Positions 1-64,000 of a stretch of 64,000 bases of DNA are shown here, piece by piece. Location of the stretch: the NCBI RefSeq assembly GCF_014652655.1, contig NZ_BMZF01000002.1:248001-312000 (forward strand). Reading direction: 5' to 3'. Position 1 is the first letter of the stretch, and each line of letters starts with the position of its first letter. A program made the position numbers and the translations under genes. Origin of the DNA: Paramylibacter ulvae. GTDB taxonomy: Bacteria; Pseudomonadota; Alphaproteobacteria; Rhodobacterales; Rhodobacteraceae. The notes under the pieces were generated by a model. That model was not told where the DNA came from and searched no databases. It was given only the letters and a program-made list of their open reading frames with translations.

Positions 1-320
1 CGATGCATTCAAAATCGATACTACGAGCGGTTGCAGGTGATATTGCAACCAATCGTCGCAATGTTGATTATTTCCCGTCTTATGAAATCATCAGTAGCTT
101 TCCGTTTCGCGGTGAATTTTTTGCGCAAAACCTTCGCAGCGTAGAACAACGTGGTGTTGATCATGTGATGGCAAATTTCTTTGCAGGGCTTGGTATTGAT
201 GTTGAAAAAATCAAAGCAGACAAAGCCGAACGCACACAGCGCGCCGCAAAACGCAAAGAAGAAGCAAACGAATTGGTTTGCGAAGAAGAACTATTGGCCG
301 CTTTCGGAGACAAAAAATGA
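1..320 (+). CDS. GSCFA domain protein, C-terminal fragment
   Basis: This is the last ~105 residues of a protein whose start lies left of the window; the frame is open to base 1, so the ATG at 3 need not be the true start. The segment with HSKSILRAVAGD, then DYFPSYEII, then FRGEFFAQNLRSV resembles the C-terminal part of GSCFA-domain proteins, an SGNH-hydrolase-like family often found beside polysaccharide genes. The tail is charged and lysine-rich, with a likely short helix. Its TGA stop overlaps the ATG of the next gene (ATGA), so the two are probably translationally coupled. The substrate is unknown; an acyl-esterase or acyltransferase acting on a surface glycan is only an inference from the family and neighbours. 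Confidence 0.7.
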   Translation, partial: MHSKSILRAVAGDIATNRRNVDYFPSYEIISSFPFRGEFFAQNLRSVEQRGVDHVMANFFAGLGIDVEKIKADKAERTQRAAKRKEEANELVCEEELLAAFGDKK

Positions 321-1090
321 AGATCGCCGCAATTGGTAATAGCCACATTGGTGCATTGAAATTGGGCTGGGATTCAATTTCAAAAAAGCACAAAGACGTC
401 GAAATTACATTTTTTGCTGCGGCTCGTGAAGCGTTGCAGGATATGGAATTGAAAGATGGAAAATTGGTTCCGACCAATGACGTGTTGGCGCGTCGATTGG
501 AACAATTTTCAAACGGTGTATCGGCAATTGACCCTGAACAATATGATGCATTTTTCATTGTCGGGGGCTGGAAGATTTTTCCAGTGGATAAGCGTACTTC
601 AACCGCAGTTCAATCAACCATCGCTTCGGATAGTTTTGAAAACACTGTTGGCGGAAACTTGGCAAAACTGTTGCGCTCCGCGACCGACAAACCAATTTAT
701 CTGGGCCACAATCCATTGCGCGCACAGTCCAAGGCATTCGTCAAAGAGTTTAAATCAATGTCGCTTAGTTATGCCCAACGTATCGATGCCGTTCAAAAGG
801 TTGCGCAAGAACATTCTGTAACTGTGGTTTCACAGCCCGTTAAAACGCGAAGTTCTGAATTTTCGACGGTTGAAAAATATGCGAAATCTTCTGCGCGTTT
901 ACGTTCTGCGCAACTCAACGATGTAATCGAAGAAAAGAAAAAACGGAATGAAAAGCGTATTGCGTTGGGTAAAAAGCCACTAAAAATCGCGAACCCAAAA
1001 AAACTAAGCCATGGCAAAAATGAGAAAAGCCATATGAACGGTGATTATGGTGCATTATATATGTCCGCTTTGTTAAGCACGATGAAATAA
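317..1090 (+). CDS. GNSH-motif SGNH-like protein, first of a tandem pair
   Basis: A 257-residue protein of no named family that I recognise. The ATG at 317 overlaps the stop of the GSCFA gene; the longer frame upstream only reads through that gene. It opens with a strand followed by GNSH at residues 7-10, like the first block of SGNH hydrolases where serine is the nucleophile. Near the C-terminus is SHMNGDYG (His about 239), which could supply the catalytic histidine. A lysine- and arginine-rich stretch (about 205-235) precedes it. No signal peptide or membrane segment is visible. A second copy follows at 1123. With a GSCFA protein upstream and sulfotransferases nearby, a role in modifying surface polysaccharide is plausible but not shown. 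Confidence 0.75.
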   Translation: MKIAAIGNSHIGALKLGWDSISKKHKDVEITFFAAAREALQDMELKDGKLVPTNDVLARRLEQFSNGVSAIDPEQYDAFFIVGGWKIFPVDKRTSTAVQSTIASDSFENTVGGNLAKLLRSATDKPIYLGHNPLRAQSKAFVKEFKSMSLSYAQRIDAVQKVAQEHSVTVVSQPVKTRSSEFSTVEKYAKSSARLRSAQLNDVIEEKKKRNEKRIALGKKPLKIANPKKLSHGKNEKSHMNGDYGALYMSALLSTMK

Positions 1091-1122
1091 CGATCCGTGA
1101 TGGTGTTTAGCTGGAGAATATC

Positions 1123-1815
1123 GTGAAAAAAATTGCGTTGATCGGGAATAGCCATGCTGGCGCGCTCAAATAAGGTTGGGACGTTATCTGCGAAGAGTTT
1201 CCAGATGTGTCGGTTACGTTTTTCAGCTCTGCACGTAGAACACTTGGTCAGCTAGAGATCAGCGAAGACAAGTTAATTGCAAATAATGACGAACTAAAAT
1301 CAAAACTTGAATTGTCTTCAAACGGATTGGATAGCATTGATTCCAACGCGTATGATGCATTTTTTGTAATCGGTGGCCAAAAAATATTTGCAGAAGATAA
1401 TCGCCTGTCAGCTGCTGTTAAAAAACTGCTTATGGAAGATGGTTTCAAAACAAGCGTGGGTGCCGTTGTTGTGTTGCGGTTGCGTCAAATAACACAAAAA
1501 CCGATTTGGTTTTCGCCTAATCCGCTAAAAGCGCATTTTGATGATTACATTCAACAATGGAACAACAAAGCGATCGCGTTTGACGATCGAATTAATATGT
1601 TATCAGAAGTATTATCGGAAATAGATGTATCGGTGTTTGCCCAACCAAAAGAAACGCGTAACTCCGAATTTTCCACATCTGAAAAATTTGCTCGTCAGCA
1701 ACCCACATCCACACAGAGTAAACGAAATGGTGGCGATCGGGCACATATGAACGAAGCTTACGGCGTGATCTATATGCGTGCATTTGCCCAACATTTGTCG
1801 GCGCAATTATCATAG
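1123..1815 (+). pseudogene. Second GNSH-motif protein interrupted by an in-frame TAA
   Basis: A paralogue of the preceding gene. From a GTG at 1123 (GGAG upstream at 1113-1116) the frame reads KKIALIGNSHAGALK, then TAA at 1171-1173, then GWDVICEEF and on without further stops to TAG at 1813. In the first copy the same position is leucine (GALKLGW), so one or two base changes would explain the stop. The body keeps FSTSEKFARQ and the C-terminal HMNEAYG, but the basic linker before it is about 25 residues shorter. A GTG at 1207 could start a product without the GNSH motif, which would probably be inactive. It could be a recent pseudogene, a sequencing error or a readthrough gene; I favour a pseudogene. 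Confidence 0.7.
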
Positions 1816-1816
1816 G

Positions 1817-2635
1817 CTACTTTAGAATTGATTTGATCATCTCAAAGTTTTCAACTCCAAATCCTTGATTAAGAGCAAAGTTGAAAAAGTTTTGCTTTAT
1901 TTGCTCTGAACGCTCTTTTTTGATCAGCTTTTTCAATTTTCTTTCGGCAAGGTTTTTATGTGGTTCAAACCCAAATTTGCGGGCATGTTCGACAATGCGA
2001 AGATTGGATTCCGTTTGGTTTTTGGTCAACTCACGAAATTCGATCTTCAATACTTTGTCTTGGTTCGCGTCGAGAATGGACTGTAAGTTTCGCATGTGAT
2101 TAATCACAATTGGCACCTCGCGCCAGATAGCAAAATTTAACAGATCATCGTCTATTTCAGTTTGAGCATAGGGGTCATATGCCCCATCACCTTGTGGCAT
2201 ATGATACATGCCAGTCGTTTTTGCCATCGCACGCGATATTGATTGATCCAAAATAGATGGGCGTACAACGGACACCAAATTAACAGCGTCATATGTGCGA
2301 TAAGCCCAATCAATTACATTTTGCGCCGCTTGCACGGGGTGGGTTTCCTTTTCACCACCCAACATCCAATTTACGTGATCTGCGTATGACACCATGAGCT
2401 TTAACCCATAGACATCAGGTGAATTATCGTCCCCGCCCTTTTTCGCGATCAAATCGATGACATCCTGTTCGCTGACCGTTAAATCACCGCCTTGTTTGAA
2501 TGCTTTCTTGTCTTTGCGGATCAGTGGCATCAGATGCTCACCAGGTACACCCATTCCGCCCAAATCTTGGATGTCCGATCTTAAGAGCGTGCTTCCAGAT
2601 CTTTGGGTTGCGATTAACAGGGTAAGTTTGGCCAT
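1817..2635 (-). CDS. Stf0-like PAPS-dependent sulfotransferase
   Basis: A 272-residue cytoplasmic sulfotransferase. The start at MAKLTLLIATQ is chosen because GAGAA lies upstream and the 5'-phosphosulfate-binding loop ATQRSGSTLL follows at once; the frame extends 24 codons further but that part looks non-coding. LVSVVRPSILDQSISRAMA is the likely 3'-phosphate-binding region. It is a clear paralogue of the genes at 10882 and 11751: all share the loop, GLGG/GMGVP.EHL, KLMVSYA, and a DPYA segment. Family members transfer sulfate from PAPS to sugar or lipid hydroxyls. It converges on the broken GNSH gene (1 base apart) and diverges from the glycosyltransferase at 2752. The acceptor is unknown. Confidence 0.85.
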   Translation of the reverse strand: MAKLTLLIATQRSGSTLLRSDIQDLGGMGVPGEHLMPLIRKDKKAFKQGGDLTVSEQDVIDLIAKKGGDDNSPDVYGLKLMVSYADHVNWMLGGEKETHPVQAAQNVIDWAYRTYDAVNLVSVVRPSILDQSISRAMAKTTGMYHMPQGDGAYDPYAQTEIDDDLLNFAIWREVPIVINHMRNLQSILDANQDKVLKIEFRELTKNQTESNLRIVEHARKFGFEPHKNLAERKLKKLIKKERSEQIKQNFFNFALNQGFGVENFEMIKSILK

Positions 2636-2751
2636 TATAAATTCTCTATATTGGGAGCTTTGCTTAAGAATTATGAGCAAATTATTTATATTGTTATTAC
2701 TTTGCAATGGCGACGCTTACCAGTAAAACGGGCTAAATTTGAGGGATTATT

Positions 2752-4710
2752 ATGACGAACCGTCCGTTGTCTGGCATTGCAATAACTTTAACCCATGCTG
2801 GTGTGATGGATCAGTTGGTAAACGTCGTAAACTGGCACTTAAATCAAGGGGTTATACATGTTTTCATCTATCTTGATCGTCCCTTAAACGATTATTCAGA
2901 ATTGTTTTCGTCTGATCCACGGGTTTCCATTACGCATTGCACAATGGACTATTGGAAAACACGGATCAAAGGGCGCGTTATAAGTGTCGAGGCAAAACAA
3001 ATGTTTGCTTTGAAAACGAGCCTTGATTTAGCCAAAGAAATGGGTGTTCGATACCTTGCATCGATTGACAGTGACGAGCTTGTCTATGCGCCCCAACCAC
3101 TTGCTGATTTGTTGGATAAACAGCCCGAAAATTTTGGATCATTCATGTTAAGCGTGGTCGAGGCACGCCATTCCCCAACCAGCGATGTCACGAACCCTTT
3201 TGGGGCAGATATCTTTTTGAAACGCAATGTTGCCAACACATGGTTCGGTGTGCGAAAGGGCAAGCATACATCCCTGCAACGCAAAGGTTTTTTTGGATAC
3301 ACAACTGGGAAAACGATTTACAAAATCCCTGCGAATTACGCATCCATTGGTGTGCATCGGCCCAACCCCAAGAACGATGAATTAAAGGTATCAAAGCTTG
3401 AATCCTCGTTTGGCCATATTCTTCATTTTGATTGCGGGAATATTGAAACCTGGCGGGCAAAGTGGACGCAGCGCCTTATCGGCACAACGCTTGCGCGGGG
3501 AATGCGCGAAAAGCGTCGTCAACAATTGACGCTATTTGCGAATGCATACACCAATGGTTTGGTAGAGCTGGAACGACTGTATCGCTCATTATTTGTCTTG
3601 CCTCAGAACCAAATTGACCGACTTGAAAGTAAGGGAAATTTGTTTTCACCAAATTTGGCTGATACTGATTTTGATCAGCCGTATTCTGCAAAAAATGTCA
3701 AAGGGTTTAGCAGCTTTGATATTTGCCCTGAATATCCTGTCTTGCCCAGAAACCCCGTCAAATATCAATTTGCAATGGCATGTGATCGCAACTTCGTAAA
3801 GCCTGCGTATGCTTGTATTTTGTCGGTGATGGATAAAATGGATCCAAACCAACCGGTACGGATTTTTTTGCTTGTCGATAGTTTGCTACCCGAAGATTTT
3901 GCACATTTGAATTCGCTTTCTGATGTGTTCAAAAATCTACAGCTACATATTTGTGACGAAACACTTAAGTTGGATCGCGATGTGGGTATCAAGGACAAAA
4001 AGCGCGCAACATTTTCACGACTATATTTGCCAGAACACATTCAATCCGGGCGGGTGATTTATATCGATAGTGATATGTTGGTCATGAAAGACATTTCCTA
4101 TTTGTTCGACATGGATATGGGGGATAATATCATAGCCGGGGCAAGCGATAGCGCCGCGATACGAATCAAATATAATCCGAAATCAATTTCAGCGGATAAA
4201 ATGAACCGTCTTGTGAATATCGCTGGTGGTGAGGAAAACATTTTGGATTACCTCAATGCTGGATTGTTGGTACTAAACATGAATCATCCAGAATACAAAA
4301 ACCGTGCATTACGTAGTTTGGAAATGTTGAAGACCGATGCAACGGCCTTGGTTCAACGTGATCAGGACGCGGTGAATATCGTATTTAGCGGTAAAAAGAT
4401 GCTATTAACCAGCAGGGTTAATTACATGATCCAGTTTTTCTATTCCAGTTATGCTGAAACCTCTGAAATTCAAAAAATTAAAGATGAACATAAAGACGCC
4501 GAAATTTTTCATTTTTCAGGAAAGAAAAAACCGTGGCATTCAGGGGGAATTGCGCCCAAAGAATATTCATTACTTTATCGCGAAACAGTTAAGTTGCTGG
4601 AAGAGAAATGGAATGCGAATTGTGGGTTTACCTATTTGGAAAAACCAAAAACTAGCGTGCCCAATATCGGGCAACGAGTAATTAATAAGATTGCTCGATC
4701 ATTGCGTTGA
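2752..4710 (+). CDS. Two-domain glycosyltransferase: GT2_4/GT92-like plus GT8
   Basis: A 652-residue cytoplasmic protein starting at ATG after GAGGGA. Residues 1 to about 290 form a GT2_4/GT92-like domain: LTHAGVMDQLVNVVNWH, then IDSDELVYAP at about 105 as the metal-binding DxD. From about residue 336 a GT8 domain begins (FAMACDRNFVKPAYACI), with IDSDML near 438, LNAGLLVLNM, QRDQDAVN and HFSGKKKPWH, all typical of bacterial GT8 LPS galactosyl/glucosyltransferases. Both halves keep their DxD motif, so the enzyme may add two sugars or one after another. It lies between sulfotransferase genes, in keeping with a surface-glycan role. The donor sugars cannot be read from the sequence. Confidence 0.85.
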   Translation: MTNRPLSGIAITLTHAGVMDQLVNVVNWHLNQGVIHVFIYLDRPLNDYSELFSSDPRVSITHCTMDYWKTRIKGRVISVEAKQMFALKTSLDLAKEMGVRYLASIDSDELVYAPQPLADLLDKQPENFGSFMLSVVEARHSPTSDVTNPFGADIFLKRNVANTWFGVRKGKHTSLQRKGFFGYTTGKTIYKIPANYASIGVHRPNPKNDELKVSKLESSFGHILHFDCGNIETWRAKWTQRLIGTTLARGMREKRRQQLTLFANAYTNGLVELERLYRSLFVLPQNQIDRLESKGNLFSPNLADTDFDQPYSAKNVKGFSSFDICPEYPVLPRNPVKYQFAMACDRNFVKPAYACILSVMDKMDPNQPVRIFLLVDSLLPEDFAHLNSLSDVFKNLQLHICDETLKLDRDVGIKDKKRATFSRLYLPEHIQSGRVIYIDSDMLVMKDISYLFDMDMGDNIIAGASDSAAIRIKYNPKSISADKMNRLVNIAGGEENILDYLNAGLLVLNMNHPEYKNRALRSLEMLKTDATALVQRDQDAVNIVFSGKKMLLTSRVNYMIQFFYSSYAETSEIQKIKDEHKDAEIFHFSGKKKPWHSGGIAPKEYSLLYRETVKLLEEKWNANCGFTYLEKPKTSVPNIGQRVINKIARSLR

Positions 4711-4712
4711 GA

Positions 4713-5933
4713 TTAGCCGTTTAGGCGACGCCACAATGACACGCCGACTTTTTTCAATTGCCGCGAGAGGTCAGCAATTAAGAAGCGTTTCGAACTGTTT
4801 GCAAGCCGCGCTTGAAGAATTTTACAGGCGCGACGCAAATCGTCATTCACGGTTTTGATGCGTTGTGGAAAATTGGTGTCAGATCCGTTCGTCGCTAGGA
4901 TTTTATCGAGATCTCGAAATGCGAGTGCGCGTGCACTGGGCCCGCAATGCTGTTCAATTGAATCTGCAAGCGCATCCAATTTTTTTATGAGATTGGCATG
5001 TTGCGTATTTGGCGTGGGGGTGTCGGTGTAATGCAATGCTTTCCATTCCGAAAACTCCGGTGTCTTGGTCTGAATCCAGTTTTTGGAAATCCAATCATTT
5101 GACGTTTTATATTTATCGCGCAAATTTTCGGCTACATGTTTTGGTAACAAATCAAAATTTTCAACCTCACCCGCATTATACAAATCCCGAACGATTTTTG
5201 TGCGTGTTTCTTTGTTCGTGATGACCAGCTTATTTAATAGGCGCAATGCAAAACTATTTAATCCGCTTGCGCTTGGATATTGTGGTGCGTCTTGCGACGA
5301 TAGAAATTCTCGGGATGCCGAAGATAGGCCAAGCTCATCGCAAAACCACGTTGTTAAGCCCGGCCCTGAGATGATATCGTCATAGGAGCCAACGCGAAAA
5401 TTATTCGCCCCAACGATATCGCACCACGGTTGAAAACGTTTTTTGTAGTCAAAAAGCTGTTCATCTAAGTCTTCGCAAAACTGCTCGATACTGCGGATTT
5501 CAAAATCAATAAATCCGTCGAGCAATTGTTTGTAATAACTTTCAATCCAACGGTCTTGGCGGCGCAGAACAAGTATAACAACAATTCGATCAAAGTATTG
5601 AAATCGAGACAAATATTGTTTTGCTGTTACCTTGCGGCGCCAAATGGTGAAATTTTCAGAAGATATCAAAACCGACTTTGGCTTTAACCTATTGCAGTCA
5701 TCTATTATGCGCTGATGAATGGCTGCCTGTCGGCGGCGATGTGTAAACGCGCCGTGACCTGAATTTGCACCACTGCGAGTCGTAAGTTGCCCATTCAGAA
5801 CGCTTGCGTAGTCGGGAAAAAAAAGACTTTCGTTTTCCAATAGGTGTTCACGATTGCGTCCGAGTATGTTTTGCAAAAACGTCGTCCCCGTTTTGTGCAT
5901 CCCGATATGAAGATAAAGTGTGGGTTTTGTCAT
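4713..5933 (-). CDS. Sulfotransferase family protein
   Basis: A 406-residue protein starting at MTKPTLYLHIGMHKTGTTFLQ, where HKTGTTFLQ is the PAPS 5'-phosphosulfate loop. VILVLRRQDRWIESYYKQL carries the Arg/Ser-type 3'-phosphate region. The frame is open further upstream, but those codons overlap the end of the glycosyltransferase gene at 5941, so the ATG 7 bases after that stop is preferred. The C-terminal ~100 residues are helical and basic. It is the last gene of a minus-strand operon epimerase-GT2-sulfotransferase (7738 to 4713). It belongs to a different subfamily from the three Stf0-like paralogues, so it probably sulfates another acceptor or position. Confidence 0.85.
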   Translation of the reverse strand: MTKPTLYLHIGMHKTGTTFLQNILGRNREHLLENESLFFPDYASVLNGQLTTRSGANSGHGAFTHRRRQAAIHQRIIDDCNRLKPKSVLISSENFTIWRRKVTAKQYLSRFQYFDRIVVILVLRRQDRWIESYYKQLLDGFIDFEIRSIEQFCEDLDEQLFDYKKRFQPWCDIVGANNFRVGSYDDIISGPGLTTWFCDELGLSSASREFLSSQDAPQYPSASGLNSFALRLLNKLVITNKETRTKIVRDLYNAGEVENFDLLPKHVAENLRDKYKTSNDWISKNWIQTKTPEFSEWKALHYTDTPTPNTQHANLIKKLDALADSIEQHCGPSARALAFRDLDKILATNGSDTNFPQRIKTVNDDLRRACKILQARLANSSKRFLIADLSRQLKKVGVSLWRRLNG

Positions 5934-5940
5934 GAAATGG

Positions 5941-6774
5941 CTAAACCTTTTGGCGCAGGATTGTTTGATAGAAAAACGCCAATATGGGCCGCGACATAGA
6001 TAAGCGTAGCGGCGCCCGCAATAAAAGCGCTGCAAGCGACGGGATCACACCAAGCCCCCAAAATCGCGGCGCGTTTAACATAAACATGCGAATTTCAGCG
6101 CGCAAAAAATCACCACCACCCCTGCGATAGGAAAGACGTTCAGCATCGGCATGCAATAATATTGCATCCACATTATAAAAACTGTGGCGCTGGCGCAGCA
6201 TATTGATCCAAAGCTTGTAATCCTCCAAGCGTCCACCTTGGTATCCGCCTGCGGCGATAACTGCGGATTTTGAATAACAACAATTGTTGTGATTTATGGG
6301 GCTGCGGAAAAACGAATATAGGTTGCGATGTGTAATGCGCCCCGCTGGCAAAGCGCGAATTTTTCGCGTGCCATCGGATTGAAATTCTTCGATTGGGCCC
6401 GAGCAGACCGAAACGTCATTGGCAAGAAAGGCTTGGAGCAGAATTTCAAACCGTCGTGGCAGGTTGTTATCATCGCTATCGCAGCGCATGACCAAATCAT
6501 GTTGGCATTTCGTCAGGCCAAAGTTAAGGCTAATCCCATGCGAGGATTTTTCGGTTTCGAATTGGCGCATCGGAAGTGCGTGTGAAAGTTCGGCCAATAA
6601 TGTTTTGCGTGCGTCGTTGATCGGCCCGTCAATCACAAGGATAATTTCATTTGCAGGCAAGGTTTGCGTGCGCAACGAGTCAAAAAACCGTCTCAGATTT
6701 TCGTCTGATTCCCCAGCGTGAGTAACCGCAAGCACGCTAAACGGCGGAGCATTGTTATGCCGTTGCTCCGCCAT
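5941..6774 (-). CDS. GT2 family glycosyltransferase
   Basis: A 277-residue GT-A glycosyltransferase. FSVLAVTHAGESDENLRRFF at the N-terminus starts the nucleotide-binding fold, ILVIDGP follows, and MRCDSDDNNLP near residue 95 holds the DxD metal site. GGYQGGRLEDYKLW near 200 matches the ED acid/base region of GT2 enzymes. The C-terminal ~60 residues include hydrophobic, amphipathic segments (VIPSLAALLLRAPLRL) that may hold it to the inner membrane. It begins 4 bases after the epimerase stop and ends 7 bases before the sulfotransferase start, so the three are surely co-transcribed. The donor sugar is probably made or reshaped by the epimerase, but its identity is unknown. Confidence 0.88.
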   Translation of the reverse strand: MAEQRHNNAPPFSVLAVTHAGESDENLRRFFDSLRTQTLPANEIILVIDGPINDARKTLLAELSHALPMRQFETEKSSHGISLNFGLTKCQHDLVMRCDSDDNNLPRRFEILLQAFLANDVSVCSGPIEEFQSDGTRKIRALPAGRITHRNLYSFFRSPINHNNCCYSKSAVIAAGGYQGGRLEDYKLWINMLRQRHSFYNVDAILLHADAERLSYRRGGGDFLRAEIRMFMLNAPRFWGLGVIPSLAALLLRAPLRLSMSRPILAFFYQTILRQKV

Positions 6775-6778
6775 CAGG

Positions 6779-7738
6779 TTATTTCAGCAAGTTTTGGTAA
6801 TAATGAAATGTTTGTTTCAATCCGCTGGACAGGCTGGTGATATTTTCACCAAGCAACACTTCGACATCTGATTTTCGCGCGCTCACTTCGCGCGGTTCCG
6901 TTGCCAATAATTCTTTTGCTTCGTCGCGTTGATATTTAAGCGGCTTTTGCGCGGCGGATTCTAATGCGGCAACCACGTCGTTGAGCGATACAGTTTCACC
7001 GCTTCCGATCATGTTCACCTTGTCAAAATGATCGCCGTTGGCCATGCGCTTTGCAAGTGTAGCAACGCCGTTGCCAACATCGCCCGAAAACACAAAATCG
7101 CGGCGTTGTTCGCCATCGCCATTGATGGTCACAGATGTATCTTGCAGCAACGCGCGGGTAAACGCGTGGATCGCGCTTTTCTTTAATTCTGAATGCGTGC
7201 CGTAAACATTGGTAAAACGGACAATCGAAAATTCAGCGCCGCGCAAACCAACCAGCTTTTCAAGAACCATTTCTTCTGCGGCCTTGGACGCGCCATAGAA
7301 ATTTTTAGGGCAATAAACGCTGTCTGTGTTGATTTCAAACGTACCATCAAACAATGCACCAGCAGTAGAAATGAGAATGAATCGATCACCCTCGCGCACG
7401 GATTCCATCACAAATTGCGCTGGGTCTTTGATATTGGCATCGATGAAATCAAGTGGGCGATCCTTGGATTCCGCCACCCGTGTTTCACCAGCCAAGAATA
7501 TAAACGTGCGCGGTGCATCAGCATGTTGATCCAAGAACGGTTTCACAGTCGCATCATTATAATGGGCGATGCATTCTGGCAGTCCCAACTGTTCATGTCC
7601 TGAACACGCATTGCTTAGGTTGTCGATGACAAGTGGTCGAAATTGCGAAAATGCGGGATCTTGCAAAACCGCATCCAAAATATTGCGCCCGACAAAGCCA
7701 TAGCCGCCAACTAAAATCAAAGGATTATCTTGCACCAT
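6779..7738 (-). CDS. NAD-dependent nucleotide-sugar epimerase/dehydratase
   Basis: A 319-residue extended short-chain dehydrogenase. GGYGFVGRNIL at residues 12-22 is the NAD-binding glycine motif, STAGALF the Ser/Thr region, and YGASKAAEE the catalytic YxxxK. VRFTNVYG and RRDFVFSGD are the usual substrate-binding segments of UDP-glucose 4-epimerase-like enzymes. It is first in the minus-strand operon with a GT2 enzyme and a sulfotransferase. The 210 bases upstream are shared with the divergent small gene at 7949 and should hold promoters for both. The exact sugar (UDP-Gal, UDP-GalNAc or a uronic acid) cannot be decided. Confidence 0.82.
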   Translation of the reverse strand: MVQDNPLILVGGYGFVGRNILDAVLQDPAFSQFRPLVIDNLSNACSGHEQLGLPECIAHYNDATVKPFLDQHADAPRTFIFLAGETRVAESKDRPLDFIDANIKDPAQFVMESVREGDRFILISTAGALFDGTFEINTDSVYCPKNFYGASKAAEEMVLEKLVGLRGAEFSIVRFTNVYGTHSELKKSAIHAFTRALLQDTSVTINGDGEQRRDFVFSGDVGNGVATLAKRMANGDHFDKVNMIGSGETVSLNDVVAALESAAQKPLKYQRDEAKELLATEPREVSARKSDVEVLLGENITSLSSGLKQTFHYYQNLLK

Positions 7739-7948
7739 TTAAACACCAAAATTATTACGCATAACGCGCGGTTTCATTTTATGCCTTTTCGCACAGCGCT
7801 GAATGGGTTTCAACATTCAAGTGTCGTTGGGTTTTTCGAAAAAATTGCCCTAATCTTGGTTAGTAAATCTTTAAACCTACGGGGATAACAACTATATCGT
7901 CGGCAATGATGTACTGTTTGGTAATCCAATTTTGGGGCGATTAAAGTT

Positions 7949-8131
7949 ATGACAAAAACACTAGAAGACAAGAAAGCTACGCAAAAGAAGCTTGTAGAAG
8001 AATTGCACAGCAAAGTAGAAGTTAACGAATTGCGAAATCGCGATGCAGTGGCACGTATGGGTATCATGGAAGCAGAATTGCGCATTTTGCAAATTCGCAA
8101 AGAGATTGCGCAAATTGACTCAACAAAATAA
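7949..8131 (+). CDS. Small coiled-coil protein upstream of a glycosyltransferase
   Basis: A 60-residue, highly charged, all-helical protein without signal peptide or membrane segment; the middle reads as heptad repeats (KKLVEELHSKVEVNELRNRD). It starts at ATG with a purine-rich GGGGCGA about 10 bases upstream. It ends 31 bases before the large GT4/GT2 enzyme, which itself has two coiled-coil segments. I do not recognise a family. It might be a partner that binds the coiled coils of the downstream enzyme; this is inference from position and composition. The opposite-strand frame over the same region is cysteine-rich and improbable. Confidence 0.6.
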   Translation: MTKTLEDKKATQKKLVEELHSKVEVNELRNRDAVARMGIMEAELRILQIRKEIAQIDSTK

Positions 8132-8162
8132 GCTGCCAAAAAACGAGAATGTGGGTTGATAC

Positions 8163-10850
8163 TTGTCTGATACATCAAAAATTTCTACGGAAATAAAACT
8201 GGGGTCTCGATTGCTGGAAGAAGCAATTTCGGACGTGAATATTAAACCCGATCTGCGTGATCTAGTTGGGCCCGCGGCGGACTCTTGGGACTTACAATTT
8301 AATGATTTAACGTCGTTAAAACTATTAACGTCTAAAACAGACAAACCTAAAATCTGCATCGCAACCGAAGACATCGTTGGCCCTGTGCGCAACGGTGGCA
8401 TCGGGACGACTTATTCATTTTTGGCGCGCACTCTAGCCGAGCAAGGTTTCGATGTTACCATTTTGTTTTTGCGCGGCGTTTATTGTGAAACGGGAACGAT
8501 TGACGAGTGGATACAATATTATGCCGATTTTGGTGTAAAGTTTGTACCGATCAAAGATTACTATACCGAAGAAAAATGCAAAGGTGCGTCCGATCGTTGG
8601 ACCGCACCAATGTTCAACATGTTTCGTTATTTACAAGATCACCATTTTGACATGGTGCATGTGTCAGAATGGCGTGGATCTGGATATTTGGCCATGTTGG
8701 CGAAATCACAAGGGCTGGCGTTCCAAGACACACATTTTGTGGTGAAATGTTCATCGCCTTGGCTGTGGAATCGTTTGTATGGTTCACACTCGCTGCGCAC
8801 GCTGGATGATCTGGACAAGATTTTTATTGAACAAAAATCGGTAGAGCTTGGCGATCATATAATTGGTGGCTCTGCACATTTGCTGCGCTGGATGGCAAGC
8901 CAAGGTTATGCATTGAAGCGCGATGCAACATTTGTGCAGCCAAATATTATTTCGATAGAGCATCTGAAAAAAATCATCGGTGATCGCAACGTATCACCTG
9001 GCACGCGTGTGCCAGTGGATGAAATCGTGTTCTTTGGTCGCCTCGAAGCGCGCAAAGGTTTGGCCGTATTTTGTGATGCGATCAGCAACTTGGTGCAACA
9101 AGGCGTAAAGTTACCGCCAAAAATTTCCTTTATGGGCAAACCAGGTGCACGCATTCAAAGCCGCCCGGATGTCGATGTCTTGGATTTCATCAAAGAGATT
9201 TCCCAAGACTGGCCGTGTGAAATTGAATTGCTGACAGATTTCCAACAAGAACCCGCGCTGCGCTATTTGCTTTCTGGTAATCGGTTGGCGGTGATGCCCA
9301 GCATTATCGAAAATTCGTCGCTTGCGGTTTACGAAGCAGCGATTTGCCAAATTCCGTTTGTCGCATCAAATTCTGGCGGCAGCCCAGAATTAGTGAAAGA
9401 AGAATATCACGACGATGTTTTATGCGATCCTCACCCCGTCCCGCTGGCACGCCAAATCGAGCGTTCGCTGGAAAATGGTGGTGTTGTGGCTGAATGCTCG
9501 TTTGATAATGATAAGAATATTGAAACATGGATTCAATACCATCATTCGCTTTCAAAATTTAAAACTAAACCGGTTGTGTTAAAAAAACCAACGCCCAAGG
9601 TTTCGGTTGTTGTCACGCATTGCGATGATATCGCCGGATTGAAAAACAGCCTGAAAGCGTTGGAAAAACAAGACTACAGCAATTTTGATGTTTATTTGGT
9701 AGATGACGGCAGTATTGTTCAAAAGGCCAAAGCGGATCTGAAAAAAATCACCAGCCGTTTTGCCGCGCTGAATTGGAAATATATTGAATCACCGGGTCTG
9801 GATTACGGTGTCTGCGCGAATGATGCGATTGCACGATCAGATGCGGAATTGATCTATCTTACCCGTTCAGGAAACGTGCTGTTTGATGGCGCACTGAGTA
9901 AATTGGTAAAGGTTGCCCAAACACGAAACCTCGGTGTTGTGACGGGTTTTTGTTATGATTTTAAATCCAAAGTTCCAACGCAGCCATCCAACGCAGAATT
10001 TATGCGCATGCCGATTTTGGGGAATCTTAATTACACATTCTTTGACGCGGATTCCGAACCGCTGGATATGATGGTACGCCGCACCGATTTTGACAAAGTT
10101 GGCGGATTTACGGGTGATTTCAGAATTCTGGGTGATGAAAAAGAGCTGTATCATTCCATCGCTTTGAACGGAGGTGTTTGTGAATCCATTCCACAACCTC
10201 TTTATTGGCGCCGCAAATTGAATGATAAACTTTTGGCGTTGAGATTGTATAATCGCCAAGCTGAAAATATCCGCCAAGTGCGCCCGTTTTATCGTTACGG
10301 GCCAACAGTGTTTCGCAATTTGTTATTGTTTTCCTATGGCATGTACGAAGAACATGCGCGGTTGACGGCTCAGGTGGACAAGCTTCGTAAAGATCGCGAT
10401 TCACAGCGTGATATGAAATTCGCGCGTGCGCAAGAGCGTGATGAATTGCGGATGCAATTTAACGCGATGAAATCACAAATGCTCGCCGCGAATAAGGGTG
10501 CAAAGATTCCAGTTGCGATACCAAAAACGCCGCTGGATCGATACGAAGATAACCCGATCTATGCGGAATATGATAAATCATTTTCGATAAACAAAAAGGG
10601 GTTTGTTGGCGGTGGAATTCCGGATATTTCCAAATACAGTGATTTGCCCGAAAACGAATTGGCCCAAAGATTGGATGTGAAATCACGAGAAGCGGAGGCG
10701 CTTCGATCGCAGCTTCACCGTGTCAAAGATCGACACGAAAGATTGCGCAATCAGGTTGAATGGGTGTTGCGAGGCGGTGGAATATTGCCCAAACGCGTTG
10801 CACAGGCTGCGAGACGTCTGGCCAAGAAAATAGTCAATAGCAAGGTTTAA
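8163..10850 (+). CDS. Bifunctional GT4-GT2 glycosyltransferase with coiled-coil tail
   Basis: An 895-residue protein from a TTG start; no ATG lies in frame before the first conserved motif. From about residue 62 comes a glycogen-synthase-like N-terminal fold (KICIATEDIVGP, NGGIGTTYSFLA), then a GT4 C-terminal half with FFGRLEARKG (~290) and PSIIENSSLAVYEA (~378). A GT2 domain starts at ~477 (PKVSVVVTHCDD) with VDDGS near 511 and GDEKELYHS further on. Residues ~725-780 and ~832-872 are coiled coils. Two fused transferases suggest successive addition of two sugars to a polysaccharide; the coiled coils suggest oligomers or a scaffold. It follows a small coiled-coil gene and precedes two sulfotransferases on the same strand. 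Confidence 0.88.
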   Translation: MSDTSKISTEIKLGSRLLEEAISDVNIKPDLRDLVGPAADSWDLQFNDLTSLKLLTSKTDKPKICIATEDIVGPVRNGGIGTTYSFLARTLAEQGFDVTILFLRGVYCETGTIDEWIQYYADFGVKFVPIKDYYTEEKCKGASDRWTAPMFNMFRYLQDHHFDMVHVSEWRGSGYLAMLAKSQGLAFQDTHFVVKCSSPWLWNRLYGSHSLRTLDDLDKIFIEQKSVELGDHIIGGSAHLLRWMASQGYALKRDATFVQPNIISIEHLKKIIGDRNVSPGTRVPVDEIVFFGRLEARKGLAVFCDAISNLVQQGVKLPPKISFMGKPGARIQSRPDVDVLDFIKEISQDWPCEIELLTDFQQEPALRYLLSGNRLAVMPSIIENSSLAVYEAAICQIPFVASNSGGSPELVKEEYHDDVLCDPHPVPLARQIERSLENGGVVAECSFDNDKNIETWIQYHHSLSKFKTKPVVLKKPTPKVSVVVTHCDDIAGLKNSLKALEKQDYSNFDVYLVDDGSIVQKAKADLKKITSRFAALNWKYIESPGLDYGVCANDAIARSDAELIYLTRSGNVLFDGALSKLVKVAQTRNLGVVTGFCYDFKSKVPTQPSNAEFMRMPILGNLNYTFFDADSEPLDMMVRRTDFDKVGGFTGDFRILGDEKELYHSIALNGGVCESIPQPLYWRRKLNDKLLALRLYNRQAENIRQVRPFYRYGPTVFRNLLLFSYGMYEEHARLTAQVDKLRKDRDSQRDMKFARAQERDELRMQFNAMKSQMLAANKGAKIPVAIPKTPLDRYEDNPIYAEYDKSFSINKKGFVGGGIPDISKYSDLPENELAQRLDVKSREAEALRSQLHRVKDRHERLRNQVEWVLRGGGILPKRVAQAARRLAKKIVNSKV

Positions 10851-10881
10851 CTCATACGTTAATGGGTTTGGTAGGGAAATT

Positions 10882-11724
10882 TTGAAAAAGCTTATTCTTA
10901 TATTGGCGACTCAGCGCTCCGGTTCGACATTGCTGTGTAGAGATATCGAAGGCTTGGGTGGTGTTGGCGTACCACGAGAGCACCTGTTGCCGATGGTTCG
11001 CGCCGATCGCGCAGCTTTTAATGCTGGGCGCGAAATGAAGGCAGATATCGAAACTGTTTTGGAAAGTTTGCGATCGGGATTGGGCACCGAAAATCAAACC
11101 GAGGTTGGGTCGGTGAAATTGATGGTTTCCTATGCGCCGCAGGTCTATCAAAATATCAGTGGGAAATTGATCGAAGATCGCGCAGAAGCGATGCAAGAAA
11201 TTATCAATTGGGCGCGTACACAATTTGAACAAGTTGCATTGGTTTCGATTGTGCGTAAATCAATAATGGATCAGGCAATTTCACGGTCCATGGCGCGCGT
11301 AACCGATGTGTTTCACCATCGTTCACCCAAGGGTAAAAAAGAAACAGACCCATATGCAAAAGCCAAGATTGACCGGACGCTGTTGAACCAGAACATTCTT
11401 GATAATTTGACGCTTGTGCGGGAATTGCAATCTGACTTGTTATCGGTGATCAAGAACAACAAGTCGGACATCTTGAACATCAATTATGATACGCTGTCTC
11501 GCAATGCAGATTACTGTCAAAAAAAGCTGTATGACCATCTGGTTAGTAATAACATCACACCCGAAAACAAACGAGCAAAAAGATATTTACGAAAACTAAT
11601 CGATACCGATCGATCGGAAAAAATCAAATCAGATTTTTTCGAATATCTTTTGGGAGAGATGCTGAATAAAGAAGACTATGCCGTGTTACGCGATGTTTTG
11701 GATAATCCAAAATACGCTGACTGA
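10882..11724 (+). CDS. Stf0-like PAPS-dependent sulfotransferase
   Basis: A 280-residue sulfotransferase reading MKKLILILATQRSGSTLL from a TTG start with TAGGGA about 6 bases upstream. ATQRSGSTLLCRDI is the PAPS loop; LVSIVRKSIMDQAISRSMAR is the 3'-phosphate region. It is a paralogue of the genes at 1817 and 11751. It starts 31 bases after the GT4/GT2 enzyme and ends 26 bases before its tandem copy, so the set reads as one operon that ends at the terminator at 12577. The product is probably sulfation of the glycan built by the upstream transferase. Confidence 0.86.
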   Translation: MKKLILILATQRSGSTLLCRDIEGLGGVGVPREHLLPMVRADRAAFNAGREMKADIETVLESLRSGLGTENQTEVGSVKLMVSYAPQVYQNISGKLIEDRAEAMQEIINWARTQFEQVALVSIVRKSIMDQAISRSMARVTDVFHHRSPKGKKETDPYAKAKIDRTLLNQNILDNLTLVRELQSDLLSVIKNNKSDILNINYDTLSRNADYCQKKLYDHLVSNNITPENKRAKRYLRKLIDTDRSEKIKSDFFEYLLGEMLNKEDYAVLRDVLDNPKYAD

Positions 11725-11750
11725 AACACGTTTTTGAAAAAGGTTTCGAA

Positions 11751-12572
11751 ATGAACAAATTGACTTTGGTTATGGCAACGCAACGCTCTGGTTCGACATT
11801 GCTTTGCAAAGATATGATCGGATTGGGCGGATTGGGATTGCCTAAAGAGCATTTTAAACGTTTGTTCGGGGAACACAAAAAGGCCGAAGCGAAGGGCAGC
11901 CCGCTACCGCGAAGTGAAAAAGACATCATAGATTTTTTGCAAGAAAACGGATGTGCAGACGACAACCCCGATGTAGCAGGTGTGAAATTGATGGTTGGTC
12001 AATCACCCATGCTGTGTAATTTTCTAGGGCTGCCAGCCAACAAAGACAAAAGCAAGACAATGCAGTCTGTTATCGACTGGGCCTATGAAAAATTTGACGC
12101 GGTTAATCTGGTTGTCATCATCCGTGAATCCGTTTTGGATCAATGTATTTCACGCGCTGTGGCGCGGAGCACATCGGTGTATCACCACCGAGACACAAAG
12201 CGGATGAAAGACGTTGATCCGTATGAAGGCAAAGAACTGGATCTAGACGCGCTTAACCAAATGATTATTGATCTAGTTCCACGCGTGGCAAAGGACAATG
12301 AAGTGCTTCATCAGATTGCGGCAAATAATGCAGGACGGGCGCTGCTAGTTGATTATGACTATCTTGCTCAAAATTCAGATGAGGCACAGAAAAAACTGTT
12401 TGATCATGCGGTTGCCAACGGGTTCACACCAGAAAAAAATCAGTTTGACCGCATCTTGCGCAAGCTGATTGATAAATCAAAATCACAGGAGATTAGAGCG
12501 TCGTTTGAAAAGTTCGCAAGTGAAGGCGATCACAATCGAAAAGTGAAAAAGTTGTTAGAGACGATAAAGTAA
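11751..12572 (+). CDS. Stf0-like PAPS-dependent sulfotransferase, tandem copy
   Basis: A 273-residue paralogue of the preceding gene, beginning MNKLTLVMATQRSGSTLLCKD with the PAPS loop at residues 9-18. VIIRESVLDQCISRAVARS is the 3'-phosphate region and DPYEGKELDLDALNQ matches the DPYA region of its sisters. The C-terminus is lysine-rich. The tandem arrangement indicates gene duplication; sequence differences over most of the length suggest it is old enough for the two to have different acceptors. It is the last gene before a strong terminator shared with the convergent sqdB-like gene. Confidence 0.86.
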   Translation: MNKLTLVMATQRSGSTLLCKDMIGLGGLGLPKEHFKRLFGEHKKAEAKGSPLPRSEKDIIDFLQENGCADDNPDVAGVKLMVGQSPMLCNFLGLPANKDKSKTMQSVIDWAYEKFDAVNLVVIIRESVLDQCISRAVARSTSVYHHRDTKRMKDVDPYEGKELDLDALNQMIIDLVPRVAKDNEVLHQIAANNAGRALLVDYDYLAQNSDEAQKKLFDHAVANGFTPEKNQFDRILRKLIDKSKSQEIRASFEKFASEGDHNRKVKKLLETIK

Positions 12573-12598
12573 AAAAGGGGCCAGTTGGCCCCTTTTTT
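12571..12598. terminator. Bidirectional intrinsic terminator
   Basis: GGGGCC at 12577-12582 and GGCCCC at 12587-12592 form a six-pair GC stem with an AGTT loop, preceded by six A and followed by six T. It therefore works on both strands, ending the sulfotransferase operon (stop at 12572) and the convergent sqdB-like gene (stop at 12617). Confidence 0.9.
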
Positions 12599-12616
12599 GT
12601 AAACAACTTCTAACAC

Positions 12617-13762
12617 TTACCACTTGGGCGAACTAAGAACATTTGCTTTGTCAAAGTTGTGCTTGGTTTCATTGCCGATGAATTTCACATCTTCGATCAA
12701 GTCTGTATTCAACAAAACAGGTTCGAAACCCAGTGACCGCAAACCGTCATTCGCAACTTCCAATTCGTTTTCCGCCAGCTCTTTGCGTGGGTTATCAACG
12801 AATTGAACTTTTGCCCCCGTTTGGTCTGCCAAAATTTGTGCCAAACCTTTGACGCTTTGCACTTCGGATACTTGGTTGAAAATACGAACGCGTTCGCCGT
12901 CTGCTGGTGGATTTTCCACAGCCAGTTGCAAGCAACGCGCAGAATCTGCGATGTGGATAAATGCACGTTCTTGGCCGCCGATGCCATATACAGTCAACGG
13001 CACGTCATTTGCCGCTTGGCTGATGAAGCGGTTCAACACGGTGCCATAAACGCCGTCGTAATCGAAACGGTTCACCAATACTGGGTCCAATTTGGTTTCA
13101 GCGGTTTCAACGCCCCAAACGATACCTTGGTGTAGGTCTGTAACTTTCAGACCCCAGTTTTTGTGGTAGAATTGGAAAATCAACTGATCCAAGCATTTGG
13201 TCATGTGATAAACACTACCAGGGTTTGCTGGATACAGGATTTGTGTGTCCTGCGCTGTGGATTTAATTTCGATGTCCAAGTAACCCTCAGGGATTTTACC
13301 AAATTCTTTGGAATATCCGTAAACGCCCATTGTGCCCAAATGGATCAGGTGGATTGATGGATCAACTTCGACGATTGCAGAACAAACGTTGTGTGTACCA
13401 ACGATGTTGTTGTCCACGGTGTAACGACGCTCTGTATCACCGATCATTGAATATGGTGCAGCGCGTTGTTCAGCGAATTGAATGATTGAATCTGGCTTCA
13501 CCTCGGCAATCAGGTTACGCAAGCCTGCGAAATCTTTTGCGATGTCGATGTTGTGAAAATCAATCTTGCCAACCTTTTCGTTGGCTACTTTGATACGATC
13601 ACGGATTGATGCGATATTGGTTAAGCTGCCAGAAGACAGCTCCAGATCAATTGCACGGCGCGACAGGTTGTCAACGATCGTTACGTCATGGCCTTCTTTC
13701 GCCAATTTTAAGCTGGTTGGCCAACCGCAAAAACCATCGCCACCAAGTACTATTACCTTCAT
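12617..13762 (-). CDS. sqdB: UDP-sulfoquinovose synthase-like enzyme (SqdB/SQD1 family)
   Basis: A 381-residue extended short-chain dehydrogenase starting at ATG after GGGGA. GGDGFCGWPTSLKLA is the NAD motif; the tryptophan after GFCG is typical of SQD1/SqdB. Further SQD1-like segments are AEQRAAPYSMI, LGTMGVYG, VYHMTKCLDQ (Tyr-His..Lys near 184-188), LHQGIVWGVETAET and LNRFISQAA. The SQD1 family uses UDP-glucose and sulfite to make UDP-sulfoquinovose, the head group of sulfolipid. No sqdC or sqdD glycosyltransferase gene adjoins it, and its neighbours are sulfotransferases and glycan genes, so the product may go into a polysaccharide rather than a lipid. A related enzyme with another substrate cannot be excluded. 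Confidence 0.75.
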   Translation of the reverse strand: MKVIVLGGDGFCGWPTSLKLAKEGHDVTIVDNLSRRAIDLELSSGSLTNIASIRDRIKVANEKVGKIDFHNIDIAKDFAGLRNLIAEVKPDSIIQFAEQRAAPYSMIGDTERRYTVDNNIVGTHNVCSAIVEVDPSIHLIHLGTMGVYGYSKEFGKIPEGYLDIEIKSTAQDTQILYPANPGSVYHMTKCLDQLIFQFYHKNWGLKVTDLHQGIVWGVETAETKLDPVLVNRFDYDGVYGTVLNRFISQAANDVPLTVYGIGGQERAFIHIADSARCLQLAVENPPADGERVRIFNQVSEVQSVKGLAQILADQTGAKVQFVDNPRKELAENELEVANDGLRSLGFEPVLLNTDLIEDVKFIGNETKHNFDKANVLSSPKW

Positions 13763-13994
13763 ATTTGTCCCCTAGAATCCACAGGCTGTTTTATGTCTGG
13801 CTACAAGTAGTCAAACCAAGCCAAATATACAAGTCTAGCTCAAATATCTTTGGGTTTTCATCGGATATTTGCTTATTATAATTGGCCAAAACGACTGTGT
13901 GCGGCGATAATCGCGCGGGCACTTGATGTGTTATGTTGCGCCGCACAAGGTTGTTAATTTTGTACAAAGGAAGTATGAATAACAAAACGACATT

Positions 13995-14010
13995 AGTTTA
14001 ATGTTAAACT
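13995..14010. promoter_or_regulatory. 16-bp palindrome before maeB
   Basis: AGTTTAA and TTAAACT form a perfect 7-base inverted repeat separated by TG, about 20 bases before the preferred maeB start. It could be a regulator site or a weak leader hairpin. The rest of the 269-base gap (13763-14031) carries no other feature I can support. Confidence 0.35.
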
Positions 14011-14031
14011 ATCATTGAGATGGAAAAGCAA

Positions 14032-16293
14032 ATGAGCGGAAAATCACGTGTAACCGACGAAGAAGCGTTGCAATATCACCTTGAGCCGACACCTGGTAAG
14101 ATCGAAGTGATTGCATCAACCCCAATGAGCACGCAGCGCGATCTTTCGCTTGCCTATTCACCTGGTGTTGCCGTTCCTGTTGAGGCAATTGGTAGGAATC
14201 CAGAGCTTGCATATGATTACACATCCAAAGGCAACATGGTTGCGGTGATTTCAAATGGCACGGCGATTTTGGGTCTTGGGAATTTGGGTGCGCTGGCATC
14301 CAAACCCGTGATGGAGGGTAAGGCCGTTTTGTTCAAACGTTTTGCCGACGTGAATTCAATTGATATTGAGCTCGACACCGAGGACGCGGATGAATTCATT
14401 AACGCAGTAAAACTCATGGGGCCAAGTTTTGGTGGCATTAATCTAGAAGACATCAAAGCGCCTGAATGTTTCATCATTGAACAACAGCTAAAAGAGCTGA
14501 TGGATATTCCAGTTTTCCACGATGACCAGCACGGCACGGCGGTGATTTGCGCAGCGGGTCTGTTAAACGCTTTGCACATCAGCGGTAAAAAGATCGAAGA
14601 TGTTAAAGTTGTTTTGAATGGTGCTGGCGCGGCTGGCATCGCTTGTTTGGAATTGATTAAACGCATGGGTGCAAAGAATGAAAATTGCATTATTTGCGAC
14701 ACCAAAGGTGTGATTTACCAAGGCCGTACCGAGGGTATGAACCAATGGAAATCTGCACATGCAATCAAAACTGAATTGCGCACACTTGATGATGCGATGA
14801 AGGGTGCGGATGTGTTTCTTGGTGTGTCTGCCAAGGGCGCGGTTACACAAGACATGGTAAAATCCATGGCAGATAGCCCTGTTATTTTTGCCATGGCAAA
14901 TCCAGATCCTGAAATCACGCCAGAGGATGCGCATGCAGTGCGCCCTGATGCGATTGTTGCAACGGGGCGGTCTGACTATCCAAACCAGGTGAACAATGTT
15001 TTGTGTTTCCCATATCTGTTCCGCGGCGCGTTGGATGTGCATGCGCGTTCAATTAATGATGAAATGAAAATTGCCTGTGCCGAAGCATTGGCCGCACTTG
15101 CGCGCGAAGACGTGCCAGACGAAGTCGGTCTTGCCTACGGTAAAAAACTACAGTTTGGGCCAGAATACATTATCCCAACACCGTTTGATCCGCGCCTGAT
15201 TCACATCATCCCGCCAGCGGTTGCAAAGGCCGGTATGGAAACAGGTGTGGCGCGGCGTCCGATCATCGATATGGAACGCTATACACTGGATTTGAAATCG
15301 CGTTTGGACCCATCCGCACAATTCTTGCAGGCGATGTTCCAACGTGCTCGCAATAACCAAGCGACGATGGTTTTCGCCGAAGGTGACGATCCACGCGTGT
15401 TGCGCGCCGCCGTTGCATATGTGCGATCTGGCTTGGGCCGTGCGATCGTGATTGGGCGCGAGGCCGACGTGAAAGAAAAACTTGAACAGGCAGGCATGGG
15501 CGAAGCATTCGAAGATATCGAAGTATTGAACGCGGCCACCACCGACCATCTGCGCCCATATAAGGATTTCTTGTATAATCGTTTGCAGCGCGATGGGTAC
15601 GATTTGTCAGACATCCACAAACTGGCATCACGCGATCGCCATGTGTTTGCTGCGTTGGTTGTGGCGCATGGTCATGCAGATGGCATGGTCACGGGCGCCA
15701 CGCGTAAATCGGCATTGTGCTTGAACCAAATCAATCACGTATTTGACGCCCAACCAGGGGACGGTGCGATTGGTGTGAATGCGATGTTACACAAGGGGCG
15801 TATGGTTTTGATCGCCGACAGTTTGGTTCATGAATGGCCAGAGGCCGAAGATTTGGCCGATATTGCAGAACGTGCATCCGAAGTGGCACGTAAAATGGGG
15901 TTGGATCCGCGTGTTGCGTTTGTTAGCTTTTCCAACTTTGGCTATCCAAAATCGGAACGCGCTGAAAAAATGTCGATGGCACCTGATGTGTTGGATAAAC
16001 GCGGCGTGAATTTTGAATACGAGGGTGAAATGACAGTGGATGTGGCGCTTAACGATGCGTTGCGAAAACAATATTATCCGTTTGCACGCCTGTCGGCGCC
16101 TGCGAATATTTTGGTGATGCCTGCACGCCATTCCGCGTCAATTTCAACAAAGCTGATGCAAGAAATGGGTGGGGCGACAATGATCGGGCCGATCCTGACA
16201 GGTATTGATAAACCCGTTCAGCTTTGTTCGGTCAATGCGACAGTGAACGACATTTTGAATATGGCCGTGATGGCGGCATGTGACGTTGGATAA
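14032..16293 (+). CDS. maeB: NADP-dependent malic enzyme with C-terminal phosphotransacetylase-like domain
   Basis: A 753-residue two-domain protein. I prefer the ATG at 14032 (MSGKSRVTDEEALQYHLEP), preceded by GGAAAAG, over the ATG 12 bases earlier, which has no ribosome site. Residues 1 to ~430 are the malic enzyme: AYSPGVAVPVEA, KGNMVAVISNGTAILGLGN, PVFHDDQHGTAV (metal site) and VLNGAGAAGIACL (dinucleotide fold). The C-terminal ~320 residues resemble phosphate acetyltransferase (DGMVTGATRKSA, IGPILTGIDKPVQ) and in MaeB-type enzymes are thought to be regulatory. It converts malate to pyruvate and CO2 with NADPH, linking the TCA cycle to biosynthesis. Confidence 0.95.
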   Translation: MSGKSRVTDEEALQYHLEPTPGKIEVIASTPMSTQRDLSLAYSPGVAVPVEAIGRNPELAYDYTSKGNMVAVISNGTAILGLGNLGALASKPVMEGKAVLFKRFADVNSIDIELDTEDADEFINAVKLMGPSFGGINLEDIKAPECFIIEQQLKELMDIPVFHDDQHGTAVICAAGLLNALHISGKKIEDVKVVLNGAGAAGIACLELIKRMGAKNENCIICDTKGVIYQGRTEGMNQWKSAHAIKTELRTLDDAMKGADVFLGVSAKGAVTQDMVKSMADSPVIFAMANPDPEITPEDAHAVRPDAIVATGRSDYPNQVNNVLCFPYLFRGALDVHARSINDEMKIACAEALAALAREDVPDEVGLAYGKKLQFGPEYIIPTPFDPRLIHIIPPAVAKAGMETGVARRPIIDMERYTLDLKSRLDPSAQFLQAMFQRARNNQATMVFAEGDDPRVLRAAVAYVRSGLGRAIVIGREADVKEKLEQAGMGEAFEDIEVLNAATTDHLRPYKDFLYNRLQRDGYDLSDIHKLASRDRHVFAALVVAHGHADGMVTGATRKSALCLNQINHVFDAQPGDGAIGVNAMLHKGRMVLIADSLVHEWPEAEDLADIAERASEVARKMGLDPRVAFVSFSNFGYPKSERAEKMSMAPDVLDKRGVNFEYEGEMTVDVALNDALRKQYYPFARLSAPANILVMPARHSASISTKLMQEMGGATMIGPILTGIDKPVQLCSVNATVNDILNMAVMAACDVG

Positions 16294-16325
16294 AAAAAGA
16301 AGGGCCCCAAAGGCCCTTCGAATTT
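16292..16325. terminator. Intrinsic terminator between maeB and dnaJ
   Basis: GAAGGGCC (16299-16306) pairs with GGCCCTTC (16312-16319) around a CCAAA loop. On the minus strand it is followed by seven T, a strong stop for dnaJ; on the plus strand it is followed by GAATTTTTG, a weaker stop for maeB. Confidence 0.85.
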
Positions 16326-16344
16326 TTGAATTGGTGGTGAAGGT

Positions 16345-17484
16345 TTAACCCTTCATCCCATCCCAAAATGATTTTACCTTGCCAAAGAAATTCGAACTTT
16401 CTGGATTGTTATCCACGGAGAGTTCATCGAATTCTTTGAGCAGCTCTTTTTGTTTTGCTGTCAGATTCACAGGTGTTTCCACCGCGATTTCCAGATACAA
16501 ATCACCGCTTCCATGTCCGCGCAATGCTGGCATACCTTTGCCTTTCAGGCGCATTTGTTTGCCTGATTGGGCCCCTGCTGGAACCTTGACGCGGGATTTC
16601 CCACCGTCAATGTTTGGCACTTCTATTTCGCCACCAAGTGCAGCGGTGCGCATGCTAACCGGGACACGACAGAACAGATTTGAACCTTCGCGTTCGAACA
16701 ATTCATGATCGGCCACATTGATGAAAATATAAAGATCACCTGATGGCCCACCGCGTGTGCCAGCTTCGCCCTCGTTTGCCAGACGGATACGGGTGCCGGT
16801 TTCCACACCTGCGGGAATGTTCACGCTTAACGAACGTTCACGCTGTGTTTGGCCAGTACCTGAACAGGCTTTACAAGGGTTGGTTACAATTTCGCCGCGC
16901 CCAGAACAGGTTGGACAGGTGCGTTCAACGGTAAAGAAACCTTGTTGTGCGCGTACCTTACCCATGCCCGAACATGTGGGGCATCCAGATGGTTCTGAAC
17001 CATTGGCCGCACCCGTTCCTGAACATGTGTCACAGGATGCAGATGCATTAACCGAAATGGTTTGCTGTTTGCCTGTGAACGCCTCTTCCAAGGTGACATT
17101 CAGGTTATAGCGTAAATCGGAACCGCGCGTTGCACGATGGCCGCCACCGCCACGGTTGCCGCCCATGAAATCGCCGAACAGATCGTCGAAAACATCGGAA
17201 AAAGCCGATCCAAAATCGCCCTGTCCGCGGAAACCGCCGCCACCACCACCCATGCCACCCTCGAACGCGGCATGACCATAGTTGTCATATGCTGCTTTTT
17301 TCTCGGGGTCTTTGAGAACGTCGTAAGCCTCATTGGCCTCTTTGAACTGTGCTTCTGCTTTTGGGTTGTCTTGGTTGCGATCTGGGTGCAGCTCCATCGC
17401 TTTTTTGCGATAGGCTTTTTTCAGTTCTGATTCTGATGCGCCTTTGGCAACGCCCAAAATTTCGTAATAGTCACGTTTTGACAT
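16345..17484 (-). CDS. dnaJ: Chaperone DnaJ (Hsp40)
   Basis: A 379-residue co-chaperone. The start is [15 protein letters not shown], 6 bases after a consensus GGAGG; the open frame begins 10 codons earlier without a ribosome site. The J domain (1-70) holds HPDRN, the DnaK-stimulating motif; a Gly/Phe-rich region follows ([13 protein letters not shown]); then the zinc domain with four repeats [24 protein letters not shown] and CKACSGTG; then the two beta-barrel substrate domains. It lies 71 bases downstream of dnaK on the same strand, so it is probably transcribed from the sigma-32 promoter upstream of dnaK. Confidence 0.98.
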
Positions 17485-17555
17485 ATCGCCTCCACTATGG
17501 TGTTGGCCGGCCAAATAAATTGGCCAACCAACATGTGGTTACGTTCACTGTGATC

Positions 17556-19451
17556 TTAGCGGTCTTCTTTGCCAAGGTCTTCGAAGTCGGCATCAACGAT
17601 ATCGTCGTCAACTGGTTTTGGCTCGTCTTCGTCGCCCTCACCAGCTTGCGCGTTATAGATCGCTTCACCCAGTTTCATTGCTGCTTCTTGCAGATCTTGA
17701 ATCTGTGCTTTGATCTTGCCGGCGTCGTCTGTTTCCAGTGCGTCTTTTAGATTTGCCATAGACATTTCGATCACTTCGACCGTGCTTGGGTCGACCTTGT
17801 CTGAATGCTCTTCAAGCGATTTTTCGGTTGCGTGCATCAGGCCTTCGCCAGAGTTTTTCGCCTCAACCAATTCTTTGCGCTCTTTATCTGACTCCGCATT
17901 TTCCTCGGCATCACGTACCATTTGTTCGATGTCGTCATCAGACAGACCACCAGACGCTTGGATTGTGATTTTATGCTCTTTGTTTGTACCCTTGTCTTTG
18001 GCGGATACAGACACGATGCCGTTGGCGTCGATGTCAAAAGCAACCTCGATTTGTGGAATACCACGTGGTGCTGGTGGAATTTGTTCCAAATTGAACTGGC
18101 CCAAAATTTTGTTATCTGCAGCCATTTCGCGTTCACCTTGGAACACGCGGATGGTTACAGCATTTTGGTTGTCTTCCGCAGTAGAGAACACCTGTGATTT
18201 TTTGGTCGGGATCGTTGTGTTGCGATCGATCAGGCGTGTGAATACGCCGCCCAATGTTTCGATACCCAATGACAATGGCGTTACGTCCAACAATACAACG
18301 TCTTTGACGTCGCCTTGCAAAACACCAGCCTGAATAGCGGCACCCATGGCAACAACTTCGTCTGGGTTCACACCTTTGTTTGGTTCTTTACCAAAGAATT
18401 TCGTAACCTCTTCGATAACCTTTGGCATACGTGTCATACCACCAACCAAAACGATTTCGTCGATTTCACCTTTGGAAACGCCAGCATCTTTCAATGCGGC
18501 CTGACACGGTTTCATTGAACGAGCGATCAGATCAGCAACAAGGCTTTCCAGTTTTGCACGTGTTAATTTCAAAACCAAGTGCAGCGGTTGGCCGCCCTTT
18601 GGGTCCATTGAAATGAACGGCTGGTTGATTTCTGTTTGCGTGCTTGAAGACAGCTCGATTTTTGCTTTTTCGGCTGCTTCTTTCAAACGTTGCAACGCCA
18701 TTTTGTCTTTGGACAAATCAACGCCGTTTTCTTTTTTGAATTCCTCGGCCAAATATTGAACGATGCGCATGTCGAAATCTTCACCACCAAGCGCTGTGTC
18801 GCCGTTGGTTGATTTCACTTCGAACAGGCCATCGTCGATTTCCAAGATGGATACGTCGAATGTACCACCACCAAGGTCATAGACAGCGATGGTTTTGCCA
18901 CCCTCTTTGTCCAAACCATATGCAAGTGCAGCAGCAGTTGGTTCGTTGATGATACGCAATACTTCCAAGCCAGCGATTTTACCGGCATCTTTGGTTGCTT
19001 GACGTTGTGCGTCGTTAAAATACGCAGGAACAGTGATAACGGCTTGCGTTACTGTTTCGCCAAGATAGCTTTCTGCGGTTTCTTTCATTTTACCAAGAAT
19101 GAATGCAGATACTTGTGATGGTGAATATTTTTCACCTTTCACTTCGACCCATGCATCACCATTGCCGCCATCAACAACATTGTATGGCAGGTGCTTAAGG
19201 TCTTTTTTAACAACGGGATCATTCACGGAACGGCCAATCAGGCGTTTCACTGCGAATAATGTGTTTTCTGGGTTTGTCACCGCTTGGCGTTTCGCTGCTT
19301 GGCCAACCAGACGTTCATCATCGGTGAAACCAACGATAGATGGGGTTGTGCGCGCGCCTTCGGCGTTTTCAACTACTTTTGGTTGTGATCCATCCATGAT
19401 CGCAACGCAGGAGTTTGTTGTTCCTAGGTCAATACCAATAACTTTAGCCAT
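17556..19451 (-). CDS. dnaK: Chaperone DnaK (Hsp70)
   Basis: A 631-residue Hsp70. [17 protein letters not shown] opens the ATPase domain; [14 protein letters not shown] and [13 protein letters not shown] are its phosphate-binding signatures. The substrate domain begins near residue 390 ([16 protein letters not shown]), and the C-terminus ends with an acidic tail ([12 protein letters not shown]), as in proteobacterial DnaK. Full length, no anomalies. Upstream is an alphaproteobacterial heat-shock promoter (19545-19573). It works with DnaJ next door and with GrpE, which is not in this window. Confidence 0.99.
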
Positions 19452-19544
19452 GATCGTTTCCTTCTTTTGGCGATTTGCGGACGTTGGACCCTAATGCGGC
19501 ATCCAACCTCTATCCCTTTTCAGCCCTTTAACAGGCAAAATGTT

Positions 19545-19573
19545 ATATAGGCGACACAACCTATGTCTGCAAG
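19545..19573 (-). promoter_or_regulatory. Sigma-32 heat-shock promoter of dnaK
   Basis: On the minus strand CTTG (19573-19570) is followed after 18 bases by CCTATAT (19551-19545). This fits the alphaproteobacterial RpoH consensus CTTG-N17/18-CYTATNT. The -10 element lies about 94 bases before the dnaK ATG, leaving a leader of roughly 85 bases. Confidence 0.8.
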
Positions 19574-19705
19574 CGGTGAAAGGGCACGTTTTTGTTAACT
19601 TGTGCGAATTTTCACCTTTAATACGGGTGTCGCGCGATTTGGAAGCTGATATTAGTATAATTATGATAAATTTGGGCAAAAATTTCCGATGTTGAGGATG
19701 GTGTG

Positions 19706-20308
19706 ATGACGTTTTTGAACCTAGCGGGATTTCAGGTTTACAAATCATACTTATCCACCACCGTTCAGCAAGAATTTGCAAAAGAATTGCGCGATGTTGT
19801 CAGCGCAGCACCGATGTTTTCACCAAAAACCCAAAGTGGTGGCCAGATGTCTGTGCGGATGAGTGCTGCGGGAAAATATGGGTGGTATTCGGATGCAAAC
19901 GGATATCGATATGTAGATTGCCACCCCAACGGCACTCGCTGGCCAGATATCCCTGATGGGATCGTGTCGGTGTGGCAGGATCTGGTTTCCAAAACCCGCA
20001 TGCCTGATTGTTGTTTAATTAACTTCTACGGTGAAAACGCCAAGATGGGATTACACCAAGACAATGACGAAGCGGATTATTCGTATCCTGTGCTTTCCAT
20101 TTCACTGGGGGATGCTGCGCTGTTTCGTGTCGGTGGCACTAAACGTGGCGGCAAAACGCAATCGATTTGGTTGGAATCAGGGGATGTGGTTGTCATGGGG
20201 GGCGATGCGCGTTTGGCGTATCACGGGATTGATCGTATCAAATTTGGCAGCTCACGTTTGTTTAACGCACATGGGCGATTGAATTTGACCTTGCGGGTGG
20301 TTGATTAA
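19706..20308 (+). CDS. alkB: AlkB-type DNA/RNA alkylation repair dioxygenase
   Basis: A 200-residue Fe(II)/2-oxoglutarate dioxygenase that removes methyl groups such as 1-methyladenine and 3-methylcytosine from nucleic acid. The iron ligands are visible as LHQDNDE (H, D near 117-119) and AYHGIDRI (His near 173); RLNLTLR near the C-terminus binds 2-oxoglutarate. INFYGENAKMGLHQD is the family's conserved entry to the active site. GAGGATGG precedes the ATG at 19706; a GTG three bases earlier is an alternative. Its stop overlaps the convergent permease gene by 4 bases. No ada gene is adjacent. Confidence 0.92.
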   Translation: MTFLNLAGFQVYKSYLSTTVQQEFAKELRDVVSAAPMFSPKTQSGGQMSVRMSAAGKYGWYSDANGYRYVDCHPNGTRWPDIPDGIVSVWQDLVSKTRMPDCCLINFYGENAKMGLHQDNDEADYSYPVLSISLGDAALFRVGGTKRGGKTQSIWLESGDVVVMGGDARLAYHGIDRIKFGSSRLFNAHGRLNLTLRVVD

Positions 20309-21135
20309 CCGCGTGCGTTCCAGCTTTGCGATGCGTATTTTCGTGCCCAATGATCAATCATAAACCCAAGCATAAGAACGATCAAAAACACCACCCAAAC
20401 ATATGTCAAATTTGTGTTTCGCGGGATATAGTTGATAAACGTATGCCCGCGTGCCTGATCAATGATGTGAAACAGTGGGTTCCACGTAAACCAAGGCAAC
20501 AGTGCGGGCGTTAAGCTGTTTGCAAGCATCATTTTCCCGCTGAAAATCATGTTCATGCGGGTATATGCGGTGGTGATGATCGTCATTGGCTTGGGAAAAA
20601 ATATCCCAAGCGATGAAAATAAAACCCCCATCGCGATACCAAATAACCATGCAAGGAAAAAACACACCGCCACACCCTTAAGGTTATAAAACACCACGGG
20701 TTCCAACCACACATGCGTGGCAAACAGCAAAACCGCCATTGACAACAGCTGAATGTAAAGCGCGGAAAAAGATGCTGCGATCACGTTCAGCAACATATTT
20801 ACGGGCGCGTGTTTTAACATCTGGTCGGTGGGGCTCGCGGCGGTACGCACAGCGCCCATAACCTTTATATGGCTTAGGTATAAAAACACCCCCGTCATCA
20901 CATAGAGGATAAAGTTTCCACGCACTGCCACGCTTCGCATGCCCAAAATTCCAATAAACAGCGCAAAGAAAACCACCAGCAATAGGTTTTGCAAGACGTC
21001 CATGATCAAACCTTGAACGGCATTCGAATGGCCCTTGCGGACGTTTCGCACAATCGAATGATAGGCAAGTTCGAAAAACGAAATCGCCTTCGACAGTTTC
21101 GATTTTTTTTGGTTTGTTGGTAACATCATGTTCAT
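20305..21135 (-). CDS. ABC-2 type polysaccharide export permease (KpsM-like)
   Basis: A 276-residue inner-membrane protein with about six transmembrane segments (for example LQNLLLVVFFALFIGIL and YVWVVFLIVLMLGFMI). The N-terminal FFELAYHSIVRNVRKGHSNA and the body GNFILYVMTGVFLYLSHIKVM are typical of ABC-2 permeases for capsule or O-antigen export. The partner ATPase (KpsT-like) is not next to it or elsewhere in the window, so it must lie outside. It is divergent from cysQ-kdsB, and the 116 bases between them should carry both promoters. A Kdo-activating enzyme nearby fits a group-2-capsule-like, Kdo-linked export route. Start choice among M1, M3 and M4 is uncertain. Confidence 0.82.
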   Translation of the reverse strand: MNMMLPTNQKKSKLSKAISFFELAYHSIVRNVRKGHSNAVQGLIMDVLQNLLLVVFFALFIGILGMRSVAVRGNFILYVMTGVFLYLSHIKVMGAVRTAASPTDQMLKHAPVNMLLNVIAASFSALYIQLLSMAVLLFATHVWLEPVVFYNLKGVAVCFFLAWLFGIAMGVLFSSLGIFFPKPMTIITTAYTRMNMIFSGKMMLANSLTPALLPWFTWNPLFHIIDQARGHTFINYIPRNTNLTYVWVVFLIVLMLGFMIDHWARKYASQSWNARG

Positions 21136-21251
21136 TATCTAATGCAAGTTATTGAATTTTGCCAATGGCGACTTGCTGTTTAGGTGTCATGTGATCATAT
21201 GTCATGGTAATTCAACTGCGGTTAATAATTGACGAAAGAAAGATATCTTTG

Positions 21252-22049
21252 ATGGACATGCAACAAACCACGCAAATAATCCGTAAACTCGCGATCGAGG
21301 CTGGGGCCTTGATCATGGATGTTTACAACAGCGACGATTTTGAGGTGAAGTCAAAATCAGACGAAAGCCCAGTGACAATCGCGGATGAAACGGCGGACAA
21401 GCATATTTTTGCGGGCCTACGTGCAGCATTTCCAGATGTGGCCATCGTGACAGAAGAACAGTCGGACACACATAGCGAAACATCAGATACATTCTTTATT
21501 GTTGATCCACTGGATGGGACCAAAGAATTCATCCACCGTCGTGGCGATTTCACCGTAAACATCGCCTATGTTGTTGATGGCAAACCTGTGGCGGGCGTGG
21601 TTTATGCGCCTGCAAAACAGCGGTTGTTTTACACAGATGCAACAGGTCAATCTGTCGAAGAATTTGGCGATCACGACGCCGATAAATCTGGTGAAGTAAA
21701 ACCGATTTCTGTGTCCAAGCCTGACAATGACAACCTGATTATCGTTGCATCAAAATCGCACCGCGATCAGGCAACCGAAGATTACATCAATAAATATTCG
21801 GTCAAAGACAGCGCCGCCGCAGGTTCGTCATTGAAATTCTGTTTGGTTGCAACGGGCGAAGCGGATTTATATCCCCGCGTTGGACGCACCATGGAATGGG
21901 ATACCGCGGCGGGTCACGCGGTATTATTGGGCGCTGGTGGCGATGTTGTGCGATTTGATAATCACGAACCACTGACATATGGCAAACCCATCTTTGAAAA
22001 CCCGTTTTTCATCGCATATGCGCCAGGTGTGGCGTTGCAAAAGTCATAA
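21252..22049 (+). CDS. cysQ: 3'(2'),5'-bisphosphate nucleotidase (CysQ)
   Basis: A 265-residue Mg-dependent phosphatase of the inositol monophosphatase fold. The start at MDMQQTTQIIRKLAIEAG follows AGAAAGA and matches family N-termini; the 16 codons before it look untranslated. VTEEQ, DPLDGTKEFIHRRGDF and EWDTAAGHAVL are the metal-binding motifs. CysQ hydrolyses 3'-phosphoadenosine 5'-phosphate (PAP), the product left when a sulfotransferase uses PAPS. Its place at the head of a glycan operon that ends in a sulfotransferase, in a window with six such genes, suggests it serves sulfation here and not only cysteine synthesis. Confidence 0.93.
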   Translation: MDMQQTTQIIRKLAIEAGALIMDVYNSDDFEVKSKSDESPVTIADETADKHIFAGLRAAFPDVAIVTEEQSDTHSETSDTFFIVDPLDGTKEFIHRRGDFTVNIAYVVDGKPVAGVVYAPAKQRLFYTDATGQSVEEFGDHDADKSGEVKPISVSKPDNDNLIIVASKSHRDQATEDYINKYSVKDSAAAGSSLKFCLVATGEADLYPRVGRTMEWDTAAGHAVLLGAGGDVVRFDNHEPLTYGKPIFENPFFIAYAPGVALQKS

Positions 22050-22050
22050 T

Positions 22051-22833
22051 ATGCCGGTTCTTGTCGTTGTTCCCGCACGCTATGGTTCTAGTCGGTTTAA
22101 TGGAAAACCACTGGCCATGTTGCGCGGTGCAACGGGGATCAAAAAAACCCTGATACAACGTAGCTGGGAAGCAGCACTTTGCGTGCCAGATGCACAGGTC
22201 GTTGTTGCAACAGATGACGAAAGCATCAAAGATGTGGCAACGGATTTTGGTGCGGATGTTGTGATGACATCATCATCTGCGCGAAATGGTTCCGAACGCT
22301 GTGCCGAGGCTTACGATGCATTGGGCAAAGAGTTTGAGATCGTGGTGAACCTGCAGGGCGATTCACCGCTCACGCCTCCTTGGTTTATTCCTGCGTTGAT
22401 TGAACGGTTACATGATGCGCCCTTGGCCGATGTCGCCACACCCGTTTTACGTTGTGATACACAAATGGTGGCAGAGCTGAAAAATGATCGTATGAATGGG
22501 TTGGTGGGTGGTACCACAGCGGCGTTTGATAAAAGCAATCGCGCACTTTATTTTTCCAAAGAAGTCATTCCATATGCGGAAAATCCCGACGCAGAAGTAT
22601 ATCACCACTGTGGAATTTATGCATACCGCCCGCAAAGTTTACGCGCATATGCCAAGTGGCCTGAATCACAATTGGAACGCCAAGAAGGTCTGGAACAAAT
22701 GCGATTTTTGGCCGAAGGTCGCCATATTCAATGCGTCGAAGTCGACGCAAAAGGCCGCGTATTCTGGGAGGTTAACAATCCAGAAGATGTACCGCGTGTT
22801 GAATCAATACTGGCAGCGCTGGGCATCGAATGA
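22051..22833 (+). CDS. kdsB: 3-deoxy-manno-octulosonate cytidylyltransferase
   Basis: A 260-residue CMP-Kdo synthetase starting at MPVLVVVPARYGSSRF directly (1 base) after the cysQ stop. VPARYGSSRFNGKPLA is the nucleotide-binding motif; VVATDDESI, NLQGDSPLTPP and YHHCGIYAYRP are the other conserved blocks. The enzyme activates Kdo with CTP for LPS core or for the Kdo linker of capsules. It differs somewhat from housekeeping KdsB (for example GDSPL where GDEP is usual), so it may be a capsule-dedicated copy (KpsU-like). Its TGA overlaps the ATG of the next gene. Confidence 0.88.
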   Translation: MPVLVVVPARYGSSRFNGKPLAMLRGATGIKKTLIQRSWEAALCVPDAQVVVATDDESIKDVATDFGADVVMTSSSARNGSERCAEAYDALGKEFEIVVNLQGDSPLTPPWFIPALIERLHDAPLADVATPVLRCDTQMVAELKNDRMNGLVGGTTAAFDKSNRALYFSKEVIPYAENPDAEVYHHCGIYAYRPQSLRAYAKWPESQLERQEGLEQMRFLAEGRHIQCVEVDAKGRVFWEVNNPEDVPRVESILAALGIE

Positions 22834-24053
22834 ATTTTGCGCCACCCGCCAGTGTGATTATCGTCAGTCACGGGCGCCCCGATGGATTGGCACGGGTGTT
22901 GGCGGCGTTGCGGTTTCAAACCTATCACAATTTCGAAATTGTCGTGGTTGCGGATCATGATCCTGCGCTGAAAAACGTTAAATTTATACATTTTGGTGAT
23001 GCCAATATTTCAACTGCCCGAAACCTTGGTATCTCTCACGCTGTTGGTGACGTCATCGTGTTTTGCGATGATGACGCAATTCCAGAACCACGGTGGTTGG
23101 AACGTTTGATCGCACCCTTTGAAAACCCTGATGTGGGTGTTGCGGGGGGTTATGTGCGTGGGCGAAATGGGATTTCGTTTCAATGGCGTGCACTTGCAAC
23201 CGACATGAATGGTAATGATCACACGCTGGATCGGGCTGATGATACAAGTGTTAGCATTCACACATACGATAAAAGGTTTGCCAAGGTTCAAGGAACAAAC
23301 TGTGCATTTCGAACATCGGCGTTGATCGATCTTGGTGGGTTTGATGAAAACTTTGCGTTCTATTTGGATGAAACAGAATTGACGCTGCGCATGGGCCGTG
23401 CCGGTTGGAATACCGCGGTTGTGCCACTGGCAGAGGTGCAACATGGTTATGCGGCAAGCGGTACGCGCGGCGCAAACCGTGCCCCAAAATCGTTGTTTCA
23501 AATAGGGTTTAGCAAGACATATTTTTTGCGCCAATATGGTGACCTTGCAACGTTGCAGGCGTTTCGTGATGAGCAAGGACAGCGATTATCGGCATTTGTT
23601 TCTGGAACAAAAATTACCAGTGCACAAAGGGATGCATTACTACAAAGCCTGGATCAAGGCATGGCGCAAGGCGCACAAGTGATTGATCCGAAGTGTAATC
23701 TATCCTTGCAAAAACAGCGCAAATTTAAACCTGCATTTAGTGATGTCGAACCACAAGGGGTCGCGATCGTTGGATCATTGTTGCGTTGGAATAAAATGGT
23801 AAAACGAGCAGAACGCATGGCGGCACATGGCATTCCGACAACAGTGTTTTGTTTTACGCATACGACGTTATTTCACCGCCGCTATTTTGACGCGCGTGGA
23901 TTTTGGGTTCAAACTGGTGGTGTGTACGGACGCTCTGATCGAACCGATCCGATATTCCATCCCTATACAACGGGATCACGGGCAAAACGCGAACAGGTAT
24001 TGCTCAGCGATCAGCGTGATTTTTCGAAAATTTTAGACAGTTCGCGTGGATAA
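22830..24053 (+). CDS. GT2 family glycosyltransferase
   Basis: A 407-residue protein whose ATG overlaps the kdsB stop (ATGA), so translation is coupled. The N-terminal GT-A domain has ASVIIVSHGRPDGLARVLAA, VFCDDDAIPEP (DxD) and the ED region YLDETELTLRM. GTNCAFRTSALIDLGGFDENF is the usual acceptor-side loop. The C-terminal ~150 residues (from about 255) are not a known domain to me; they contain GVAIVGSLLRWNKMVKRAERMA and many basic residues. Coupling to kdsB suggests it handles Kdo or the sugar next to it, but this is inference. Confidence 0.87.
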   Translation: MNFAPPASVIIVSHGRPDGLARVLAALRFQTYHNFEIVVVADHDPALKNVKFIHFGDANISTARNLGISHAVGDVIVFCDDDAIPEPRWLERLIAPFENPDVGVAGGYVRGRNGISFQWRALATDMNGNDHTLDRADDTSVSIHTYDKRFAKVQGTNCAFRTSALIDLGGFDENFAFYLDETELTLRMGRAGWNTAVVPLAEVQHGYAASGTRGANRAPKSLFQIGFSKTYFLRQYGDLATLQAFRDEQGQRLSAFVSGTKITSAQRDALLQSLDQGMAQGAQVIDPKCNLSLQKQRKFKPAFSDVEPQGVAIVGSLLRWNKMVKRAERMAAHGIPTTVFCFTHTTLFHRRYFDARGFWVQTGGVYGRSDRTDPIFHPYTTGSRAKREQVLLSDQRDFSKILDSSRG

Positions 24054-24125
24054 ATTTGCGGGCGCAAACGTAACTTTAAAAAATTGATTCTATTCCTTTG
24101 CTAACAGTTAAAAAGGATGATCAAG

Positions 24126-25016
24126 ATGCCAAAAGTTACCAAAGCCGTTTTTCCCGTTGCTGGAATGGGAACGCGTTTTTTGCCCGCGACGAAATCTATT
24201 CCCAAGGAAATTTTGACACTGGTTGATCGCCCATTGATTCAATATGCAATTGACGAGGCACGCGATGCAGGTATCGAGGAATTCATATTTGTAACATCGC
24301 GAGGAAAGTCCGCACTTGAGGATTATTTTGATGCCGCACCTGAATTGGAAAATTCCCTGAAATCCCGTGGAAAATGGGATTTACTGGAAGAGTGTTATAA
24401 AACATCAATGGAATGTGGCGAAATTTCATATGTGCGCCAAACGCAACCCCTAGGGCTTGGTCATGCAGTTTTATGCGCGCGTCGTTTGATCGGGGATGAA
24501 CCTTTTGCGGTTATCTTGCCAGACGATGTGATTGCATCTGAAAAATCGTGTTTGAAAGAAATGATTGATGCCCATGAACAAACGGGTGGCAATATTGTTG
24601 CGGCGATGGAGGTTCCATTCGATCGCACCGATGCATATGGCATTTTGGATGTAAAACATGACAATGGAAAACTGGTGTCCGTCAAAGGGTTGGTTGAAAA
24701 GCCAGATGTTGATAAAGCGCCATCAAATCTGGCGGTGATCGGGCGGTACATCCTGACCCCAAGTATTTTGGATCAATTGGCTCAAACGGGCGAAGGTGCT
24801 GGAAATGAAATTCAGCTTACCGATGCCATTGGTTTGGAATTGCGTGCACGTGGAAATGTTTATGGGTTTCGTTTTGACGGTGAACGGTTCGATTGTGGTT
24901 CCAAGGCCGGATTTTTACAGGCCAGCATTGCATTTGGCCTGTCCCGTCATGATTTGCGCGATGATTTGATGGACTATTTGGTGCAAATGGTTGAAACACG
25001 TCGCGCTGCGCAATAG
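24126..25016 (+). CDS. galU: UTP-glucose-1-phosphate uridylyltransferase
   Basis: A 296-residue enzyme. The start MPKVTKAVFPVAGMGTRF is chosen because AAAAGGA lies 8 bases before this ATG; the earlier ATG at 24117 overlaps that ribosome site. GMGTRFLPATKSIPKEILTL is the nucleotidyltransferase signature, LPDDVIA the metal site and GLVEKP the conserved glucose-binding loop. It makes UDP-glucose for UDP-galactose, UDP-glucuronate, sulfoquinovose and glycans. It stands between glycosyltransferase genes in the same direction, and feeds the epimerase and the sqdB-like enzyme in this window. Confidence 0.95.
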   Translation: MPKVTKAVFPVAGMGTRFLPATKSIPKEILTLVDRPLIQYAIDEARDAGIEEFIFVTSRGKSALEDYFDAAPELENSLKSRGKWDLLEECYKTSMECGEISYVRQTQPLGLGHAVLCARRLIGDEPFAVILPDDVIASEKSCLKEMIDAHEQTGGNIVAAMEVPFDRTDAYGILDVKHDNGKLVSVKGLVEKPDVDKAPSNLAVIGRYILTPSILDQLAQTGEGAGNEIQLTDAIGLELRARGNVYGFRFDGERFDCGSKAGFLQASIAFGLSRHDLRDDLMDYLVQMVETRRAAQ

Positions 25017-25053
25017 ATTTGCAAAATTGTATAGGTGGTGAAATGGGGCGCTG

Positions 25054-26277
25054 TTGACAGTATTATTGGATATCACGCGCACCGTTTCACGGATGAGCCA
25101 AGGATTGGTTACTGGTGTTGATCGGGTCGAGCTTGCCTATATCGACGAAATTGGCCGACGGTTTCCAGATGCATTGTTTCTGACCGCACTGGGTCGCGAT
25201 TTTGCTCTCATTTCGCCCACTAAGTTTATCGCCATGAAACAAAAGATTGCGCAACGCATTTTGCCCAACGCGAGGGGTCTTGATCGGTTGCGGTTTCGAC
25301 TGAACAGCGATCAACGTAAATTGCGAAGCGAAATTCGATGCCTCGCCATATCATTTGGAAAATGGCGCGTACTTGCAAATGCATTGCACCGATCGTTCCC
25401 TGATGGGTTTGAATATTACAACACGGCCCATTCAAATTTGACCCAGCAATGTTTTCAACAAATCCAACGCGGGGGATGTTCAAACATACATGTTTTCATT
25501 CATGATATGATCCCGCTGGATTTTCCACAGTATTGCCGCATTGATACCCCAGCGGTTTTTTTGCAAAAAATGCGAACTGCCCAAAAATTTGCAGACAGGA
25601 TTATTGTAAATTCCAACCAAACCAGAAGCGCAGTTCATCATCATTTTTCGAAATGGGGCGATGTGCCAAAAATCTGTGTTGCCAAGCTGGGTATTCATAA
25701 TGCGGATGCTCAAAGCGATGAAAATTTTGGCAACGGGCGGCCCTATTTTGTGGTTTTGGGTACAATTGAACCACGCAAAAATCACATGGTTTTATTTGAC
25801 GTTTGGCAAAAATTTCAGGAATCCATTCCCGCAGAGCAAATGCCTGATCTGTTTGTTATTGGGCGGCGGGGATGGGGCAACGCGGATGTTTTTCGTTTTT
25901 TGGATCAGTCATCGCAAATTGAGATGAATATTTTTGAAAAAGAAGGATTGCCCGATCATGTTGTTGCGGCGGCGGTAAGTGGCGCACATGCATTGTTGTT
26001 TCCCAGCTTTGCCGAAGGATATGGATTGCCAGCGATAGAGGCCATGGCGCAAAATATCCCAACAATTTGTAGCGATCTTGTAGTGTTTCGTGAATGTGTT
26101 GGCGATTATCCAACCTATGTACCTGCAACAGATGTTGATCAATGGTACGCTGCGATAAAATCCCGCTTGGAAATTGGGAAAAAACAAGCAAAACTAACGG
26201 CCATAGAATTGAAATTAATTGATGAATCAACTTGGACGGCACATTTTAATACTGTGTTCGCCGTAGAATTTCCTTAA
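25054..26277 (+). CDS. GT4 family glycosyltransferase
   Basis: A 407-residue GT-B enzyme, read from a TTG at 25054; upstream ATG and GTG codons are out of frame. The N-terminus LLDITRTVSRMSQGLVTGVDRVE is typical of bacterial GT4 mannosyl/rhamnosyl-type transferases. The C-terminal domain has VVLGTIEPRKNHMVLFD (~234) and LLFPSFAEGYGLPAIEAMA (~315) with the conserved EGYGLPAIE motif. It lies 37 bases after galU. Cytoplasmic, perhaps membrane-associated. The donor is unknown; GDP-mannose or a UDP-hexose is possible. Confidence 0.87.
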   Translation: MTVLLDITRTVSRMSQGLVTGVDRVELAYIDEIGRRFPDALFLTALGRDFALISPTKFIAMKQKIAQRILPNARGLDRLRFRLNSDQRKLRSEIRCLAISFGKWRVLANALHRSFPDGFEYYNTAHSNLTQQCFQQIQRGGCSNIHVFIHDMIPLDFPQYCRIDTPAVFLQKMRTAQKFADRIIVNSNQTRSAVHHHFSKWGDVPKICVAKLGIHNADAQSDENFGNGRPYFVVLGTIEPRKNHMVLFDVWQKFQESIPAEQMPDLFVIGRRGWGNADVFRFLDQSSQIEMNIFEKEGLPDHVVAAAVSGAHALLFPSFAEGYGLPAIEAMAQNIPTICSDLVVFRECVGDYPTYVPATDVDQWYAAIKSRLEIGKKQAKLTAIELKLIDESTWTAHFNTVFAVEFP

Positions 26278-26300
26278 TCAGTATCCAGTTTAGGATGATC

Positions 26301-27311
26301 ATGAAGTTTTGGGATCAATATAGATTGCGATTAGAGCGCAAACGCCGACGGGCCAGATCGCTGCGTAAACGCAGAGAACTGACGCCTGCTGCGTTGAACG
26401 TTTCGAAAATCCAAAAAAACGATGTGATTTTGTTTTCTACATTGCGCAACGAAAAAATACGGCTGCCGTTCTTTTTTGAATATTACCGTAAAATGGGTGT
26501 GAACCATTTTTGTCTCGTCGATAACGGTTCGGACGACGGCACGCTGGAATATTTGATCAGCCAGCCAGACGTATCCGTTTGGCATACAACGCGAAGCTAT
26601 AAACGCGCTGGGTTTGGTATGGATTGGTTGAATGGATTGCTCGGTGCCTATGCGGTTGGTCATTGGTGTTTGATTGTGGATGTCGATGAATTTTTTGTTT
26701 ACCCGCATTGTGATACCCGCCCCATTCAGGCGCTGACGCATTGGTTGGATCAATCGTCCACGCGTAGTTTTGGCACGCAATTGGTGGACACATATCCCAA
26801 GGGAAAAATATCAGAGGCACATTACCGTCCCGGCGATAATCCGATGACGGTTTCGGATCATTTTGATGCGGGGAATTATTATTACGAACGGAACCGCAAG
26901 TACGGAAATTTGTGGATCCAAGGAGGCGCACGTCAGCGAGGGTTTTTTGCCGGACGTCCCGCATTCGCGCCCGCGTTGAACAAAATACCGCTGGTGAAAT
27001 GGAAGCGTGGGAATGTGTTTGTAAGTTCGACACATAACCTGTTACCGCGCAGTTTGAATTTGGTTTACGCGCATAACGGCGGACAGCGTGCGTCTGGTTG
27101 TTTGGTGCATACGAAATTTTTGGAAATGTTCAGCACCAAAACCAAAGAAGAATTGGCGCGAAAACAGCATTACGCGGCTAGCCGTGAATACAATTCGTAT
27201 TCAAAACACCGTGGCGGTAAACACGATCTTTGGAATGGCCAATCTGTAAAGTATAAAGATTGGCGCCAATTGGAAACGCTTGGTCTGATGTCATCAGGGG
27301 ATTGGGCGTAA
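26301..27311 (+). CDS. Glycosyltransferase, GT2_4/GT92-like
   Basis: A 336-residue protein. AGGA at 26292-26295 serves the ATG at 26301 better than the overlapping one at 26295. After a basic N-terminus (RLRLERKRRRARSLRKRRE), which could bind membrane lipids or a glycan, comes DVILFSTLRNEKIRLPFFFEY, LVDNGSDDGT and LIVDVDEFFVYP with its DxD. This is the pattern of the Glyco_tranf_2_4 family. The stop TAA shares its last A with the ATG of the next gene (TAATG), so expression is coupled to the GT14-like enzyme. Substrate unknown. Confidence 0.83.
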   Translation: MKFWDQYRLRLERKRRRARSLRKRRELTPAALNVSKIQKNDVILFSTLRNEKIRLPFFFEYYRKMGVNHFCLVDNGSDDGTLEYLISQPDVSVWHTTRSYKRAGFGMDWLNGLLGAYAVGHWCLIVDVDEFFVYPHCDTRPIQALTHWLDQSSTRSFGTQLVDTYPKGKISEAHYRPGDNPMTVSDHFDAGNYYYERNRKYGNLWIQGGARQRGFFAGRPAFAPALNKIPLVKWKRGNVFVSSTHNLLPRSLNLVYAHNGGQRASGCLVHTKFLEMFSTKTKEELARKQHYAASREYNSYSKHRGGKHDLWNGQSVKYKDWRQLETLGLMSSGDWA

Positions 27312-29011
27312 TGGAGCTTGGCTTTGTCATACTCGCGCATGAAAATTTGCACCGTGTTGGTGCGCTGGTAGAGTATTTGGCAAACCAAAACTGTGCCGTC
27401 AGTTTACACATTGATGCACACACGCCAATCGATGCAAGCAACGAATTGCGGGATCGTTTCAAGGCGAACAAACATGTCATGTTCACGGATTCTATTCATT
27501 GCGAATGGGGTCGTTTTTCGTTGGTTCAGGCCAGCCTGAGCGCCGCAGAATTGTTATTACAAAGGCATCCGAACATTGGGCATGTCGCGCTAATTTCTGG
27601 TTCTTGTTTGCCGATCAGGCCGATCAAACAATTCAAACATTTTCTGTCACGTCACAAAGCGACGGACTTTATTCAATCCGTATCTGTTGAAAAAGATAAG
27701 TGGGTTCAGGATGGTCTGAACGAAGAACGCTTTACGTTGTTTTTCCCAGTATCTTGGAAACGGCATCGCTATACATTCGACAAATTGGTTCAGGCGCAAC
27801 GTTTGTTTGGCGTGAACCGCCAAATCCCAATTCATATTGAGCCACACACTGGTTCACAATGGTGGTGTTTAACGGGGCATACATTGCGCGCGATTGTGAA
27901 TGATCCAAACCGTGGGGTGAATGATTCATATTTCAAACATTGCTGGATCCCAGATGAATCCTACTTTCAAACACTGGTTCGCAATCATTCCGAGCGTATT
28001 GAATCGCGCAGCCTGACATTTGCCAAATTTGATGCACAAGGAAAACCGTTTATTCTGTATGACGATCATCTTGATGCCATTTCAAAATCAGACGCATTTT
28101 TTGTACGCAAGGTGTGGGCGGGTGCTGATGAAATGTATGCGCAATTACTGGCGGAAAACCGTGACAAGGTTCCAATGTCAAAGGTGGGTGCGAAATCAAT
28201 TGATGAACATTTTGAACTCGCGATTGAACGCCGTACATCGGGCGGTGTCGGTTATTTTAATGCGGGACGATTCCCTGGTGGCCATGCTGGTTCACTAGGT
28301 CAAACAGTGGCGCCGTTCGCCGTGCATTACGGATTAAATGATCTCTATCCTGATATTACAGAATGGCTTTGCAAATCTAGCGATATGGTTTGCCACGGGC
28401 ATTTGTTCCACCGACAGAAAGTTGAATTTGCGACGGGGGCGAAAAATTTTCTGGGGGGATTGGACGGAAATGTGAAAATTCGCAATCGTAATCCATATGG
28501 ATTTTTGCAAAATATTCTGTGGAATGATCGTACGAACAAACATAGTTTTCAATTTGATTTGCGTGATCATCAAGCGGTGCGCACCCGTCTGATACAGGAT
28601 CATAATGCGCGTATAATTGTCATACGCGAAGGTTGGATATTGAAATTTCTAGCTGCGAAAAAACTGGGCAAAGATGTGCCGTCATATGCGCGACAGCTAC
28701 AAGATATGGAGCGTGCTTTCCTGCTTGAATTGGAACAGCAAGACACAAGGGCACAGATCACCATGTTTAACCTGCAAGAAGTTTTGGAAAATCCGCGTGA
28801 TATTTTAACGTGTGCATTAGGAATTTTGGATGATGTCGCGAAACCTGCGTTGATAGATATGCCAAAGATGGTTGATCTGCAGGGGGTGAACAAGGCAATT
28901 CGAGATTTGAAAAATGCAGGGCTGACGTTGGAAACAGTTGCACTGGTGAAATCAGCCGGCGAAAAACGTAGTGGGGAAATGCCACGTTCCACACCGAAGT
29001 TGGTTCAATAA
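27311..29011 (+). CDS. GT14-like branching glycosyltransferase with extra C-terminal domain
   Basis: A 566-residue protein starting at MELGFVILAHENLHRVGALV, coupled to the gene before it by TAATG. Residues 1 to ~260 match the Core-2/I-branching (GT14) family: FVILAHEN, SIHCEWGRFSLVQA, HVALISGSCLPIRP, and TGSQWWCLTGHTL with a later CWIPDESYFQTL. Such enzymes add beta-linked GlcNAc or xylose branches. The C-terminal ~250 residues form a separate domain (from about 330, VHYGLNDLYPDITEW) that I recall as a family-specific extension in rhodobacterial homologues but cannot name with certainty. The gene is followed, again by TAATG, by a sulfotransferase, so branching and sulfation are probably linked. 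Confidence 0.82.
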   Translation: MELGFVILAHENLHRVGALVEYLANQNCAVSLHIDAHTPIDASNELRDRFKANKHVMFTDSIHCEWGRFSLVQASLSAAELLLQRHPNIGHVALISGSCLPIRPIKQFKHFLSRHKATDFIQSVSVEKDKWVQDGLNEERFTLFFPVSWKRHRYTFDKLVQAQRLFGVNRQIPIHIEPHTGSQWWCLTGHTLRAIVNDPNRGVNDSYFKHCWIPDESYFQTLVRNHSERIESRSLTFAKFDAQGKPFILYDDHLDAISKSDAFFVRKVWAGADEMYAQLLAENRDKVPMSKVGAKSIDEHFELAIERRTSGGVGYFNAGRFPGGHAGSLGQTVAPFAVHYGLNDLYPDITEWLCKSSDMVCHGHLFHRQKVEFATGAKNFLGGLDGNVKIRNRNPYGFLQNILWNDRTNKHSFQFDLRDHQAVRTRLIQDHNARIIVIREGWILKFLAAKKLGKDVPSYARQLQDMERAFLLELEQQDTRAQITMFNLQEVLENPRDILTCALGILDDVAKPALIDMPKMVDLQGVNKAIRDLKNAGLTLETVALVKSAGEKRSGEMPRSTPKLVQ

Positions 29012-30462
29012 TGGCGGATGGAAAATTCAAATATTTTGTGCTGCTGGCGGAAATGCGCACGGGTTCAAATTTATTTGAAAGCCACATCAACGGGTATGAC
29101 GAATTGTCGTGCCATGGTGAATTGTTCAATCCAGGCTTTGTCGGGTATCCGTTAAAAGACTCTGTTGTTGAGATGGATCTAAAAACCCGCGAGCGCGATC
29201 CATTTTTATTACTACGCAATTTGGTGGAAACAGTTACAGATACACTGCCAGGTTTTCGTTGGTTTTCGGATCATGATCGGCGGGTTTTGGATTTTTGTTT
29301 GGAAGACGAAGAATGCGCAAAAATTCTTTTGACGCGCAATCCAGTGGACAGTTTTGTTTCCCAAAAAATTGCGGAACAAACCGATCAATGGAAAATGGGT
29401 GATTTACACAGACGTAGAAAGGCGATGGTGCAATTTGATGTTGAAGAGTTCAAAATGTACATCGCCAAGCGTGATGCCAATACCGATCATATCGAGAAAT
29501 CTTTGCAATCATCGGGACAAGCGGCCTTTCGTTTGAAATACGAAGATCTAAATACAATAGATGCGATGAACGGTGCGGCGCAATTCATTGGAGCGCGCAA
29601 ATTGCAAAAGACGTTGTCGCAAAAAATGGCACGCCAAAACCCCGAACCGTTATCGCAAAAGGTTTCCAATTTTGATGAAATGATGCAGTCGATCGCGTCA
29701 ATTGATTTTACCAGCCTGCGCGAAGAATCCATGTCTGGTGCGAAGTATCAATTGGATGTGAAACAGTTTTACTGTGGCAACGTATCGCCGATGTTGTATT
29801 TTCCGGTCGGAATTACCGTGCGAAATCATGTTTTGGACTGGATGACGGGGCATGATTCATCCGTGGCAAACAACCAAAACAAAGCCGTTTTGAATGACTG
29901 GTTAAAATCAAAAAACAACCGATCTGTTTTTAGTGTTTTGGATCATCCCGTGGATCGTGCGTACAAGGCGTTTTACGATCACATTTTTTTAAATGGCGCA
30001 TCCGTATTCCCATGGATTAGAAAAAATTTAATCCAATATTATGACGCGCCGCTGCCTTCTGATGAACAGATGGAAAATGCCACCCGCGAAACATTAATTG
30101 CAGACGGATATACCACCGAGCAGCATGCAAAAGCATTTGAATGTTTTTTGAAGTACCTTAAGGGCAATTTAAACGGCCAGACCCGCGCACGGATTGATCC
30201 GTGTTGGGCAAGCCAGTTTTCGGTGCTTGCGGGTCTGTCTGAATGGGTGCAGCCAGATGTAATAATCCGACCTGACCAATTGCAAGATTCATTGGGGTTC
30301 ATAGAAACCAAGCTGGGACTAAAATCAATCACGCTGCCAGAGGCGGATCAACCAGATCATATGTTCACGCTGTCCGAAATTTATGATGCAAAGGTGGAAA
30401 AGCTCACCCGTGCGGCATATCAAATTGATTATAATCGGTTTGGATTTAGCGATTGGGCCTAA
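29011..30462 (+). CDS. NodH-like sulfotransferase with a second sulfotransferase-like half
   Basis: A 483-residue protein, last gene of the cysQ-to-sulfotransferase operon. The N-terminal half reads FVLLAEMRTGSNLFESHIN, a PAPS loop variant as in NodH/Stf-type enzymes, then CHGELFNP and ILLTRNPVDSFVSQKIAEQ for the 3'-phosphate site. The C-terminal half (from ~250) contains FSVLDHPVDRAYKAFYDHIF, resembling the 3'-phosphate strand of Sulfotransfer_2 enzymes, but I see no second phosphosulfate loop. So it may be one catalytic domain plus a non-catalytic relative. Likely job: sulfation of the polysaccharide made by the operon. Confidence 0.8.
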   Translation: MADGKFKYFVLLAEMRTGSNLFESHINGYDELSCHGELFNPGFVGYPLKDSVVEMDLKTRERDPFLLLRNLVETVTDTLPGFRWFSDHDRRVLDFCLEDEECAKILLTRNPVDSFVSQKIAEQTDQWKMGDLHRRRKAMVQFDVEEFKMYIAKRDANTDHIEKSLQSSGQAAFRLKYEDLNTIDAMNGAAQFIGARKLQKTLSQKMARQNPEPLSQKVSNFDEMMQSIASIDFTSLREESMSGAKYQLDVKQFYCGNVSPMLYFPVGITVRNHVLDWMTGHDSSVANNQNKAVLNDWLKSKNNRSVFSVLDHPVDRAYKAFYDHIFLNGASVFPWIRKNLIQYYDAPLPSDEQMENATRETLIADGYTTEQHAKAFECFLKYLKGNLNGQTRARIDPCWASQFSVLAGLSEWVQPDVIIRPDQLQDSLGFIETKLGLKSITLPEADQPDHMFTLSEIYDAKVEKLTRAAYQIDYNRFGFSDWA

Positions 30463-30477
30463 CCGTGGGGTTAGGCC
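30456..30477. terminator. Perfect hairpin at the convergent gene ends
   Basis: GGCCTAACC (30456-30464) and GGTTAGGCC (30469-30477) form a nine-pair stem with a GTGG loop. It contains the stop codons of both the sulfotransferase (30460-30462) and ptsN (30471-30473). No T-run follows, so it may act as a Rho-assisted or mRNA-end-protecting structure rather than a classic terminator. Confidence 0.55.
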
Positions 30478-30935
30478 GCTTGATGAGTCATCACTTCGGT
30501 AAGCAGGCTGTACAAAGTGTTGGAATCACTATTGGCGCGCAGTTTCGAGCAGATATTTTCTGAACGCAAGGTGCGTGAAACCAATGCCAACGCTTTGAGG
30601 TGCTCTGCACCTTCTTTTTGGGGCGCTAAAATGGTGAAAATTAGATCAACAGGCTGACTGTCCATCGAATCGTAATCGACAGGTTTTTCCAAACGTGTGA
30701 ACAGACCAAAAACGCGGTCAATTTCGTCAAAGCGCGCGTGCGGAATCGCTACGCCACGCCCAACGCCAGTTGAGCCAAGCTTTTCACGTTCCAGCAAAGC
30801 AGCCAAAACAACCTCGGCACTGATGCCATAGTTGGATTCCGCCTGCTCGCTGATATCCTGTAACAGGCGCTTTTTACTGCTTGTTGATTGAACAAACCGC
30901 ACTGCGTCTTTTTCCAAGATGTCTTTCAGTTCCAT
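30471..30935 (-). CDS. ptsN: PTS IIA-Ntr regulatory protein
   Basis: A 154-residue phosphoacceptor of the nitrogen-related PTS. VGRGVAIPHARFDEI carries the active histidine. LEREKLGSTGVG and DLIFTILAPQKEGAEHLKALA are further family signatures. Full length. AGAGG precedes the ATG. The protein is phosphorylated by NPr and signals nitrogen, carbon or potassium state by binding partners; its partners are not in the window. It is last in the rnd-lptC-lptA-lptB-hpf-ptsN block, the usual proteobacterial order. Confidence 0.95.
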   Translation of the reverse strand: MELKDILEKDAVRFVQSTSSKKRLLQDISEQAESNYGISAEVVLAALLEREKLGSTGVGRGVAIPHARFDEIDRVFGLFTRLEKPVDYDSMDSQPVDLIFTILAPQKEGAEHLKALALVSRTLRSENICSKLRANSDSNTLYSLLTEVMTHQAA

Positions 30936-30962
30936 TTTATGCCTCTATTAGCTAGGCCGCCC

Positions 30963-31541
30963 CTATTTCATGTTTTCGGGGTCAATCCAACCAATATTCC
31001 CATCTTTACGCCGAAACACCACGTTCAAACCATCGTGGCCTTCGTTTTTAAAAAACAATACCTGTTCGTCGGCCAGTTCCATTTGCATGACAGCCTCCCC
31101 AACGGACAGCGATTTAATCTTCGTTTCCATTTCTGCGACAATTATGGGTTGCAGTGATTCAGGTTCGCTCGCCTCTGCAGTATTCCCGTCGCTGGCGAGG
31201 ATATACGACGAAGCGCCCATAAACTCAACTGGTGTTGTGCGTGTATTGTGATGATCTTTCAATCTGCGCTTGTACCTACGCAGCTGTTTTTCCATTTTTT
31301 CGGCGCAAATATCAAAGGATTCATATATCTCATTAGCGCGCGAATGTGCATTGACCGTGAGCCCAGTGGACAAATGAATGGTCGATTCACATAGAAATTC
31401 ATGTCTGTCTTTGGAAAAAGTAATCACCGCATCGGTTGGTCGTTCGGCATATTTATCGATAACTTCGCCCAATTCCGATTTCACATGGGTTTGAAGTGAT
31501 TCGCCAATGTCGAGTTTTTTTCCACTGATTTGATATCGCAT
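30963..31541 (-). CDS. hpf: Ribosome hibernation promoting factor, long form
   Basis: A 192-residue long-form HPF. The start MRYQISGKKLDIG follows CAGGAG; the open frame upstream (57 codons) has no family similarity. The N-terminal S30AE domain (~1-105) binds the decoding centre; EKQLRRYKRRLKDHH ends it. The C-terminal domain with SVGEAVMQMELADEQVLFF and NVVFRRKDGNIGWIDP dimerises ribosomes into 100S particles. A 250-base gap separates it from lptB, so it probably has its own growth-phase promoter. In gammaproteobacteria rpoN lies in this gap; here it is absent. Confidence 0.94.
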   Translation of the reverse strand: MRYQISGKKLDIGESLQTHVKSELGEVIDKYAERPTDAVITFSKDRHEFLCESTIHLSTGLTVNAHSRANEIYESFDICAEKMEKQLRRYKRRLKDHHNTRTTPVEFMGASSYILASDGNTAEASEPESLQPIIVAEMETKIKSLSVGEAVMQMELADEQVLFFKNEGHDGLNVVFRRKDGNIGWIDPENMK

Positions 31542-31629
31542 GAATTCTCCTGTTTTGATGGTAGCGATGGGGTGTCTATCGTGGTTTTTATCCTCCTTTT
31601 TTGTTGTTTCATCACGCAATCCCCCCAGA

Positions 31630-31641
31630 TGACATCTGTCA
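31630..31641. promoter_or_regulatory. TGACA-TC-TGTCA palindrome upstream of hpf
   Basis: A perfect five-base inverted repeat about 90 bases before the hpf ATG, in the 250-base gap between lptB and hpf. A similar site (AGACATGTCA) lies about 30 bases further upstream. They may be binding sites for a dimeric regulator; no known consensus is assigned. Confidence 0.3.
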
Positions 31642-31791
31642 AATGAAAGGGTAGTTGTGTGTTTTTCGGATAGACATGTCACTAATCTAGGACTCAAACA
31701 GTTACCAAACAATATTGATTTTCAAAATTTTATGGCAGATAGTTGCGTTGCAAAATGTGGATTTTGACACTGATTCCAAAGTTAACAAAAT

Positions 31792-32547
31792 CTAAATTTT
31801 GAAATCTTCACCCAGATAGACACGCCGCACATCTTTGTTTGCGACCACTTCTTTTGGTGTGCCGCTCATCAAAACCACGCCATCATGCAAAATATATGCA
31901 CGATCCACGATTTCGAGTGTTTCTCGAACGTTATGATCGGTGATCAACACGCCGATATCGCGTTTCTTTAGCTGTGAAACAAGCGCGCGAATATCACCCA
32001 CCGCAATGGGATCAACGCCTGCAAATGGTTCATCAAGCAGGACATAATTTGGATTGCTGGCCAAACAGCGTGCAATTTCAACGCGGCGCCGTTCACCACC
32101 TGAAAGCGCCACAGCAGGTGATTTTCGTATGTGATTAATGGAAAATTCATCCAATAATTGTTCCAAACGTGCTCGGCGTTTGCGTCGATTGGGTTCCCAC
32201 AGTTCGATCACTGAACTGATGTTTTTTTCCACGGACAGTCCACGGAAAATGCTGGCCTCTTGCGGCAAATAACCAAGCCCAAGGTTTGCGCGGCGATACA
32301 TCGGTAAATGGGTTGCATCCAAACCATCGACGATGACGGTTCCCAAATCAGGTGCAATTAAACCTGCAATCGCGTAAAAACATGTGGTTTTGCCCGCGCC
32401 ATTTGGGCCAAGCAACGCAACGACTTCGCCGCGGCTTAATGATAGGTTCACATCACGCAGCACAATTTTCTCTTTGTACGATTTACCCAAACTGGCAACC
32501 GTTAAACCGCTTGGATGTTCACCTTGATGTTGCGTGTTGGTTTTCAT
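31792..32547 (-). CDS. lptB: LPS export ABC transporter ATPase LptB
   Basis: A 251-residue ATPase. ALLGPNGAGKTTCFYAI is the Walker A loop, YLPQEASIFRGLSVEKNI the Q-loop region, ALSGGERRRVEIARCL the ABC signature, YVLLDEPFAGVDPIAV Walker B, and VLITDHNVRETL the switch histidine. With LptF and LptG (not in the window) and LptC it pulls lipopolysaccharide from the inner membrane toward the LptA bridge. It starts 1 base after the lptA stop and is part of the rnd-lptC-lptA-lptB operon. Shows that the organism is a Gram-negative with transported LPS. Confidence 0.97.
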   Translation of the reverse strand: MKTNTQHQGEHPSGLTVASLGKSYKEKIVLRDVNLSLSRGEVVALLGPNGAGKTTCFYAIAGLIAPDLGTVIVDGLDATHLPMYRRANLGLGYLPQEASIFRGLSVEKNISSVIELWEPNRRKRRARLEQLLDEFSINHIRKSPAVALSGGERRRVEIARCLASNPNYVLLDEPFAGVDPIAVGDIRALVSQLKKRDIGVLITDHNVRETLEIVDRAYILHDGVVLMSGTPKEVVANKDVRRVYLGEDFKI

Positions 32548-32548
32548 T

Positions 32549-33028
32549 TCAATTGGGCGAGATTACAGTTTTTACATTGCCAGATACGGTCGCCTGGTTT
32601 GTCGTTAGATTTAAGCGTAGCGTATCACCCGAAATTGCGTTGGATCCTTGCAGCAATAAAACATTCCCCGTCAAAATCACCATGTTCGAATTTACATTGA
32701 AATTGGCGTTTTGCGCTTCGGCGGATTCTGCGCCATTGGTGAATACAACGCCCCCGTTCGCAACAATGTCGGAAACAGTTTTGCCCGTTGCATCGTAATG
32801 CACCGTAATTTTATCGGCACCAAATCGCACAACCCCCTGTGCAACCTTGGCGTTGCCCTCAAAAATCGCAGAGTTGCTGGCCTGTTGCACGGTTAAATTA
32901 TCTGCAGTGACCTGTACGGGTTGTTGAGTGTCATGGGTTGGCCCAGACAGTGACACGCCCGTTTGCGCCATAATAGGCGATGAAAATAGGACAAGCGAAG
33001 TAATGGATGCGATCAATATGTGTTTCAT
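32549..33028 (-). CDS. lptA: LPS transport periplasmic protein LptA
   Basis: A 159-residue periplasmic protein with a signal peptide (MKHILIASITSLVLFSSPIMA, cleavage probably after MA). The OstA/LptA fold is seen in PVQVTADNLTVQQASNSAIFEGNAKV and VILTGNVLLLQGSNAISGDTL. It forms the bridge that carries LPS across the periplasm. It lies between lptC (3 bases upstream) and lptB (1 base downstream). Sequence conservation in this family is low; the position in the operon makes the call firm. Confidence 0.93.
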   Translation of the reverse strand: MKHILIASITSLVLFSSPIMAQTGVSLSGPTHDTQQPVQVTADNLTVQQASNSAIFEGNAKVAQGVVRFGADKITVHYDATGKTVSDIVANGGVVFTNGAESAEAQNANFNVNSNMVILTGNVLLLQGSNAISGDTLRLNLTTNQATVSGNVKTVISPN

Positions 33029-33031
33029 TAT

Positions 33032-33661
33032 CTACTCGGCACTGTTGGTATCTGTAGGGGTATATATCAGCTTTACCCCCCCTTTGAACAGCAGAACCGC
33101 CTGTCCGCCTTGGGGCGCGATATCAAGGTTTTGAATGGCCTGAAGCGAGCCCGCCTCGATTGATCCAATCGGGCCTTGTGCGATGACTTTGTTTGGGCTT
33201 TCGGCATTGCCAGTTTTGAAATCGAAAACCAAATGCTGTGTGCGCGCGGAATATCCGTTTGAAGTATCCATGCTGACATCACCAGTGAGCGTAGCGGATT
33301 TGTTTTTGATATTGATCACGCCATCTGTTGCTTTGGAAACAATGTTCAAACCCTTTTTGGTATTGATTTCTGCATTGGGGAACAGCAAATCAATACGATC
33401 TGGGTTGGGCGCATCTGGCAATGCTTCTTTGGCAGAAACGGTGAATGCTTCACCTGATTGTGTGACGCCGGCAAAATGGGGTTTGGTGATTTTTTGTCCC
33501 GTTGCCAATTCTGCCATTTCAGCATTGGTAAAAATCAAACCTTCACGGATTGCATCGGATTTCGTGAACAAAAAGATACTGCCAAACAATCCAATGGCGA
33601 CAACGGGCAAAACGAATTTCGCCAGCGCGACAAATTTTGAATATGTATCTTTTTGTGCCAC
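33032..33661 (-). CDS. lptC: LPS export protein LptC
   Basis: A 209-residue bitopic inner-membrane protein: a transmembrane segment (FVLPVVAIGLFGSIFLF) near the N-terminus, then a periplasmic beta-jellyroll (FAGVTQSGEAFTVSAKEA and DVSMDTSNGYSARTQ). LptC receives LPS from LptBFG and passes it to LptA. It begins 2 bases after the rnd stop and ends 3 bases before lptA. Typical alphaproteobacterial length. Confidence 0.92.
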   Translation of the reverse strand: MAQKDTYSKFVALAKFVLPVVAIGLFGSIFLFTKSDAIREGLIFTNAEMAELATGQKITKPHFAGVTQSGEAFTVSAKEALPDAPNPDRIDLLFPNAEINTKKGLNIVSKATDGVINIKNKSATLTGDVSMDTSNGYSARTQHLVFDFKTGNAESPNKVIAQGPIGSIEAGSLQAIQNLDIAPQGGQAVLLFKGGVKLIYTPTDTNSAE

Positions 33662-33663
33662 AA

Positions 33664-34278
33664 TTACATATGCGCAAAAATGTCGGTTTCTGGCCAGCCA
33701 GCCAAATCTAATGTGGCACGTGTGGGCAGAAAATCAAAACAAGCTTGGGCGATTTCGCGGCGCCCCTCGCGTTTCAAACGAACGTTCAATTCATCCATCA
33801 ACCCATGCAGATACAACACATCGCTGGCCGCGTATTCGATTTGCGCATCTGTCAAATTATCCGCGCCCCAATCTGAGCTTTGCTGTTGTTTGGAAACGTC
33901 CACCTTGAGCAATTCCTGCAATAGGTTTTTAAGCCCGTGACGATCCGTATATGTCCGCACCAATTTTGATGCGATTTTAGTGCAATAGACGGGCGCGGTA
34001 CGCACACCAAAATGATTTTCGATCGCCGCGATGTCAAACCGAGCGAAATGGAACAATTTGATTTGATCTGGATTGGCAAATAATTTGCACAGGTTTGGTG
34101 CCGATGTTTGGCCTTGGGCGATTTGCACGACATGCGCGTCACCATTACCATCGGACAATTGCACGACGCATAACCGATCGCGATGTGGGTTCAATCCCAT
34201 GGTTTCTGTATCGATTGCCACCACTGGGCCAAGATCCAAATCGTCGGGCAAATCGCCCTTGTGCAAATAGTTCGTCAT
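33664..34278 (-). CDS. rnd: Ribonuclease D-like 3'-5' exonuclease
   Basis: A 204-residue exonuclease consisting of the DEDD catalytic domain only: VVAIDTETMGLNP (Asp, Glu), LFHFARFDIAAI (Asp) and YAASDVLYLHGL (Tyr, Asp of the DEDDy type). E. coli RNase D has in addition two HRDC domains; the short form is usual in alphaproteobacteria, so this is not a truncation. It trims structured RNAs such as tRNA 3' ends. First gene of the lpt operon; AGAAGAG lies before its ATG. Confidence 0.9.
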   Translation of the reverse strand: MTNYLHKGDLPDDLDLGPVVAIDTETMGLNPHRDRLCVVQLSDGNGDAHVVQIAQGQTSAPNLCKLFANPDQIKLFHFARFDIAAIENHFGVRTAPVYCTKIASKLVRTYTDRHGLKNLLQELLKVDVSKQQQSSDWGADNLTDAQIEYAASDVLYLHGLMDELNVRLKREGRREIAQACFDFLPTRATLDLAGWPETDIFAHM

Positions 34279-34471
34279 TGTCGCTCTTCTGATGTCGCCG
34301 CGTTAGGTTAATCGCAAGGCTCTATATTTACGGTGTTTTTCGGTATAATCAACTCGCCATTGTCGTGTTGTTTTGGTTTCAGGTGCTTTACTTGCATTTT
34401 TTCGATGGCTAGACGCTGAAATTTATCAATCTATACCTAACTAGTGAACTACAACCAAAGGCAAATGCGAC

Positions 34472-35389
34472 GTGAACACAACAGATCAGATCGAAGTTAG
34501 CTTTTTCCTCGGCGCGCATCGGGTTGCATTGCATTATCTCAATCGGTGTATGCTGCAAAACGCGGAAATTCTAGCGAGCGAAAATATCGTCGTACCAACG
34601 GCCAAGGCTGGTGCAGGTGCCGTGTCGCAAATGATTGTGAACACCAATAAAGGCCAATCACTATCAGAGGCACGCGAAGAGTTTTTTCAAAGACTTATGG
34701 GGGATGTCGAAAACCCAAAGCGATTGGTTGTGATGACCAATAGCATTGCAGGTTCCATTCGCACCCCGATTGTTAATACACAGGCATATGCCCCGTTAGC
34801 ATCACGAAGCGTTCGCTTGCACGAGATTTTTGAACAAGGTTCGCTGCGGTTATTTTTTGGAATTCGCAATCCTGCCAATTTTGTAATTTCTGCGTATAGT
34901 GAAATCGCAAGGCTTGAAAAATCTATGCCGTTTCAAAAATACATTGAACGCATGGATATCGACCGATTTCGCTGGTCTGCAACGTTTGAAAAATTGTTGA
35001 AAACAACGCCTGATATCAACCTGTCTGTTTGGAAATACGAAGAACTTCACGATATTTCGCGACGACTGATTTGCGAAATGACAGGTTTTTCCGAACCAGG
35101 AAAATTGGAATTCGAAACGCGCCCGATAAATACGGGGCTTTCGCTAGAGGGGGGTGAATTGTTGCGCGAATATCTGGGAAATTCACCCGATATTACAGAT
35201 GACGAAATGAATAATATCATGCGCGAATATACCGAAAATTACCCAAGCAGTGAAATGCCGCGCCATCACGATGTGATGACGCCAGAACGTATTCAACAAA
35301 TAACCTATGGGTATGATGACGATTGGTATTATATTCGTCGCATGGAAGGTTTAAACACAATTACAACGCCGGACAATCTGGCTGGCTAG
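34472..35389 (+). CDS. Divergent sulfotransferase-like protein
   Basis: A 305-residue cytoplasmic protein from a GTG start. I see no exact family match. FFLGAHRVALHYLNRCML at the N-terminus stands where sulfotransferases have the phosphosulfate loop but lacks the usual KTGT/RSGS sequence. RLFFGIRNPANFVISAYSEI resembles the 3'-phosphate motif RNPxxxxxS, and LSVWKYEELHDI resembles the conserved KYEDL region. It heads the operon that makes the GDP-deoxysugar (9 bases before the next gene), so it may be a sulfotransferase acting on that sugar, or an inactive relative. Confidence 0.65.
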   Translation: MNTTDQIEVSFFLGAHRVALHYLNRCMLQNAEILASENIVVPTAKAGAGAVSQMIVNTNKGQSLSEAREEFFQRLMGDVENPKRLVVMTNSIAGSIRTPIVNTQAYAPLASRSVRLHEIFEQGSLRLFFGIRNPANFVISAYSEIARLEKSMPFQKYIERMDIDRFRWSATFEKLLKTTPDINLSVWKYEELHDISRRLICEMTGFSEPGKLEFETRPINTGLSLEGGELLREYLGNSPDITDDEMNNIMREYTENYPSSEMPRHHDVMTPERIQQITYGYDDDWYYIRRMEGLNTITTPDNLAG

Positions 35390-35398
35390 GGGATATTC

Positions 35399-36325
35399 GT
35401 GCGCATATTATTAACAGGTGGCAGTGGCATGTTGGGCCAAAGTTTGCGTGACATTGCCGCGCGTGAATTTCCAGACCACGAAATTGTTGCGCCGACACGC
35501 TCACAATTAATGTTAACGGATCGTTCAGCGGTAGCGAATTTCATGGAAAACGGTGGGTTCGACGCGGTTATTCACGGCGCAGCCCGCGTTGGTGGTATTC
35601 AGGCAAATATTGCCCATCCCGTTGAATTTCTTGCGCAAAACTTGCAAATGAATGATGCCGTCATCATGGGCGCCTACGAGGCAAAAATCGAACGCCTGTT
35701 TTTTCTTGGGTCATCTTGTATGTATCCCAAGGATTACAAACAGCCACTCAAAGAAGATTATATTTTACAAGCGCCGCTTGAACCCACAAACGAAGGCTAC
35801 GCATTATCAAAAATCACGGGCGCGCGTTTGTGCGAATATATTTCAGTGCAACGCGGATATGCCTATAAAACACTGATCCCGTGCAACCTGTTTGGTGAAA
35901 ATGACCATTTTGGGTCAGACGCCAGCCATCTGATCGCCGCAATTGTTACAAAGATATCAGATGCGGTGAATAACGATAAGGATACGGTTGAAATATGGGG
36001 ATCAGGGAAGGCGCGGCGCGAATTTTTACTTGTTGATGATTTGGCGCGTTTCATTTTGCAAAATATTGACAAGGGGCATAATTTGCCCGCGTATTTGAAT
36101 ACTGGATATGGGCATGATCATTCAGTTTTTGAATATTATCAAATGATTGCAGGTCTTTTCTCATTCAAAGGTGAATTTACTTTTGATATCAGCAAGCCAG
36201 AGGGAATGATGGCAAAACTTATGGATAGCAGCATCGCGAAAGAACACGGATGGGGTCCCGTAACACCCATTAACCAAGCCTTAGAACAAATTGTTCACAA
36301 ATTTCAAATGCAGACACAGGACTGA
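35399..36325 (+). CDS. GDP-L-fucose synthase / GDP-L-colitose synthase-like epimerase-reductase
   Basis: A 308-residue short-chain dehydrogenase read from GTG with GGGGA before it. LLTGGSGMLGQSLRD is the NADP motif, FLGSSCMYP the Ser and Cys of the Fcl family, and GYALSKITGARLCEY holds YxxxK. PCNLFGENDHF and EIWGSGKARREFL are also typical. Fcl epimerises C3 and C5 and reduces C4 of GDP-4-keto-6-deoxymannose to GDP-fucose; ColC does the C5 and C4 steps on the 3-deoxy analogue to give GDP-colitose. Because a ColD-like gene follows after 3 bases, the second role is at least as likely. Both are possible with one enzyme. Confidence 0.85.
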   Translation: MRILLTGGSGMLGQSLRDIAAREFPDHEIVAPTRSQLMLTDRSAVANFMENGGFDAVIHGAARVGGIQANIAHPVEFLAQNLQMNDAVIMGAYEAKIERLFFLGSSCMYPKDYKQPLKEDYILQAPLEPTNEGYALSKITGARLCEYISVQRGYAYKTLIPCNLFGENDHFGSDASHLIAAIVTKISDAVNNDKDTVEIWGSGKARREFLLVDDLARFILQNIDKGHNLPAYLNTGYGHDHSVFEYYQMIAGLFSFKGEFTFDISKPEGMMAKLMDSSIAKEHGWGPVTPINQALEQIVHKFQMQTQD

Positions 36326-36328
36326 TCA

Positions 36329-37501
36329 ATGTTTTACCCGCTCGCAAATACCACTTGGGATGATGCCGAACATACCGCGTTACAAGATGTCATCGCATCT
36401 GATCGGTACACGATGGGCGCAAAGGTGCGCGAATTCGAGGAAAAATTCGCCGACAAATTTGGCAAGAAATACGCGATTATGACTTCTAGCGGATCAACGG
36501 CAAACTTGTTGGCGATTTCGTCGGCGTTTCATCATCCCGATTTGGGCTTGCGGCCAGGGGATGAGGTGTTGGTGCCTGCGGTCAGTTGGTCCACTACCTA
36601 TTTCCCGATTACGCAATCTGGTTTGATGTTGCGGTTTGTTGATATTGATCCTGAAACGCTGAACATTGATCTGAACAAGATCGAACAGGCAATTACCCCA
36701 CGAACCAAAGCTGTATTTGCCGTGAACCTGTTGGGAAACCCTGTTGAGGCGGACAAATTACGTACATTATGTAAGGCGCACAACTTATTGTTAATGGAAG
36801 ATAATTGTGAATCAATGGGGGCAAAATATGATGGTGAACAGGCGGGCGCATTTGGATTTTGCGGCACGTTTTCTACGTTTTTCTCGCATCATATTTGCAC
36901 GATGGAAGGTGGCGTTGTCATCACCGATGATCGCAAAATGTATGACACGATGTTGTCCATGCGTGCGCATGGTTGGGTACGTGATTTGCCATCTGATACG
37001 CATTTACCGATGGACCCTGATCCATTCGTGCGCCAGTTTCGATTTGTTCTGCCTGGGTACAATCTGCGACCCATTGAAATGGAGGGTGCGCTGGGCATCC
37101 CACAACTCGCGAAACTGGATGGTTTCGTAAGTGAACGGCGTAAAAACGGTAAACAATTCCAAGACTTATTCAGCGACCTTGATTTTGTTGATATCCAACA
37201 AGAGCGCGGCGAGAGCAGCTGGTTTGGCTTTGCTATGATTTTAAGGGGCAAAATGAAGGGTAAGCGTGGATTGTTGGTTGATGCTTTCAAAGACGCCGAA
37301 ATTGAATGTCGCCCGATTGTGACAGGCAATTTTTTGAAAAACCCTGTGATTGAAAAATTACCACATTCCGTCGGTAGCCCCATCACCGCCGCAGAAGATG
37401 TGGATGTTGACGGGTTGTTTGTTGGCAATCACCATCACCCCATCCCTGAACAATTGGCGCGGTTGCGCCAGGTTGTTCAGGATGTCGCGGACAAAGCATA
37501 G
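36329..37501 (+). CDS. colD: GDP-4-keto-6-deoxymannose 3-dehydratase (ColD-like)
   Basis: A 390-residue protein of the DegT/DnrJ/EryC1 aminotransferase fold. In aminotransferases of the family a lysine holds PLP; here the site reads FSTFFSHHICTMEGG with His187-His188, and the first aligns with the lysine. This Lys-to-His change marks the 3-dehydratases ColD and RfbH. RfbH also has a cysteine-rich iron-sulfur segment, which is missing here, while FVLPGYNLRPIEMEGALGI closely resembles ColD. The enzyme would remove the C3 hydroxyl of GDP-4-keto-6-deoxymannose. Its neighbours ManC and Gmd make that substrate and the upstream Fcl/ColC-like enzyme could finish GDP-colitose. Length and context agree. 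Confidence 0.82.
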   Translation: MFYPLANTTWDDAEHTALQDVIASDRYTMGAKVREFEEKFADKFGKKYAIMTSSGSTANLLAISSAFHHPDLGLRPGDEVLVPAVSWSTTYFPITQSGLMLRFVDIDPETLNIDLNKIEQAITPRTKAVFAVNLLGNPVEADKLRTLCKAHNLLLMEDNCESMGAKYDGEQAGAFGFCGTFSTFFSHHICTMEGGVVITDDRKMYDTMLSMRAHGWVRDLPSDTHLPMDPDPFVRQFRFVLPGYNLRPIEMEGALGIPQLAKLDGFVSERRKNGKQFQDLFSDLDFVDIQQERGESSWFGFAMILRGKMKGKRGLLVDAFKDAEIECRPIVTGNFLKNPVIEKLPHSVGSPITAAEDVDVDGLFVGNHHHPIPEQLARLRQVVQDVADKA

Positions 37502-37509
37502 GATGATAC

Positions 37510-38934
37510 ATGGCTCATAAACTCTATCCTGTAATTTTATGTGGCGGCTCTGGTACGCGGTTGTGGCCAATGTCGCGTAAATCTTATCCAAAACAATTCG
37601 TGTCGATGTTTGGCAAAGAAAGTTTGTTGCAATCAACGGTGCGCCGTTTTGCGGGCGCTGGGTTTGAACCACCCTTGATGTTATCAAACAATGCGTTTCG
37701 TTTTTTGGTGGGCGATCAATTGGCGCAACTGGACGCGGGCCCATCTAAAATTGTGATTGAACCATCAATGCGTAACACCGCACCCGCAATCGCGGCGGCG
37801 GCGGTGATTTTGGCAAAACAAGACCCAGATGCATTGATTCTTGTCGCGCCATCCGATCACGTAATCGAAGATGAAGCCGCATTTCAAACAGCCGTGAACG
37901 TTGCCGCCGATGCAGCGGCCAAGGGTGCGTTTGTGACATTTGGTATTCGCCCAACACGACCCGAAACGGGGTTTGGATATATTGAGTTGGACGCGGCACC
38001 TGATGGAAATGTGCCAACCGCATTACCATTTGAAAAATTCGTTGAAAAACCAGATGAAAAAGCGGCCGAAAAAATGGTGGCGTCTGGTCGATACCTCTGG
38101 AATTCAGGCATGTTCATGTTTTCTGCTAATGCAGTGTTGGCCGCATTCGAAAAACATGCCCCAGCAGTGTTAGATGTAGTAAAACTGGCGGTGAAAAACG
38201 GCGCGGAAGACCTCGATTTTTTCAGGATGTCGCCGGATTATGATAGGGCTGATAATATCAGCTTTGATTATGCGATCATGGAAAATGTATCGGGTGTAAC
38301 CGTTCCACTGGATTCAGGTTGGAATGATCTAGGAAGCTGGAAAACCGTTTGGCAAGAGGCTGACAAAGACGACGACGGTGTTGCTTTGGGCGATACGGCC
38401 ACTGCGATTGATTGTGAAAATACATTGCTGCAATCACGCGGTGATCAGGTGCAAATAGTGGGCATTGGTTTGAAAAACATCGTGGCCATCGCCATGCGCG
38501 ATGCGGTGTTGGTGGCCGATATGGATCAGGTACAGTCGGTGAAACAAGCCGTGGAACATTTGAAATCCATTAATGCGCCACAGGCCGAAGAATTTCCAAA
38601 ATGCCACCGTCCGTGGGGGTGGTACGAAACGCTTGCTCTTGGTGATCGGTTTCAGGTGAAAAACATCATGGTGAAGCCAGGTGCACAGCTAAGCCTTCAA
38701 TCACACGTGCATCGTTCGGAACATTGGGTTGTTGTGGCAGGAACGGCGAACGTTACGGTGGATGATCGCGTGGATTTGTTGACTGAAAATCAATCGGTAT
38801 ATATCCCCCTTGGTGCGGTGCATCGGCTTGAAAATCCAGGCAAAGTTGATTTGCACCTGATCGAGGTGCAAACAGGTAGCTATCTTGGCGAAGACGATAT
38901 CATTCGCTACGAAGACATTTATGCGCGGGTTTAA
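37510..38934 (+). CDS. manC: Mannose-1-phosphate guanylyltransferase / mannose-6-phosphate isomerase
   Basis: A 474-residue bifunctional enzyme. The N-terminal ~350 residues are the nucleotidyltransferase (ILCGGSGTRLWPMSRKSYPK, then APSDHVIED and FVEKPD). The C-terminal ~120 residues are a cupin isomerase domain (HRPWGWYETLALGDRFQVK, QSHVHRSEHWVVVAGTA, IPLGAVHRLENPG) with metal-binding His and Glu. It makes GDP-mannose, the entry compound of the operon, and possibly mannose-6-phosphate from fructose-6-phosphate. No manB (phosphomannomutase) is in the window. It begins 8 bases after the colD-like gene. Confidence 0.95.
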   Translation: MAHKLYPVILCGGSGTRLWPMSRKSYPKQFVSMFGKESLLQSTVRRFAGAGFEPPLMLSNNAFRFLVGDQLAQLDAGPSKIVIEPSMRNTAPAIAAAAVILAKQDPDALILVAPSDHVIEDEAAFQTAVNVAADAAAKGAFVTFGIRPTRPETGFGYIELDAAPDGNVPTALPFEKFVEKPDEKAAEKMVASGRYLWNSGMFMFSANAVLAAFEKHAPAVLDVVKLAVKNGAEDLDFFRMSPDYDRADNISFDYAIMENVSGVTVPLDSGWNDLGSWKTVWQEADKDDDGVALGDTATAIDCENTLLQSRGDQVQIVGIGLKNIVAIAMRDAVLVADMDQVQSVKQAVEHLKSINAPQAEEFPKCHRPWGWYETLALGDRFQVKNIMVKPGAQLSLQSHVHRSEHWVVVAGTANVTVDDRVDLLTENQSVYIPLGAVHRLENPGKVDLHLIEVQTGSYLGEDDIIRYEDIYARV

Positions 38935-38952
38935 CCGCCCAAAGGAGAAACA

Positions 38953-40023
38953 ATGACTAAAACCGCCCTTATCACCGGTGTAACAGGCCAAGACGGTGCG
39001 TATCTGTCCGAACTTTTGTTGGAAAAAGGTTACGAAGTTCATGGCGTTAAACGCCGTTCTTCGTCTTTTAACACGGGTCGTATTGACCATTTGCAAATCG
39101 ATAGCCACAAGAATTCGAATTTCAATCTACACTATTCCGATATGGTCGATAGCGCGTCGTTGATTTCACTGGTTCAGGATATCCAACCAGATGAAATTTA
39201 TAACCTTGCTGCGCAAAGCCACGTAAAGGTTTCGTTTGAAATGCCAGAATACACAGCAAACGCGGATGGCATTGGCACCTTGCGATTGCTAGAAGCAATT
39301 CGTTTGCTCAAACTGACAGAAAAAACCAAATTTTATCAGGCATCTACGTCAGAGCTTTATGGTAAAGTTCAAGAAATTCCACAAAGCGAAACAACCCCGT
39401 TTTATCCGCGATCACCCTATGCGGCGGCGAAATTATATGCCTATTGGATCACGGTGAATTACCGTGAGGGTTATAATATGTTCGCGACCAACGGGATTTT
39501 ATTCAACCACGAAAGCCCCATTCGTGGGGAGACATTTGTAACACGTAAGATCACTCGCGCAGTTGCAGCGATTGAATTGGGTCTGCAGGACAAATTGATG
39601 CTCGGCAATCTGTCCGCGCAACGCGATTGGGGCCATGCGCGCGATTATGTCGAGGGCATGTGGCGCATTTTGCAACACGATACGCCTGATGATTTCGTTT
39701 TGGCCACGGGTGAAATGCATTCGGTTCGCGAATTTTGCGAAATCGCATTTTCGCATGTCGGTATTGAAATTCGCTGGGAAGGCGAAGGCGAGGCTGAAAA
39801 AGGGTATGATGCCAAAACAAATAAATGTTTGATCGAGGTTGATCCTCGTTATTTCCGCCCAACAGAGGTGGAACAATTGTTGGGTGATCCGACCAAAGCC
39901 AAGGAAAAACTTGGCTGGACCCATTCAACACCGTTTCAAAAATTGGTCGAAGAGATGGTCACAGAGGACCGTCAGCTGTTGAAAACCGAACGTCTGGCAC
40001 GCCGCACATACGGTGCCACGTAA
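38953..40023 (+). CDS. gmd: GDP-mannose 4,6-dehydratase
   Basis: A 356-residue extended short-chain dehydrogenase after [28 protein letters not shown] is the NADP motif; [25 protein letters not shown] (Thr/Glu of the active site), [12 protein letters not shown] (YxxxK) and [16 protein letters not shown] are hallmarks of Gmd. It produces GDP-4-keto-6-deoxy-D-mannose, the common precursor of GDP-fucose, GDP-rhamnose, GDP-perosamine and GDP-colitose. Last gene of the operon; its stop is directly next to the stop of the convergent fucosyltransferase-like gene. Confidence 0.97.
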
Positions 40024-42192
40024 TCAGGCCGATTTACGTTTGAAATCTGTGCTCAGCTTATCATAAATTTTTTGAAATGCTGGGCGCAACGTTCCGACTT
40101 CCTGTAATATGCTGAGAATCGCCAAAAGTTCGTTTTTTGACCCGCAGCGCTTTAAAATCGTGGCATAGGCATTCAATACACGCGCAGATCCTTGGCTGTT
40201 TTCCAACGCAATCAAGCCCAATTTCCGCGCTTGTTCACGGTGGTTTTTCTTACGTGAAAGCGCAAGCGCGGCTTTTAAAACTATTTCGGGATAATTATCG
40301 GCGCGTGCCACGATTGATCGATAGCTTTCGATCCCATCATCCACTTGTTTATTTTTTACCTGTGCTTCCGCGAGGTGAGCGGTGAAGAGTATCTGATTTG
40401 GTTCAAGTTCGGCAGCATGCTTTAGAGTACGGATACCTTTGCCGATTTGATCATCTGCAATCAAAGCATCACCAAGACGTTTTTGATAGAGCGCATTTTT
40501 GGGCATCGCATCGGTTGCTGCGCGATGTAATTTCAATGCGCGTTTCACATCACCCATTTCCAGCGCGTATAAACCCACCATGCTGTCAAATGCATGTTGT
40601 GGTGAACAGCGTTCACAGACAGATTTGATGCGCGAGAATAACATTTCTATGCGATCTTTGTGGTGGAATAATCGATGGCGGCGTTTTCCCAAAAACAGCG
40701 ACCAATCGCGGCTAATCATATCGATGGACACAAATGGTATTTCGATTGGTTTTTTGCCGATAATTCCCCCAACTTTGTTACCACCCGCCGCCGGCGAACC
40801 CGGAAGTGCAAACCGCGTGAGCGTTAGGTCGAATGGAAAGAAATTTTCTGGGGTCAATAACTTGTTCAACACCATTTGAAGCGTCGTTTTTTCGGCACCC
40901 TGAATGTTTGGGAATGACCAAAGCGAAAGGCAAAGCGATTGGATCGCGCCTGATTTATCGTTTTGCGCAAGATGTGCACGCACGCACATCAGGTTAATCG
41001 TGGCCATTGCGATATCAAATTGCAATTCTTGTTTTTGTGCCAATGCACGGATATCCAATGCGGCCTGCGCATCGTCATGCCCAAGATATAATTCGCATAA
41101 AATAACATAGATATAGGCGCGGTTCAGGCCCATATCCAAATATTTGCGGGTAATGGCGGCCCCTTGTTTCGATTGATTTTTCTTTAACCAATATTGCGAT
41201 GCAAATGGCAATGTTTGCCCAACATCGGCAAGCCCGAGAAAATGTTCGGGGCCACTGTCCAAATGAGACACCAGCAATGCCAGCGCGCTATCATGATCTT
41301 CAGGTGATAGGGTTTCCTGGACATCGGTAACTGTGCCATTGCCAAATAATGCTGCTGTTTCAGAAAAAGCACTGCCCGGTGGGCCGATAATTTCGTGACA
41401 CCGCGACATGGCATAAAGGCTCAAAAAATCAAATTGCGCATCGTTCAATATGTCAGTGTCGATCATATCATCAAGCGCAAGCACATGTGATGACATACTC
41501 TTTAGGCGATCAACTTCGCGTGGTTCATCGGAAAACACCAAAATCTTGCCGTCTGATTTTTCGCAGTGTCGTTGTAAATGAATATGGTAAAATTCGCGTG
41601 GCGTATATTTTTTTGGCCAAACCTTATTGGCGGCATTGCTGTTTGGGTCGATAATATCACCGCGACGAATGTGATATGCGATCGGCGGTGTGTCATCCAA
41701 TGCGATATTGATTTTGTCGATCATTGACGCGACGACGGGGTTGAATTCCAATCGATCAAACGCAGCAGCAACACCTTTTCGAACCTGTTTTTCATCTTCG
41801 TGGGGGAATGTCGCCACACTTGCAAATGCATGTGATAGTAACAGGTTTTTACCCTTGGCGATTTCTGACTTCAGCTTAGCCTCGTCCCAACCAGGATTGC
41901 GATAGGCAACCTCAAACATATCGGGTTGCAGGGATTCAAAACTGTCTTTTGCGACAAAATATTTGTCGATGAAATTTTGAGAAAAAATCTGACTTGGGTC
42001 TTTGATTTCGTCGCTCATCGTATCGGTAATCAGCCAATACAATTTGAAATCAATGTCGTAATCGGTGGCCACACGCAACGCGTTGAGGATCGCGATCATT
42101 CGCGACCCCATGCGATCAACGCGAAAGGCAAAAGCGGCGGATTTTGTTTTTGGCATCATTTCATCTTTGTTCTGAATACCTTGTGTAATCAT
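40024..42192 (-). CDS. Fucosyltransferase-like protein with TPR C-terminal region
   Basis: A ~722-residue protein with an uncertain start (TTG at 42204, ATG at 42192, or MMPKTKS at 42159). The N-terminal ~300 residues contain FAFRVDRMGSRMIAILNALR and PIAYHIRRGDIIDP; HxRRGD is the GDP-binding motif of the alpha-1,2/alpha-1,6/O-fucosyltransferase group. GPPGSAFSETAALFG near 285 resembles its second motif. The C-terminal half is helical and repeats of TPR type are visible (ALKLHRAATDAMPKNALYQKRLGDAL, then GIRTLKHAAELEPNQ). It lies convergent to the operon that makes a GDP-6-deoxysugar, so transfer of fucose or colitose is a reasonable guess. No signal peptide. Confidence 0.65.
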   Translation of the reverse strand: MITQGIQNKDEMMPKTKSAAFAFRVDRMGSRMIAILNALRVATDYDIDFKLYWLITDTMSDEIKDPSQIFSQNFIDKYFVAKDSFESLQPDMFEVAYRNPGWDEAKLKSEIAKGKNLLLSHAFASVATFPHEDEKQVRKGVAAAFDRLEFNPVVASMIDKINIALDDTPPIAYHIRRGDIIDPNSNAANKVWPKKYTPREFYHIHLQRHCEKSDGKILVFSDEPREVDRLKSMSSHVLALDDMIDTDILNDAQFDFLSLYAMSRCHEIIGPPGSAFSETAALFGNGTVTDVQETLSPEDHDSALALLVSHLDSGPEHFLGLADVGQTLPFASQYWLKKNQSKQGAAITRKYLDMGLNRAYIYVILCELYLGHDDAQAALDIRALAQKQELQFDIAMATINLMCVRAHLAQNDKSGAIQSLCLSLWSFPNIQGAEKTTLQMVLNKLLTPENFFPFDLTLTRFALPGSPAAGGNKVGGIIGKKPIEIPFVSIDMISRDWSLFLGKRRHRLFHHKDRIEMLFSRIKSVCERCSPQHAFDSMVGLYALEMGDVKRALKLHRAATDAMPKNALYQKRLGDALIADDQIGKGIRTLKHAAELEPNQILFTAHLAEAQVKNKQVDDGIESYRSIVARADNYPEIVLKAALALSRKKNHREQARKLGLIALENSQGSARVLNAYATILKRCGSKNELLAILSILQEVGTLRPAFQKIYDKLSTDFKRKSA

Positions 42193-42301
42193 TGAATGTG
42201 GCAATTACTAGAATTCACCTTCAGATTCGGCAAAAACTGTTCTGTTCATTCCATTTGAAATAGTTCAATATTTTGAAAAATCGAAAGAATGGGAAATTAT
42301 C

Positions 42302-43516
42302 ATGGCACAAAACACACCCGAATTGGCCCGCGCGAAACCACCCGCACTGATCTGGGAAGATGCGTTTTTGATCGAGGACCAATTGACAGAAGAAGAACGC
42401 ATGATCCGCGACGCCGCACGCGCATATTGCCAAGATAAACTGCAACCCCGTGTGACAGAAGCAAACCGAAACGAGGTGTTTCACCGTGAAATCATGACCG
42501 AAATGGGCGAACTTGGATTGCTTGGCTCTACCATCCCAGAAGAGTTCGGTGGAGTTGGTGCAAATTACGTGTCCTATGGTCTTGTCGCGCGCGAGGTAGA
42601 GCGGGTAGACAGCGGTTATCGATCCGCGATGTCGGTGCAAAGTTCGTTGGTGATGCATCCAATTTTTGCATATGGCACGGATGAGCAGCGTAAAAAATAT
42701 CTACCAAAATTGGCAAGTGGTGAATGGGTTGGCTGTTTTGGACTAACCGAACCGGATCATGGGTCTGATCCTGGTGGCATGTTGACTCGCGCCAAACAGG
42801 TTGATGGTGGGTATTCAATTTCGGGAGCGAAAAACTGGATCACCAATTCACCCATTGCGGATGTGTTTGTGGTTTGGGCAAAATCAGATGCGCATGATGG
42901 TGCGATCAAAGGTTTCGTTTTAGAAAAGGGAATGAAAGGTTTGAATGCCCCCAAGATTGAGGGCAAATTTTCATTGCGGGCATCGACAACCGGTATGATT
43001 CAAATGGACGAGGTATTCGTACCAGAGGAAAATTTGTTGCCCAATGTTGCTGGCTTGGCTGGTCCGTTTGGATGTTTGAATCGTGCGCGTTTTGGCATTG
43101 CGTGGGGTGCGATGGGGGCTGCTGAATTTTGCTGGCATGCGGCGCGTGATTACACGCTGGAGCGCAAACAATTCGGCAAACCATTAGCGCAAACGCAGCT
43201 TATTCAGAAAAAACTGGCGGACATGCAAACGGAAATCTCGCTTGGGCTTCAGGGGTGTTTACGGCTTGGCCGCTTGTTTGATGAACATCGCGCACCTGCC
43301 GAATTGATTAGCCTGATGAAACGCAACAACTGTGGCAAGGCATTGGATATCGCGCGTGTGGCGCGTGATATGCACGGCGGTAACGGCGTGTCCGATGAAT
43401 ATGGCGTGATCCGCCATGTGATGAACCTAGAGGCCGTCAATACATACGAGGGCACGCATGATGTTCACGCGTTGATCCTTGGCCGTGCGCAAACGGGATT
43501 ACAGGCGTTTAATTAG
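42302..43516 (+). CDS. gcdH: Glutaryl-CoA dehydrogenase
   Basis: A 404-residue FAD-dependent acyl-CoA dehydrogenase. [19 protein letters not shown] and the FAD-binding segment [19 protein letters not shown] are family signatures; [20 protein letters not shown] near the C-terminus holds the catalytic glutamate in the context typical of [27 protein letters not shown] is also characteristic. It oxidises and decarboxylates glutaryl-CoA to crotonyl-CoA in lysine and tryptophan degradation. GGGAAA precedes the ATG. No regulator or glutaryl-CoA transferase lies beside it; the convergent gene ends 1 base away. Confidence 0.93.
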
Positions 43517-43517
43517 A

Positions 43518-45125
43518 TTACTTCGCGGCGCGCAAAATCATTTGTGCGCCCTTTTCTGCGATCATGATGGTGGGTGAATTGGTGTTGCCTGAAATAATTT
43601 TGGGCATCACGGATGCATCAATCACCCGTAGACCATCAACGCCGCGCACCCGCAGTTCTGGATCAACAACAGATTGATCATCAATGCCCATTCGCGCAGT
43701 TCCCACGGGATGAAAAATGGTGGAACCAACCATCCCCGCCGCCGTATGGAGTTCAGTTTCGGAAACCCTGTCCGCACCCGGCAAAAATTCATCGGGTTCG
43801 TATTGGGACATTTTGGTTTGCGCCATGATATCACGCGCCTGTCGAATGGCATTTGCGGCAACACGTAAATCGGCAGGTTCGGACAGATAGTTTGGCGCGA
43901 TTTTGGGGTGCGCGCGTGCATCGGGTGATGTGATCGTCACCTGCCCGCGTGATTGCGGGCGCAAATTACATACGCTGATCGTGACTGCATCAAAATTATG
44001 TAAGTCTTCGCCAAATGCACCGAGTGATAGCGGTTGAATGTGATATTCTAAATCGGGCGTATCCATTTCAGGGGATGATTTGGTGAACGCACCCAGTTGG
44101 CTTGGTGACATCGACATCGGCCCGCTACGCTTTAATGCGTATTCAATGCCGATACGCGCCTTACCCATCAGCGAATTGGCCATGGTGTTTAGAGTCTTGG
44201 TATTCTTAACTTTCCAAACGCAACGCAATTGCAAATGGTCTTGTAGATTTTTACCCACATCTGGAATGTGGTGAACAACATCGATACCCAACGTTTGCAA
44301 ATCGTCGCCGTCGCCAATGCCAGACAGTTGCAAAATTTGTGGCGAACCGATTGCGCCAGCACTTAAAATGACCTCGGCCTTGGCGAAAAAATTTGTGCCA
44401 TCCAGCAGCTTCACGCCAATGGCGCGTTTTTTTTCAAAGATAATATTTTGCACTTGGCTCTTGGTGCGCACGGTTAGGTTTGGTCTGTTTTTCACAGGGC
44501 GTAAGAACCCCTTGGATGTGTTCCAACGCCAGCCAGATTTTTGATTCACTTTGAAATAACCAACACCAAAGTTATCGCCAGTGTTGAAATCATCGCTGAT
44601 CGGAACACCCGTTTGGACAAATGCATCTTGGATTGAATCCAACACATTCCAGCGAAGCCGTTGTTCTTCGACGCGCCATTCACCACCGGCGCCGTGGTGA
44701 TCCGTTTTGCCGGTGAACGAATCCTCTGATTTTTGAAACAACGGTAACACATCTTCCCAGCCCCAACCGGTGCAACCCATCTGTGCCCAGCCATCGTAAT
44801 CCGCAGCCTGACCACGGATATAGAGCATGCCATTGATTGATGATGAACCACCCAAAACGCGCCCGCGCGGGTACAAAAGGCTGCGATCATTTAGTCCCTT
44901 TTCGGGTTCGGTTTTAAATTGCCAATCGGTGCGCGGGTTGCCGATGCAGTACAGATATCCAACGGGGATATGGATCCAGTGGTAATTGTCTTTGCCGCCT
45001 GCCTCTAATAACAGCACGCGGTTTTTGGGGTTTTCAGACAGGCGATTGGCCAAAACACAGCCAGCAGAACCAGCGCCAACAATAATATAATCGTATTGAT
45101 TTTCGCCGCTGCTATCTTGTGTCAA
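43518..45125 (-). CDS. GMC-family FAD oxidoreductase, choline/alcohol dehydrogenase-like
   Basis: A 535-residue flavoprotein read from TTG; no ATG precedes the FAD motif. YDYIIVGAGSAGCVLANRLSE is the Rossmann motif, RGRVLGGSSSINGMLYIRG the GMC signature 1, and VILSAGAIGSPQILQLSGIG signature 2. FHPVGTARMGIDD and SGNTNSPTIMIAEKGA give the active His and Asn. It resembles BetA and alcohol dehydrogenases; no betB or betI is close, so a general alcohol substrate is as likely as choline. Preceded by a hairpin (45133-45153) that ends near its ribosome site GGGCGGG. Confidence 0.88.
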   Translation of the reverse strand: MTQDSSGENQYDYIIVGAGSAGCVLANRLSENPKNRVLLLEAGGKDNYHWIHIPVGYLYCIGNPRTDWQFKTEPEKGLNDRSLLYPRGRVLGGSSSINGMLYIRGQAADYDGWAQMGCTGWGWEDVLPLFQKSEDSFTGKTDHHGAGGEWRVEEQRLRWNVLDSIQDAFVQTGVPISDDFNTGDNFGVGYFKVNQKSGWRWNTSKGFLRPVKNRPNLTVRTKSQVQNIIFEKKRAIGVKLLDGTNFFAKAEVILSAGAIGSPQILQLSGIGDGDDLQTLGIDVVHHIPDVGKNLQDHLQLRCVWKVKNTKTLNTMANSLMGKARIGIEYALKRSGPMSMSPSQLGAFTKSSPEMDTPDLEYHIQPLSLGAFGEDLHNFDAVTISVCNLRPQSRGQVTITSPDARAHPKIAPNYLSEPADLRVAANAIRQARDIMAQTKMSQYEPDEFLPGADRVSETELHTAAGMVGSTIFHPVGTARMGIDDQSVVDPELRVRGVDGLRVIDASVMPKIISGNTNSPTIMIAEKGAQMILRAAK

Positions 45126-45132
45126 TGTACCC

Positions 45133-45153
45133 GCCCCATAAATTTTATGGGGC
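45133..45153. repeat. Perfect 21-bp inverted repeat between psuG and the GMC gene
   Basis: GCCCCATAAA and TTTATGGGGC with one base between them. As RNA it gives a seven-pair GC-rich stem with an AT loop. On the minus strand it lies 46 bases after the psuG stop and just before the Shine-Dalgarno of the GMC gene. No T-run follows on that strand, so it could be an operator or a leader structure rather than a terminator. Confidence 0.5.
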
Positions 45154-45198
45154 AGCTTTTCATGGTTTTAATAATCAAACAACTGTTTTTAGGCGGCG

Positions 45199-46104
45199 TT
45201 AGCGCGCCATTTCAACGGCGATTTGGCTGGCTAAACGGGCATTGTTGAGCACAAGCGCGATATTTGCTGTCAATGATTTACCGTCGGTCAGTTCAAATAT
45301 GCGTTGCAACAAAAACGGGGTCACGGATTTCGCCGCGATGTTTTGTGCTTCGGCTTCCGACAGTGCTTGTTCGATGATTGGCGCGAGAATGTCGGCACCG
45401 ATTTCATCGTCGGCTGGGATTGGGTTGGCGATCAATTGACCACCGGGCAATCCCATGTTTTCGCGCATGATATGCGCGCTGGCAATGTCACGGGCCGTGT
45501 CCATACGCAGTGGCGCTGCAATATCAGACGAGCGTGACCAAAACGCGGGAATTTGCGATTGGGCGTATGCGATCACAGGCACACCGAGCGTTTCCAACAC
45601 CTCTAATGTTTTCGGAATATCAAGGATCGCCTTTGGCCCTGCTGCCACGACGGACACAGGTGTTTGTGCCAATTCTTGCAGATCAGCAGAAATATCAAAT
45701 GTGAGTTCGGCGCCGCGATGGACACCACCAATACCACCTGTTGCAAACACTTTGATATCGGCCAGTGCGGCACCAATCATCGTGGCGGCAACAGTGGTTG
45801 CACCCGTGCCACCCATGGCAATACAAGCGGCCAAATCAGCACGCGAAAGTTTGGCAACATCCTTGGCCTGTGCCAGTGCGGCCAGTTGCGTTTCCTCTAA
45901 TCCAATACACAAATTGCCATCGATCACGGCGATGGTTGCGGGGACAGCGCCATTGTCACGCACAACTTGTTCCACACGCTGTGCGGTTTCCATGTTTTGC
46001 GGGTATGGCATGCCGTGGGTGATGATGGTTGATTCCAACGCCACGATTGGTGCGCCACTTTTGCGTGCGGCAGCAACTGCGCTGGAATAGGTTATTGGGA
46101 TCAT
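45199..46104 (-). CDS. psuG: Pseudouridine-5'-phosphate glycosidase
   Basis: A 301-residue PsuG. VALESTIITHGMPYPQNMET, GGTGATTVAATMIGAALADIKVFATGG and GVHRGAELTFDISADLQEL are the family blocks. The enzyme cleaves the C-C bond of pseudouridine 5'-phosphate to uracil and ribose 5-phosphate, using Mn. Its ATG overlaps the psuK stop (ATGA), so kinase and glycosidase are made together as a pathway for salvage or degradation of pseudouridine from RNA turnover. No nucleoside transporter is adjacent. Confidence 0.95.
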   Translation of the reverse strand: MIPITYSSAVAAARKSGAPIVALESTIITHGMPYPQNMETAQRVEQVVRDNGAVPATIAVIDGNLCIGLEETQLAALAQAKDVAKLSRADLAACIAMGGTGATTVAATMIGAALADIKVFATGGIGGVHRGAELTFDISADLQELAQTPVSVVAAGPKAILDIPKTLEVLETLGVPVIAYAQSQIPAFWSRSSDIAAPLRMDTARDIASAHIMRENMGLPGGQLIANPIPADDEIGADILAPIIEQALSEAEAQNIAAKSVTPFLLQRIFELTDGKSLTANIALVLNNARLASQIAVEMAR

Positions 46105-46994
46105 AGGTTCGTGTCTCCTGAAACGTAATCTGCCGCGGCTTTGAGTGCGGAATTCAATGCTTGTTCTTGCGGTTCGCCGCGTGTTTCAGCGGCAATATGG
46201 GCGGCCATAAACGTGTCGCCTGCGCCTGTGACGCGCGTGACCAAAACGGGTGGTGGCGTGGCGGAAATAAATCCATCTGCGCTGCCCTCTGTGGCCATAT
46301 CGCCACTATCAGTGACCAATACGCGGTGCGCACCGTTTGCGATCAACGCTTTTGCCGCAGCATCAGAATTGGCAAATTCCGAGTGGCAGAGCAGTGACGC
46401 CTCTTCTAGGTTTACATAAAGCGTTGCACCTTGGTGGCCAAGCACGGGCAACAAGCGTTCCGCTTTTCCAGGGCTTGCAGGTGCGATACGCAAATCGGCG
46501 GATTTGAATAGCGGGCTTTTGGCGATATCAGACAACAGCGACAACGTGAGGTTACCATCAAGCGCGATGATGCCAGCATATGGTTTGTCAGCGCTGCCCA
46601 GTCGTCCGTCAGCTAGTGGTGTTAAAATTTTATCGCCAGCAGCCTCTAGTGAATGGGCATCTGCGATTGCTGCAATCAATCCATTGGCGCCCTCGACTGC
46701 CATATAGCGATCTGTTGGCAGATCAATTGACGCATAAACGTGATCTGTGATCATACCCATTCGCTCGCAAGCGGATAGTAATTCACGCCCCTCGTCATCC
46801 TGACCAATCGCGGTTAGCAACGCAGGGGTAAGCCCAAAGCGGCGCAAAGTCATTGCGATATTCATTGCGACACCACCGGGAATGCGCGTTATCCGCCCGG
46901 GAACATCAGAACCCACACGCAGATGGCTGCTCGATCGGCCGATAATATCCCACAGAACAGAACCGACGCATAAAATTTTTGGTGTTGTTGTCAT
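46101..46994 (-). CDS. psuK: PfkB-family sugar kinase, probable pseudouridine kinase
   Basis: A 297-residue ribokinase-fold kinase. GGVAMNIAMTLRRFGLTPAL is the substrate-side signature and VTRVTGAGDTFMAAHIA near residue 255 the PfkB signature 2 with the catalytic Asp. Coupled to psuG by ATGA, it most likely phosphorylates pseudouridine to its 5'-phosphate. AAGGTG lies before the ATG. Ten bases upstream of the ATG is a perfect inverted repeat (47005-47023) that looks like a repressor site. Confidence 0.9.
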   Translation of the reverse strand: MTTTPKILCVGSVLWDIIGRSSSHLRVGSDVPGRITRIPGGVAMNIAMTLRRFGLTPALLTAIGQDDEGRELLSACERMGMITDHVYASIDLPTDRYMAVEGANGLIAAIADAHSLEAAGDKILTPLADGRLGSADKPYAGIIALDGNLTLSLLSDIAKSPLFKSADLRIAPASPGKAERLLPVLGHQGATLYVNLEEASLLCHSEFANSDAAAKALIANGAHRVLVTDSGDMATEGSADGFISATPPPVLVTRVTGAGDTFMAAHIAAETRGEPQEQALNSALKAAADYVSGDTNL

Positions 46995-47004
46995 AGGCGC
47001 ACCT

Positions 47005-47023
47005 TGTGAACATTCTGTTCACA
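47005..47023. promoter_or_regulatory. Operator-like inverted repeat before psuK
   Basis: TGTGAAC and GTTCACA separated by ATTCT: a perfect 7-5-7 repeat of 19 bases centred at 47014, 10 bases before the psuK ATG and 13 bases after the stop of the small upstream gene. The size and symmetry suit a LacI-, GntR- or similar dimeric regulator. The regulator gene is not evident nearby. Confidence 0.55.
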
Positions 47024-47036
47024 GTTGGCAAGCCGG

Positions 47037-47273
47037 TTATTGTTTGTTGAACTGAACCGATTTGAAAACACCGGTGGCGTTGCGCGATGTTATGGCAGCT
47101 TTGCCCAGAAATTGTCGTGACCCATCATTAGGATTCACGAACCACAGCCCAAGGTGATTGGATTCAATTGCCACTACCCCGCCTGTTTCGTAATTTGTAA
47201 AATACGTCATAAGATTTTCCGCCATGTCGGCGGTGAATTTTATCACTGTGTTTTCATTTGTTACCGTTTGCAT
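47037..47273 (-). CDS. Small hypothetical protein upstream of psuK
   Basis: A 78-residue protein from ATG after GGGGAAAT (MQTVTNENTVIKFTADMAENL). No membrane segment or signal. It has a beta-rich middle (GGVVAIESNHLGLWFV), ends NKQ, and I do not recognise a family. The frame is open 32 codons further upstream but overlaps the start of the divergent luxR gene. It lies 42 bases before psuK in the same direction; the operator-like repeat is between them. A function cannot be given. Confidence 0.6.
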   Translation of the reverse strand: MQTVTNENTVIKFTADMAENLMTYFTNYETGGVVAIESNHLGLWFVNPNDGSRQFLGKAAITSRNATGVFKSVQFNKQ

Positions 47274-47361
47274 ATTTCCCCACAATCTCAGCGTACTTGG
47301 TTGCGACACTTTTGATCCAAGACGCAGCATAACGTAAAAATGCCGCGTTTTAAACCACCGT

Positions 47362-48075
47362 ATGTTCACATTTCACTACGGCGAAGCATATCAGGTATTT
47401 TATAACAATATTGTTACTGATAAAAGTGCTTCATTCGTTGAAAGTTTTATTGTTATGCTTGCTAGTATTATACCTAATTTTGAAGAAAATGTGGCGCCCA
47501 TAAAAAAAATGGGAAAATCCGGATTTGTTTTGGCTGTCAATCTGACGGTTAGGGGGCCAAATTTTTGGTACACAACCTATCCCAAACAGTGGCAAGCCAA
47601 ATATCAGCGGAGAAATTATTTCGCGCTAGATCCGATATTTATGTGGAGCGTCACGAACGAAGGCGTAAAGCGATGGTCAGAAATCCCGTTGCCCGATATG
47701 CGCGGTATTTTAAAGGAAGCTAACCTTGATTTTGGAATGAAATACGGTGTCGTTATTTCGCGAAAAATTCAATATAAACGATCCTTTGTCGCAGCTGCGC
47801 GTGCCGATCGTGATTTTACCGATGGGGAAATTGCGGCGCTTAATCAAGCATTCGAAAAAATATTGAATGAGGTTGCGGCTGATCCAAAATTATCTGCTGG
47901 CGAGATACAGGTTCTGCGATGCCTTCGCGATGGTATGGGACAACGCGAAATTGCCCAAACCATCGGCATTTCAGAATCAGCGGTAAAGCAGCGCTGCGGC
48001 AAAGCGCTGCATAAATTGGGAGCCAAAACGCGGACTCAAGCGGTGGCAATTTCGGTGGGAAAACAGCTTTTATAA
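47362..48075 (+). CDS. LuxR-family transcriptional regulator with autoinducer-type domain (solo)
   Basis: A 237-residue regulator. The N-terminal domain shows WYTTYPKQWQAKYQRRNYFALDPIF, which contains the Trp, Tyr and Asp positions that bind acyl-homoserine lactones in LuxR/TraR. The C-terminal DNA-binding domain reads LSAGEIQVLRCLRDGMGQREIAQTIGISESAVKQRCGKALHKLGAKTRTQAV with the conserved Glu and Val/Gly. No luxI synthase is present in the window, so it is a solo that senses signals from elsewhere. It is divergent from the small gene at 47037; the 88 bases between them may hold its target site. Confidence 0.88.
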   Translation: MFTFHYGEAYQVFYNNIVTDKSASFVESFIVMLASIIPNFEENVAPIKKMGKSGFVLAVNLTVRGPNFWYTTYPKQWQAKYQRRNYFALDPIFMWSVTNEGVKRWSEIPLPDMRGILKEANLDFGMKYGVVISRKIQYKRSFVAAARADRDFTDGEIAALNQAFEKILNEVAADPKLSAGEIQVLRCLRDGMGQREIAQTIGISESAVKQRCGKALHKLGAKTRTQAVAISVGKQLL

Positions 48076-48082
48076 AGGAAAA

Positions 48083-48100
48083 ACTGTCCGAAAAGACAGT
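48083..48100. repeat. Short hairpin after the luxR gene
   Basis: ACTGTC (48083-48088) pairs with GACAGT (48095-48100) around CGAAAA, 8 bases after the luxR stop. On the plus strand only AAATCG follows, so if it terminates it does so weakly; on the minus strand TTTTCC follows. Kept as a possible 3'-end structure. Confidence 0.35.
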
Positions 48101-48186
48101 AAATCGCCGGTTAATTTGAAATAATTTCAACTCTTGTTAAGGTTTAACATGACAAAAATTATTCACTTTTAAATAGCGAACACAGA

Positions 48187-48375
48187 ATGTTGAAGAAAAA
48201 TAATAACCAAGAAAAACTTGCAACAAAAGTAAACTCCACAGTGCATTGCTGCGAATGTAACAAAGAACTTCCAACAGAAGACCAAGCAGGTGTCGAAAAC
48301 GAATATTGCGCGGATTGTCAGCGCAAGTTTCAGGCAATTATTGACTTACAAACCGAGTGCAAGGCCGCATCATAG
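48187..48375 (+). CDS. Small zinc-ribbon-like protein
   Basis: A 62-residue protein with CCECNKELP and, about 19 residues later, YCADCQRKF, two CxxC knuckles that would bind one zinc ion, as in zinc-ribbon and DksA/TraR-like small proteins. The first ~18 residues are basic and polar (MLKKNNNQEKLATK). No clear Shine-Dalgarno is visible, only AACACAG. It ends 2 bases before the convergent tdh stop. It could be a DNA-, RNA- or RNA-polymerase-binding protein; no function is shown. Confidence 0.6.
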   Translation: MLKKNNNQEKLATKVNSTVHCCECNKELPTEDQAGVENEYCADCQRKFQAIIDLQTECKAAS

Positions 48376-48377
48376 GA

Positions 48378-49424
48378 TCAGATGGATTTGGTCCAATCCA
48401 AAACCACCTTGCCGCTCGCCCCACTTTTCATCGCTGCGAACCCTTGTTCAAAATCGTCGACGTCAAAATGATGGGTGATCACATTGCTCACGTCCAAACC
48501 GTTTTGCAGCATGGCGATCATTTTGTACCACGTTTCAAAAATTTCACGGCCATAAACGCCTTTGATTGTGATGGCTTTGAATACGATACGCGACCAATCA
48601 ACAGGTGATTTGCCAGGTGGAATACCCAGCATCGCGATGCGCCCGCCCATTACCATGGCCTCGATCATTTGATCCAGAGCGACTTGATTGCCCGACATTT
48701 CCATGCCGACATCAAATCCTTGTTTCATCTTAAGGCGCGGAATCACATCGGCCAATTCTTCGTTTGCTACATTCACGGGCACCAAATCGGTTACCTGTTC
48801 TGCCAACGCCAAACGCGCGGGGTTTATATCCGTGATCACCACGTTTCGCGCACCCGCATGGCGCGCCACGGCTGCGGCCATAATGCCGATCGGGCCAGCA
48901 CCCGTTATCAACACGTCTTCGCCGATTAAATCAAATGACAACGCGGTGTGAACTGCATTGCCCAACGGATCCAAAATCGCGCCGATATCGTCTGAAATTT
49001 CATCGGGCAATGGCACCACATTAAACGCAGGCAAACGCAGGTATTGCGCAAATGCGCCCTGTTCATTCACACCAATGCCGCGGGTATCAGGGTCTAGATG
49101 GAAATGCCCCGCGCGCGATTGACGGCTGTTTTTACCAATAAGGTGCCCCTCGCCCGAACAGCGTTGTCCAACGGTAAGTTCGGTTACATTCGCACCCAAT
49201 TCAACAATTTCACCAGCGAATTCATGCCCTGTAATCATTGGCACTGGCACGGTTTTCTGCGCCCAATCATCCCAGTTCCAGATGTGGATATCTGTGCCAC
49301 AAATGCCTGTTTTGTTGATGCGGATCAATACATCATCTGGCCCAATTTCGGGCACTGGGCTTTGTTGCATCCACAGGCCTTGTTCTGGTTTTGCTTTGAC
49401 AAGTGATTTCATTTGATTGCTCAT
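48378..49424 (-). CDS. tdh: L-threonine 3-dehydrogenase lacking structural-zinc cysteines
   Basis: A 348-residue medium-chain dehydrogenase. [28 protein letters not shown] (Cys42, His67, Glu68 of the catalytic zinc) and [20 protein letters not shown] (NAD fold) are clear; [13 protein letters not shown] is typical of Tdh. In the lobe where Tdh and other zinc alcohol dehydrogenases have four cysteines in the pattern C-x2-C-x2-C-x7-C, this protein has Gly97, Ser100, Ser103 and Asp111, so the structural zinc is lost. It oxidises threonine to 2-amino-3-ketobutyrate for Kbl, whose stop overlaps its ATG. Confidence 0.94.
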
Positions 49425-50623
49425 GATAACACTCCGGTTTTGCGTCCAGCCTTTGCAAATGCATCCAGCGCGAAATCCAGATCATCGCGGGTTAAGGCGG
49501 CATTCATTTGCGTGCGAATGCGCGCTTGTCCTTTGGGAACAACTGGGAAAAAGAAACCCGCAACATATACGCTGCGATTATATAGTTCTGCTGCCATATC
49601 TTGGGCAAGGCGCGCATCACCCAGCATCACGGGAATGATCGGATGTTCGCCAGACAGTAATTCAAAGCCAAGGTCGGTTAAACCTGTTCGCCAGTAATGC
49701 GCGTTTTCAAACAATTGTTTGCGCAGATCATCGCCCTGTTCAATCAAATCGAGCGCGGCCATCCCTGCCATCACAATCGCGGGTGGTAATGAATTTGAAA
49801 ACAGATATGGGCGGGCGCGTTGGCGCAATAAATCAACCACGGCCTGTGGGCCAGCGATATATCCACCGATGGCGCCACCCAATGCTTTGCCCAGTGTGCC
49901 CGTTAGAATATCAACATCAACGCCAAAATGAGCTGGCGTTCCCTTGCCTTTTGGCCCCATGAAGCCAGTGGAATGACAATCATCCACCATCACCAGCGCA
50001 TTGTGTTTTGCCGCCAATTTATTAATCGCGGGCAAATTTGCCAAATACCCATCCATCGAGAACACACCATCGGTTGCGATCATAATAAACCGCGCACCGT
50101 TTCTACGTGCGGCGATCAATTGTGTTTCCAAATCTGCCATATCTGAATTTGCATAACGATAACGCTTTGCTTTGCACAGGCGGATGCCATCGATGATGGA
50201 AGCGTGGTTTAAGCTGTCTGAAATAATGGCGTCTTCTGGCCCAAGCAGTGGTTCAAACAGACCACCGTTTGCGTCAAAACATGCGGCAAACAAAATTGCG
50301 TCATCTTTGTTCAAAAACCGCGCAAGGCGTTGTTCCAATTGTCGGTGAATATCCTGTGTGCCACAGATAAACCGCACCGATGCCATGCCAAACCCATGTT
50401 CATCCAGCGCACCCTTTGCGGCCGCGATCAGCGCGGGGTGATCCGCAAGACCCAGATAATTATTCGCACAAAGGTTCACCATTTCACTGTGCCCATTGGT
50501 GGGATGATCGACAGTGATCCGACCCGCTTGCGGTGATACAATCATGCGCTCGCGTTTGTACAAACCGTCAGCGTCGATTTCAGTGAGGGTGTTTGTGATG
50601 TGATCTAGAAATTCTGTGGACAT
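49421..50623 (-). CDS. kbl: 2-amino-3-ketobutyrate CoA ligase (glycine C-acetyltransferase)
   Basis: A 400-residue PLP enzyme of the alpha-oxoamine synthase family. [19 protein letters not shown] holds the cofactor Asp and His, and [20 protein letters not shown] the PLP lysine. [13 protein letters not shown] and [16 protein letters not shown] are further signatures. It splits 2-amino-3-ketobutyrate with CoA into glycine and acetyl-CoA, the second step of threonine degradation, and is coupled to tdh by ATGA. GGAGG precedes the ATG. An XRE-cupin regulator lies directly upstream in the same direction. Confidence 0.96.
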
Positions 50624-50713
50624 TATCGTGCCTCCTGTATGTTGGAGGAATATCCATTAAGGTGAACTGTGTCAAGATACGGGAATCTATGACGTCATAT
50701 TGGAATTCATCCG

Positions 50714-51280
50714 TTATGCATTTTTAACGATCAATAGCGCACGGGCGGGGCTTTCCGCCTGTATCGCGTGGTTTTTATCTGCTTCGTACCGTGCGGTATC
50801 ACCCTTTGCCAATTGTACGCTGTGCCCATGGCTTGTTACCTTTAGCGCACCTTCCAAAACTGTAATTGATTCAAGGCATCCGCGCTTGTGTGGTGCGCTA
50901 TCCATCAACGCATTGGCGTTAAACGTTATGTCATAAACCTCCGTTTCGCCAACGTCGCTTGGGGCGCTTAATATTCGGATGGTGCATCCCGATTCTTTTT
51001 GCGAAATTACGGGTGTTTCATCCGCGCTAATATATTCTTTGATCGGGTGGTGTTCGTCTTGATCTTCGTCAAGCAACCCCGCAAAATCGACATTCAATGC
51101 ACGGGTTAAATTCCAAAGGCTTGCCACTGTTGGACTGGAACCGCCTCGCTCGATTTGCGAGAGCATGGATCGCGAAACACCAGACAGTTTTGCCAAAGCA
51201 TCAAGGCTTAAACCCTTGGCTGTGCGCGCCTCTTTCAGGCGGTTTGCCAATCTAATGGTGATTTCAGGTTTTGACGACAC
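50714..51280 (-). CDS. XRE-family regulator with cupin sensor domain
   Basis: A 188-residue regulator. Residues ~10-65 are a helix-turn-helix (RLKEARTAKGLSLDALAKLSG, SRSMLSQIERGGSSPTV). The C-terminal half is a cupin barrel (TVLEGALKVTSHGHSVQLAKGDTARYEADKNHAI), which in this family senses a small ligand. It sits 90 bases upstream of kbl-tdh on the same strand, so it may control threonine degradation in response to an amino acid; co-transcription is also possible. No site for it could be assigned. Confidence 0.88.
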   Translation of the reverse strand: MSSKPEITIRLANRLKEARTAKGLSLDALAKLSGVSRSMLSQIERGGSSPTVASLWNLTRALNVDFAGLLDEDQDEHHPIKEYISADETPVISQKESGCTIRILSAPSDVGETEVYDITFNANALMDSAPHKRGCLESITVLEGALKVTSHGHSVQLAKGDTARYEADKNHAIQAESPARALLIVKNA

Positions 51281-51321
51281 GCGACAATTTCCTTTTCAAG
51301 TTTAATACGTCTTGCAAGGCG

Positions 51322-52698
51322 TTAGGTAGTTAGATGAAGCCCCAAATTTCCAAAATAGGAATGGCGCAGATCGCTTCTTTTCATTGTGATGACCAGATCG
51401 CGGTTTTCGGCCCAAACCCAACCCATCATTGCACTGCTTGGAAGTTCCAGCAATACAACATCGTCGCTGTCTTGACCGATAAACAGATCAATATTTCCGC
51501 GTGGAATATTGCCGACTGCGCCAATTTCACGTCGCGCATCAAACGCCCAAAGTGATTCATAATATGCACGGTGCGTATCTGGCAAACTGTTGGGCGCTTG
51601 CGTGTATAAATGTTTGCAATATTCATACATCGCTCGCTGGTAATCGCGTTGGTTATCTTGGAAAAATGTTTCCCCGAAAAAGAAACTTACTAATCCAAAA
51701 CTCGCTTCTAACTCGGTATCGGTGAACGGTTTAGTTTGCGCCTGATTTTGGGCAGTGTCCAACAACATTTGGAATTTCGATAACTGTCCGTCCATTTGTG
51801 AAACGGTTTGGTTATACTGTGCCAGTTGATCTGGATTCATCGTGTTTGATTTCAGTTTCATCGCATTGCGATCAACGAATGCGGAGCGTTGTGATTGTTT
51901 TTGCGTTTTGATGAATTTCAAAACGTGAAGTGTTGACGCCCAATCAAACGGACGAAAATGAGGTTGTTGAATATCAAATGGAATCGCTGTGCGCGGATCG
52001 GGGCGCGCAGGGCCAGTGATTGCGTTGTCTTCTTGCCAATCAAACGGATCATCCATGCCCATTGTGTGCACTCCAAATTGAACCGGCCAGCGCGGTGATA
52101 CAGGTTGATAAACCAGCCCCGTTTCCATTTTGGGTTCAAACCATTGTTGCATTTTATCGGATGGGGTCGGCGCCGAACGTGGTTTACCCAACGTTTGCGT
52201 ATATAAAATCAGCGGTGTTGGCGGCCAAGATTCAGTCAAGAACACCACCAGCCAACCTTTGCGTGGGCCTGCACCACCCCAAACATGCGGGTGAATATCT
52301 GCACAATTTATCTGTGCCAAAAAATGCATGTGATCGTTGGGTGCTACTGGCCAATTTGCCTCGTCTGGTAAATAGGGGTGCCCGCCAAACCAGCTGTTGT
52401 AGGCAACATCTGTTCGGATCGGAACTTGGGGAACAATTCGAAGCGAGGTCGGCGGGTTTTCCCGTTCCTTTGCTTCGCGTTGTTCCAAACTGTTATTGCC
52501 AGCCCCAGCCTTCATCATGTCGGCAATCAACCCACCATCGCCACCATATTCTTTGACTTCGCTGTCGCTCGCACTGGCTGATTTGCGTCGATTCCATAAC
52601 CACGCAACACCGTAATGCATCGTTAACAATGCCAGCGTAATGGCCGCGATGATCGGTGCCGCTTGAATATGGTGTGAAATGGTTTCGATCAGATCCAT
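51322..52698 (-). CDS. DUF1963 (YwqG-like) membrane-anchored protein
   Basis: A 458-residue protein with one N-terminal transmembrane helix (APIIAAITLALLTMHYGVAWLW) and then a cytoplasmic or periplasmic body. SWFGGHPYLPDEANWPVAPNDHMHFLAQINCADI is typical of DUF1963/YwqG proteins, whose function is unknown. A long middle region with Gln-rich helix (DQLAQYNQTVSQMDGQLSKF) follows. It stands alone between the XRE regulator and selO; 148 bases separate it from selO. No function is inferred. Confidence 0.75.
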   Translation of the reverse strand: MDLIETISHHIQAAPIIAAITLALLTMHYGVAWLWNRRKSASASDSEVKEYGGDGGLIADMMKAGAGNNSLEQREAKERENPPTSLRIVPQVPIRTDVAYNSWFGGHPYLPDEANWPVAPNDHMHFLAQINCADIHPHVWGGAGPRKGWLVVFLTESWPPTPLILYTQTLGKPRSAPTPSDKMQQWFEPKMETGLVYQPVSPRWPVQFGVHTMGMDDPFDWQEDNAITGPARPDPRTAIPFDIQQPHFRPFDWASTLHVLKFIKTQKQSQRSAFVDRNAMKLKSNTMNPDQLAQYNQTVSQMDGQLSKFQMLLDTAQNQAQTKPFTDTELEASFGLVSFFFGETFFQDNQRDYQRAMYEYCKHLYTQAPNSLPDTHRAYYESLWAFDARREIGAVGNIPRGNIDLFIGQDSDDVVLLELPSSAMMGWVWAENRDLVITMKRSDLRHSYFGNLGLHLTT

Positions 52699-52846
52699 GA
52701 GTTTAGCTCTGCAGTATTAGGTTGAGGTTTAAAGTTCAGATTGGTTGCAAGAATAGTGCACTTAAAAACATATGGTTAGCAACGCTTTGCGTCGAATTTT
52801 GGGCAAAAATTTCAATTGTGTGTTGCCACGTTCGTGGGCCTAAACG

Positions 52847-54319
52847 CTACGTGCCGCAAAATGTTTTATAGGGTCCAAAATCTGTCGGCGCTGGTTTCGC
52901 ATAAGTTTCTGCGTTTGATTGCGGTGTAAATGGATGTTTTAGCACCGCCAATAAATCGTCAAACGGGTTCATATCGCCATCGTTAACCGCTGCAGTAAGC
53001 GCGCCCTCGACCAGATGATTGCGTGGGATATACAGCGGATTAACCGCGTTCATTGCAGCAACGCGTTCCTCAGGGTTGATCGTTTCTTGGGTAAGGCGTT
53101 CTTGCCAACGTGATACCCATGCCCTGAAGCCCTCCGAATTTGGAACCAAAGCAAATACATCGTTGTTGTTCCCGCTTGTCGCATTTGCCAATGCACGAAA
53201 TAATTGAGTGAAATCGACCCGCTGGTTTTCGATTGATGTGAACAGTTGATTTATTAAATCTTCGTCATCGCCATGCGCAGAGGACAAACCGATTTTTGCG
53301 CGCATTCCGTTGACCCAATGACGGGCGTATGTTTCGTCAAATTTATTAATCTCGACCGTCGCAATTTCGATTGCGCGATCTGTATTTTGATCAATGAGCG
53401 GTAACAAGGATTCCGCCAACCGTGCCAAATTCCATTTGGCCATTTTGGGTTGATTGCCATAGGCATATCGCCCATTTGCATCAATCGAGCTATAGACCGC
53501 ATCAATCGCGTATTGATCGATAAACGCACAGGGGCCGTAATCGATTGTTTCTCCGCTAATGGTCATATTATCGGTATTCATCACGCCGTGGACAAATCCA
53601 ACCAACATCCATTTTGCAACCAATTCTGCCTGCGCTGCGCAAACCGATTGCAACAAGGCGATATAGGGATTGTTTGCATTGGCCATATCTGGGTAATGAC
53701 GATGGATCGCGTAATCTGCCAATTGGCGTAGCTTTTCATTTTCTTGACGTGCGGCAAAAAATTGGAATGTGCCGACGCGCAGATGGCTGCTGGCAATGCG
53801 CGCCAATACAGCACCGGGTTGATATCCCTCGCGCAAGATGTCTTCGCCAGTGGTGACGGCGGCCAGTGCGCGTGTTGTTGGGATATTCAGTGCATGCATT
53901 GCCTCGCCCATCATATATTCCCGCAGCACCGGGCCAAGCACGGCCTTGCCATCGCCTCCGCGTGAAAATGGGGTGCGCCCCGATCCCTTGAGATGCAAAT
54001 CTTGGCGGGTGCCGTTTTTGGCGATAATTTCGCCCAAAAGAATTGCGCGCCCATCGCCAAGCTGTGGTGAAAACCCGCCGAATTGATGGCCCGCATAGGC
54101 TTGTGCCAGCGGGCTTGCGCCTGTTGGCGCAATGGTTCCAGCGAATATTGCTGCACCATCAGATGAGTTTAACGCATCTGCATCTAGCCCCAATTCAAAT
54201 GCCAAATCGTGATTAAACTTTACGATTTTTGCATCTGGAGCGGAATCGCCCTGCCATTGCACATAGAACCCATCCAGTTCACGCGCATATGTATTATCAA
54301 AATGAAAATCGATGGGCAT
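52847..54319 (-). CDS. selO: Protein adenylyltransferase SelO (YdiU family)
   Basis: A 490-residue pseudokinase-fold enzyme. SPQLGDGRAILLGEI, LHLKGSGRTPFSRGGDGKAVLGPVLREYMMGEAM and MNTDNMTISGETIDYGPCAF carry the family's nucleotide- and metal-binding residues. SelO transfers AMP to Ser, Thr and Tyr of target proteins and protects against oxidative stress. The C-terminus ends FCGT, with a cysteine where animal SelO has selenocysteine. It starts 16 bases after the msrA stop, in the same direction as msrB and msrA, so all three look like one redox-repair operon. Confidence 0.94.
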   Translation of the reverse strand: MPIDFHFDNTYARELDGFYVQWQGDSAPDAKIVKFNHDLAFELGLDADALNSSDGAAIFAGTIAPTGASPLAQAYAGHQFGGFSPQLGDGRAILLGEIIAKNGTRQDLHLKGSGRTPFSRGGDGKAVLGPVLREYMMGEAMHALNIPTTRALAAVTTGEDILREGYQPGAVLARIASSHLRVGTFQFFAARQENEKLRQLADYAIHRHYPDMANANNPYIALLQSVCAAQAELVAKWMLVGFVHGVMNTDNMTISGETIDYGPCAFIDQYAIDAVYSSIDANGRYAYGNQPKMAKWNLARLAESLLPLIDQNTDRAIEIATVEINKFDETYARHWVNGMRAKIGLSSAHGDDEDLINQLFTSIENQRVDFTQLFRALANATSGNNNDVFALVPNSEGFRAWVSRWQERLTQETINPEERVAAMNAVNPLYIPRNHLVEGALTAAVNDGDMNPFDDLLAVLKHPFTPQSNAETYAKPAPTDFGPYKTFCGT

Positions 54320-54335
54320 CAGTGGCTTTCAATGG

Positions 54336-54845
54336 TTATTCTGCGGCGTCATTGCGTGGTAAAACCCAATCTGGGCGGATAAAATGACAAGTGTAACCGT
54401 TGGGAATGCGTTTCAAATAGTCCTGATGTTCGGGCTCGGCTTCCCAAAATGCGCCGACGGGTTCAACCTCTGTCACGACGGGGGCGGGCCACAGGCCAGA
54501 TGCGTTTACATCCACAATTGTACGCAACGCTTCGCTGTGTTGATCTTCGTCCGTGTAATAAATTGCGGAACGATAAGACGCGCCCATATCGTTGCCTTGA
54601 CGGTTCGCCGTGGTTGGGTCGTGAATTTGAAAAAAGAATTCCAATAATTTACGATAACTGATGGTGGCGTCATCATAAATAATTTCGATCCCTTCGGCAT
54701 GGGTGCCGTGATTGCGATAGGTTGCGTTTTCCACATCACCGCCCGTGTAACCCACACGGGTGGATATAACGCCATCCATATTGCGGATTAAATCCTGCAT
54801 TCCCCAAAAACAACCGCCTGCCAAAACCGCGCGTGATTGTGCCAT
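54336..54845 (-). CDS. msrA: Peptide methionine sulfoxide reductase MsrA
   Basis: A 169-residue reductase of methionine-S-sulfoxide. [15 protein letters not shown] has the nucleophilic cysteine (GCFWG). [26 protein letters not shown] and [27 protein letters not shown] are the conserved substrate and Glu/Asp sites. Only one further cysteine near the C-terminus (YTCHF) is seen, which could be the recycling one. It starts 1 base after the msrB stop. Confidence 0.96.
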
Positions 54846-54846
54846 G

Positions 54847-55293
54847 TTAGATATCCTCTACTTGGTCGATGTAATCGCCGTAACCTTCATCCTCCATCGC
54901 ATCGCGATGAACGAAACGCAAGGATGCAGAATTAATGCAATACCGCAGCCCACCGTGATCGGGCGGGCCATCGGTGAATACGTGCCCAAGGTGGCTGTTG
55001 CCATGGGTGGAACGCACCTCGACGCGCACCATGCCATGCGTTTCATCGCGCAGTTCGTTCATGTGTGCAGGTTCAATTGGTTTGGTAAAACTTGGCCAAC
55101 CGCAACCGGATTCATATTTGTCCGATGACGCAAACAACGGTTCACCCGTGATCAGATCGACATAAATTCCGGGTTCTTTGTTATTCAAATATTCACCCGT
55201 ACCTGGGCGTTCCGTACCATTTTGTTGTGTGACGCGAAATTGTTCTGGTGTCAGGTTGGCCAGCGCCTCTTGGGATTTTTCATAGGTTTTCAT
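54847..55293 (-). CDS. msrB: Peptide methionine sulfoxide reductase MsrB
   Basis: A 148-residue reductase of methionine-R-sulfoxide. [20 protein letters not shown] carries the resolving cysteine, and [24 protein letters not shown] the catalytic one (RYCIN). The two CxxC pairs that bind zinc in many MsrB proteins are absent, as in a known zinc-free subgroup. It is first in the msrB-msrA-selO set; the terminator at 55391-55418 lies 98 bases upstream, so its promoter must lie between. Confidence 0.95.
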
Positions 55294-55390
55294 GGCAATG
55301 CTCCAACGGTTATAGTTGGTGCCAATGTGGCGTGTTTATCCCGAAATACCAACGGGATTCCGTGATTTGTGTACAATTTTCACGTAAAAA

Positions 55391-55418
55391 TGAGCCACAG
55401 GCAAAAACCTGTGACTCA
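55391..55418 (-). terminator. Intrinsic terminator, minus strand
   Basis: On the minus strand TGAGTCACAGG, a TTTTTG loop and CCTGTGGCTCA form an eleven-pair stem (one G-U), followed by TTTTTACG. It would end transcription of the small gene at 55483-55653 or of the kinase operon above it, and isolates msrB. Confidence 0.8.
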
Positions 55419-55482
55419 TTTAGCCGATAGAGATTTCATCGACTTTCCTAGGAGTATTTCCAAGTGTTGGAATGATGCCAAT

Positions 55483-55653
55483 CTATTCTTGTGCGAGATG
55501 TGTTTTCGCCCAAGCCTTTTCGCTTGGCATGTGATTTCTGTTTGCAACGGGCTTTTCAAAATGTTGATCCGCCTGTTCATACAGTTTGTTGATCAATCTA
55601 ATCTGTTGCACCTTTTTAGATTGCTTTTCCCGACTCTGCGTTTCTTTGCTCAT
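55483..55653 (-). CDS. Small basic hypothetical protein
   Basis: A 56-residue lysine- and glutamine-rich protein (MSKETQSREKQSKKVQQIRL...), helical, no signal or membrane segment. The frame is open to 55695, but the inner ATG at 55653 gives the more credible N-terminus. GAG is present about 10 bases upstream, a weak ribosome site. A clear terminator follows 64 bases after its stop, which supports an expressed unit. Family unknown. Confidence 0.45.
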   Translation of the reverse strand: MSKETQSREKQSKKVQQIRLINKLYEQADQHFEKPVANRNHMPSEKAWAKTHLAQE

Positions 55654-55757
55654 AAAAAATACTCTATCGTGAATGTTACACTCAACCTCTAGCATATTTA
55701 GTTGCTAGTAGCAATATGCTATTGTTGTAATCTCATATTCACACTCTTGAGGGGACT

Positions 55758-57971
55758 TTATGGTGTTAATGTGGCGTTTATCGCTTTTAATAAATCGGCA
55801 AACTCAAATGGTTTTTGCAGGACATGCCCAACGGTGCCATCGTTTGGTGACGACAAATCGGCATCCCCGGTGTAGCCCGACATTAACAATGTCGATGCGC
55901 TTGGATGGATTTTTAAGATTTCCTGACACGCAACTTTCCCATCCATCGCATGGGGCAAAATAAAGTCTGATAAAACCAGATCAATGCGTGGCATCGAAGA
56001 CGCCAAAGTTATGGCAGTTGGCCCGTCGGATGCGGATTGAACGATGCAGCCCGTGGTGGCCAATTGTTTGGCGTAAATCTCGCGTAAAACATTATCGTCT
56101 TCGATCAAAAGAATGCACTTACCCTTAAGAAAGTTAGGCGGTATCGTACTGGTCGTTTCGGATTGATCAATGTCGATGCTGTGGTCGCGCGGCAAATAGA
56201 TGCGGATACATGTTCCCTTACCCAGTTTAGTCTTAATCTGAAGGTGCCCGTTTGATTGTTTTGCAAATCCAAACGCCATGGACAGGCCAAGCCCTGTGCC
56301 CGATCCCAATGGTTTGGTTGTGAAAAACGGATCGATCACTTTGTTTAAGATGTCGTCGCTCATGCCAAATCCATTGTCAGAGACACAGATACAAACGTAA
56401 TCGCCGGGCTCTAGATCCGCCTCTGAATTTGCGAATTCTTGGTCAAGAGTCACATTTGACACTAAAATCGAAAGCTTGCCACCATATGGCATCGCATCGC
56501 GTGCATTTGAAACAAGGTTCAATATAACCGCTTGTAGCTGTGTTTCATCGGCGGTACAGCACCATGTATCATCATCAACAACCGCAGAAATTGAAATATG
56601 TTCTCCGATTGTGGTGCGGATAAGCTCCTTTGATTCTTGGACAAGATCGCTGGGATTGATGGCCTTGGGCGATAGGGGTTGTTGTCGTGCAAAGGCGAGC
56701 AATTGGCGTGTTAGCCCTGCGCCGCGCTGGGTGGCTGTTAGGGCAACAGACAAATAGTCGTCAATTTTTTCGTTCTTATTCAAGATTTGTGACAGTTCGA
56801 TATTCCCAGAAATGATTGCCAAAATATTGTTCACATCATGCGCGACTCCACCCGTCAGTTTACCAATCGCCTGAACCTTTTGTGTTTGTAACAATCTGTT
56901 TTGCATTTCGTAAATTTCGGTAATGTCGAGCGCGATTATATCCACAAGCCGCGTTCCATCTGGTTCGGTGGGTAATGGCGTAAACAACTGACGGACAAAC
57001 TTAGCTTTGCCAGACGGTAGCGCAAACTCCATAACGTTTTCGAAGGTTTCGAAACGCAACAATCGTTCCACTATTTTCGGAACAACATCTTGATATTGCT
57101 TGGTTAACCTGCTGGGTGCCAATTCATTTACAACATCAATTGTGTGTAAAATTTCGGGATCTAATTCAATCAATTCGATAAATGCGTCGTCGGCCTCGAT
57201 CAAACGAAAAGAGTTTAGGTCGACTGTATAATGCGCAAGTTCTGCAAATTTTGATGCCCCTTGGAATCTGCCTTTGGTCTGTTCGCTGGTGGCGCGGGTT
57301 GTGACCAGTTGGTGATGCATGTGGTGAATAGATTCAACCAGTTCATCGAGTTCGTCTGTTTTGGCGTTTTGGCGATCAAGCGTGATGTTAAACCCCAATG
57401 GAAATTCTGGTGATGATTTTAGCTTTTGTGCGATCGCATCAAGGTGGGATAACAGGTTGTTTTTCAGGTGAAGATAAATAATCAAACTGGCAATCATGGT
57501 CGTGGCAAAAAAGATGATTGCCTGAAATGCCGCCAGCAAAATTGAATCTGTGGCCAGCTGACTAGTATCGACACCCAATTGTAAGGTGCCAAGCGCGATT
57601 GTCTCGCCACGAAAATCGTGTTCAATGATGTATTCTTGGGTAAAAATACTTTTGGAATCCAAGTTACCAGATTGATAATTATCCCCAAAATTATCCACCA
57701 GCCGTACGAAGGTGATAAAATTGAACTCGATTGCATCGTCGATATGTTGTTTGGTCAGCGGATCATCAAACAGCCACAGCGATTGTTCCAATGCTGTTAC
57801 AAGTGTGCGACCGTGGTGATCCAACTCATTCATCAGCCGATTTTGCTCGGTGCGATATACCCAACTCACCAACACTGTACAGCTGACCACGCTGGCAATA
57901 ATCAATGGCAGTAAAATTGATTTCGCCGTGGCGACGCCAATCCGTGATAACCGCGGTCGATTGGGCGTCAT
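55758..57971 (-). CDS. Hybrid sensor histidine kinase with receiver domain
   Basis: A 737-residue inner-membrane kinase. Two transmembrane segments (about 13-38 and 150-168) enclose a periplasmic domain. A PAS-like region follows (~235-360), then the dimerisation domain with GKLTGGVAHDVNNILAII (His near 377), then the ATPase (NLVSNARDAMPYGG, CVSDNGFGMSDD, GSGTGLGLSMAFGFAKQ) and a receiver (ILLIEDDNVLREIY, LVLSDFILPHAMDG with Asp near 665, LQKPFEFADLL). Its ATG follows directly on the stop of a periplasmic binding protein gene, which probably delivers the signal. The final response regulator with an output domain is not present. Confidence 0.93.
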   Translation of the reverse strand: MTPNRPRLSRIGVATAKSILLPLIIASVVSCTVLVSWVYRTEQNRLMNELDHHGRTLVTALEQSLWLFDDPLTKQHIDDAIEFNFITFVRLVDNFGDNYQSGNLDSKSIFTQEYIIEHDFRGETIALGTLQLGVDTSQLATDSILLAAFQAIIFFATTMIASLIIYLHLKNNLLSHLDAIAQKLKSSPEFPLGFNITLDRQNAKTDELDELVESIHHMHHQLVTTRATSEQTKGRFQGASKFAELAHYTVDLNSFRLIEADDAFIELIELDPEILHTIDVVNELAPSRLTKQYQDVVPKIVERLLRFETFENVMEFALPSGKAKFVRQLFTPLPTEPDGTRLVDIIALDITEIYEMQNRLLQTQKVQAIGKLTGGVAHDVNNILAIISGNIELSQILNKNEKIDDYLSVALTATQRGAGLTRQLLAFARQQPLSPKAINPSDLVQESKELIRTTIGEHISISAVVDDDTWCCTADETQLQAVILNLVSNARDAMPYGGKLSILVSNVTLDQEFANSEADLEPGDYVCICVSDNGFGMSDDILNKVIDPFFTTKPLGSGTGLGLSMAFGFAKQSNGHLQIKTKLGKGTCIRIYLPRDHSIDIDQSETTSTIPPNFLKGKCILLIEDDNVLREIYAKQLATTGCIVQSASDGPTAITLASSMPRIDLVLSDFILPHAMDGKVACQEILKIHPSASTLLMSGYTGDADLSSPNDGTVGHVLQKPFEFADLLKAINATLTP

Positions 57972-58718
57972 TTATTTGTTGCCCTCAATATACGGGCCCA
58001 TGATTTGTTGATACGTACCATCACGTTTCATTTCACGAAGACTGGCAGAGAGCGGTTCGATCAAATCCGCGTTTCGCTCATTCAGATACAAGTACATTTC
58101 CCGCTCTTCGCGAATTTTAGAAAAATATAGCGTGTCAAATTCCAATTCTTTTGCCAAAAACTTGGCTGGAAACAGGGTAAGGAAAGCGACATCAATGCGA
58201 CCAGATTTCAGCATAAGCAACAAAGTTTGAGCATCGGAAACTTCTAAAAAATTATCCCGATTATCAAACACTCTCAGCGCATCTTGCCAGCCGCGGATAT
58301 AACCGACTTTGTAATCGCTGAATTTTGACCAGCTCTCTAATTCTATTTTTGGATCGACATACACCCCGGTAACAATAACCGAATATATGGATTCAGGAAC
58401 CTGTAACAAATCTGGATGCGAGATCTTGACGCTTTCGGTTCTGACCATGTCCCCATCGGTTAAACCCAGTGTGGCCATATCAAGTGCGCGCGCGGGTGCG
58501 ACATATTCTTTTTGAAGCAACAGATTATTGCGTTTGAACATTTCCAGAACCACACGGTCAAGATATCCGTCATTCTCAGGGGTCGACAGCGGTAACAACA
58601 CGCCATGTGACATAAACAAGCTTCTGTTTTGTGATTGCGCATGACCCGTTGTTGCGATGGCCACGCAAATTACGCTTGCCGCAATATTCAATACGAGTAG
58701 TTTTAAACCATGTCTCAC
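57972..58718 (-). CDS. Periplasmic solute-binding protein (family 3-like) paired with a kinase
   Basis: A 248-residue secreted protein: signal peptide MRHGLKLLVLNIAASVICVA...GHA, cleavage near residue 27. The body resembles type-3 amino-acid-binding proteins (LPLSTPENDGYLDRVVLEMF, then LLLMLKSGRIDVAFLTLFPAK and a C-terminal LREMKRDGTYQQIMGPYIEG). No ABC permease or ATPase lies beside it, and the next gene 1 base away is a membrane kinase, so it is more likely a sensor than a transport component. The ligand is unknown. Confidence 0.85.
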   Translation of the reverse strand: MRHGLKLLVLNIAASVICVAIATTGHAQSQNRSLFMSHGVLLPLSTPENDGYLDRVVLEMFKRNNLLLQKEYVAPARALDMATLGLTDGDMVRTESVKISHPDLLQVPESIYSVIVTGVYVDPKIELESWSKFSDYKVGYIRGWQDALRVFDNRDNFLEVSDAQTLLLMLKSGRIDVAFLTLFPAKFLAKELEFDTLYFSKIREEREMYLYLNERNADLIEPLSASLREMKRDGTYQQIMGPYIEGNK

Positions 58719-58819
58719 TTTGTATACTCGCCACTAGAATAATTTTAATTTCTCTGATTAGACGACCCTTAGGCCTGAAATTCAATCATTAAGGTGGTGA
58801 GGCTGTGGAAAATTATCGT

Positions 58820-59248
58820 CTAAGGTGTGTCAGTTTTAAGCGAACCCGTTAATTTTAACAGTGTTTCGGCAAGGTTTTCTTGTTCTGTTGGGGTGAGCGT
58901 GGAGATGTTTTTTGCCAAGGCAAGCATTGGGTCTTGTGCCAGTTTTGCCCGCCCGTTGGCTGTCAGGCAGAAAAATGTGCTGCGTTTGTCGTCTGGATTT
59001 TTTCGTGCTTCTAACAATCCGCGCTTAACCAATGTATGTGCAGCGCGGCTAGCGGGCCCAGCGGTGACACCTAAAAATTTGGAAAGTTCGGACACTGTGC
59101 CGCCAGTGGGATAGATGCGTTTAAAATAGCGTAGCGCTGACCATTGCGCGGGCTGTAATTCCTGTGGTCCAAGCCGGACATAAGTTTTCCGCAAAACCTG
59201 TTCCAACAACACGGCAGTTGCCAGTTGTGTGCGATTGGCATCAGGCAT
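58820..59248 (-). CDS. MarR-family transcriptional regulator
   Basis: A 142-residue winged-helix regulator. LGPQELQPAQWSALRYFKRIYPTGGTVSELSKFLGVTAGPASRAAHTLVKRGLLEARKNPDDKRSTFFCLTANG shows the two helices, recognition helix and the wing with DDKR. Such dimers repress genes for antibiotic or aromatic-compound response and are released by small ligands. It lies 102 bases upstream of the binding protein gene on the same strand, but is likely a separate unit. The ribosome site is weak. Target genes unknown. Confidence 0.88.
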   Translation of the reverse strand: MPDANRTQLATAVLLEQVLRKTYVRLGPQELQPAQWSALRYFKRIYPTGGTVSELSKFLGVTAGPASRAAHTLVKRGLLEARKNPDDKRSTFFCLTANGRAKLAQDPMLALAKNISTLTPTEQENLAETLLKLTGSLKTDTP

Positions 59249-59514
59249 CGAACACGACCATTTGAATGCGCAGCATCAAAGATTCTTGATTGCAATTATT
59301 CAAACTGGTGTCCTCGCACATTATTAAAGTGTCGTTACTTTGCCATGTGGGGTGGGGTTTACGCAATTCTAATTCGTTGTTGTCGTTAGCTTTCTTTGTT
59401 TTATTGCCAGTTTATCGCCCTTTGGTGGTTTGTAATTGGCGATTAACAGCCAAAAGTGGTATGCGATGCGGTAGAGCGTGTATAAATGCGCGTGAGTCTT
59501 AGTATTGGTTGATT

Positions 59515-59889
59515 ATGGCATTAGTATATATTCTTGACGATAATGTTGAATTTGGCACAACACTTTGTGCGATGTGTGAAATATTTGGCCACACCGCATT
59601 GAGCGTCGCGACAACAGATGAATTCATCGCACACATGCAAAAATCAAAACCTGATTTGGTGTTGTTGGATATGTGGCTTGGCAATACGACAGGTATTGAT
59701 CTGTATAAGTCACACCGCGATATATTCGAAAATGTGCCTATTGTAATGATTTCTGGTGGTGGGCATGAAATCCCGCTAGAGGCGGTGACCGCCATGGGCG
59801 AAATCTCGGGGTTTGACGATGTGTTATACAAACCCGTAACCGCTTCCCAATTGGAAGAACTGCTTAACAAATTAATTCCGACTAAATAA
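59515..59889 (+). CDS. Single-domain response regulator (receiver only)
   Basis: A 124-residue CheY-like receiver. LVYILDDNVEFGTTLCAM has the acidic pair, LVLLDMWLGNTTGIDLY the phosphoacceptor Asp (~53), MISGGGHE the Thr/Ser position and YKPVTASQLEELL the lysine. It has no output domain. The ATG at 59515 is chosen over a TTG 6 bases upstream. The hybrid kinase at 55758 is a possible donor but lies 1.5 kb away on the other strand. The 266 bases upstream hold no other gene. Its partner is unknown. Confidence 0.88.
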   Translation: MALVYILDDNVEFGTTLCAMCEIFGHTALSVATTDEFIAHMQKSKPDLVLLDMWLGNTTGIDLYKSHRDIFENVPIVMISGGGHEIPLEAVTAMGEISGFDDVLYKPVTASQLEELLNKLIPTK

Positions 59890-59896
59890 CTCTGAT

Positions 59897-59927
59897 TTGA
59901 CATAGGTGATTATTTTTGTCAGATAAA
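59897..59927 (+). promoter_or_regulatory. Promoter with iron-responsive box before the imelysin operon
   Basis: TTGACA at 59897-59902 and AGATAA near 59921-59926 suit a sigma-70 promoter with 18-base spacing. Between them lies TGATTATTTTTGTCA (59907-59921), which fits the iron-Rhodo-box TGA-N9-TCA bound by RirA-type regulators. Placement over the spacer favours repression by iron. Confidence 0.6.
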
Positions 59928-59977
59928 GGCAACCGCGTATGCGGATTCGAATTTATCTGTTCAGAAAGACACCCGTT

Positions 59978-61231
59978 ATGAAATCATCCATCGTTGCAAT
60001 CGCTGCGGCATTGATCGCCACGCCCGTACTGGCAGACAAAGCAAGCGTCGTTGAAAACTATGCTAATATCGCCCAAGCGAAATACGAAGACAGCCTCAGC
60101 ACCGCAAAGGTATTGCAAGCGGCCGTATCCGAATTGATCGCAAACCCATCTGATGAGACATTGGCGGCGGCAAAAACTGCTTGGTTGGCTTCGCGCGTTC
60201 CGTATCAACAAACCGAAGTATATCGTTTTGGCAACGTCATCGTTGATGATTGGGAGGGCAAAGTGAATGCTTGGCCGTTGGACGAAGGTTTGATCGATTA
60301 TGTTGACGCATCTTATGGTGGCGCGACGGACGAAAATGCATTGGCTGTTTTGAATGTGATCGCGAACCCAACGCTGACAGTTGCGGGTCAAGAAATTGAC
60401 GCCACCAATATCACGCCTGAACTTTTGTCTGGTGAATTGCACGAAGCAGACGAAATCGAAAGCAATGTTGCAACGGGTTATCACGCAATTGAATTTTTGC
60501 TTTGGGGTCAAGATTTGAATGGCCACGGTGCGGGTGCTGGCGAACGCCCGGCAACAGATTACGCTGCTGGTGATGATTGCACGGGTGGCAATTGTGATCG
60601 TCGTGGTGACTATCTGCAAGCTGCAACAGATTTGTTGGTTTCAGACTTGGAATGGATGGTTGCACAATGGGAAACAGGTGGCGAAGGACGCGACGCCGTT
60701 ACAGGCAACCCAGATGCGGGTGTTCTGGCGATGCTGACGGGCATGGGTTCATTGTCTTATGGCGAACAGGCTGGCGAACGTATGAAACTTGGCCTGATGT
60801 TAAATGACCCAGAAGAGGAACATGATTGTTTTTCTGACAACACACATAACAGCCACTTTTATGATGGTTTGGGTGTGCAAAACGTATTCTTGGGCACGTA
60901 TAAACGCACAGACGGTTCTGTCGTAACGGGCGATTCACTATTTGGTTTGGTTGCCGAAAAAGACGCGGAAACCGCGGCGGCGCTGACAAATGATTTGGCG
61001 CAAACAATGTTGGATCTGGGTGCGTTGAAATCAGCGGCGGACGCTGGCTTTGCATATGATCAAATGTTGGAACGTGGAAACGAAAAAGGCGAAATGCTGA
61101 TCATGAATGCGGTCAACGGTTTGGTCGCACAAACTAAATCAATTGAACGCGCGACAACGGCGCTGGGCCTTGATGCGATTGCGTTTGAAGGTTCTGATAG
61201 CCTTGATGATCCAGACGCAGTATTTCAATAA
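59978..61231 (+). CDS. Imelysin family protein (IrpA-like, M75)
   Basis: A 417-residue periplasmic protein. The start MKSSIVAIAAALIATPVLA (signal peptide) follows AGAAAGA; the frame is open 13 codons further. NVATGYHAIEFLLWGQDLNG near residue 166 holds the GxHxxE motif of imelysins, ligands for a metal. Other signatures are VYRFGNVIVDDWEGKVNAWPLDEGLIDYVD and DCFSDNTHNSHFYDGLGVQNV. Such proteins are thought to bind iron or haem and act in uptake. It is the first gene of an operon controlled by an iron box and followed by a terminator hairpin. Confidence 0.92.
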   Translation: MKSSIVAIAAALIATPVLADKASVVENYANIAQAKYEDSLSTAKVLQAAVSELIANPSDETLAAAKTAWLASRVPYQQTEVYRFGNVIVDDWEGKVNAWPLDEGLIDYVDASYGGATDENALAVLNVIANPTLTVAGQEIDATNITPELLSGELHEADEIESNVATGYHAIEFLLWGQDLNGHGAGAGERPATDYAAGDDCTGGNCDRRGDYLQAATDLLVSDLEWMVAQWETGGEGRDAVTGNPDAGVLAMLTGMGSLSYGEQAGERMKLGLMLNDPEEEHDCFSDNTHNSHFYDGLGVQNVFLGTYKRTDGSVVTGDSLFGLVAEKDAETAAALTNDLAQTMLDLGALKSAADAGFAYDQMLERGNEKGEMLIMNAVNGLVAQTKSIERATTALGLDAIAFEGSDSLDDPDAVFQ

Positions 61232-61250
61232 ATCCATCATCAACTTTTCA

Positions 61251-61277
61251 AACGGCGTCTGTTAGGCGCCGTTTTTT
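61251..61277 (+). terminator. Internal terminator in the imelysin operon
   Basis: AACGGCG (61251-61257) and CGCCGTT (61267-61273) form a stem with a nine-base loop, followed by a T-run (61272-61277). It lies 20 bases after the first imelysin stop and before the DUF1111 gene, and would lower downstream transcription. RNA from the first gene would be more abundant. Confidence 0.7.
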
Positions 61278-61313
61278 CGTGTTAATGACGCGAAAACAAA
61301 CAAGAGTTTTCTT

Positions 61314-62825
61314 ATGAAATGGATAGCATTCAGCCTGTGCATTTGCGCAGGAATCGCCAACGCACAACCCCGCGAGCCATTCAACCTAAACATCGTGCCA
61401 CGCACTGATGAAGAGATTGAACGCGTGGCGACGATCACTGCACCCACGCATGATTTCAAACAGTCTGAACAATTTGAAACCCGCCCTGCAGGAGCAGCCA
61501 GTGTGCGTGTGCGGAGTGACAGCAATGCTTTTTCCGATTTTTCGGCGAACATTAGCTTTGCGGATGAACTGAATTTCAAACTGGGCAATGCGCTATTTCG
61601 CAAATTGTGGGTATCATCCCCGTCCAGCACAGTTGCATCAGATGGGCTTGGCCCATTGTATAACGCGCGATCCTGTCAGCGTTGCCATCTAAAAGATGGG
61701 CGTGGGCATCCACCGTTTGATGAAAATGACAGCCATGTTTCAATGTTGATGAATTTGTCACATCCCGCGCCAGTAAGGCCAGATTCAGACGCAATCAAAG
61801 ACTACATTACATCCCTGCCCGACCCAATCTATGGATCACAGTTGCAAGATTTCGCAACTCCAGGCCATCCCGCTGAAGGCCAGTTTGTCATTACCACATC
61901 TGACATAGAGGTAACGCTATCTGATGGTGTGATTGTGACGTTGCAATATCCAACCTATGCGGTCGAAAATTTGGCCTATGGTGAAATGCACCCCGATACG
62001 GTGATCGCGCCTCGTATCGCACCCCAAATGATTGGCTTGGGCATGTTAGAAGCGATACCAGCCGCCGATATTTTGGCACATGCCGATCCTGATGATGCAA
62101 ATGGTGATGGTATTTCTGGGCGGCCCAACTGGGTGTTGTCTGCGATAACACGCAAGGTTGAATTGGGTCGCTTTGGGCTAAAGGCGAGCAGCCCGACAAT
62201 TTTCGAACAATCGGCAACCGCGTTTAAGAACGATATCGGAATTTCCAGCACAGTGTTCCCCGATGGCTGGGGCGATTGTTCCGAAAATCAAACCGCGTGC
62301 CGCGCCGCGCCAGATGGCAGTACCGAAGAACACGGTAATGTTGAAATATCTGATGACGCAATGGAGTTGGTGAATTTTTATGCGCGTAATTTGGGCGTAC
62401 CCTTGCGCCGTGATTTGGATGATCCCATCGTGCTGCGTGGGAAACAGGTTTTTTATGAATCTGGATGTGTCGCGTGCCATCGTCCAAAATTTGTAACCAA
62501 CCGTTTGATGGATCAAGATGCGCAAAGCTTTCAGTTGATCTGGCCGTACACTGATATGTTGTTGCACGATATGGGCAAGGGTTTGGCAGATGGTTCAATT
62601 TCTGGTGAGGCACAGGGCAATGAATGGCGCACACCGCCGCTTTGGGGTATTGGCTTGACGCAACAAGTCAGCGACCATACGCGCTTCCTTCACGATGGTC
62701 GGGCACGTAATCTGCTAGAGGCGATTTTGTGGCACGGCGGTGAAGGTGAACATGCGAAACAACGCGTTGTTGATTTACCCACCGGCGACCGCGAGGCGCT
62801 TATAAAATTTATCGAAAGCCTGTGA
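61314..62825 (+). CDS. DUF1111 di-haem oxidoreductase
   Basis: A 503-residue periplasmic cytochrome-type protein. MKWIAFSLCICAGIANA is the signal peptide. Two haem-binding CxxCH motifs are CQRCH (residues 121-125) and CVACH (385-389). The region with DGRGHPPFDE and later DLPTGDREALIKFIESL is typical of DUF1111/thiol-oxidoreductase-like proteins related to di-haem peroxidases. Between imelysin genes it may oxidise or reduce iron. Its TGA overlaps the ATG of the next imelysin by one base. Confidence 0.9.
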   Translation: MKWIAFSLCICAGIANAQPREPFNLNIVPRTDEEIERVATITAPTHDFKQSEQFETRPAGAASVRVRSDSNAFSDFSANISFADELNFKLGNALFRKLWVSSPSSTVASDGLGPLYNARSCQRCHLKDGRGHPPFDENDSHVSMLMNLSHPAPVRPDSDAIKDYITSLPDPIYGSQLQDFATPGHPAEGQFVITTSDIEVTLSDGVIVTLQYPTYAVENLAYGEMHPDTVIAPRIAPQMIGLGMLEAIPAADILAHADPDDANGDGISGRPNWVLSAITRKVELGRFGLKASSPTIFEQSATAFKNDIGISSTVFPDGWGDCSENQTACRAAPDGSTEEHGNVEISDDAMELVNFYARNLGVPLRRDLDDPIVLRGKQVFYESGCVACHRPKFVTNRLMDQDAQSFQLIWPYTDMLLHDMGKGLADGSISGEAQGNEWRTPPLWGIGLTQQVSDHTRFLHDGRARNLLEAILWHGGEGEHAKQRVVDLPTGDREALIKFIESL

Positions 62826-63799
62826 TGCGCAAAATTTTATCGATACTCCTTGTTGTGGCATCCCCTGTTTTTGCGGGCGTTGACAAAGGTCTTGATGTCA
62901 CACTGGAACTATATCAACGTTTCGATGATACCGCCAAAAGTCTGGCGCAATCGGAATGTCGTGGCGATGAGATTATCGAAAATTACCATCGGGCGTATGA
63001 TGCGTGGAATGGTGCTAGCATTGTGTCCTTTGGTCCACTGGAACAACAAGGTGGCGCATTAGTTTTGTCGTTCTGGCCAGACAAAAAGGGTTTCACCGCA
63101 AAGGCATTATCGCAGTTAATTGCAGATCAAGATGAAGCAATTTATGCGCCTGATGAATTTGCATCCGTTTCAATCGCTGCGCATGGGTTTTTGGCGCTCG
63201 ATATGATGCTGTTTGATCAACGGTTCAATCAATTTGAACAGGATTCATATTCTTGCCAATTGGTGCGCCGCATTACCCAAGATATTGCGGATAAGGCGAT
63301 GAAAATGAATGTTGCGTGGATAAATGATTTTGCACAAACCGTGCGGGGCGCGGGCGAACCAAACAACACCACTTATTTTACCAAGGAAGAGGCGGCGCAG
63401 GCATATTTAACTTCGCTTTCTGGTGCGTTTGAATTTATCGAAACATCCCGTCTGGCGCGCCCACTTGGAACATTGGAACGCCCCCGACCCAAACGTGCAG
63501 AGGCATGGCGTTCGGCGCGCGCATTGCCCAACATCAACGCGACAATCACAGCGTTGGATCACATGATCCGTGCGTTGGGTGATGATGCTACACCAGAAAC
63601 AAATGAAACCATGGGCGCGTTGTTGCGCTTTATTCCGACCATTGACGATCCCGCATTCGCAAATATCACCGATATGGGAACACGGTTCCAAGTCGAAAGC
63701 CTACAAACAATGGTGCACAGTGCGAACGAAGCGATGAGCGTTGAGCTGGGCACACACCTGGGTGTTAACATGGGATTCAATGCATTGGATGGTGATTGA
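62825..63799 (+). CDS. Second imelysin family protein
   Basis: A 324-residue secreted protein: signal MRKILSILLVVASPVFA, then the mature protein. SIVSFGPLEQQGGALVLSFWPDKKG replaces the RFG...WPL region of the first imelysin, and AAHGFLALDMMLFD gives the GxHxxx-like position with E replaced by D, so the metal site differs. ALPNINATITALDHMIRALG is a typical helix. The start is the ATG at 62825, overlapping the DUF1111 stop. It is coupled to DUF1513 by an adjacent stop/start. Confidence 0.87.
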   Translation: MRKILSILLVVASPVFAGVDKGLDVTLELYQRFDDTAKSLAQSECRGDEIIENYHRAYDAWNGASIVSFGPLEQQGGALVLSFWPDKKGFTAKALSQLIADQDEAIYAPDEFASVSIAAHGFLALDMMLFDQRFNQFEQDSYSCQLVRRITQDIADKAMKMNVAWINDFAQTVRGAGEPNNTTYFTKEEAAQAYLTSLSGAFEFIETSRLARPLGTLERPRPKRAEAWRSARALPNINATITALDHMIRALGDDATPETNETMGALLRFIPTIDDPAFANITDMGTRFQVESLQTMVHSANEAMSVELGTHLGVNMGFNALDGD

Positions 63800-64000
63800 A
63801 TGACAACGCGACGAGTATTTTTGGCGGGATTATTGAGCGCAAGCGCGACACCGCGGTTGACGTGGGCCGATGCAGGTAGTCCGTCATTATTGGCGGCCGC
63901 CAAAGAGCCAAGCGGTACATTTGCGCTATTTGGTTTGGCCGATGATGGCAGCGAGGTTTTTCGAATTCCATTGCCAGATCGCGGTCACGCAGCCTGTGCG
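63800..64000 (+). CDS. DUF1513 protein, 5' part
   Basis: The first 67 codons of a gene cut by the window end, beginning directly after the TGA of the imelysin gene. MTTRRVFLAGLLSASATPRLTWA is a twin-arginine-like signal (RRVFL), and GTFALFGLADDGSEVFRIPLPDRGHAA follows, like the propeller start of DUF1513 proteins. In many proteobacteria imelysin, DUF1111 and DUF1513 genes form one operon, as here. The role in iron handling is presumed, not shown. Confidence 0.8.
   Translation, partial: MTTRRVFLAGLLSASATPRLTWADAGSPSLLAAAKEPSGTFALFGLADDGSEVFRIPLPDRGHAACA

Follow-up and report, generated by a model that had tools for sequence, protein, structure and literature searches.

The locus near the 3' end of the window is probably a low-iron operon of the Rhodobacteraceae type, with the gene order irpA (imelysin-1)–DUF1111–imelysin-2–DUF1513, in which IscR is predicted to act on two boxes and the products to handle iron outside the cytoplasm. 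The window, the whole stretch of 64,000 nucleotides that was analysed (C2:248001-312000), belongs to a Paramylibacter ulvae genome of 3.17 Mb in 25 contigs. The features of the locus, in window coordinates, are as follows.

59872-59900, no strand assigned: second iron box, upstream of the main one, with a CCGACTAAATAACTCTG core and overlapping the 3' end of the response-regulator gene; 19.4 (+) / 22.5 (-) bits
59897-59902, + strand: -35-like TTGACA, from sequence; most of the relatives' pairs shown have TTGAC at this position between the two boxes
59900-59928, + strand: main iron box, Iron-Rhodo-box type, with TGA-N9-TCA TGATTATTTTTGTCA at 59907-59921; 29.2 bits
59921-59926, + strand: -10-like AGATAA, from sequence, overlapping the box
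59978-61231, + strand: imelysin-1 (IrpA/ICMP type, GxHxxE) with a signal-peptide-like N-terminus; PF09375 280 bits; PDB 7xrx_A, E 5e-123
61250-61274, + strand: 11-pair terminator-like hairpin with a T run on its 3' side; RNA fold z -4.66, 0/200 shuffles as good
61314-62825, + strand: DUF1111/DHOR, putative di-haem c-type oxidoreductase or peroxidase with two CxxCH; PF06537 310 bits
62825-63799, + strand: imelysin-2 (variant GxxxxE/D, IPPA/PA4372 type); PF09375 113 bits; PDB 3pf0_A, E 2.5e-5
63800-64000, + strand, extending beyond the window to about 64882: DUF1513 with the Tat-type signal MTTRRVFLAG; PF07433 375 bits (whole gene)

All the Pfam matches pass their cut-offs, which are 23.5 bits for PF09375 (both imelysins), 22 for PF06537 and 27 for PF07433. 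They bear out the imelysin–DUF1111–imelysin–DUF1513 gene set read in the initial annotation, as do the two CxxCH of its di-haem protein and the MTTRRVFLAG start of its TAT-type DUF1513 protein; its periplasmic imelysins are supported in that all four genes are predicted to be of exported or periplasmic type. The GYHAxE motif of imelysin-1, which conforms to GxHxxE, is present in 80/80 aligned sequences, and imelysin-2 carries the GxxxxE/D variant, with the motif histidine absent in 74/75. Exactly two CxxCH are found in 76/76 aligned DUF1111 sequences, and an RR pair lies within the first 40 residues of DUF1513 in 74/75. A PDB sequence search with DUF1111 gave no match at 0.001, and its structure prediction was poor (pLDDT 65.7). 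The last three genes follow each other without gaps, with a 1-base overlap of DUF1111 and imelysin-2 and with imelysin-2 abutting DUF1513, and 82 bp separate imelysin-1 from DUF1111. Upstream of the promoter, a stand-alone response-regulator receiver gene (PF00072, 48 bits) occupies 59536-59889 and ends 7 bases before TTGACA; 3' of the four-gene set a gene resembling a short-chain dehydrogenase was read by eye. No RNA-family element reached the gathering score in the 64-kb window.

Among the matches listed, of which the best 80 were kept, the closest relatives of imelysin-1 come from Amylibacter, Pelagimonas, Halocynthiibacter and other Rhodobacteraceae, with 67-77% identity. The four genes stand in order on one strand in 73 of these best 80 named Rhodobacteraceae-type loci, and some of the other 7 are near contig ends. 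The distribution is patchy, as imelysin-1 occurs in 15/61 genomes searched (own included) and in 10/33 of the genus. DUF1513 was found in 60/299 genomes of the phylum, 55 of them above the cut-off. Around the best 29 non-own DUF1513 loci of these 60 genomes, a relative of imelysin-2 is present in all 29 and the end of a DUF1111 gene in 27. One DUF1513 gene of a relative (G109:C1:960340-961248) contains a single in-frame TAG.

The promoter lies 49 bp 5' of imelysin-1, and its TTGACA and AGATAA hexamers are spaced by 18 bp. The arrangement of TGA-N9-TCA between these two elements, pointed out in the initial annotation, was confirmed at its coordinates, although a sigma-70 scanner did not include this promoter among its predictions. 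For scoring of the box, a 29-bp matrix was refined on the 700 bp before imelysin-1 in the 80 named loci with the window left out; it comprises 53 sites, and its consensus is close to ACnTAnCyGAcTAAwTnAgTCAGnTw. By this relatives-only matrix the window site reaches 29.2 bits, which supports its reading as an iron box. The operon box fits the Iron-Rhodo-box and is presumably identical with the published 19-bp logo; the source of the Iron-Rhodo-box is Rodionov 2006, as given through PMC4618611.

The genome was scanned with a pattern derived from the matrix, followed by matrix scoring, rather than with the full matrix. This yielded 14 pattern matches, as against 4 for the reversed control. Three of the 14 reach at least 29 bits and precede hemP (32.9), an FbpA-type gene (30.1) and the imelysin operon (29.2); the next best, at 16.8 bits, lies inside a coding frame. 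The hemP gene (PF10636, 45 bits) has its own box at C2:13783, and the product of the FbpA-type gene matches the iron-binding FbpA 1q35_A with an E-value of 1e-110. Iron control of the operon is thus supported both by the matches of the box context and by the fact that the top genome matches precede iron genes. A weaker box, which scores 17.1/11.1 bits and is not among the 14 pattern matches, lies in the promoter of iscR. Beside this weak box, at L023:5437-5453 on contig C1 of the same genome, lies a perfect TTTAGAA-N3-TTCTAAA palindrome, which we take to be of the Irr/ICE type. An Irr protein is present (187.6 bits against a cut-off of 170), and the layout suggests joint control of iscR by Irr and IscR. 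Irr control through an ICE-type site was also considered for the imelysin-1 promoter and rejected: no match was found there, and the three matches in the window with up to 3 mismatches lie elsewhere, at chance level.

A working scheme can be proposed on this basis. In iron-sufficient cells, by extension from R. sphaeroides, Fe-S-loaded IscR would occupy the two boxes, which flank and overlap the -35 and -10 elements, and transcription would be blocked; when iron is short, the cluster would be lost and the genes expressed, a step drawn from the same organism and seen here at the sequence level only. Outside the cytoplasm, iron or a complex of it may be bound by the imelysins, the two-haem DUF1111 protein may give electrons to it or take them from it, and DUF1513, which the Tat route would export in the folded state, may hold a metal or dock the other proteins. 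The released iron would then reach a ferric ABC transporter belonging to this regulon, whose FbpA-type binding-protein gene carries the same box. Every functional step beyond low-iron induction is what we infer. The initial annotation had proposed a possible iron or haem uptake or reduction system of unsettled mechanism; a role in iron acquisition appears probable, and the mechanism is still unsettled. Counted against this reading, two imelysins that were assayed showed no specific binding of haem or ferric ion in the account of PMC3143127.

The gene set might instead be a periplasmic module for peroxide or redox protection, built around a di-haem peroxidase and switched on when iron or the Fe-S state changes, and not mainly an aid to uptake. 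Pfam names PF06537 'di-haem oxidoreductase, putative peroxidase', a permease is absent among the four genes, and IscR is a cluster sensor, all of which agree with such a role. We consider it unlikely, however, because hemP, bfd-bfr and the FbpA-type gene are companions in the same regulon or operon, and an uptake role has been argued from conserved context (in the account of PMC3143127).

For the low-iron operon, the identity of the regulator was addressed through the Rrf2 proteins of the genome. Seven matches were found, four of which are full-length (L010-L013), and only these were scored. The cut-off of the RirA equivalog model, 193 bits, is reached by 0/4, the best score being 128.6 (L013), with 121.8 for L011 and 107.9 for L012. 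A fit to a RirA-regulated promoter had been noted in the initial annotation, with absence of RirA from the genome named as the finding that would speak against it. The genome was examined on this point: the iron box is supported, and the assignment to RirA is not, as no full-length Rrf2 protein reaches 193 bits. Two R. sphaeroides papers (PMC4618611 and PMC3413700) likewise state that Rhodobacteraceae/Rhodobacterales have no RirA homologue. L010 has one cysteine (C140) and heads a cluster with genes for an aminotransferase V, a SufB/D-core protein and an ABC ATPase, the same position that iscR is reported to hold before the isc-suf genes of R. sphaeroides, where IscR represses the Iron-Rhodo-box genes (PMC4618611). 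IscR is therefore the likelier regulator and RirA the less likely one, with binding predicted from the box. Against IscR, L010 scores below the curated IscR cut-off (149 against 207.55 bits), and the gel shifts presented in PMC4618611 show IscR on the iscR and hemP promoters, not on an imelysin promoter.

The same low-iron operon could have its box read by a three-cysteine, RirA-like Rrf2 paralogue. Two such proteins, L011 and L013, are encoded in the genome, RirA and IscR boxes are described as similar (PMC4618611), and paralogues of RirA-like type in Paracoccus are called RirA in PMC9409073. This variant is nevertheless distinctly unlikely, given that none of the four tested Rrf2 proteins is at the RirA cut-off, that the listed ChIP-seq targets of the RirA-like RSP_3341 of R. 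sphaeroides are the nap, cycJ and dnaK promoters (PMC4344238), and that in R. sphaeroides it is IscR that is reported to bind iscR and hemP.

The significance of the box rests on its whole 29-bp context and not on the bare TGA-N9-TCA. The latter was rejected as a signal, as its 28 occurrences in the window are at chance level (shuffle mean 22.2, sd 4.4; 12/100 shuffles reach 28). TGA-N9-TCAGATAA with up to one mismatch was likewise discarded as a specific pattern (57 genome matches against 3 for the reversed control). In a Markov-1 simulation of one genome-sized sequence, the matrix found 0 matches of at least 22 bits, 2 of at least 19 and 15 of at least 16; weak boxes need care because of the last figure. 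The main box is accompanied by a second one, 28 bp upstream (59872 against 59900). Pairs were defined by a best box of at least 12 bits and a second of at least 9 bits, 20-34 bp apart, and were found in 40/53 relatives having a box, at a distance of 27-28 bp in 38 of the 40, compared with 1/1909 for centres placed at random in these regions. TTGAC stands between both boxes in most relatives' pairs, and P. ulvae has the same layout. The hemP and FbpA promoters of P. ulvae also have a weaker second box, at 35 and 24 bp. A merely accidental box, with genes that answer to another signal, is highly improbable, since the chance-level frequency of the bare motif and the commonness of its TGA-N9-TCAGATAA extension, which would favour it, are set against the score by the relatives-only matrix, the conserved spacing of the pairs and the iron genes behind all the top-scoring genome matches.

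The relatives' matrix scores in the box scan and the paired-box count are in-sample values, and the two-fold test is held-out. In that test, 21/40 and 16/40 regions scored above the 99th percentile of 631 control stretches, so that many relatives have no recognisable box directly upstream, which was counted against the IscR-controlled operon. In the box scan, L124 (29% identity) was dropped and minus-strand loci were excised roughly. Among the highest-scoring control stretches, several are located immediately 3' of imelysin-1 or immediately 5' of DUF1111 and may represent genuine internal boxes. Box-like sites just 3' of imelysin-1 were seen in a number of relatives (L069:7338, L073:7372, L086:7318, L102:7437 and others) and agree with the situation in R. 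sphaeroides, for which an internal IscR site is reported and internal boxes are described in PMC4618611. No second box was found inside the P. ulvae operon.

The gap between imelysin-1 and DUF1111 contains the terminator-like hairpin. Because the terminator scanner returned fewer sites in the stretch than in shuffles (5 against 7.6), the call rests on the strength of 61250-61274 itself. The same hairpin is present in a nearest relative (L111; z -2.80), and a stricter script placed a hairpin here in 7/81 loci, against 47/4000 random stretches. It may separate genes 2-4 from the promoter or damp them, a point counted against a single low-iron operon, and could account for the stronger response of the first genes, relative to the last ones, in R. 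sphaeroides-like cases.

The structure of DUF1513 was modelled from a homologue (L032) with 58 aligned sequences. The model is a seven-bladed propeller with a pLDDT of 94.2 and a pTM of 0.91. A fold search returned generic propellers of many functions, including designed 7-bladed proteins, lactonases, hydrazine synthase and nitrous oxide reductase, so that no function was read from it; a PDB sequence search gave a single weak match (E 0.11). Blades were assigned by strand order, and one strand, a single residue in the model, was added by hand. Five histidines are invariant in both the 58 family and the 29 phylum-wide sequences (H63, H110, H157, H221 and H353 in the numbering of the window protein). 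All five lie in the innermost strands, which make up 48/356 residues, in blades 1, 2, 3, 4 and 7, and in blades 5 and 6 an invariant Tyr and Asp precede the corresponding strands. Of two further histidines, H106 is invariant only across the phylum set and H68, in a loop, only within the family set. A tentative and somewhat doubtful interpretation of the model is that DUF1513 leaves the cytoplasm by the Tat route and, as a propeller of seven blades, binds iron or copper in its central funnel through the five invariant histidines, one per blade of five, with the invariant Asp and Tyr beside two further innermost strands. It would then constitute a periplasmic metal centre of an uncharacterised kind, acting together with the two-haem protein and the two imelysins in low-iron cells of several Pseudomonadota families. 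A literature search by the name DUF1513 found no paper. The CuZ propeller of nitrous oxide reductase is similarly seven-bladed and periplasmic, with hub histidines, and matches DUF1513 with a Z of 25.7 (5i5m_B), although this value is equalled or exceeded by many unrelated propellers. CuZ has seven histidines, compared with the five that are invariant in DUF1513. Furthermore, the DUF1513 propeller fills all 356 residues of the model and leaves no separate cupredoxin domain, unlike nitrous oxide reductase.

Among known systems, EfeUOB resembles the locus in combining an imelysin-like protein with a haem protein and in its link to iron. It differs in its EfeU permease, which was not found among the four P. 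ulvae genes of the operon, and in its EfeB, which in the E. coli type is a DyP peroxidase and not DUF1111 (PMC3577903). EfeB is described as a DUF1111 di-haem peroxidase in PMC3143127 and as a DyP peroxidase in PMC3577903. The DUF1111 and DyP families should be kept apart when the operon is compared with EfeUOB.

In Pseudomonas aeruginosa PA4370-PA4373 and Vibrio cholerae VC1264-1267, PA4373 and VC1267 are presumably DUF1513 proteins. Both clusters contain, like the present one, an imelysin, a two-haem protein, a second imelysin of the GxxxxE type and a further gene, and are reported to be iron-regulated (PMC3143127, PMC7600106, PMC5816637). PA4370-4373 is, however, described as Fur-regulated, whereas the P. 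ulvae operon has an IscR-type box instead.

A close counterpart is that of R. sphaeroides, whose equivalent genes are already placed in the IscR regulon (PMC4618611). The order reported there is hemP-irpA-bfd-bfr-RSP_1545-1543, with RSP_1545-1543 co-transcribed with hemP-irpA-bfd-bfr (PMC4618611); RSP_1548 is named an imelysin in PMC4344238. Low iron raised hemP 34.7-fold and irpA 19.7-fold (PMC3413700), and in the iscR mutant log2 increases of 2.53, 0.92 and 0.72 are given for RSP_1548, RSP_1544 and RSP_1543 (PMC4618611). The value for RSP_1545, 0.59 log2, is below the threshold of that study (PMC4618611) and was counted against the proposed operon. In the close relative Luteovulum azotoformans (L094) the genes run hemP-imelysin-bfd-bfr-DUF1111-imelysin-DUF1513, where hemP, Fer2_BFD, ferritin, imelysin and DUF1513 were identified in this order by Pfam, and imelysin-1 and DUF1111 by a separate locus comparison. 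Because of this gene order, RSP_1544 would be imelysin-2 and RSP_1543 DUF1513. The two systems share the same families, the same order as seen in L094, control by low iron and IscR, which is predicted for P. ulvae, and a box over the promoter. In P. ulvae, by contrast, hemP is elsewhere with its own box, bfd-bfr are absent between imelysin-1 and DUF1111, and inside the operon no second box was found, but a terminator-like hairpin was.

The iron-regulated-type operon is real and already known in these relatives, its function being what we infer, and the fresh point is the DUF1513 hub. Imelysin operons are widespread and iron-regulated; the P. ulvae locus points to regulation of the IscR type instead of RirA, adds a conserved promoter layout of paired boxes, and draws attention to DUF1513 as a candidate metal-binding propeller.
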